From a virus, in the IMG/VR virus record IMGVR_UViG_3300028823_000342, positions 1-25,473 of that record: a stretch of DNA of 25,473 nt; one strand, given 5' to 3'. The position numbers were made by a program, and so were the translations under genes. The notes under the pieces are model-generated. The model did not search any database. It saw only the letters and a program-made list of their open reading frames with translations, and was not told the origin of the DNA. Of this stretch, positions 1 to 25,473 are shown one piece after another (positions within the stretch are counted from its first letter, which is position 1; each line of letters begins with the position of its first letter).

Positions 1-114
1 AAATATAGATGGTATCTTCTTCAAAATGGAATACAAGATATATGGGAAAGAAGTTTACCTACTTATTATTATGGAGAAAAACCGAAATTAGAAAAACAAT
101 TTAAATTATTTTAA
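1..114 (+). CDS. C-terminal fragment of an unknown protein ending in a clamp-binding-like motif
   Basis: Frame 1 is open from the window edge to TAA at 112-114 and gives the last 37 residues of a protein whose start lies upstream. I do not recognise the family. The C-terminal pentapeptide is QFKLF. It resembles the bacterial sliding-clamp-binding consensus QL(S/D)LF and is nearly the same as the C-terminus of the window's family B polymerase (QFKLW) and of the small protein at 17.5-17.8 kb (QIKLF). I infer that the protein may contact a sliding clamp and so act in replication or repair; the family itself is not established. An AAGGAGG Shine-Dalgarno for the next gene begins at once after the stop. 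Confidence 0.7.
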   Translation, partial: KYRWYLLQNGIQDIWERSLPTYYYGEKPKLEKQFKLF

Positions 115-127
115 AGGAGGATTAAAT

Positions 128-286
128 ATGGAATTATTTTCTGGTATTATGTCAATTTTTTGTGGTATTTTATTTACTATTAATATATGGACAAACGATT
201 TATTTGATGTAACTTTATTTGGAATATTAACTATTATATGGTTACAATTATCTATTTATGAAAAAATAAAAAGGAGAATAAAATGA
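128..286 (+). CDS. Small two-helix membrane protein, unknown
   Basis: This 52-residue protein starts at ATG 128, about 7 nt after a strong AAAGGAGG (113-120). Two hydrophobic stretches (about residues 4-20 and 27-43) are followed by a basic tail (KIKRRIK), which predicts two membrane helices with the C-terminus in the cytoplasm. The TGA stop overlaps the next ATG (ATGA). No family recognised. It opens a run of very small membrane proteins, a pattern common in early or accessory phage regions. Confidence 0.7.
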   Translation: MELFSGIMSIFCGILFTINIWTNDLFDVTLFGILTIIWLQLSIYEKIKRRIK

Positions 287-471
287 AAACTTTAAAACGT
301 GCATTATTATTTATTGGAATAATATTATCATATATATTATTATTTTGTTGTATAGGTTTAATAATGGTTTCTGAATTAGCAAGAATAATTGTATTTATAA
401 TAGTTTTGGGAATATTAACATATTTAATTTATTCAACGACTTGGAATTATGTTAAAAAGAGGATTAAATGA
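283..471 (+). CDS. Small two-helix membrane protein, unknown
   Basis: This 62-residue protein overlaps the preceding gene by ATGA and has AAGGAG at about 271-276. Hydrophobic segments at about residues 8-28 and 34-50 are followed by a basic C-terminus (VKKRIK) almost identical to that of the preceding protein (IKRRIK). The two may be diverged tandem copies with the same topology. The next short gene starts inside its final codons. Function unknown. Confidence 0.7.
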   Translation: MKTLKRALLFIGIILSYILLFCCIGLIMVSELARIIVFIIVLGILTYLIYSTTWNYVKKRIK

Positions 472-542
472 CAGAAACCATTCTTTTAATTTTATTGATT
501 ATATGGTTACTATTTGATTGGTTTAGAAGAACAGGAGATTAA
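468..542 (+). CDS. Single-helix membrane microprotein
   Basis: This 24-residue frame begins at ATG 468, overlapping the upstream TGA (ATGA), with AAGAGGA at about 456-462. Almost all of it is one hydrophobic helix (about residues 4-16) followed by a short polar tail (DWFRRTGD). The coupling, the start signal and the exact fit between neighbours support a real gene despite the size. No function can be assigned. Confidence 0.5.
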   Translation: MTETILLILLIIWLLFDWFRRTGD

Positions 543-543
543 A

Positions 544-714
544 ATGAAATTAAAAAAAGAACAAGTTATAAAAACTGTTAAAGTAATTATTTGGGGAGTA
601 ACAGTAGGTTTAGTATGTTCTTCTTTAGAATTTAGAACACCTTTATCAACTTGGCAAGGGTGGGCGATAACAATGATGCCTATTCTTTTATGGGTAGTAG
701 ATTGGAGTAAATAA
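544..714 (+). CDS. Small membrane protein, unknown
   Basis: This is a 56-residue protein. I place the start at ATG 544 because AGGAGA lies at 533-538; an ATG upstream at 514 in the same frame has no such signal and would overlap the preceding gene more deeply. A basic N-terminus (MKLKKEQ) is followed by hydrophobic segments at about residues 11-26 and 41-52. Two membrane helices are likely. No family recognised. Confidence 0.65.
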   Translation: MKLKKEQVIKTVKVIIWGVTVGLVCSSLEFRTPLSTWQGWAITMMPILLWVVDWSK

Positions 715-723
715 GGAGACAAT

Positions 724-918
724 ATGAAAAAATTTAAAAAAAGAATACTTATTATTGAATGGGATAAAAATAATCTATTTGGAATTAGAGATATTTCTCG
801 CCTTTTACCGACAAAAAAAGAAATAGCAAAAATTGTAGATAATCAATATGGCGAAGGAATAGTTAAAATAACCAAAGCCATAGATAAACTTTATAAAGAA
901 AAATTAGGAGTAAAATAA
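724..918 (+). CDS. Small protein with a duplicated C-terminal module
   Basis: This is a 64-residue soluble protein preceded by AAGGAGA at 713-719. From about residue 25 on it matches the C-terminal half of the protein at 9259-9495: both read LLPT.KEI, then after a variable spacer KAIDKLYKE(K/R)LG. The DNA is also alike, with 25 identical bases (872-896 and 9452-9476). The N-terminal halves differ, so this looks like a shared C-terminal domain on different N-termini. Function unknown. Confidence 0.7.
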   Translation: MKKFKKRILIIEWDKNNLFGIRDISRLLPTKKEIAKIVDNQYGEGIVKITKAIDKLYKEKLGVK

Positions 919-919
919 A

Positions 920-1105
920 ATGGAAAATGAATTAAAATTAGTAATTAAATCTAAAAATAAAGAAGTAAATATTGTAGTTTCTTCTGATATAGGAATTTAT
1001 GAAATAATGGATGAAATAGCCAATCTTTTAATAGCTTATGGATTTCATCCTGAAACAGTTAAAAATGGATTTTTAGGTAAAGTAGAAGATTATGAGGAAA
1101 GCTAA
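920..1105 (+). CDS. Small acidic hypothetical protein
   Basis: This 61-residue protein starts 1 nt after the preceding TAA. The only nearby ribosome-binding signal is GGAG inside the previous gene's end (about 907-910). It mixes beta-prone segments (LKLVIKSK, VNIVVSS) with a helix (about residues 27-40). No motif or family recognised. The next gene begins inside its last codons. Confidence 0.6.
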   Translation: MENELKLVIKSKNKEVNIVVSSDIGIYEIMDEIANLLIAYGFHPETVKNGFLGKVEDYEES

Positions 1106-1250
1106 AATTAAAAAACAAAAAAAATGTCTTTATTGTAATAAAGATATAAGGAGAGTAAATTGGTATTATAGGAATAACGAATATTATTGTAATAAAAATC
1201 ATTACAAAAAACATCTTAAAAAGTTAGAAAAAGAAAATGAAAAAAATTGA
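1092..1250 (+). CDS. Small zinc-finger-like protein
   Basis: This 52-residue basic protein overlaps the upstream gene by 14 nt. It has a CLYC pair (residues 12 and 15) and then YYCNKNH (Cys33, His37), a possible C2CH zinc site, followed by a Lys/Glu-rich helix. The family is not recognised; nucleic-acid or protein binding is possible. Its end overlaps the next small gene. Confidence 0.6.
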   Translation: MRKAKIKKQKKCLYCNKDIRRVNWYYRNNEYYCNKNHYKKHLKKLEKENEKN

Positions 1251-1359
1251 TAAAATAAAATTTTTAATATTTAAAATCGTATCTATTGTACTTTTTTATA
1301 TTGTTGTATTAATAGGAATAGGAAATTATATTTTACAAACAATAAGGAGAAAGAAATGA
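1237..1359 (+). CDS. Single-helix membrane microprotein
   Basis: This 40-residue frame runs from ATG 1237, inside the end of the preceding gene, to TGA 1357-1359, which overlaps the next ATG. A basic N-terminus (MKKIDKIK) precedes one strong hydrophobic helix (about residues 10-30) and a basic tail (RRKK). Function unknown. Confidence 0.55.
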   Translation: MKKIDKIKFLIFKIVSIVLFYIVVLIGIGNYILQTIRRKK

Positions 1360-1517
1360 AATGTAAATGTGGTTTTAAATTTGCAGGACCTGGAGAATAT
1401 CGCAATTGTGAAGCTTTTATTACAAACGAGGGTAAAAGCGGTATAATCTGCCCTGAATGTAATAGAGCTTACGTTGATGGTATTGAAATAAAATTAGAAA
1501 GAAAAAATGGATTTTAA
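1356..1517 (+). CDS. Zinc-ribbon microprotein
   Basis: This is a 53-residue protein starting with an ATGA overlap behind AAGGAGA at 1344-1350. CKC (residues 3 and 5), Cys18 and CPEC (residues 32 and 35) supply ligands for a zinc ribbon. Small zinc ribbons of this kind are frequent in phage genomes, but I cannot assign a role. Confidence 0.65.
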   Translation: MKCKCGFKFAGPGEYRNCEAFITNEGKSGIICPECNRAYVDGIEIKLERKNGF

Positions 1518-1528
1518 AGGAAATTATT

Positions 1529-1678
1529 ATGAAAAATAATAATATTTGTATTGGTAACAAATGTTTAGAAAAAATAACAAAAAAAGAGATAGAAAAATAT
1601 CTTTGGAATCCCAATTTTCTAGACCACATAAAAATTGGTTGGCAAAATGAAGAAACCAACAAGAATAAAGGAGAATAA
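1529..1678 (+). CDS. Small hypothetical protein
   Basis: This is a 49-residue frame with AAAGGAAA about 8 nt before ATG 1529. It contains CIGNKC near the N-terminus (Cys7, Cys12) and then a mixed polar, aromatic sequence. Its end also carries the AAAGGAG signal (1667-1673) of the next gene. No family recognised. Confidence 0.55.
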   Translation: MKNNNICIGNKCLEKITKKEIEKYLWNPNFLDHIKIGWQNEETNKNKGE

Positions 1679-1680
1679 AA

Positions 1681-1965
1681 ATGAGTTTTGAAGGTTATTA
1701 TCAAGTGTTATGTAAGAATGGACATTATGATTGTGGAAATTGTTATTCTTATGAACCTATTGGTAATTTCTGTTCTATTTGTAGGGAAAAAATTATATGG
1801 TGGAATTTAGTAGACATTACGAATGGCTCTTGGGATGATGAGGGAAAAAGAATTGATGGTTATATAGATTTAAAAATTAAGAAACAGAAAAAATGCGATA
1901 AATGTAATTCTATTATAGAAACTATATATGAAATTCCTGAAAAAGGAGGACATAAAAATGATTAA
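1681..1965 (+). CDS. Double zinc-knuckle hypothetical protein
   Basis: This is a 94-residue protein. An N-terminal Cys/His-rich part (Cys11, His15, Cys18, Cys21, and CSIC at Cys31/Cys34) resembles a RING-like or double zinc-ribbon arrangement. A second CDKC pair lies near residue 72 in the C-terminal part. WW at about residue 40 and a D/G-rich loop lie between. The ligand pattern supports zinc binding, but no known family fits confidently. The following gene starts 8 nt before this one ends. Confidence 0.65.
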   Translation: MSFEGYYQVLCKNGHYDCGNCYSYEPIGNFCSICREKIIWWNLVDITNGSWDDEGKRIDGYIDLKIKKQKKCDKCNSIIETIYEIPEKGGHKND

Positions 1966-2698
1966 TTTTATAGGTGGATTATTAGTAATGTTAATTGTAG
2001 CTTTTTTATTCTCTAAAATTAGAGGATTTATATTTAAAAGAGCTAAAAAGACAGTTAAAGATATTACAGGATTTGGTTGTAGTATAGGAAATTCTACTCC
2101 AATAAATAAAGAAAAAGTTTCAAGTAAAAAATTTGTCTCTGGAATGGTTAGTTTAAAAGACCCTGTAGGATGGTTAAAAGATATTTCAAGTTTATTTAAT
2201 TTACGCAAATTAATTATATACGGAATAATTTTATCTTGCATATTTGCTTATGGTTGGTATCAAGGAAGAAAAAATATTCCTATTCAAATTGGTTTAGATT
2301 ACGATAAAGAATTTAAAATGAAATTAGACTCTCATTATTTATTAAAACCTAAGTATAGTCAAGATTTAAAAATTGTAGATGAAAATGGTAATTTAGTAAA
2401 ATCATTAAAAGTAAAAGATTTTCCTTTACTCGCTAAAAAATTAAAACCTATCGGATTTATTTTAGAACCAATAGGAGTAATGGGGCTTGGTGCAGGAGAC
2501 GAATATCATTTTGAAGCAGGAGCTGGTGTTTCTTTTATTAAATATTGGAAATGGAAATTAGATACTTTTCTTACAAATCGTGGAATATATTTGGGAACTT
2601 CTTATCAAATTACTGATAATTCTGGACTAGGTTTAGGAATTGGGAAAGGATATGACGCCTCAAATAGAATAATGTTATATTATAAATGGAGATTTTAA
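1958..2698 (+). CDS. Membrane-anchored protein with a beta-rich C-terminal domain
   Basis: I use ATG 1958 because AAAGGAGGA lies at 1942-1950; the frame is open back to 1928 inside the preceding gene, but without a signal there. The 246-residue product has an N-terminal hydrophobic helix (about residues 3-19), a basic, cysteine-containing loop, a second hydrophobic helix (about 84-100) and an extracytoplasmic-looking domain. The last 60 residues are glycine-rich with alternating aromatics (IYLGTSYQI, GLGLGIGKG) and end in YYKWRF. That pattern recalls the final strand of outer-membrane barrels, but it could equally be a soluble beta domain tethered to the inner membrane. Function unknown. Confidence 0.75.
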   Translation: MINFIGGLLVMLIVAFLFSKIRGFIFKRAKKTVKDITGFGCSIGNSTPINKEKVSSKKFVSGMVSLKDPVGWLKDISSLFNLRKLIIYGIILSCIFAYGWYQGRKNIPIQIGLDYDKEFKMKLDSHYLLKPKYSQDLKIVDENGNLVKSLKVKDFPLLAKKLKPIGFILEPIGVMGLGAGDEYHFEAGAGVSFIKYWKWKLDTFLTNRGIYLGTSYQITDNSGLGLGIGKGYDASNRIMLYYKWRF

Positions 2699-2699
2699 A

Positions 2700-2858
2700 A
2701 TGAAAAAAATATTTTATTATTTAATGAGAAAAATATGTTGGATTTTGGAAGACATTCACGATTTTTTTAGTAAAGATAAAAGTTCTTTCTATCCGAGTTA
2801 TAAATGGGAAATATTATACGAAATAACTAAAATTAAAAAAATTAAAGGAGAAAAATAA
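2700..2858 (+). CDS. Small hypothetical protein
   Basis: This 52-residue frame starts at ATG 2700 right after the preceding stop, with no clear Shine-Dalgarno, so translation is probably coupled. It is rich in aromatic and basic residues, with an amphipathic helix over about the first 25 residues. The stop overlaps the next ATG as TAATG. Family unknown. Confidence 0.5.
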   Translation: MKKIFYYLMRKICWILEDIHDFFSKDKSSFYPSYKWEILYEITKIKKIKGEK

Positions 2859-3007
2859 TGGGTATAGACGATTATATTGTCATAGTATTAGGAATAGTAG
2901 CAATTTGTATAGTTAGATTTTGGTTAATTAAAATATATCGTAGAATAAGACATATTGCAAAAATATGTGAACACTTTTATAAAAAAGATATACAAAAAGG
3001 AAATTAA
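2858..3007 (+). CDS. Single-helix membrane protein
   Basis: This is a 49-residue protein preceded by AAAGGAGA (2845-2852) and coupled through TAATG. A hydrophobic helix (about residues 6-24) is followed by a basic amphipathic segment (IYRRIRHIAK), predicting a cytoplasmic C-terminus. Function unknown. Confidence 0.6.
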   Translation: MGIDDYIVIVLGIVAICIVRFWLIKIYRRIRHIAKICEHFYKKDIQKGN

Positions 3008-3008
3008 A

Positions 3009-3170
3009 ATGAAATATTTACAATGTGCTAAATGTAAATTAAGTTTACCTATAACATATTTAGTCCCTATTTATGCAGAAATAAAAGGGAAAATTCAGCG
3101 AGTATTAGTTTGTAAAGTATGTAAAGGTTTATTAGAAAAAAGAGATAAAGAAAGAAATAAAAATGTATAA
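3009..3170 (+). CDS. Zinc-knuckle microprotein
   Basis: This 53-residue protein begins at ATG 3009 after AAAGGAAA (about 2996-3003); the frame stays open upstream to 2955, but that part overlaps the preceding gene without a signal. CAKCK (Cys6, Cys9) and CKVC (Cys35, Cys38) form a four-cysteine zinc ribbon around a beta hairpin, followed by a highly charged tail. Nucleic-acid or protein interaction is likely; the family is not identified. Confidence 0.65.
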   Translation: MKYLQCAKCKLSLPITYLVPIYAEIKGKIQRVLVCKVCKGLLEKRDKERNKNV

Positions 3171-3330
3171 ATTTTTATATGATTATCGCATTTTGGCTCA
3201 AGAAATGGTAAATGAACTCCGATTATTAAAAAAGTATTTATTTATTGGAGGTATTTGGTGGTTAGCTAGTTTTTTGATTTTAGTTATATTATTAATGATA
3301 TTGATAATATTAACAGCAAGGAGAAAATAA
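3163..3330 (+). CDS. Small membrane protein with a cytoplasmic N-terminal helix
   Basis: This is a 55-residue frame overlapping the preceding gene by 8 nt. About 25 amphipathic, charged residues precede a long hydrophobic segment (about residues 28-50) and a short basic end (TARRK). TAA overlaps the next ATG as TAATG. No family recognised. Confidence 0.6.
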   Translation: MYKFLYDYRILAQEMVNELRLLKKYLFIGGIWWLASFLILVILLMILIILTARRK

Positions 3331-3521
3331 TGCTTAATGATTATGATATGCACAAATTATTAGATGATTTAAAAAGATTGGCTAGAATAATACCTATTTT
3401 AAGAGATGAAAAAGATAAAAAACAAAGAGAAAGATTAGGACAATTAGCTTTAGATGAATTACAAAAATTAACAGATGATTTAGAAGAAATTAGAAAATCT
3501 AATGGAAGAAATAGGAGGTAA
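3330..3521 (+). CDS. Small charged helical protein
   Basis: This 63-residue, highly charged protein with AAGGAG at 3318-3323 is predicted to be almost wholly alpha-helical and possibly coiled-coil (repeating L/I with D/E/K/R). No cysteines and no recognisable motif. Coupled by TAATG to the membrane protein before it. Confidence 0.6.
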   Translation: MLNDYDMHKLLDDLKRLARIIPILRDEKDKKQRERLGQLALDELQKLTDDLEEIRKSNGRNRR

Positions 3522-3524
3522 ATA

Positions 3525-3788
3525 ATGCCATATATATCAAAAAATGATAGACCTAAATTTGATGATATTCTAACTGTATTAAAAAATAAACTACCAGAAA
3601 TTAAAACAGAAGGAGAACTTAATTATCTAATCACTTCTATATTAAATGTTTATTTACAACAAAAAGGAGAAAGATATGCTACTTATAACGATATTATAGG
3701 AGTATTAGAATGTGCAAAATTAGAATATTATCGTAGAAAAGTAGCGACTTATGAAAATATTAAGATTATTAATAATGGGGATGTATAA
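3525..3788 (+). CDS. DUF6899-like phage protein
   Basis: This is an 87-residue protein with a strong AGGAGG (3513-3518). The layout (MPYI start, GELNYLIT, YATYNDIIGVLECAKLEYYRR near residues 56-72, then a terminal NGDV) matches a small conserved family I know from many phages as DUF6899. The family has no established biochemical function. Assignment is from memory of the sequence pattern, not from a search. It is coupled by TAATG to the deoxyribosyltransferase-like gene. Confidence 0.75.
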   Translation: MPYISKNDRPKFDDILTVLKNKLPEIKTEGELNYLITSILNVYLQQKGERYATYNDIIGVLECAKLEYYRRKVATYENIKIINNGDV

Positions 3789-4399
3789 TGAAAGGTAGAT
3801 TTAAATATACTACTTATCTTGCAGGACCTATTGAACACGTTTCAGATAAAGAAATGAAATCTTGGCGAGATGAGATAACCGAAAAACTTGAAAGTGATAA
3901 GTTATTAATTTACGACCCTGTAAAACAAGAATCTAACAAAGTAGGGAAACCATCAGGACAACAGGTAGAATATATTAAAGGATTAAAAAGAGCTGGAAGA
4001 TGGGATTTCTTTTTTTCTGAAATGTGGAAAATATGGTTTGGGCAAATTAGTGAAAATTCTGATTTAATTCAACTTTTAACTTCTTTGCGTATGAGAAAAC
4101 ATATAGATGGAAATTATGACCATGATATTCAATATTGGGGAGATAGTGAAGCTGTAGTAAGAAGTGATTTTATTATTGTATATATACCGAAAGAAACAAA
4201 AACAGTTGGAACAATTTTTGAAGTTGTATTTGCTTTTTTATTTAGAATTCCAATTTATTTAATTTTGCCTGATAGTCCAAAAACAGAAGCAAATTCTTCT
4301 TTATTATTTGGTAATCAAATAGCAAATAATGGAGAATTAATATCTTTCTATAAATTGGAGGATTGTGTAAAATATATTAAAGAAAAATATAAATTATAA
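3788..4399 (+). CDS. Nucleoside 2-deoxyribosyltransferase-like protein
   Basis: This is a 203-residue protein. The N-terminal YLAGPIE (residues 10-16) and the later VVRSDFIIVYIP (Asp127) followed by GTIFEV (Glu145) are the signatures of the nucleoside 2-deoxyribosyltransferase superfamily: a phosphate/base-binding loop, a conserved Asp and the catalytic Glu in a Rossmann-like fold. The enzymes move or hydrolyse deoxyribose on nucleosides or nucleotides. A role in salvage or altered-nucleotide metabolism fits a replicating phage. At about 200 aa it is longer than the usual 150-160 aa; the extra residues lie between the first and second motifs (about 40-115). Substrate cannot be told from sequence. 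Confidence 0.75.
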   Translation: MKGRFKYTTYLAGPIEHVSDKEMKSWRDEITEKLESDKLLIYDPVKQESNKVGKPSGQQVEYIKGLKRAGRWDFFFSEMWKIWFGQISENSDLIQLLTSLRMRKHIDGNYDHDIQYWGDSEAVVRSDFIIVYIPKETKTVGTIFEVVFAFLFRIPIYLILPDSPKTEANSSLLFGNQIANNGELISFYKLEDCVKYIKEKYKL

Positions 4400-4411
4400 A
4401 AGGAGAAAAAA

Positions 4412-4696
4412 ATGCAAGTTTCTTATTGTGATGTTTGTCAAAATGTAATAAAAACAAATACCAAAAAATATGCTTTTTTAGTACAAGAAATTAAAGAAAC
4501 GAAATCTAAAGTTTATAAAGATTATTGGGAATATATTCAAGACCTTAATCGAAATTATGAACAAATAATTGTTAAAGAAATTTGCGAAGAATGTAAAAAA
4601 GTTTATGATTATTTACTTAATATAAGATTAAAAGAATTAGAAGAAATAAAAAAACAAATTGAACAATCTTATAAATTGAAATGGAGAAAGAGATGA
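4412..4696 (+). CDS. Small zinc-binding helical protein
   Basis: This is a 94-residue protein preceded by AAAGGAGA at 4399-4406. CDVC (residues 6 and 9) and CEEC (about residues 58 and 61) form a split zinc site around a charged helical region, followed by a long Lys/Glu helix to the end. No enzyme motif. Nucleic-acid or protein binding is possible. The end overlaps the next start as ATGA. Confidence 0.65.
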   Translation: MQVSYCDVCQNVIKTNTKKYAFLVQEIKETKSKVYKDYWEYIQDLNRNYEQIIVKEICEECKKVYDYLLNIRLKELEEIKKQIEQSYKLKWRKR

Positions 4697-5220
4697 ATTA
4701 TTTAAAATTATTTTTAAGATTAATACAAGACCAATTTAAATATGGAGGAAGAAAATACGCTCATTCTAAACAAAAAGAAAGTACAGATGTATTATTCGAT
4801 GATTTTGGAAAGAATTGGTTATTCGGAACAATAGCAAAATATATAAAAAGATATTCTAATTTAGCTAGAGAAAGAGATTTATTAAAAATAGCTTGTTATA
4901 TGTTTATATTGTGGTTAAAAAGAGGTTTTCATTTAAATAAAGAAGGTTCAGAAAAACCAATAGATACAACGGTAGAAATTAAAACTAAATATTTTAATTT
5001 ATTTAAAAACAGAATAGAAAATCGTGTTAAAAATAATATAATAGATTATCATAAACCATTACAGAAAATTTATAAATTACTTTATAAATTTGGACAAATT
5101 AAATTTAATAAAATACCTGAAAAAGATTTAACAGAAATATTTATATTGTCTTATTATATATGGAAAGAACAAATACCTTTAAAAGGAAAAGATTTAGATA
5201 CTTGGCTAGAAAGGAAATAA
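4693..5220 (+). CDS. Conserved helical phage protein, possibly related to NTP pyrophosphohydrolases
   Basis: I prefer ATG 4693 (ATGA overlap, GGAGA at 4683-4687) to the in-frame ATG 4681; the product is then 175 residues. The N-terminal part reads YGGRKYA, then FGKNWLFGTIAKYIKRY and ERDLLKIACYMFILWLKRG. This recalls all-alpha MazG/DUF5664-type dNTP pyrophosphohydrolases (KY..R followed by a D/E-L-K helix), but the metal-binding ExxE pairs are not clear to me. It sits next to a deoxyribosyltransferase-like gene, so nucleotide metabolism is plausible. The helical structure is visible; the function is a guess. Confidence 0.65.
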   Translation: MNYLKLFLRLIQDQFKYGGRKYAHSKQKESTDVLFDDFGKNWLFGTIAKYIKRYSNLARERDLLKIACYMFILWLKRGFHLNKEGSEKPIDTTVEIKTKYFNLFKNRIENRVKNNIIDYHKPLQKIYKLLYKFGQIKFNKIPEKDLTEIFILSYYIWKEQIPLKGKDLDTWLERK

Positions 5221-5222
5221 TT

Positions 5223-5396
5223 ATGTGTAGTGATAGGTACGAAAATTCGGAAGACAAGATAATAATCGCTTTTTGTGCTTATTGTAAAGACGCTATTTAT
5301 GAAGAAGATGACTGGATTTGTAAAAATGGTCTTTATTATCATTTTTCTCAAGATGATAGATTATTAAATTGTTTTTTTCTAGAAAATGAAGAATAA
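5223..5396 (+). CDS. Zinc-knuckle microprotein
   Basis: This 57-residue protein starts at ATG 5223 behind AAAGGAAA (about 5210-5217); the frame is open upstream to 5160 within the preceding gene but lacks a signal. CAYC (Cys18, Cys21) pairs with Cys33, His40 and Cys49 in the order typical of short phage zinc fingers (CxxC, a hairpin, then a His/Cys site). Function unknown. The next gene overlaps its end by 11 nt. Confidence 0.65.
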   Translation: MCSDRYENSEDKIIIAFCAYCKDAIYEEDDWICKNGLYYHFSQDDRLLNCFFLENEE

Positions 5397-6195
5397 AGTA
5401 ATAATTCTCGATTGGTCTATATTTTTATTTAGGAGCGCTTTCGTTTTTAAAAAAAATCCTAAAATGCGTCCTACTTTTACAGCTATGTCTATGATAATTG
5501 GAAATTTAAAGAAAATTGGAATAGACCCTGATGATATAATTATAATAGCTTGCGATGGAAAAGGAAATTGGAGAAAAAAATTTGAACCAACTTATAAAGA
5601 AAATCGCCCTGAACAACGTAAAAAGTCTGGAATAGATTTTACTAAAATATTTAAAGATTTTAATTGGCTTATTAAAAAAGTAGATGAAGCAACTAATTGG
5701 CATATTATAAAATTAGATTTAATAGAAGCCGATGATATAGCAAGTATATGTTGCAAATATTATAAAGATAAAGAAATTATATTGGTAAGTTATGATAGTG
5801 ATTGGGAACAAATGTGGAATTATGACAATGTAAAAATATTTTCTCCTATGACTAAAAGATATAAAATTAAACCTCCAAAATTTGATGTTTATACTTTTAT
5901 ATCTAAAAAAATACAAAAAGAAGTATCCGATAATTTAGTTAATCCGATATTATCTACAAAAGATTTTGATAAAAGAGAAAAAGTAATTAATTTATTAAAT
6001 TTACCAGAATTTGTAGAATTATCTATTAAAAATATTCTTGATAATTTAAAAGAAAAAGATTTAAATATAGAATTACTTCCATTTGAAACTATTAGAAATA
6101 GATTTATGGATATTTATAATGGAAAAGATATTTTGACTTACGAAAAATGTTTAAAACGTCAAGAAAAAAGAAAGAAAAAGAAAAAATATGAATAA
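5386..6195 (+). CDS. 5'-3' exonuclease / flap endonuclease (T4 RNase H-like, FEN family)
   Basis: This is a 269-residue protein of the FEN/5'-3' exonuclease superfamily, which removes RNA primers and 5' flaps in replication and repair. Metal ligands and substrate-contact segments appear in the family order: Asp9 in the first strand, ACDGKGNWRKKFEPTYKENR around Asp57, EADDIAS at residues 114-120, and SYDSD with Asp137 and Asp139. Residues about 165-215 probably hold a helix-hairpin-helix DNA clamp. The Lys/Arg-rich tail (last 15 residues) may add DNA affinity. The ATG has no obvious Shine-Dalgarno and overlaps the zinc-protein gene by 11 nt, so translation is probably coupled. It fits Okazaki-fragment processing with the family B polymerase encoded 15 kb downstream. 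Confidence 0.85.
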   Translation: MKNKVIILDWSIFLFRSAFVFKKNPKMRPTFTAMSMIIGNLKKIGIDPDDIIIIACDGKGNWRKKFEPTYKENRPEQRKKSGIDFTKIFKDFNWLIKKVDEATNWHIIKLDLIEADDIASICCKYYKDKEIILVSYDSDWEQMWNYDNVKIFSPMTKRYKIKPPKFDVYTFISKKIQKEVSDNLVNPILSTKDFDKREKVINLLNLPEFVELSIKNILDNLKEKDLNIELLPFETIRNRFMDIYNGKDILTYEKCLKRQEKRKKKKKYE

Positions 6196-6415
6196 AACAC
6201 AAAAATGCCTTGTTTGTCTTAAAAAAGCAGAATATTTTACAGGTCATTTATTAACTGAAACAAATGAAATGATTATAGGTGGATTTTGTAAAAAACATTT
6301 AAATGTTATTAATATTAATTTTTTAAATAGACAAGGATGTTTAGGTGCCTATCATTCTAAATATGGTATTCAATCATTCAAATATGAAGATAAATTAAAA
6401 GAAAAATGCAAGTAA
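6188..6415 (+). CDS. Small zinc-binding protein
   Basis: This is a 75-residue protein overlapping the FEN gene by 8 nt. CLVC (Cys7, Cys10), then Cys34 with His37 (CKKH), suggests a treble-clef or zinc-ribbon site; a further CxxxYHSK follows. No specific family recognised. Confidence 0.6.
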   Translation: MNKTQKCLVCLKKAEYFTGHLLTETNEMIIGGFCKKHLNVININFLNRQGCLGAYHSKYGIQSFKYEDKLKEKCK

Positions 6416-6561
6416 TATTTGTTCAAATATTGAGTTTATTAATATTATTTCCTATTTATTGTTTAATGACCATTTCTATTTATTGGATAATTAAAGTATT
6501 CATAATTTCTATTGTTCAAATGTTTAATATTAACAATTACAAAAAGGAGGAAGAAGAATGA
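6406..6561 (+). CDS. Small two-helix membrane protein
   Basis: This 51-residue frame from ATG 6406 lies mostly in hydrophobic sequence (about residues 3-18 and 20-38) and ends in an acidic KKEEEE tail. It overlaps both neighbours, and its 3' end carries the strong AAAGGAGGAAG for the next gene, which it meets as ATGA. Function unknown. Confidence 0.55.
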   Translation: MQVIFVQILSLLILFPIYCLMTISIYWIIKVFIISIVQMFNINNYKKEEEE

Positions 6562-7064
6562 AAGTTATCGCTAAATCTCGTAATGGTAAAATGTTGAAAA
6601 TTGGTGAAGATGAAAAATCAGCTAAATGGTATTTCCTAGCTGACCCTGTAATTAAATTTGTTGAAGGAAATATCGAAGTCGGAAGTGAAGTAACTATTAA
6701 ATATGAACAATCAGGAGGAAAATCTATAATTACATATATTACAAAAGGAGAAGGAATCAGTACAGAAACTCCACCTAAAGATTCAAAACCTACTTGTGAA
6801 ATTTGTGGTAAAGAATTAAAAGACTCAAAATATAAAAAATGTTATTCATGCCAATATCTAAATAAAAACGAAGAAAATTCAAATACACCTACAGAATATA
6901 TAGATACTTCTATTTCTAAAGATGAATTAATTAAAAGAGAAGCTGTAGCCCATGCAACTTCAAGAGTTATGATTGGACTTCAAGGACATATTAATCCTAA
7001 TAATGTTAGTACAATTTATACTACTGTATATAATATTATTTTAAAATTAGTCGAGAATAAATAA
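6558..7064 (+). CDS. Putative OB-fold / zinc-ribbon nucleic-acid-binding protein
   Basis: This is a 168-residue protein behind AAAGGAGGAAGAAG (6542-6555). Residues 1-62 are beta-rich, with the alternating pattern of a small OB-like barrel (KVIAKSRNGKML, KWYFLAD, VGSEVTIKYE). Residues 80-98 form a four-cysteine zinc ribbon (CEIC, CYSC). Residues about 120-165 are helical (KREAVAHATSRVM), as seen at the C-termini of several phage single-stranded-DNA-binding proteins. A ssDNA-binding role is reasonable given the very strong ribosome-binding site and the replication genes nearby, but it is inference. Confidence 0.7.
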   Translation: MKVIAKSRNGKMLKIGEDEKSAKWYFLADPVIKFVEGNIEVGSEVTIKYEQSGGKSIITYITKGEGISTETPPKDSKPTCEICGKELKDSKYKKCYSCQYLNKNEENSNTPTEYIDTSISKDELIKREAVAHATSRVMIGLQGHINPNNVSTIYTTVYNIILKLVENK

Positions 7065-7081
7065 AAATAAGGAGTATATTT

Positions 7082-7663
7082 ATGACTAACAGCAAAAAAA
7101 GAAAAAATAAAATTAGGAAATATAAAAAAAGGGAAAAATCTATTAAAATAGAACCTGACCAAATAATTTTAAAAGCTAGACAAATTTTACTTTATGGAGT
7201 TATTAACGAATCAATGGCAAATAAAGTTACTAAACAACTTTTTACTTTAGACCAATTATCCCATAAACCCATTACACTATGGATTAATTCAGGTGGTGGA
7301 AATGTTTACGATGGATTTGCTATTATAGATGCTATGAAAGGAATAAAATCTCCTGTTGCTACTATAATTATTGGTAAAGCTTGCAGTATGGCAGGTTTAA
7401 TTTCTATAACAGGTGAAGCTAGATTTATGACAAAAAATGCGATTTGGATGGCTCACGATGTAGCTACTTCAAATGAAGATTATGTATCTAAATTTTTAGC
7501 TAGAGCAGAACATACTAAAGAAATACAAAAAAGAACTTTTGCTCATTTATCTAAATATACAAAATTGTCTCAAATAGATTTATCTAAAGCGAGAAATCAA
7601 GAATTATGGTTATATGCTGAAGATTGTTATAAAAAAGGAATTATAGACAAAATAATTAAATAA
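7082..7663 (+). CDS. ClpP-like serine protease
   Basis: This 193-residue protein belongs to the ClpP/crotonase-fold proteases. The sequence shows WINSGGG (residues 67-73, oxyanion loop; ClpP usually has SPGG), catalytic Ser102 in GKACSMAG, and His125 in WMAHD. Where ClpP has its third catalytic residue, an acidic Glu174 aligns, followed by YAEDCYKKGIID (178-189), the usual end of the fold. Residues 1-22 are a basic extension not seen in ordinary ClpP. Phage ClpP-like proteases often mature capsids, but here no structural gene is near. It is instead followed by a membrane-anchored trypsin-like protease and an RseP-like protease. Whether it works with host ClpX/ClpA or alone is not visible. Start has AAGGAG at 7070-7075. 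Confidence 0.88.
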   Translation: MTNSKKRKNKIRKYKKREKSIKIEPDQIILKARQILLYGVINESMANKVTKQLFTLDQLSHKPITLWINSGGGNVYDGFAIIDAMKGIKSPVATIIIGKACSMAGLISITGEARFMTKNAIWMAHDVATSNEDYVSKFLARAEHTKEIQKRTFAHLSKYTKLSQIDLSKARNQELWLYAEDCYKKGIIDKIIK

Positions 7664-7676
7664 AGGAGAAATTTCT

Positions 7677-8387
7677 ATGAAAAAAATTAATTATATTATT
7701 TTGGTGATAGGACTATTAACTTTAACTTTTATTGGAACTCTTTTTTTAACAAGAAATTATATCAATATGGAAACATTAAAAATTGAAAAACCTAGTTATG
7801 AATATTTGAAATCTATAACCGTTTATATTGTAGGAAAAACGATTCCTGAAGAAAAAGAGAGTGAATTAATTGAAGTAAAAGAATCTTGGGCAGGAACAGG
7901 AGCTATAATTAAAATAGATAAAGAATATACTTATATTTTAACTAATAAACATGTAATAGGACACAATAAAAAGGCTATTATTTTTGTCGAAAATGATTTA
8001 AAAATGGTAGAAGCCGAATTAGTAGCTTTGCACGATAGCGATATAATAGATTTAGCTGTTATTAAAATAAAAGGAAAATTAAAAGGAAAAAGGGAAATTA
8101 AAGGAATAAGTACAGCTTCTTATCAAGATAGATTATATTTGGTTGGGCATCATTTAGGAAGAAAATATATTTATGGGGAAGGAGTATTTGCAGGTTATGA
8201 CGGTATTTATGACATTATTCAAATACCTACTTTATATGGAAATTCAGGAACAGCAGTATGTAATTCAAAAGGGGAATTAATAGCCATGATATTTGCTATT
8301 AATAAAATAGGTCTTTTTAATATAGATGTAGCTCATGGAATAACTATTGATGGATTAAATGTAGAATTATTTAAAAGAAATAATTGA
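7677..8387 (+). CDS. Membrane-anchored trypsin-like (DegS/HtrA-like) serine protease without PDZ domain
   Basis: This is a 236-residue protein. One N-terminal hydrophobic helix (about residues 5-24) after MKK acts as a signal anchor, placing the rest outside the cytoplasm. The chymotrypsin-fold domain has all three catalytic residues in context: His92 (TNKHV), Asp125 (DSDIIDLAVIKI) and Ser190 (LYGNSGTAV). The HtrA family has GNSGG; the second Gly is Thr here. The size and anchor match DegS, the site-1 protease of the E. coli sigma-E response, but there is no PDZ domain after the protease domain, so activation must differ. It lies 13 nt after the ClpP-like gene with AAAGGAGA (7662-7669). It is followed by a lipoprotein-like frame and an M50 protease. 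Substrate unknown. Confidence 0.87.
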   Translation: MKKINYIILVIGLLTLTFIGTLFLTRNYINMETLKIEKPSYEYLKSITVYIVGKTIPEEKESELIEVKESWAGTGAIIKIDKEYTYILTNKHVIGHNKKAIIFVENDLKMVEAELVALHDSDIIDLAVIKIKGKLKGKREIKGISTASYQDRLYLVGHHLGRKYIYGEGVFAGYDGIYDIIQIPTLYGNSGTAVCNSKGELIAMIFAINKIGLFNIDVAHGITIDGLNVELFKRNN

Positions 8388-8595
8388 TAAATTAATTATA
8401 AAATTTACTTATTCAGAATTATTAAAAATTTTATTAATAATAGGAATATTATTAATATTATTATTTATGTCTAATGGTTGTTCTTTAGGAATCTCTAATC
8501 AAAAAGAAATTGATAAATTTCACAAATGGCAAGAAAAGGAAAAAAGAAATAAATTAATTTCTAACTATTTTCTTCTCGAAGGAGTAAATTTATAA
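8383..8595 (+). CDS. Probable small lipoprotein read from a non-AUG start
   Basis: Between the trypsin-like and M50 genes lie about 200 nt with no ATG/GTG/TTG-led frame of useful length, yet one frame is open from 8365 to TAA 8593-8595. From an ATT codon at 8383 (overlapping the upstream TGA) it would give about 70 residues: a polar start, a hydrophobic helix (KILLIIGILLILLF), then MSNGC, a plausible lipobox cysteine, and a charged 39-residue tail. The only ATG in frame (8467) sits inside the end of the signal and has no ribosome-binding site at a usable distance. The stop is coupled to the next gene by TAATG. AUU starts are known but rare; a base error is the alternative. Confidence 0.45.
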   Translation: MDKLIIKFTYSELLKILLIIGILLILLFMSNGCSLGISNQKEIDKFHKWQEKEKRNKLISNYFLLEGVNL

Positions 8596-9239
8596 TGATA
8601 GCTTGGTTATATATTCTTGGAGCTTTATTAATTACCGTTTTTTTTCATGAATTAGCTCACATGATAGCGGCTTTATTATGTGGAGTTAAAGTTGAAGTAT
8701 TTAGTATTGGATTTGGTAAACCTTTATTTCATAAAAAATTATGGGGAATAGATTTTAGATTTACTCCTTTACTTTTAGGAGGATATTGTAGATTACAAGG
8801 AGAAAAAAGTAAAGTTAAAGAAGGATGGTTAATTCAACCATATTCTAAAAAAGTAATTATAGTTTTAGCTGGAGTTATTACCAATTTATTAATAGCTTTT
8901 TTATGTTATTGGATAAATTTTAAATCCATTAGTTTTGGATTAAAATTAGATTTTTTATTATTAAAATATATTATCGCAAAAGACCAATATAGTATTTGGA
9001 GAACCGTAACCATGTTAGCTCCTAATATATTTATATTACAATTAGGAATTTTAAATTTAGTATGTACTCTTAATATCATACCTTTTCCTGCTCTCGATGG
9101 AAGTTATATATGGTTATTTCTTTTAGAACCAATTTTTAAAGAAAAATTTCCTATTATTTTAGAAAAAATAGTAAAAATTGGATTTGTGATATTATTAATA
9201 TTACAATTTGTTTTATTATATTGGTTATGGTTTGTATAA
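8595..9239 (+). CDS. M50 site-2 protease (RseP-like, no PDZ domain)
   Basis: This is a 214-residue multi-pass membrane metalloprotease. The zinc motif HELAH (His18, Glu19, His22) lies in the first membrane helix, and the third ligand is in FPALDGS (Asp168) in a later helix, as in RseP/SpoIVFB-type proteases. FSIGFGKPLF and GGYCRLQGE (residues 62-70) are also typical of the RseP branch. The periplasmic PDZ domains of RseP (about 450 aa) are missing, so this is a compact catalytic core. Such enzymes cut transmembrane segments of proteins already trimmed by a site-1 protease. A DegS-like protease is encoded just upstream. The start is TAATG-coupled, with GAAGGAG at 8577-8584. Confidence 0.9.
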   Translation: MIAWLYILGALLITVFFHELAHMIAALLCGVKVEVFSIGFGKPLFHKKLWGIDFRFTPLLLGGYCRLQGEKSKVKEGWLIQPYSKKVIIVLAGVITNLLIAFLCYWINFKSISFGLKLDFLLLKYIIAKDQYSIWRTVTMLAPNIFILQLGILNLVCTLNIIPFPALDGSYIWLFLLEPIFKEKFPIILEKIVKIGFVILLILQFVLLYWLWFV

Positions 9240-9258
9240 AGAAGATAAAGGAGGAAAT

Positions 9259-9495
9259 ATGATTTTAAAATGGAAAGAAGAATTTTGCAAAATATATGGC
9301 AAAAGTATTGACACCATAACATTACAATCAATCATATCTTTTTTTGAATATGTTCTATTATGCCATACAAAAGAATTAAAAAAACGAACTTCACATCTTT
9401 TACCAACAGAAAAAGAGATAGTTTGGCTTATACATAATTCTGATAAAGTAGCCAAAGCCATAGATAAACTTTATAAGGAGAGATTAGGATTATGA
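9259..9495 (+). CDS. Small protein sharing a C-terminal module with the 724-918 protein
   Basis: I start at ATG 9259 after AAAGGAGGAA (9247-9256); an open in-frame stretch upstream overlaps the M50 gene. The 78-residue product has an N-terminal helical region unlike its paralogue. It then has SHLLPTEKEI and KAIDKLYKERLG, which match the protein at 724-918 with a shorter spacer. DNA identity is high (25 identical bases, 9452-9476 against 872-896), suggesting a fairly recent duplication or conversion. Function unknown. ATGA-coupled to the bL27-like gene. Confidence 0.7.
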   Translation: MILKWKEEFCKIYGKSIDTITLQSIISFFEYVLLCHTKELKKRTSHLLPTEKEIVWLIHNSDKVAKAIDKLYKERLGL

Positions 9496-9740
9496 GCAGA
9501 AGAAAAAGCCGACTTGGTGGACATCGTAATAATTTAGGTTCTAAACAATATAGACATCGAATATATATTAATGATGGACAATTTGTAAAAGCTGGAACTA
9601 TTATTATAATTGGAAATACAAATAAATTTAAATTAGGAATTAATACTTATTATGGAAAAAATCATACTATACATGCTAAAATAGAAGGAACAGTAAAAAT
9701 TAAAAATAAGAAGGTGAATGTTTATGAAAAAGAAATGTAA
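9492..9740 (+). CDS. rpmA: Ribosomal protein bL27 homologue
   Basis: This is an 82-residue protein. After a basic N-terminal arm it follows the bL27 core closely: GSKQYRHRI..DGQFVKAGTI (about residues 16-36), then KF.LG.NT..GK.HTI.AKIEG.VKI (about 45-71), matching the family's VKAG.II, KF..G.NVG.G.DHTLFA and G.V.F blocks. bL27 belongs to the large subunit; its N-terminal tail reaches toward the peptidyl-transferase centre. The usual tail signature (KKGGGS-RNGRDS) is replaced by RRKSRLGGHRNN, so the functional tip differs while the folded body is kept. The gene starts by ATGA overlap with GGAG at about 9478-9481. Phages are known to carry other ribosomal proteins such as bS21 and bL12. Replacement of host bL27 is inference. 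Confidence 0.82.
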   Translation: MSRRKSRLGGHRNNLGSKQYRHRIYINDGQFVKAGTIIIIGNTNKFKLGINTYYGKNHTIHAKIEGTVKIKNKKVNVYEKEM

Positions 9741-9924
9741 AGTATGTAAAAAAGTAAAATATTTGGTAAATGAACATGTATGTTTAGGATGTTTTGAAGA
9801 TTTGCGTAATTCAATTCATTATGGTATTGGAGGTAAGGAAGTATCTAAAGAGACCTATGACAGAATTGTAGAAAGAGGATATATTATTCCTGAGGAACTC
9901 GATGATGAAAGACAAGAAAAATAA
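9724..9924 (+). CDS. Small zinc-knuckle protein
   Basis: I choose ATG 9724 because AAGGTG (9711-9716) is 7 nt before it but only 1 nt before the in-frame ATG 9718. The 66-residue protein has CKVC (Cys5, Cys8) and CLGC (Cys20, Cys23), a compact zinc ribbon, then an acidic helical tail (EELDDERQEK). No further identity. It overlaps both the bL27 gene and the next gene. Confidence 0.65.
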   Translation: MKKKCKVCKKVKYLVNEHVCLGCFEDLRNSIHYGIGGKEVSKETYDRIVERGYIIPEELDDERQEK

Positions 9925-10372
9925 ACAAAATTTAAAAATTCAAAAAGCTTTAAAATTGATTTATAAAAGATTGCCTTCTACTTATCCTAGAGTAGGGGTA
10001 AAAACTTATAATACAACTTATTCTATGATAAAATCTCAAGCTAGAAAATATAATATGGGTTATAAAGATATGTATACTTGGTATAGAATTTATTTAGAAA
10101 ATCGAGAAAAAGGAGAAAATAATTATATAAATACAAAATATTATAGAAAAAGAGAAAAATTTAAAAATTTTTCTAATAAAAAATTAGAAATAGCAGCTTT
10201 TGCGTGTAATCCGATAAAAATTAGTTTAGAAAATACTTGCGATTTTACTATAAAAAATTATGTATATTTATTATTACATGAAATTGCTCATCTTTATTAT
10301 CGAACAAAAAATATAGATTATAATGAAAAATTGGCAGATTTATTTGCTATTAGATGGATTAAAAAAATATGA
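9902..10372 (+). CDS. HExxH putative zinc metallopeptidase
   Basis: This is a 156-residue protein with two adjacent ATG codons (9902, 9905) behind GAGGAA (9892-9897); either may be used. Near the C-terminus lies HEIAH (residues 126-130), followed by YNEKLADLFAIRW (140-152), where Glu142 or Asp146 could be the third zinc ligand, as in small single-domain metallopeptidases such as ImmA/IrrE or SprT-like proteins. The N-terminal 90 residues are very basic and aromatic. There is no signal peptide, so it should act in the cytoplasm. The HExxH site is clear; family and substrate are not. Confidence 0.75.
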   Translation: MMKDKKNKQNLKIQKALKLIYKRLPSTYPRVGVKTYNTTYSMIKSQARKYNMGYKDMYTWYRIYLENREKGENNYINTKYYRKREKFKNFSNKKLEIAAFACNPIKISLENTCDFTIKNYVYLLLHEIAHLYYRTKNIDYNEKLADLFAIRWIKKI

Positions 10373-11577
10373 AAAATAAAAAGATTCCGTTAGTAATAGC
10401 TTTACTTTGCGCTGGACAATATTTTAATCAAGGTATTTCTTCCTTGAGTCAGCAAAGTTTATATTATTTAACCAGAGAATTTTGGGGATTGTCTGCCACA
10501 ATGTTAGGATTAATTAGTTGGGTTACAGGATTAGCTTGGTATTTAAAAATATTATTTGGATATTTTATTGATAATGTAACTATAAAAGGAAAAAGAACTA
10601 CATATTATTTGAGAGGTTCTTATTTATTAATATTATTAGCTTATATTTATGTTATAATTTTTGGTTTTAATTTATTATCATTAATTATAATTGGAATTTT
10701 AATAAATGTATGTATAGCATTTGCTGATGTAGCTGTAGATAGAGAAATGGTTATAACAGAAAAGAAATATAATTTAAAAGGAAGATTGCAAGCTCTTCAA
10801 TGGAGTAGTTTAGGAATCGCTGGATTAATAGTTGCTTTATTAGGAGCTTGGATAGCTAAAACTTTTCCTGAACATGTAAATTATAGAGTAGCCGAAGGAA
10901 TATCAGCTTTATTTGTTTTAGGAATGTTAATATATTTATTCAAATTTTTTAAAGAAAAATCTATTAAAATTAAAAAGAAATTTAATTTTAAAGGAAGTTT
11001 TGAGAAACTTAAAAATAAAAAATTTCTTATTGGATTAGCTTTTGTAGCTTGTTTAAATTTTTGTCCTTCATTTGGAACGGCTCTAATGATAAAAGTAAGA
11101 GAAGTATTGCATGTAGATAAAATGTTTTTGGGATATTTAGGAGCGATGGGAACAGTTTTAGGAATAACAGGATATTTTATATATTATAAATGGGTTTATA
11201 AATTTTCTATGAAAAAATTGTTATATTTTATGATATTATTTACTACTATAAGCAATTTGTTTTATTTATATATTCCTAATAAATGGTTTTTATTATCCTA
11301 TAATTTAATTTTCGGAGCGTTTGGAGGAATAACCTTCATGACGCTCCTTGCATTTTTTGTTAAAATTATTCCCTCTGGAAGTGAGGCATTAATGTATGCT
11401 CTTATTACAAGTGTCAATAATTTCTTTGCAAGAGGAGGAAATTTTTTGGGTGGGATAATATATGATAAAAACAGTTATGCTACTACTGTTGTTTTAAGTA
11501 GTGTATGTACATTTTTATGTATATTTTTTATTCCGTTTTTAGGGATAAAAAAGGAGAAATATGAAACCATTAATTAA
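10369..11577 (+). CDS. 12-TM MFS transporter of the BT1 (folate-biopterin transporter) type
   Basis: This is a 402-residue polytopic membrane protein with about 12 helices. BT1-like features are SLSQQSLYYLTREFWGLSA and the following lysine in WYLKILFGYFIDN (family: PW..KP.YG..SD) near residues 20-70, then IAFADVAVDREMV (about 115-128), where the family has a D-x-x-x-D pair in a helix. In the C-terminal half are IPSGSEALMYALITSVNNF and GGNFLGGII, as in BT1 proteins. Known members move folates or pteridines in protozoa, plants and cyanobacteria. The substrate here is unknown, and another small-molecule MFS role cannot be excluded. A full-length transporter in a phage replication region is unusual. 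The start is ATGA-coupled to the metallopeptidase gene; base composition matches the neighbours. Confidence 0.75.
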   Translation: MKNKKIPLVIALLCAGQYFNQGISSLSQQSLYYLTREFWGLSATMLGLISWVTGLAWYLKILFGYFIDNVTIKGKRTTYYLRGSYLLILLAYIYVIIFGFNLLSLIIIGILINVCIAFADVAVDREMVITEKKYNLKGRLQALQWSSLGIAGLIVALLGAWIAKTFPEHVNYRVAEGISALFVLGMLIYLFKFFKEKSIKIKKKFNFKGSFEKLKNKKFLIGLAFVACLNFCPSFGTALMIKVREVLHVDKMFLGYLGAMGTVLGITGYFIYYKWVYKFSMKKLLYFMILFTTISNLFYLYIPNKWFLLSYNLIFGAFGGITFMTLLAFFVKIIPSGSEALMYALITSVNNFFARGGNFLGGIIYDKNSYATTVVLSSVCTFLCIFFIPFLGIKKEKYETIN

Positions 11578-12097
11578 TGTATATATAATTGGAGACAATC
11601 ATTTTAATCATTGGAATATTAATAAATATTGTAATAGAAAATTCAAATCTTTAGAAGAAATGAATAATATTATGATAAATAATTGGAACAAAACTATCAG
11701 AGAAAAAGATTTAATTATTAATTTAGGAGATATGATTTTTACAAAAGGAAAAAGTGAAGAAATTTTTAAAATTATAAAACAATTAAAAGGAAGAAAAATA
11801 TTGGTAAGTGGAAATCATGACCGTAAAAGTTATTCGTGGTATTTAACTCACGGTATAGATTTTATATGTGAAAGATTTGTTTGGTATTATAATAATAAAA
11901 AAATATTATTTATTCATAATCTACATAAAGCAAGATTATGTGATTTAAAAAATTTTGATTATATAATTCATGGACATACACACAATAAAGGAAGAACGAT
12001 ACATAGAAGAAAAAATTGCAAGATTATTAATGTATCTGTAGAACAGATAAATTATACTCCTTTATTATTGGTAAGTTTATTACATAGAGTTAGATAA
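11561..12097 (+). CDS. Calcineurin-like metallophosphoesterase
   Basis: This is a 178-residue protein with AAAAGGAG (11549-11556) placed inside the end of the transporter gene. The di-metal motifs are in order: GDNHFNH (residues 11-17), NLGDM, SGNHDRK and HGHTHNK. The pattern HFNHWNI..YCNRKF.SLEEMN..MINNWN is that of small phage and bacterial phosphoesterases of this branch. Activity is probably phosphodiester or phosphomonoester hydrolysis on a nucleotide or nucleic acid, substrate unknown. It is the first of three such enzymes in the window and is not closely alike to the other two. Confidence 0.85.
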   Translation: MKPLINVYIIGDNHFNHWNINKYCNRKFKSLEEMNNIMINNWNKTIREKDLIINLGDMIFTKGKSEEIFKIIKQLKGRKILVSGNHDRKSYSWYLTHGIDFICERFVWYYNNKKILFIHNLHKARLCDLKNFDYIIHGHTHNKGRTIHRRKNCKIINVSVEQINYTPLLLVSLLHRVR

Positions 12098-12110
12098 TTG
12101 GAGGATAACG

Positions 12111-13190
12111 ATGAGAAAAAATAAAATAGAATTATTAAAAAAATTAATAGAAATTCCTTCTCCATCTGGATTTGAAAATAATTTAGCTGGATTTATTAAA
12201 AAAGAATTATTAAAATATCTACCTAAAACTAAAGTTGTAATTGATTCTCAAAATAATGTTATAACTAAAATAGAAGGGCAAAGAAAAGGTATAATTATGA
12301 TAGATGCTCATTTAGACGAAATAGGTTTTATTGTTACAAATGTAGATAGAAATGGATTGATTAGCTTACAATATATTGGAGGAGGAGATAAACAAATTTT
12401 AAGTGCTAGAAATTTAAATATTTTAACTGGTAGAGAAACAATAAACGCTGTTGTAGATAGAAAACATTCTCATTTAATTAAAGATGAAGACGATGAAAAA
12501 ATAAATAACATTTATGAAGCTCAAATTGATATTGGAATAAGAGGAAGAAAACACGTTTTAAGAAAAATTAAAATAGGAGACCCTATAGTTTATCAACCTG
12601 GATTTAGACTATTATCAAATGATAAAAATCAAGGACAATTTATTACAGGATATGGATTTGATGATAAAAGTGGATGTTTTATTTTAATAGAGACAATTAA
12701 AGAAATAATTAAAACAAGAAAAAAACCACAATATACTTTATTGTTTACTTTTAGTTCTCAAGAAGAAACAGGAAAAACCAAAGCCAGACCTTTAGTTTAT
12801 AAACATAAACCAGAATTATTTATTGAAGTTGATGTTACTTTTGCTACAGATTACGCTGATGAAGAATTGGATAGAGAAGTTGGTAAATGTGAATTAGGAA
12901 AAGGAATAGTTCTTTATAGAGGAGTAGATATTCATAATGAATCTTTAAGATTATTAAGAAATATCGCAATTAAAAATAAATTAAAAGTACAACATCAAGC
13001 TTCTGTAGGAAACATAGGATATACTTCTACAGAAATAACTGATATATGTAATAAAGCGGTTATTTTGGGAATACCTTTAAGAAATATGCACTCTCCTGTA
13101 GAAATAATTAATACAAAAGATTTAACTTATGGAACACAACTTTTAAAACATTTTTGTTTAAGTAAAGAGTTAAGGAGGATTTTAAAATGA
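12111..13190 (+). CDS. M42-family zinc aminopeptidase
   Basis: This is a 359-residue protein, near the usual 340-360 aa of the family, starting behind GGAGG (12100-12104). The co-catalytic metal ligands are all visible: His67 (DAHLDE), Asp184 (YGFDDKSG), Glu219 with the catalytic-base position Glu218 (SSQEETG), Asp241 (IEVDVTF) and His327 (NMHSP). The opening LIEIPSPSGFE is also typical. M42 enzymes are large cytoplasmic oligomers that trim peptides from the N-terminus and often follow proteasome or Clp-type proteolysis. In this context it could finish peptides made by the upstream proteases or supply amino acids; that is inference. ATGA-coupled to the next gene. Confidence 0.9.
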   Translation: MRKNKIELLKKLIEIPSPSGFENNLAGFIKKELLKYLPKTKVVIDSQNNVITKIEGQRKGIIMIDAHLDEIGFIVTNVDRNGLISLQYIGGGDKQILSARNLNILTGRETINAVVDRKHSHLIKDEDDEKINNIYEAQIDIGIRGRKHVLRKIKIGDPIVYQPGFRLLSNDKNQGQFITGYGFDDKSGCFILIETIKEIIKTRKKPQYTLLFTFSSQEETGKTKARPLVYKHKPELFIEVDVTFATDYADEELDREVGKCELGKGIVLYRGVDIHNESLRLLRNIAIKNKLKVQHQASVGNIGYTSTEITDICNKAVILGIPLRNMHSPVEIINTKDLTYGTQLLKHFCLSKELRRILK

Positions 13191-13480
13191 TTAATATTGA
13201 TGGAAATAAAGGAATGGAAAGAGGAATTAACGAAATAACCTATATTTCTCGTTTAGAAAATAAGATTAAAAATCTAAAAAATCTTTTAAATGAAAAATGG
13301 AAAGAAGAATTTAAAGCTTATTTATATTTTAACGAACCAGTTGGATATGTAGGAATTACAAACTCGTCTAAAGATTTAGCAAAATTATTAAAAAAATATT
13401 TAGGAATTAAACTTTATCAATTTCCAGAAGTAAAAATAAAAGCTAAAAAAGGAAAAATAGTAATAGAGAGAATAAAATGA
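13187..13480 (+). CDS. Hypothetical protein between M42 peptidase and MgtC genes
   Basis: This is a 97-residue protein behind AAGGAGG (13171-13177), coupled by ATGA at both ends. An internal helix (about residues 22-42, Leu/Asn/Lys-rich) precedes a mixed alpha/beta C-terminal part ending in alternating Lys/Ile strands (VKIKAKKGKIVIERIK). No cysteines, membrane segments or motif recognised. Confidence 0.6.
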   Translation: MINIDGNKGMERGINEITYISRLENKIKNLKNLLNEKWKEEFKAYLYFNEPVGYVGITNSSKDLAKLLKKYLGIKLYQFPEVKIKAKKGKIVIERIK

Positions 13481-13932
13481 ATGAATTAATTTATTTAACT
13501 AGGATTGGAATTACTCTTTTCTTAGGATTAATTATAGGATTAGAAAGAGAACAAGCTGATAAACCTGCAGGATTAAGAACCATATTATCTATTATGTTAG
13601 GAGCTTGTTTAGCTGTAATTACAACAATAGAATGGGATAGAATAGGAATACAAAATCAATTTGATTCTGTAAGAATAATAGCCTATTATTTAGTAGCTAT
13701 CGGTTTTGTAGGTGGTGGGATTATTGGAAGAAAACAAGGTAAAATCGAAGGTATTACTACAGCTTCTTTATTACTTCCTATATCTATGATAGGATTTTTA
13801 TGTGGAATGGAAAAATATGTATTAGCTATAACGACCACTTTAGTACTTTATTTTGTTTTGAAATTAAAACATTTAAGATTTAAAATACAATTATTTAAAA
13901 AGAAACGGAGAAAATATCATGGAAAAAAATAA
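13477..13932 (+). CDS. MgtC/SapB family membrane protein
   Basis: This is a 151-residue protein with four to five helices. The family signature is clear: LIIGLEREQADKPAGLRT (about residues 18-35), LGACLA, DSVRIIAYYLVAIGFVGGGII (about 63-83) and GITTASLLLPISMIGFLCGM (about 92-111). MgtC proteins support survival in low magnesium and inside host cells, and in Salmonella MgtC inhibits the F1Fo ATP synthase. The cytoplasmic ACT-like C-terminal domain of full-length MgtC is absent; only a basic tail follows. In a phage it might affect Mg2+ or energy state of the infected cell, but that is speculation. The start overlaps the previous gene as ATGA. Confidence 0.85.
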   Translation: MNELIYLTRIGITLFLGLIIGLEREQADKPAGLRTILSIMLGACLAVITTIEWDRIGIQNQFDSVRIIAYYLVAIGFVGGGIIGRKQGKIEGITTASLLLPISMIGFLCGMEKYVLAITTTLVLYFVLKLKHLRFKIQLFKKKRRKYHGKK

Positions 13933-14131
13933 GGATATTAAAATAGTTCCTCATCATTACGAGAAAAAATGTTATTTTTGTGATGGTTATGGATATAAAA
14001 TAAAAAAAATTCCTAAAAAAAAGTCTAAAATTATAACATGTATGAGGTGCGAGGGAACAGGAAAATATATTCAAACTTTTTATTATATATTTTATAAAGG
14101 ACAATGTTTTGGTGTCGATACTTTAAAATAA
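13919..14131 (+). CDS. DnaJ-type zinc-finger (CxxCxGxG) protein without J domain
   Basis: This is a 70-residue protein with CGGAG (13905-13909) inside the end of the MgtC gene. CYFCDGYG (residues 18-25) and CMRCEGTG (about 41-48) are two CxxCxGxG units, together one zinc site of the DnaJ cysteine-rich region. There is no J domain or client-binding domain. Single-pair proteins of this type occur in phages and plastids and may bind unfolded proteins or nucleic acids; the role is not established here. Confidence 0.7.
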   Translation: MEKNKDIKIVPHHYEKKCYFCDGYGYKIKKIPKKKSKIITCMRCEGTGKYIQTFYYIFYKGQCFGVDTLK

Positions 14132-14142
14132 GGAGATAAATA

Positions 14143-15999
14143 ATGTATAAAGAAGTTATTTTAGATTATATTTTTGATTATTTAAAATTAAAAGGTATTC
14201 CATATAAAAAATCAGGTAAAGTAATAATGCTTAATTGTCCTTATTGTAAAAACGAAGAAAAAACAGCTACAATTATCCCAAATACTTCTATAATTAATTG
14301 TTTTGAGTGTGAGAAAAAATATAATTTAATAGATTTAGTTAAAAAAATAGAATCTGAAAAATTAACTTTTTCAGAAGAAGAAATATTACAATATTTAAAA
14401 GAATTATTTGATATAAACGTGGTTACAGAAAAAGAAGAAAAGGAAATAGAAAAACTTTTAGATTATTATATTAAAGAAAGATTTAATTTAGTACCAATAG
14501 CCAAAAATGCTAAAAATCCAGTAGAAAAAGATTGGACTAATCAAGACCATCGTAATAAAGAAGAATGGAAAAATTGGTTAAATAATGGATTAAATATTGG
14601 AGTAAAAACAGGTAAAAGAAGCAACATAACTGTTATAGATATAGACACTAAAGAAATACCAAATTTATTAAAAAATGTAAATACTCTTATTCAAGAAACT
14701 AAAAAAGGTTATCATTATTTTTTCCAATATGAAGAAGATTTGCCTAAATGTAGAATTGATGAATTAAATATTGATATAGAAAATGATGGAGGACAAGTAG
14801 TTATAACTCCTAGCATAGTTGAAAATGTAAAAAGAAAATTTAATAATTTATCTTTTCCTATAATAAAAATGTCTCCTGAAATAAAAACATTTTTAAAAGA
14901 AAAAACTACAGTTCCTCGTAAAACAAGAAGTGAATTAGTTAAAGAAGATATTCAATCAGAAGATTTTAATTTACAACTTTTAAAAGAAGGAAGTAGGAAT
15001 GATAGTTTAATTAGATTAGGAGGATTATTTAGAAAAGAATTAAGTCTTAATCAAACTTATTATGTATTGAATATTTTAAACAAACATGCTTGCGAAAAAC
15101 CTTTAGAAGATAGAGAAATAAGAGGAATGATAAATTCATTAGACAAATATATTGATGATGACGAACAAGACATAGCCCATAAAATTTTAGAATATTTAAG
15201 ATTGATTGAAAGTGCTACAAAAACAGATATAGAAATTGTTATAACAGGAAATCAAGCTAAAGGAGAATTAAAGAAAAGAATCGATAAGATTATTAATTCT
15301 TTAATTAAAGAACAATATATTGGTAGGAGAGGCAGATATTATCATTTAATTAAAAAAGCCGATTGGAAAGAAAATTTAATAAGTGTAGGAAATCCAATAA
15401 ATTTTAAAATGCCTTATTTTCATGATGTCGGAATATTTAATTGGGGAGACCTCATATTAATTGGAAGTAAAGCAAAATACGGTAAAACTCATATTAGTAT
15501 GAATATTGTTCAAAAATTAGTTAAACAAGGAATTAAACCATATTATATTTCATTAGAAACTGGAAGTAGATTTACTAAAATAGCTTTACAATTAGGGTTA
15601 AAAGAAGGAGATTTTAAGTGGGATTTTTGTGCTGACCCTACTAAAATAGAATTAGAAAAAAATGCTGTTACAATTATAGATTGGCTATTAGTTATAGATA
15701 AAGCTAAAACAGATTTAGTATTTAGACATTTTATTGAACAATTAGATAAAAATAAAGGATTATTAATTATATTTCAACAATTAAAACACGATGGTAGTTG
15801 GTTTGCTCCTAATATGTGTAAACAATTTCCTTCTTTAGCTACGAGATATTTATATGAAAATGAAGGAGACGGAACTTACGGAAAATTTACCATCGAAGAA
15901 GTAAGAGAACCAACCCAATATGGAAAAAAAACATTTGAACTTCCTTGTATTTACGATTGGCAAAGTAAAGAATTAAAAAGATTAGATGAAAAGGAATAA
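14143..15999 (+). CDS. Primase-helicase: zinc ribbon, PrimPol and RecA-like ATPase in one protein
   Basis: This is a 618-residue protein with AAGGAGA at 14130-14136. Domains in order: a zinc ribbon (CPYC, Cys32/35; CFEC, Cys53/56) as in DNA primases; a bifunctional primase/polymerase (PrimPol) domain at about 105-245 with IGVKTGKRSNITVIDID (Asp166, Asp168), KGYHYF (His191) and DGGQVVITPS; a primase C-terminal helical unit at about 280-335 (KEGSRNDSLIRLGG, KPLEDREIRGMI); a winged-helix-like segment at about 345-400; and a RecA-like ATPase at about 430-600 with Walker A GSKAKYGKT (441-449) and IIFQQ (542-546). It should prime and unwind at the fork. The ATPase part is closer to RepA/DnaB-type than to T7 gp4 by eye, but this is not tested. 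It opens the replication operon. Confidence 0.85.
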   Translation: MYKEVILDYIFDYLKLKGIPYKKSGKVIMLNCPYCKNEEKTATIIPNTSIINCFECEKKYNLIDLVKKIESEKLTFSEEEILQYLKELFDINVVTEKEEKEIEKLLDYYIKERFNLVPIAKNAKNPVEKDWTNQDHRNKEEWKNWLNNGLNIGVKTGKRSNITVIDIDTKEIPNLLKNVNTLIQETKKGYHYFFQYEEDLPKCRIDELNIDIENDGGQVVITPSIVENVKRKFNNLSFPIIKMSPEIKTFLKEKTTVPRKTRSELVKEDIQSEDFNLQLLKEGSRNDSLIRLGGLFRKELSLNQTYYVLNILNKHACEKPLEDREIRGMINSLDKYIDDDEQDIAHKILEYLRLIESATKTDIEIVITGNQAKGELKKRIDKIINSLIKEQYIGRRGRYYHLIKKADWKENLISVGNPINFKMPYFHDVGIFNWGDLILIGSKAKYGKTHISMNIVQKLVKQGIKPYYISLETGSRFTKIALQLGLKEGDFKWDFCADPTKIELEKNAVTIIDWLLVIDKAKTDLVFRHFIEQLDKNKGLLIIFQQLKHDGSWFAPNMCKQFPSLATRYLYENEGDGTYGKFTIEEVREPTQYGKKTFELPCIYDWQSKELKRLDEKE

Positions 16000-16000
16000 A

Positions 16001-16585
16001 ATGAATAAAATTATTTTAAATATTAAAGAATTAGAAAAGATATTTGGATATAAAATATTAAAAAATGTAATTTCTTTAGGATTAGATACAGCAACAAAAA
16101 CTGGATATGCAATTGCTATAACTAATGACAAAGAAGTAAATATTAGTATTGGATTTATCAATATAGATGTATCTGGAATTGAAGACAAATATGAAAGAAA
16201 TAAAATAAGATATGAAGCGGTTTTTAATAATTTAAAAGGATTAATTAAATCTGAATATATAGTAATTATAGAAAATGTTTATTTCGGAAGAAATCCTAAT
16301 ACTTTAATTGTCCTAAGTCGAATAGGTGCAATAGCTTGGACATTAGCTAAATTAAAAGAATGTAAAGTAATTAAATGGAGAACAGCTAATCAAGCAAGAA
16401 GTCTTTTGGGAATAAAAGGAAATGTAAAAAAACCTATCGTTATGGAAATGATAAATAATATATTAGGAACTGAAATTAAAAATGATGATGAAGTAGATGC
16501 TATTGTTTTAGCCTTAAACGGAATTATGTTAAAAGAACCAAAAATTACTATTAAGAAAAAGAAAAAAAGAAAGAGGAGAAAATAA
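16001..16585 (+). CDS. RuvC-like Holliday junction resolvase
   Basis: I use ATG 16001, 5 nt after AAGGA (15991-15995); the frame is open upstream to 15986 inside the primase-helicase gene. The 194-residue product has the RNase H-fold acidic residues of RuvC-type nucleases: Asp29 (LGLDTATKTGYA), Glu91 (IIENVYFG) and the C-terminal NDDEVDAIVLAL (Asp163, Asp166), with the linking basic segment WRTANQARSLLG. It should cut branched DNA at recombination junctions. The tail is a Lys/Arg run. TAATG-coupled to recA, which supports a recombination role. Confidence 0.85.
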   Translation: MNKIILNIKELEKIFGYKILKNVISLGLDTATKTGYAIAITNDKEVNISIGFINIDVSGIEDKYERNKIRYEAVFNNLKGLIKSEYIVIIENVYFGRNPNTLIVLSRIGAIAWTLAKLKECKVIKWRTANQARSLLGIKGNVKKPIVMEMINNILGTEIKNDDEVDAIVLALNGIMLKEPKITIKKKKKRKRRK

Positions 16586-17544
16586 TGTCAAAAAAATTAA
16601 ATAAATTATTAAGAAGTTTAGAAAAAGATTTTAAAATTAAAAGAGCTTCTGAATTAAAACAAGAAGAAATATTGAGAACAGGATTATATGCTCTTGATTA
16701 TGTCCTTGATGGAGGAATCTCACAATGTGAAGGTGGACATAGAATAGAATTTTTTGGAGCTGAAAGTTCAGGGAAATCTACATTTGCTTTACATATTATT
16801 AAAAAATATCAAGAATTAGGAAAAACTTGTGTATTATTAGATTCCGAAAATTCTTATGATAAAAGTTGGGGAGAAATAATTGGAGTTAATAATGATGAAT
16901 TATTAATAATAACTCCAGAATATCAAGAAGATGCAGGAGACGCTTTAGTTAAATTAATTCCAGAAGTAGATTTAATAGTAATTGATAGTATAGTTGGATT
17001 AATACCAAAAGAAGAAATTGAACGTTCTACTGATGAACCTACTATGGCTCTTCAAGCAAGAATAAATGCTTTAATTACTCGTAAAATATACAAATCTTTA
17101 TCTGGAAGAAATACTACCATTATATTTATTAATCAATTAAGAGAAAAAGTAGGGGTTATGTATGGTAGTCCTTATACAACTGGTGGTGGTAGAGCATTAA
17201 AACATTTATATACTACCAGAATAGAATTTAGAGCTGGAAAACCTATAGATATTGGAAATGGAGATAAAAAAGAAAGAATTGGCATAGAACTTAATTTACA
17301 TTGTGTAAAAAATAAAAAAGGAAGACCTTATCACAAAGCTGTAGTAGATTTTTATTTTAATGGTTATATAGATAATAAAAAGAGTTTATTCTTTTCTGCG
17401 GTTAAATATGGAATAATTAAAAGAGCTGGAGCTTGGTATGAATATAAAAAATTAAAAGAATGTGGACAAGATAAATTAATAGAAAAACTTAAAGATAAAG
17501 ATTGGTTAGAAATGGAAGAAGAAATATGGAAAAGATTAAAGTAA
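16585..17544 (+). CDS. recA: RecA-family recombinase
   Basis: This is a 319-residue protein behind AGAGGAGA (16572-16579). RecA/UvsX core motifs: Walker A GAESSGKST (residues 58-66), Walker B LIVIDS (130-135), L1-L2 region with EPTMALQAR (151-159) and INQLREKVGVMYG (182-194), then TTGGGRALK (198-206). It forms the strand-exchange filament in recombination-dependent replication and repair. It is shorter than host RecA (about 350 aa) and its C-terminal part is reduced, so I take it for a phage version rather than a captured host gene. Coupled to ruvC-like by TAATG; the next small gene overlaps its end by 19 nt. Confidence 0.92.
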   Translation: MSKKLNKLLRSLEKDFKIKRASELKQEEILRTGLYALDYVLDGGISQCEGGHRIEFFGAESSGKSTFALHIIKKYQELGKTCVLLDSENSYDKSWGEIIGVNNDELLIITPEYQEDAGDALVKLIPEVDLIVIDSIVGLIPKEEIERSTDEPTMALQARINALITRKIYKSLSGRNTTIIFINQLREKVGVMYGSPYTTGGGRALKHLYTTRIEFRAGKPIDIGNGDKKERIGIELNLHCVKNKKGRPYHKAVVDFYFNGYIDNKKSLFFSAVKYGIIKRAGAWYEYKKLKECGQDKLIEKLKDKDWLEMEEEIWKRLK

Positions 17545-17786
17545 AAAAATTATATTGTGGATTTGTTTCTGTAAGAGATTATATTATTAAAAAATGTTTA
17601 AAAGAACAAAAAGGAATAATATTAAAATTTGAAGATAAAATTATGACAATTCCATATAATAAATTAAAAGTATTTCAACTACATAAAAGAAAATTTAAAA
17701 GTAAATTTAACAATAAAGAATATGAATTAGTAGATTTTAAATTTATTCCTGATAATATAAAAACAAAACAAATAAAATTATTCTAA
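17526..17786 (+). CDS. Small basic protein with a C-terminal clamp-binding-like motif
   Basis: This 86-residue protein starts at ATG 17526 inside the end of recA, behind GGAAGAAG (17514-17521). It opens with KLYCGFVSVRDYIIKKCL and contains a beta-rich middle (GIILKFEDKIMTIP) and a basic loop. I have an impression of a conserved phage family but cannot name it. The last five residues are QIKLF, matching the termini of the polymerase (QFKLW) and of the protein at the left window edge (QFKLF). An interaction with a sliding clamp is inferred. Confidence 0.65.
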   Translation: MEKIKVKKLYCGFVSVRDYIIKKCLKEQKGIILKFEDKIMTIPYNKLKVFQLHKRKFKSKFNNKEYELVDFKFIPDNIKTKQIKLF

Positions 17787-17969
17787 TGAAACAAGATAAA
17801 AAAATTATTATATAAATGGAAACGAGGGAATTATACGATAGGAGAAGTAATTGACCTTGCAGAATCATATCTTTTAATAGCAAAAACAAGATTAGAATAT
17901 TGTAAACACAAATCTAATTTAGATAAAGTAAATAAATTTTTAATAGATATTAGAAGGAAATATTGGTAA
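17786..17969 (+). pseudogene. Small ORF interrupted by a one-base shift at an A7 tract
   Basis: ATG 17786 (TAATG-coupled to the gene before) reads MKQDKKIII and stops at 17813-17815. Another frame is open from 17790 to TAA 17967-17969, which overlaps the start of dnaX (TAATG), but has no start codon of its own. The two frames join if one A is removed from the A7 run at 17798-17804, giving a continuous protein of about 60 residues: MKQDKKLLYKWKRGNYT, then EVIDLAESYLLIAKTRLEYCK and a C-terminal IRRKYW. Coupling at both ends suggests that the joined frame is the real gene. Sequencing error, mutation or slippage at the A tract would each explain it. Function unknown. Confidence 0.6.
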
Positions 17970-18982
17970 TGAATAAAAAAGATTTATCCATAAAATATCG
18001 CCCTTTTAAATGGGAAGAAATCGTAGGTCAAGATAAAGTTATTTCGATACTTAAAGACCAAGTAATTACAGGCAGTTTTTCTAATGCTTACATATTTGCT
18101 GGTAAAAGTGGAATAGGAAAAACTACTATAGCAAGACTTTTTTATCTTGCTATTAATTGTGAAAAGAAAGAAATAAATCCTTGTTTAGAATGTATTCCTT
18201 GTAAAAATGTTAAGTTTTCATTAATAGAAGTAGACGGTGCTACTAATAGGGGTATTGATAATGTAAGAGAATTACAAAAAAATATGTATTATAAAAGATT
18301 TGGAACATATACTTGTATATTAGTAGATGAGTGTCACATGTTATCAATACCCGCTTGGAATGCTTTATTAAAATCTATTGAAGAACCTCCTGAACATGTT
18401 ATTTGGATTTTTTGTACGACAGAATTGCATAAAATACCAAAAACTATAAAAACGAGATGTCAAATATATAGACTTAATCCTATTAGATGGACAGACATTC
18501 ATAAAAGAATAAAACAAATTGCAAAGAAAGAGAATATACAATTATCAGATAATACATTATGGGAAATAGCCCAAAATGCAGATAATAATATTAGACAAGC
18601 TATCCATCTATTAGAAAAATATGCTTTATCTGGAGAAGTAGATTCTATTGAAAAAATATCCAATTTTTTAGAATCTTTAGAAAAAATGGACATTAAAGAA
18701 CTTTGGAAAATATTTGACAGTTGGAATGAAAACTATGATAGTATTGAACATTTTATTAATACTTTAAAATATGATTTAATGAACTGTCTTAAATTAAAAT
18801 TAGGATTAAAAGTAAATGCTTCTCCATATAAAATTAAAAAATATCAAGAAGTTAATATTTCAAAAGAAAAATTAGAAAAAGCATTTAATACAATTATAGA
18901 AATAGAACAAAAAATTAAAGGAGTTTATGATTATAATTCTTTATTTTTAAAAGGATTATTAGAATTAAAGGAGGAACAATGA
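17969..18982 (+). CDS. dnaX: DNA polymerase III gamma/tau-like clamp-loader ATPase
   Basis: I use ATG 17969 (TAATG overlap, AAGGAA at 17954-17959) rather than the in-frame TTG at 17963. The 337-residue product has the bacterial DnaX layout: KYRPFKWEEIVGQ (residues 9-21), Walker A GKSGIGKTT (45-53), a zinc module (Cys64, Cys72, Cys75, Cys78), Walker B VDECH (119-123), NALLKSIEEPP (131-141) and the sensor/arginine-finger TRC (162-164; SRC in most). Domain III follows; the tau extension is lacking. It loads a sliding clamp. The zinc module ties it to bacterial DnaX rather than T4 gp44. Pairing with a family B polymerase is notable. Ancillary loader subunits and the clamp are not in the window. 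Confidence 0.9.
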   Translation: MNKKDLSIKYRPFKWEEIVGQDKVISILKDQVITGSFSNAYIFAGKSGIGKTTIARLFYLAINCEKKEINPCLECIPCKNVKFSLIEVDGATNRGIDNVRELQKNMYYKRFGTYTCILVDECHMLSIPAWNALLKSIEEPPEHVIWIFCTTELHKIPKTIKTRCQIYRLNPIRWTDIHKRIKQIAKKENIQLSDNTLWEIAQNADNNIRQAIHLLEKYALSGEVDSIEKISNFLESLEKMDIKELWKIFDSWNENYDSIEHFINTLKYDLMNCLKLKLGLKVNASPYKIKKYQEVNISKEKLEKAFNTIIEIEQKIKGVYDYNSLFLKGLLELKEEQ

Positions 18983-19182
18983 GAGACCCTAAACGTATAA
19001 AAAGAATATTAAAATTAATTGAAAAAATTTGGAAGCATTATCCTGATTTAAGATTATGTCAATTAATAGGGAATTGTTTTGAACCAATGGATTTATATCA
19101 TGTTGAAGATGATATATTGGAAAATTTTAAAAATAGAAAATCTATTTCAATCAGAAGAAACTTTAGAAGAAGTTTTAAATGA
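18979..19182 (+). CDS. Small phage protein resembling DUF1040/YihD
   Basis: This is a 67-residue protein with a strong AAAGGAGGAA (18968-18977), overlapping dnaX by 4 nt. MRDPKRIKRILKLIEKIWKHYPDLRL followed by LYHVEDDILE is a pattern I recall from small phage proteins likened to DUF1040 (YihD). Similarity ends at about residue 49; the remaining basic residues are encoded where the next gene already runs in another frame. Function unknown. Confidence 0.65.
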   Translation: MRDPKRIKRILKLIEKIWKHYPDLRLCQLIGNCFEPMDLYHVEDDILENFKNRKSISIRRNFRRSFK

Positions 19183-19561
19183 ATGTAAAGATTCAATTGA
19201 CAAAGTAGATTATTATTCTAATTTATTAAAAACAAATGTAATAGATAATGCTGAAGAAGTTAAAAAAGCTTTAAATGAACTAACTGGAATTTATATGGAT
19301 TTAAAAACAATTTTGTTGGTAGCAAATACCGAAAAGAAAAATAGAGAAATTAGATATTATGACCAGTTAAGAATCGATATAGAAAATGAGGGAAGAAAAT
19401 TTGTATCAGCTCCTGCAGAAAAAGAAGCTAGTACTCACGTTGCTAAATATCGAAGAATTAGAAATATAATACAAGCTTATGTAGATGTAAGTGAAAAAGC
19501 TATCTCTACTTGTCAAAGTATACTTAAATATATGGGAGAAGAAATTAAATTACAAAAATAA
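19109..19561 (+). CDS. Helical phage protein, possible recombination mediator
   Basis: This is a helical protein of about 150 residues. The start is uncertain: the frame has TTG 19079, ATG 19100 and ATG 19109, none with a good Shine-Dalgarno and all overlapping the preceding gene by 74 nt or more. The conserved-looking part begins near ETLEEVLNECKDS and includes EKKNREIRYYDQLR, GRKFVSAPAEKEAS, YRRIRNIIQAY and AISTCQSILKYM. The all-helical layout with an internal conserved segment and a late I.T.QS.LKY helix recalls T4 UvsY, and the gene lies near recA, but that is structural analogy by eye. Could instead be another replication accessory protein. Confidence 0.65.
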   Translation: MIYWKILKIENLFQSEETLEEVLNECKDSIDKVDYYSNLLKTNVIDNAEEVKKALNELTGIYMDLKTILLVANTEKKNREIRYYDQLRIDIENEGRKFVSAPAEKEASTHVAKYRRIRNIIQAYVDVSEKAISTCQSILKYMGEEIKLQK

Positions 19562-19570
19562 GGAGAAATA

Positions 19571-19765
19571 ATGTACGTTTGTATTTCTTGCATTAAAAAA
19601 GAATTAGTAAGAAAAGGAATTAAACCTTTTGATTATCATAAATTTTATGTAATTGTTTTAAATTCAAAGACTTGTGAAAGATGTGGAGCTAAAGAAGTAA
19701 AAGTAGATTGGATTAAAGATAAAGGAGAAGAAGATGATACAAGAAAAAAGAAAACAAAAATGTGA
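19571..19765 (+). CDS. Zinc-knuckle microprotein
   Basis: This is a 64-residue protein behind AAGGAGA (19560-19566). CISC (Cys4, Cys7) and CERC (Cys35, Cys38) with a spacer of about 27 residues form a zinc ribbon; the end is acidic then basic. It overlaps the next zinc protein by 32 nt; this gene's 3' end contains the AAAGGAGAAG used by that gene. Function unknown. Confidence 0.65.
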   Translation: MYVCISCIKKELVRKGIKPFDYHKFYVIVLNSKTCERCGAKEVKVDWIKDKGEEDDTRKKKTKM

Positions 19766-19874
19766 TATGTGTGGTAAAATAGGTGTTCTTTATACTGTTC
19801 GTATAACTAAAGAAGATAAAGAAAAATGGTGTAAAGAATGTATTGAAGAAGAAGAAAATTGGAATAAAAAATGA
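19734..19874 (+). CDS. Zinc-knuckle microprotein
   Basis: This is a 46-residue protein starting at ATG 19734 after AAAGGAGAAG (19721-19730). CDMCGK (Cys10, Cys13) and WCKEC (Cys33, Cys36) form a classic minimal zinc ribbon, with an acidic C-terminus. The stop overlaps the next start (ATGA). It makes a tandem with the zinc-ribbon gene before it. Confidence 0.65.
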   Translation: MIQEKRKQKCDMCGKIGVLYTVRITKEDKEKWCKECIEEEENWNKK

Positions 19875-20359
19875 AAGAATTTATTATAATGATAGGTAAT
19901 ATAGGAACTGGAAAAAGTACTTATATTAAAAAATTAATTAAAAAAAGATATGTAGTTATATCTAGAGATAAATTAAGATATATGATAGGCAACGGAAAAT
20001 ATATTTTTAATTTAAAATTAGAACCTGCAATATGGAAAGCTGAATTAAAAATTATCGAAGAATTTATGAAATTAGGAGTAAATATTATTGTAGATGAAGT
20101 CGGAGTTTCAGAATCTCAAAGAAGAAGATATTTTCCTTTAACAAAAAAATATGGATATAAAAACATAGCTATTATAATGCCAAAATTATCTATGAAAGAA
20201 TGTGTAGATAGACGAATGAATAATCCTCATCAACAATACGATAGAAAATTATGGGAGACAATTTGGATTAAATTTAATAATTTATACACTCGACCTTCTA
20301 AAAAAGAAGGATTTAATAAAATAATTCAAATAAAAAGAAATCAAATAGGATTAAAATGA
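19871..20359 (+). CDS. Polynucleotide-kinase-like P-loop protein
   Basis: This is a 162-residue P-loop NTPase. Walker A GNIGTGKST (residues 9-17), then VVISRDKLR (Asp33, Arg36) and, after a VDEVG strand (Asp75), MKECVDRR (Arg114, Arg115) in the lid. This is the order seen in the kinase domain of T4 polynucleotide kinase and related AAA_33 kinases, where the Asp/Arg pair binds the 5'-OH substrate. There is no phosphatase domain. It is coupled by ATGA at both ends, downstream to a nucleotidyltransferase, so end processing of nucleic acid is plausible; a nucleoside or other small-molecule kinase remains possible. Confidence 0.8.
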   Translation: MKEFIIMIGNIGTGKSTYIKKLIKKRYVVISRDKLRYMIGNGKYIFNLKLEPAIWKAELKIIEEFMKLGVNIIVDEVGVSESQRRRYFPLTKKYGYKNIAIIMPKLSMKECVDRRMNNPHQQYDRKLWETIWIKFNNLYTRPSKKEGFNKIIQIKRNQIGLK

Positions 20360-20700
20360 AACAAATTAAAATGGAAATTTATTTATTTGGTAGTTTGGCG
20401 AAAAGAGGATTATTTATTAAGAGAAATATTAATGATATAGACATTCTTTTAAAAATAAATAAAAAACCAATTAAATATTATCCTAAATATTTTTGTAATT
20501 TATATTATAAAAAATCTCCAATTTTGACAAAAATATATAAAAAATTTATACTATTATTGGATTTAGGAATAGATTTATTTTTTACATCAGATAATAAACA
20601 TTTTTTTCAATTATTAAAAAACGGTTATATATGCTTTTGGGGAGATATACTTCAAATTAAAAATAAAATTAAAATAAATGAAACTTCTAAATATATATAA
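20356..20700 (+). CDS. Minimal nucleotidyltransferase (pol-beta superfamily)
   Basis: This is a 114-residue protein with FGSLAKRG (Gly12, Ser13), NDIDILL (Asp27, Asp29) and a later GIDLFF (Asp73), the three carboxylates and GS motif of the pol-beta/MNT nucleotidyltransferase fold. Such minimal proteins transfer NMP groups, for example to antitoxins/toxins, tRNA or small molecules. There is no HEPN partner next to it, so an MNT-HEPN toxin-antitoxin pair is not supported. It follows the kinase by ATGA and its last 23 nt overlap the polymerase gene. Confidence 0.75.
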   Translation: MKQIKMEIYLFGSLAKRGLFIKRNINDIDILLKINKKPIKYYPKYFCNLYYKKSPILTKIYKKFILLLDLGIDLFFTSDNKHFFQLLKNGYICFWGDILQIKNKIKINETSKYI

Positions 20701-22849
20701 TAAAGACAGATTAATATATCTTTTTTTACGAGATGAAAAAGGAAATCTTATTATTGAAAAAGACAATACTTTTCATCCCTATTTTTATGAACCAGATAAT
20801 CGTGGAAAATTTGTCAGTTATGATGGCAAAAAATTAAGAAAAGTATTTTGTTCTAAACCGTCTGATGTTCCTAAATTAAGAAGTGAAAATAGTTATGAAG
20901 CAGATATTTTATTTAAGAAAAGATATATGATAGATAAAGTTAAAGAATTAACAAAAACAAATATAAAATATGCTTTTATCGATATTGAAGTATTAACAGA
21001 AGAATTGCCTAATATACAAAAAGCAGAATATCCAATAAGTTGTATATCTATATACAATTCTTTGTATAAATCTATACAAACTTTTTATCTTGGAGATTAT
21101 AAAAATGAATATGATTTAATTGAAGATTTTATTAAATATATGCAAAAAGAGCAATTTGATTTATGGTTATCTTGGAATGTTCAATTTGATTATAATTATC
21201 TATATAACAGATTTCCAGATTTTGCTAAAAGAATTAGTCTAATTGGACAAGTTCGGTATGGAGATAAAGATATATTGTATCCAGCTGGTATTAGTATAAT
21301 TGATTATTTAAAATGGTTTAAGAGGGTATTTTTAAGAGAATTTTCTTATTCTTTAGATTATATATCTCAAAAACATTTAAAAGATAAGAGTAACGAATTA
21401 ATAAATTTTGGAAAATTAACTAAAGATATTAAAAATAAAAATATACACGATGTAAAAAGAATGGTAGAACTAGAAAAAAAATATGAACTTATCCCCTATT
21501 TTGATGAAATGCGTAGATTTGGTAAAGTAGAATGGGAAGATTTAATTTTTAATTCGAGAATAATAGAAATGTTGTTATTTGAAGAAGCTAAAGAAAAAAA
21601 TATTGTTCTTCCTAATAAAAAAAGAGACGCAGAAAAAATAGATTATAAAGGGGCGACAAGAGATGTAACTAAATTAGGAAGTTCTTTTAATATCGGAAAA
21701 TATGATTTAGCTGGAGCCTATCCTCAAGCAATTATCGATTTTTGTTTAGATTCAAATAATATTTCTGATAAAGGAATAAAAATAGAAGGAAATTATTATA
21801 AACAAAATCCTAATACATTATTACCTAGTGTAGTAAGTAAATTATTAAAAAAGAAAAATGAATTAAAAAAATTAAAAAATTCTACTTCTCCAGAATCTAA
21901 AGAATATAAAGATATTTATAAAAAATATGAATCTACAAAAGCAATAACTAATAGCGCTTACGGAGTATTTGGCAATAGATATTTTAGATTATACGATAAA
22001 AGAATAGCCTCAGCAACTACATATTTAATTAGAGATTTATTAATATATGTTAAAGATAAAGTAGAAGAAATGGGATTGTCTGTAATTTATTGGGATACCG
22101 ATAGTGTATTTATAGATACAAAAGACAATATAGTAGATATATTAAATGATTTTATTAAACAATGGGGTAGGGAAAGATTTAAAAAGGATAATATTACCAT
22201 TGGATTTGACTATGAAGGAATCTTTGAAAAATTATTGATATTAGCTAAATGTAGATATTTAGGTTATTTAAAATCTGAACAAGGAATAAAAAAAGAACTT
22301 AAAGGAATAGAAGCTAAACGTAATGATAGTTCTAAATATATGAAAGAATTTCAAAAAAATATTATCAATAAAATATTAGAAAAACAACCTAAAGAAGAAA
22401 TAATTGAATGGATTAAAAAAGAAATTGAAAGAATGGAAACATTACCTTTAAAAGACACATCTTTTCCTGTAAAGATTCAAAAAAGAAATTATAAAAATAT
22501 ACCAGTATTTTTAAGAGCCTCTATTAATGCAGAAAAGTACGGATTTAAGGCGAAATTAGGCGAACCTTTTTATTATATCTATATCATTCCTAAAGAGTTC
22601 GATACAAATGGTAAAGAAATCAATGTAATGGCATTTAAAGATGATATTAGTTATATTAAAGATGTAGATTGGAATGAAATGGCAAGAAGGAATATTTTAA
22701 TGAAAATACAAACAATATTTGATGCTATGGGTTGGAAAATGGATATTATATTGGAAAAAACTTCAAAATTAAAAAGACCTATAATATCAAGACCACATAG
22801 AAAAAGAATAATAATAGATAAAGAACCTAATCAATTTAAACTTTGGTAA
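20678..22849 (+). CDS. Family B DNA polymerase with 3'-5' exonuclease
   Basis: This is a 723-residue replicative polymerase. Exonuclease: Exo I FIDIEV (Asp102, Glu104), Exo II SWNVQFD (Asn167, Asp171), Exo III around HDV (Asp258). Polymerase: motif A DLAGAYPQ (Asp343; most relatives have DxxSLYP, so Gly-Ala replaces Ser-Leu), motif B KAITNSAYG (421-429), motif C YWDTDS (Asp473, Asp475), then KGIEAKRND in the thumb-proximal region. The C-terminus ends in QFKLW, like a clamp-binding peptide. It lacks a terminal-protein insertion that I can identify, and is closer to T4-like polymerases than to phi29-like ones by length and layout. The ATG has no Shine-Dalgarno and lies inside the nucleotidyltransferase gene, so expression may depend on translational coupling. 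Confidence 0.93.
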   Translation: MKLLNIYNKDRLIYLFLRDEKGNLIIEKDNTFHPYFYEPDNRGKFVSYDGKKLRKVFCSKPSDVPKLRSENSYEADILFKKRYMIDKVKELTKTNIKYAFIDIEVLTEELPNIQKAEYPISCISIYNSLYKSIQTFYLGDYKNEYDLIEDFIKYMQKEQFDLWLSWNVQFDYNYLYNRFPDFAKRISLIGQVRYGDKDILYPAGISIIDYLKWFKRVFLREFSYSLDYISQKHLKDKSNELINFGKLTKDIKNKNIHDVKRMVELEKKYELIPYFDEMRRFGKVEWEDLIFNSRIIEMLLFEEAKEKNIVLPNKKRDAEKIDYKGATRDVTKLGSSFNIGKYDLAGAYPQAIIDFCLDSNNISDKGIKIEGNYYKQNPNTLLPSVVSKLLKKKNELKKLKNSTSPESKEYKDIYKKYESTKAITNSAYGVFGNRYFRLYDKRIASATTYLIRDLLIYVKDKVEEMGLSVIYWDTDSVFIDTKDNIVDILNDFIKQWGRERFKKDNITIGFDYEGIFEKLLILAKCRYLGYLKSEQGIKKELKGIEAKRNDSSKYMKEFQKNIINKILEKQPKEEIIEWIKKEIERMETLPLKDTSFPVKIQKRNYKNIPVFLRASINAEKYGFKAKLGEPFYYIYIIPKEFDTNGKEINVMAFKDDISYIKDVDWNEMARRNILMKIQTIFDAMGWKMDIILEKTSKLKRPIISRPHRKRIIIDKEPNQFKLW

Positions 22850-22864
22850 AAAAGGAGGCGTATT

Positions 22865-22957
22865 ATGACTATATTTTTAGTAGTAGTAATTTTAGTGATT
22901 GTAGCTTTTATTGCTGGGATGTTCGTAGAAGCTAAAAATCACATTATTGGGAGGTGA
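22865..22957 (+). CDS. Single-helix membrane microprotein
   Basis: This 30-residue frame starts at ATG 22865 behind a very strong AAAGGAGG (22851-22858). It is one hydrophobic helix (about residues 3-20) followed by EAKNHIIGR. Its 3' end carries the GGGAGGTG signal of the next gene. The strong ribosome-binding site makes it credible despite the size. Function unknown. Confidence 0.6.
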   Translation: MTIFLVVVILVIVAFIAGMFVEAKNHIIGR

Positions 22958-22961
22958 AAAG

Positions 22962-23234
22962 ATGTATAGAATATCTGTAAAAAAATATGGATATGAAGAA
23001 AGAAAATTATTGGTAGAATCTTATGAAGAATTAAGAGCTATAATTACTTTAGCTCCTGACTCCGAATATGAAGTAGTTTCAGTTGAAAAATATAATTATG
23101 AATTAGCCAAAGATTTTCTTGAAGAAATTACTAAAGATTCTAAACCAGAAGGTTTGGTTTATGGAGTAGATTGTTACGAAGACTGTAAAAATTGTAAATT
23201 AACAAAAAATAATAAAAAAGGAGGAAAGAAATGA
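22962..23234 (+). CDS. Hypothetical protein with a cysteine cluster
   Basis: I use ATG 22962 after GGGAGGTGA (22949-22957), not the in-frame TTG at 22947. The 90-residue product has an N-terminal beta-alpha-beta unit (MYRISVKKYG, a helix near residues 23-34, then YEVVSVEKY). A short cluster DCYEDCKNC (about residues 70-78) could bind metal, and the tail is Lys-rich. No family recognised. ATGA overlap with the next gene. Confidence 0.65.
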   Translation: MYRISVKKYGYEERKLLVESYEELRAIITLAPDSEYEVVSVEKYNYELAKDFLEEITKDSKPEGLVYGVDCYEDCKNCKLTKNNKKGGKK

Positions 23235-23455
23235 TTCGTAGTAGAGATGTAAACAAAGAAATTGCAAATGTTGAAGCTGTTGTAGAAAAAGCAAAAGATG
23301 CTACAGCTATTCAGAAAGCTGTTGTTAAATTAGGAATTTTAATTCTTAAAGTTGTTAGAGATATTAAAACTAATCAAGTACTCGAATTAAAAAAATTAGG
23401 TGTTGAATTAATTAAGGAAAGTAGAGATGAAAAAGAGAAAGAAGAAAAGAAGTAA
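23231..23455 (+). CDS. Small helical hypothetical protein
   Basis: This is a 74-residue protein behind AAGGAGG (23218-23224). It is mainly helical, with heptad-like hydrophobics (ANVEAVVEKAK, IQKAVVKLGILILKVV) and a charged C-terminus. It overlaps the nuclease gene by 29 nt and may be a partner of it. Family unknown. Confidence 0.6.
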   Translation: MIRSRDVNKEIANVEAVVEKAKDATAIQKAVVKLGILILKVVRDIKTNQVLELKKLGVELIKESRDEKEKEEKK

Positions 23456-23723
23456 AAAAATCGGACAAAAATTCGAGAAGAAAGTTCAAAAAACGATTAA
23501 TTCAGGAAGTTTATGGTTTAATAAAGGAGATTTACAAACAAAAGATTATGTTATTGAGTGTAAATTTACAGAAAAGAAAAGTTATAGGATTAGCACAAAA
23601 ATGCTTGATAAATTATGGGAAGAATCTTTAGACGCTAATAAATTACCATTATTAATTATCGGCATTGAAAATAAAAATTGTAAATACACTCTTAAAGTTG
23701 ATATTAGTAAGGAGGTGAAATAG
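23427..23723 (+). CDS. PD-(D/E)XK nuclease, Holliday-junction-resolvase-like
   Basis: This is a 98-residue basic protein with AAGGAA at 23414-23419. A Lys/Arg-rich N-terminus leads to KIGQKFEKKV (Glu17), then GDLQTKDYVIECKFTEKKSY, which holds Asp40, Glu44 and Lys46 of the PD-(D/E)XK active site, followed by a helix with KMLDKLWEESL. The spacing matches compact archaeal Hjc-like and phage resolvases or VRR-type nucleases. It would be a second junction or end-processing nuclease beside the RuvC-like one. Target structure is not determined by sequence. Confidence 0.75.
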   Translation: MKKRKKKRSKKIGQKFEKKVQKTINSGSLWFNKGDLQTKDYVIECKFTEKKSYRISTKMLDKLWEESLDANKLPLLIIGIENKNCKYTLKVDISKEVK

Positions 23724-24842
23724 ATGAGATGGACAAGAGATAAACTTGAACTTATCAAAGTATATCTTTCTCAAGGATATAATTATGGCGAAATAGCTAA
23801 AACATTAAAATTAACGTATCATCAAATCGAACATGCTATAAGAAGATATTCTTTGAAAGAAGGTTTAAGGGATACAAGTCTATTTAATAAACCAACTAGC
23901 AAATTAAAAAGAGAAGATATTGATAAATTAGCTAGAATAATTGGAGAAAAATTATATGAAAATTATCACATAATAAAATTAGCTGAACCTACAGTAATTA
24001 AGTCTACTGGAAAAAAAGAAGAAATGTCAGTTCTTGACTTATCAGATATTCATATTGGAATGATAAATGAAGTATTTGACAGTACAACAGGTAAAAAAAT
24101 TGTTACTTATAATATGGATATTTTTAAGAAAGAATTGGAAAATTTACAACAATCTATTTTTGACATCAATGGTATTTTAAGAAATTCTTATAATTTAAAA
24201 GAATTAACAATATTTTGTTTAGGAGATTTAATTACTAATGATAGAATATTTAAAGAACAAACTTTAGAAATAGAAAAAATAGTTGGTTTACAAGTATGGG
24301 ATGCTATCAATTATTTTGTCAAATTTTTTAACAACTTACTTAAAATATATGAAAAAATTACAATAGTAGGAGTTGTTGGAAATCATGGCAGAAGTTTACC
24401 AGATTCATACGAAGAACCAGTAGAAAACAACTTTGAATATTTTATTTATAAAACATGGGAAAAACAATTTAGTGACAGTAAAAGAATAAATGTAATAGTT
24501 CCGAATACTCGTAGATATATCCACAAAATCTATGGATGGAAACATTTACTCGAACATGGAGATAGTATGAGAGGTTCTACCGATAGTTATATTGAAAGAC
24601 AAATTAAAGAACTTTCTTTAAATATTGGTGGGTTTGATTGTTTCCATTTTGGACATTTCCACAAACTCAAAGAAAGAGAAATTGCAGATAAAGTTATTGT
24701 TAAACAGAATGGAAGTTGGATAGAAAAAGATAGTTATGCTTTTCGCAAATATAAAACTTATTCAGCTCCCAAACAATTTTTCTTTGGATGTTCTCCTAAG
24801 AGAATCGAAACGTGGAATTTTAAAGTAGATTTAAGAGGATAA
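23724..24842 (+). CDS. Metallophosphoesterase with N-terminal helix-turn-helix
   Basis: This is a 372-residue protein with a perfect AAGGAGGTGA (23709-23718). Residues about 4-45 look like a homeodomain-type helix-turn-helix (LELIKVYLSQGYNYGEIAKTLKLT). The calcineurin-like core follows: SDIHIG (107-112), CLGDLI (165-170), VVGNHGR (217-223), LEHGDSM and FHFGHFHK. The di-metal site is complete. The order HTH then phosphoesterase occurs in phage proteins of unknown role; a DNA-directed phosphodiesterase is likely. It is encoded near a second, Mre11/SbcD-like phosphoesterase, but the two are not close relatives. Confidence 0.83.
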   Translation: MRWTRDKLELIKVYLSQGYNYGEIAKTLKLTYHQIEHAIRRYSLKEGLRDTSLFNKPTSKLKREDIDKLARIIGEKLYENYHIIKLAEPTVIKSTGKKEEMSVLDLSDIHIGMINEVFDSTTGKKIVTYNMDIFKKELENLQQSIFDINGILRNSYNLKELTIFCLGDLITNDRIFKEQTLEIEKIVGLQVWDAINYFVKFFNNLLKIYEKITIVGVVGNHGRSLPDSYEEPVENNFEYFIYKTWEKQFSDSKRINVIVPNTRRYIHKIYGWKHLLEHGDSMRGSTDSYIERQIKELSLNIGGFDCFHFGHFHKLKEREIADKVIVKQNGSWIEKDSYAFRKYKTYSAPKQFFFGCSPKRIETWNFKVDLRG

Positions 24843-24867
24843 AAAAATAAAATAAGGAGGTTTTAAA

Positions 24868-25188
24868 ATGAAGCTTACATTAAAAGAAAGGATTTTAGTT
24901 CCTAGACTATATCCTTTAAGAGAAAGTTTATTTGCTCAATTACTTGTTCGCCACATCAATGAAAAAATACAAATTGAAGATAAAGAAGCTAAAAAAGTAG
25001 GTTTAAAATTTGAACAAGGAATTTTTACTTGGAATTTAAAAAAGACCATTGTAAAAGATTTTGAATTTACAGATTCAGAAATTAATTTCTTAAAAGAACA
25101 AGTAAAAAGAGTAGATAAAGAAAAGTCTATCACTCCAGATATGGTAGATTTATGTGTTAAAATTAGAGATTACGAAGTAAAAAAATGA
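24868..25188 (+). CDS. Conserved hypothetical phage protein
   Basis: This is a 106-residue protein behind AAGGAGG (24854-24860). MKLTLKERILVPRLYPLRESL at the start, a helix over about residues 19-33, and FTDSEINFLKEQVKRVD near residue 70 recall small phage proteins found beside replication genes, for which no function is known to me. ATGA overlap with the next gene. Confidence 0.65.
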   Translation: MKLTLKERILVPRLYPLRESLFAQLLVRHINEKIQIEDKEAKKVGLKFEQGIFTWNLKKTIVKDFEFTDSEINFLKEQVKRVDKEKSITPDMVDLCVKIRDYEVKK

Positions 25189-25473
25189 AATTAATTCTGA
25201 CAGACCCTCATATAGAGGAATTATCTATTGAGGAGTTGGCATCTGTTTTTGATGAAATCAGAGATTATAAAACAGATGAATTAATAATGCTCGGAGATTT
25301 CTTTCATAGGAAAAAACCAACTCCTCGAGAAATTATTTTTGGTACTATGATAGCTAAAAGATTAGTCCAAGAATATAAAAAGGTAATTTTTCTTCGAGGT
25401 AATCATGACAAAACAGAAGATATAAGCGCTGTAGACTATTTAAAATATTTTGGGATTGAAATTGTAAACCATT
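25185..25473 (+). CDS. N-terminal part of an SbcD/Mre11-like phosphoesterase (cut by window end)
   Basis: The frame starts at ATG 25185 (ATGA overlap with the previous gene) and runs off the window after 96 codons. TDPHI (residues 6-10), LGDFFHRKKPTPREI (about 36-50) and FLRGNHD (about 69-75) are the first metallophosphoesterase motifs in the form typical of SbcD/Mre11 and T4 gp47 nucleases, which act with an SMC-like ATPase (SbcC/Rad50/gp46). A gp46-like partner would be expected just beyond the window. Confidence 0.8.
   Translation, partial: MKLILTDPHIEELSIEELASVFDEIRDYKTDELIMLGDFFHRKKPTPREIIFGTMIAKRLVQEYKKVIFLRGNHDKTEDISAVDYLKYFGIEIVNH

Follow-up and report, generated by a model that had tools for sequence, protein, structure and literature searches.

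The window analysed here (a 25.5-kb virus record, 21 to 27% GC, taken over its whole length) carries adjacent genes for a ClpP-fold peptidase, a Deg/trypsin-like serine protease and an RseP-like site-2 protease of the M50 family. The latter two have intact active sites and lack the PDZ domains of their bacterial counterparts, and in related phages genes of the set often overlap. We tentatively read the window genes as one version of a co-expressed phage set for proteolysis and N-terminal processing that would act on membrane proteins, with clearance of such proteins as its favored role; we put the probability of this reading at about 0.42. The data suggest that a group of uncultured large phages uses this operon to cut membrane proteins itself, either to clear them away or to signal.

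Three adjacent protease genes in the window

The window encodes T4-type PolB, RecA, RuvC, a clamp loader, a prim-pol primase and an exonuclease, and it is a piece of a larger phage whose lifestyle is probably virulent. A first-pass annotation, made without database searches, had reported adjacent ClpP-, Deg/trypsin- and M50-type genes in the region from 7082 to 9239. Open reading frames are present at these positions (Table 1), and Pfam confirmed all three identities, with every match exceeding its gathering cut-off. An SD-like box (AGGAG or GGAG) precedes each of the three frames. The gap from ClpP to trypsin is 13 nt; the M50 gene comes after a doubtful small frame.

Table 1. Positions of the protease genes and associated features in the window
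Feature	Positions	Strand	Remarks
C4-family gene, zinc-ribbon-like, 168 aa	6558..7064	+	Conserved upstream of ClpP; context marker
ClpP-fold (S14) peptidase, 193 aa, with a basic tail at the N terminus	7082..7663	+	PF00574 CLP_protease, 4.9e-36
Deg/trypsin-like serine protease, 236 aa, one predicted N-terminal hydrophobic anchor	7677..8387	+	PF13365 Trypsin_2, 1.1e-13
Doubtful small hydrophobic frame	8383..8595	+	Read between trypsin and M50; not conserved
Compact PDZ-less RseP-like site-2 protease (M50), 214 aa	8595..9239	+	PF02163 Peptidase_M50, 1.8e-31
M42 aminopeptidase	12111..13190	+	PF05343, 6.6e-55

A profile of the ClpP family matched ClpP structures in the PDB at 7.7e-32. The catalytic residues proposed in the first pass, Ser102 and His125, both fall in invariant columns of the family alignment, and Ser and His are kept in 20 of 20 members. 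The equivalent of E. coli ClpP Asp171 is Ala in the window and a residue other than Asp in all 20 members, so that the phage family does not have the full Ser-His-Asp triad of ATP-dependent ClpP, a loss on which the first pass was silent. Two phages (G017 and G022) each carry two ClpP paralogues, one on either side of an MFS gene.

The profile of the trypsin family matched HtrA, DegQ and DegS structures (best match, 3.8e-28). The triad His92/Asp125/Ser190 is intact in the window, as had been read from the sequence, and invariant in 22 of 22 family proteins. The window protein has a hydropathy segment around residue 7, and its relatives have one close to the N terminus; this segment is a predicted membrane anchor. 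The phage enzyme thus has the trypsin-like domain, intact triad and N-terminal anchor of the HtrA/Deg proteases DegS and DegQ. Unlike them, it has no C-terminal PDZ domain; the window protein stops right after the protease domain, which bears out the earlier view that this enzyme is PDZ-less. An independent search with PF13365 found matches in 18 of 21 relatives, and tblastn with the window trypsin gave no match at 0.01 among 50,697 phage records. Two trypsin genes occur in three records (G001, G002 and G021), all of which lack M50; these are perhaps a single lineage and hence reflect one event.

The window M50 protein has four predicted transmembrane (TM) segments. Its HELAH and LDG motifs lie in invariant alignment columns, with HExxH and DG kept in 16 of 16 phage proteins; in clades A to C, the phage M50 open frames are 192 to 243 aa long. 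The family profile matched RseP structures with an E value of 8e-31. This match is in two pieces that flank the PDZ region, leaving out the PDZ-tandem region of about 240 residues, and the phage M50 therefore corresponds to an RseP core without PDZ domains, again as first proposed. Phage M50 and RseP (TIGR00054; structures 9j82 and 7w6x) have in common the HExxH, GFGKP and GGY-GE blocks and the N-PxPxLDG motif; the difference is the PDZ tandem region, which separates TM segments two and three in RseP and is missing from the phage protein. Against the RseP equivalog TIGR00054, the window protein scored 95.7 bits, below the cut-off of 147.6.

In an M50 tree built on 223 columns, 17 clade A and clade B sequences form one group (support, 98/91), within which A and B are separate branches; together they stand apart from the sampled cellular homologues, which indicates that the gene is old and has been kept. 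As far as a tree of 223 columns allows, this pattern fits an ancient, vertically kept M50 gene and not a recent pick-up from a host. Cellular M50 matches were distant and scattered and gave no host assignment. The window M50 had no match in PHROGs at an E value of 0.1, and the M50 matches among the 50,697 phage records covered at most about half of the protein; three were annotated as RseP.

The first pass had also described the small frame between trypsin and M50 as lipoprotein-like. No ATG, GTG or TTG lies upstream of its hydrophobic stretch, so that ATT would be needed as a start, and its lipobox, SNGC, deviates from the consensus. The trypsin and M50 genes of one relative, G014, overlap at this very spot. 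In G013, the window's nearest relative, a different 25-codon hydrophobic frame, MMINMKKILGLLIILFCLTGMEKLQ, lies between trypsin (9400) and M50 (9305) on the minus strand and is unlike the window's frame in the same place. We rejected the small frame as a conserved lipoprotein component because it has no usual start and relatives differ. Production of a short peptide is nevertheless possible, as the TAATG end of the frame falls on the start of M50.

Accessory genes surround the window proteases, among them MgtC and a phosphoesterase. A bL27-like ribosomal protein is encoded at 9492-9740 (PF01016, 1.7e-11); the term “L27” is absent from the main text of a survey of ribosomal proteins encoded by viruses, published in 2019 (PMC6375957). 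The frame at 9902-10372 encodes a putative zinc metalloprotease with a HEIAH motif and no Pfam match; it has a homologue in G007 at 32016-32495. At 10369-11577 lies a BT1-family MFS transporter gene, which adjoins the protease block in both clades A and B. Its product is up to 68 to 69% identical to those of relatives and had no match among the 50,697 phage records. Six records, the window among them, have a member of the M42 aminopeptidase family in this block; it is a possible peptide-end processing partner of the protease set.

Conservation and gene order in related phages

Single-sequence scans of viral_contigs with the M50, trypsin and PolB proteins found no relatives; a RecA scan found nine phage contigs, with 51 to 61% RecA identity. 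Further relatives came from M50 and ClpP profile scans, and genes were called on the fetched records. Trypsin is present in 19 of the resulting 23 records, ClpP in 18 and M50 in 16, and all three protease types, whose co-occurrence the first pass had proposed to check, are found together in 12 (the window, G004, G006, G007, G013, G014, G015, G017, G018, G020, G022 and G023). We conclude that the grouping of the proteases is not due to chance. Because G013 to G024 were found through M50 or ClpP, the counts are biased for these two genes; in the records found through RecA (G001 to G010), which are unbiased for the protease genes, trypsin is present in 8 of 10, ClpP in 6 and M50 in 4. One record, G005, is only a 13.6-kb fragment.

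Since the records are mostly incomplete, the absence of a gene counts for little unless the record includes the flanking block. Such is the case for the 5 of 11 clade A records from which M50 is missing (G001, G002, G003, G008 and G021) and, among the three records in which ClpP was not found (G008, G010 and G016), for G008. The individual absence of M50 or ClpP in relatives, together with a trypsin gene that is unlinked in clade B, speaks against an obligate set, a test that the first pass had itself put forward.

A gene for peptide deformylase (PDF), overlooked in the first pass, is a recurrent fourth partner. It occurs in 18 of the 23 records and is the most regular companion of the M50 gene; no PDF was found in any frame of the window. 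The PDF-M50 neighborhood recurs in two clades with differing surroundings, and PDF in a relative matched PF01327 at 1.2e-27. Viral PDFs are known and active (PMC5591237). The relatives' PDF has three PDF motifs in common with those of cyanophage S-SSM7 and Vp16 and differs from them in its genomic position, next to the gene for a site-2 protease or for trypsin.

Eleven clade A records contain the block, in which exonuclease, C4, ClpP and trypsin come in this order and primase lies beyond further genes. The C4 family, present in 18 records, precedes ClpP in most clade A relatives with a gap of 8 to 22 nt, and ClpP and trypsin are neighbors or have one gene between them in 9 of the 11 records. 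Several of these genes overlap: in G014, ClpP with PDF and PDF with trypsin (4 nt each) and trypsin with M50 (1 nt); in G006, ClpP with trypsin (1 nt) and PDF with M50 (4 nt); and in G007, PDF with M50 (4 nt). The clade B block runs PDF, M50, in some cases ClpP, then MFS, ClpP and phosphoesterase, with trypsin far from the M50/ClpP block, on the exonuclease side. Here PDF overlaps M50 by 4 nt in both G017 and G015, and M50 overlaps the next gene by 1 nt (ClpP in G017, MFS in G015). These overlaps suggest co-translation.

The same maps could be read as showing independent accessory genes that share a host-interaction region with the MFS, MgtC, M42 and phosphoesterase genes and have no joint action. 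The block is indeed an accessory mosaic with gains and losses, clade B trypsin is located elsewhere, and PDF, MFS and phosphoesterase are roughly as constant as the proteases. However, overlaps couple ClpP, PDF, trypsin and M50 in G014 and PDF, M50 and ClpP in G017, and ClpP stays close to trypsin in most of clade A. We consider independent genes unlikely, while placing them first among the alternatives to clearance.

The exonuclease genes of G007 (38845-40695) and G008 (12447-14336) encode 616 to 629 aa, compared with 242 to 289 aa in relatives. The two long exonucleases fell into a single large cluster together with long genes unrelated to them, which points to an inserted element common to these genes, e.g., an intein. 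Cluster f0 (38 members) contains many genes that, judged by eye, are homing-endonuclease-like; they are scattered in G001, G003, G007 and G008.

A head protease separate from ClpP

The first pass had allowed that the ClpP-like protein might be only a capsid-maturation protease. Clades A and B have another candidate in their head module: in 11 records, the gene f15 lies between f14, in the portal position, and f31, a putative capsid gene. The portal and capsid labels come from position and length, and the terminase label comes from a weak PHROG match (0.0013). In the N-terminal domain of f15, a His and a Ser are invariant. An AF2 model of this domain from 11 sequences had a pLDDT of 81 (an earlier 4-sequence model was poor, with a pLDDT of 43). 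Foldseek matched the f15 model to herpesvirus assemblin (best E value, 9e-4), to T4 gp21 (E value, 6e-3; probability, 1.0; TM score, 0.57 by target) and to many phage prohead proteases. A sequence profile of the domain (4 sequences) had no significant PDB match, and hhalign against T4 gp21 aligned only 45 columns, with an E value of 0.0034 and low probability. With sequence comparisons this weak, we base the assemblin call on the AF2 model, its fold match and the conserved His and Ser. The Pfam T4 families Gp23 and S77 were silent in relatives and controls alike and were not used.

The window ClpP has the same fold, Ser and His as other phage-encoded ClpP-like proteins, namely, head-maturation S14 proteins and the annotated Clp genes of jumbo phages. 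In contrast to the head-maturation proteins, its gene lies outside the head module, where a separate protease of assemblin type is encoded. If ClpP were the capsid-maturation protease, its neighbors would be unrelated to it; among PHROGs it is closest to a head-maturation family (9.4e-34), and the loss of the canonical Asp would also agree with such a role. Yet its NF045542 score of 92 is below the cut-off of 120, the head module has f15, and two phages, G008 and G016, have the f15 head module with no ClpP found. We therefore rejected ClpP as the capsid protease, a role that we regard as extremely improbable.

Proposed clearance of membrane proteins and its alternatives

DegS is gated by its own PDZ domain. 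Without the PDZ domains by which DegS and RseP are gated, both phage membrane enzymes are probably constitutive, and constitutive enzymes would suit the clearance, during infection, of membrane proteins from host or phage better than they would suit a tightly regulated signal relay. In E. coli, RseP acts on single-pass proteins of type II once a site-1 cut has been made; its PDZ tandem has been proposed to be a size filter that enforces the wait for site-1 cleavage, and RseP also clears remnant signal peptides (PMC8144685). By analogy, a PDZ-less RseP-like form should have no need to wait for site-1 cleavage.

In such clearance, the membrane-anchored Deg-like protease would cut on the extracytoplasmic side, and the RseP-like protease would remove what is left in the membrane, be it a transmembrane stub or a signal peptide. 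The released fragments would be finished in the cytosol by ClpP, working with a host unfoldase or, on short peptides, by itself; PDF (in most relatives) and the M42 aminopeptidase (in some) may assist it there. Weighed against clearance are M50, ClpP and PDF genes that are not fixed among the records, the unlinked trypsin of clade B, the lost ClpP Asp and the lack of a ClpX/ClpA-type unfoldase in the relatives searched.

Regulated signalling by the set is a less likely alternative. The first pass had compared it to the DegS-RseP-ClpXP cascade of E. coli; the conserved set, the intact active sites and the often overlapping operons uphold that comparison, and an obligate three-step order is at best partly supported. 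The phage set contains the same three enzyme classes as this sigma-E cascade. It differs in that the membrane enzymes have no PDZ domains, ClpP has no canonical Asp, most operons include PDF, and no phage ClpX or anti-sigma substrate was found. A search for a ClpX/ClpA-type unfoldase (PF10431, ClpB_D2-small) found none in 21 relatives and was positive in ten control genomes; the phage records are incomplete for this search, and a host unfoldase could serve the phage ClpP.

Sigma-factor matches exceeded the cut-off only in G009, G015 to G018 and G022, i.e., in clade B and G009; we presume that these may be late-gene sigma factors. The window's nearest relatives have no such match, and neither a substrate nor an anti-sigma factor was identified in the related phage records. 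The window frame at 1928-2698 (with another ATG at 1958) belongs to a family of single-pass membrane proteins with predicted N-in/C-out topology in 15 of the 23 records. All 15 end in hydrophobic-x-Phe (e.g., YYKWRF), resembling the C termini of outer-membrane proteins. The product is a possible client of the proteases; no known domain was found in it and, hence, no anti-sigma domain.

In a regulated relay, trypsin would make the site-1 cut and M50 the site-2 cut, and ClpP would act last, all on one type II (N-in, C-out) protein, releasing a cytosolic regulator. The enzymes are of the correct types, in one operon and with intact active sites, most clade B phages and G009 have a sigma-factor gene, and the conserved single-pass family offers a candidate substrate. 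The relay has to contend with several relatives that lack M50 or ClpP, with the unlinked clade B trypsin, with the missing sigma match in the window's nearest relatives and with a candidate that has no recognizable anti-sigma domain; with the PDZ gates missing, its regulation would come from elsewhere. A complete phage site-1/site-2/ClpP relay, in which PDZ-less, always-on enzymes and a linked PDF are aimed at one membrane regulator or at the host envelope-stress system, is improbable, as is the regulated form.

The enzymes might otherwise serve superinfection exclusion or counter-defence by cutting host receptors, envelope-stress sensors or membrane-bound defence proteins. Their predicted membrane anchoring would suit this role, and the trypsin domain is related to proteases of PADLOC defence systems (LmuA, 5.7e-12). 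That match, however, covers only part of the shared trypsin fold, and no target was identified; we consider this role very unlikely. With PDF and, in some records, an M42 aminopeptidase close by, we rank clearance above independent genes, a regulated relay and exclusion or counter-defence, in that order; these explanations are not strictly exclusive.

The first pass knew of no described phage system of this make-up, and we likewise found none in PHROGs (for M50), in cultured phage records (for trypsin) or in the literature searched; the open-access literature searched held no phage-encoded site-2 protease system. Retention of M50 in diverged phages, coupled to the genes for PDF, Deg and ClpP, would mean that some phages control envelope signalling or the turnover of membrane proteins on their own. 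The PDZ-less Deg and RseP forms would be natural test material for the extent to which PDZ domains by themselves impose the order of site-1 before site-2 cleavage.
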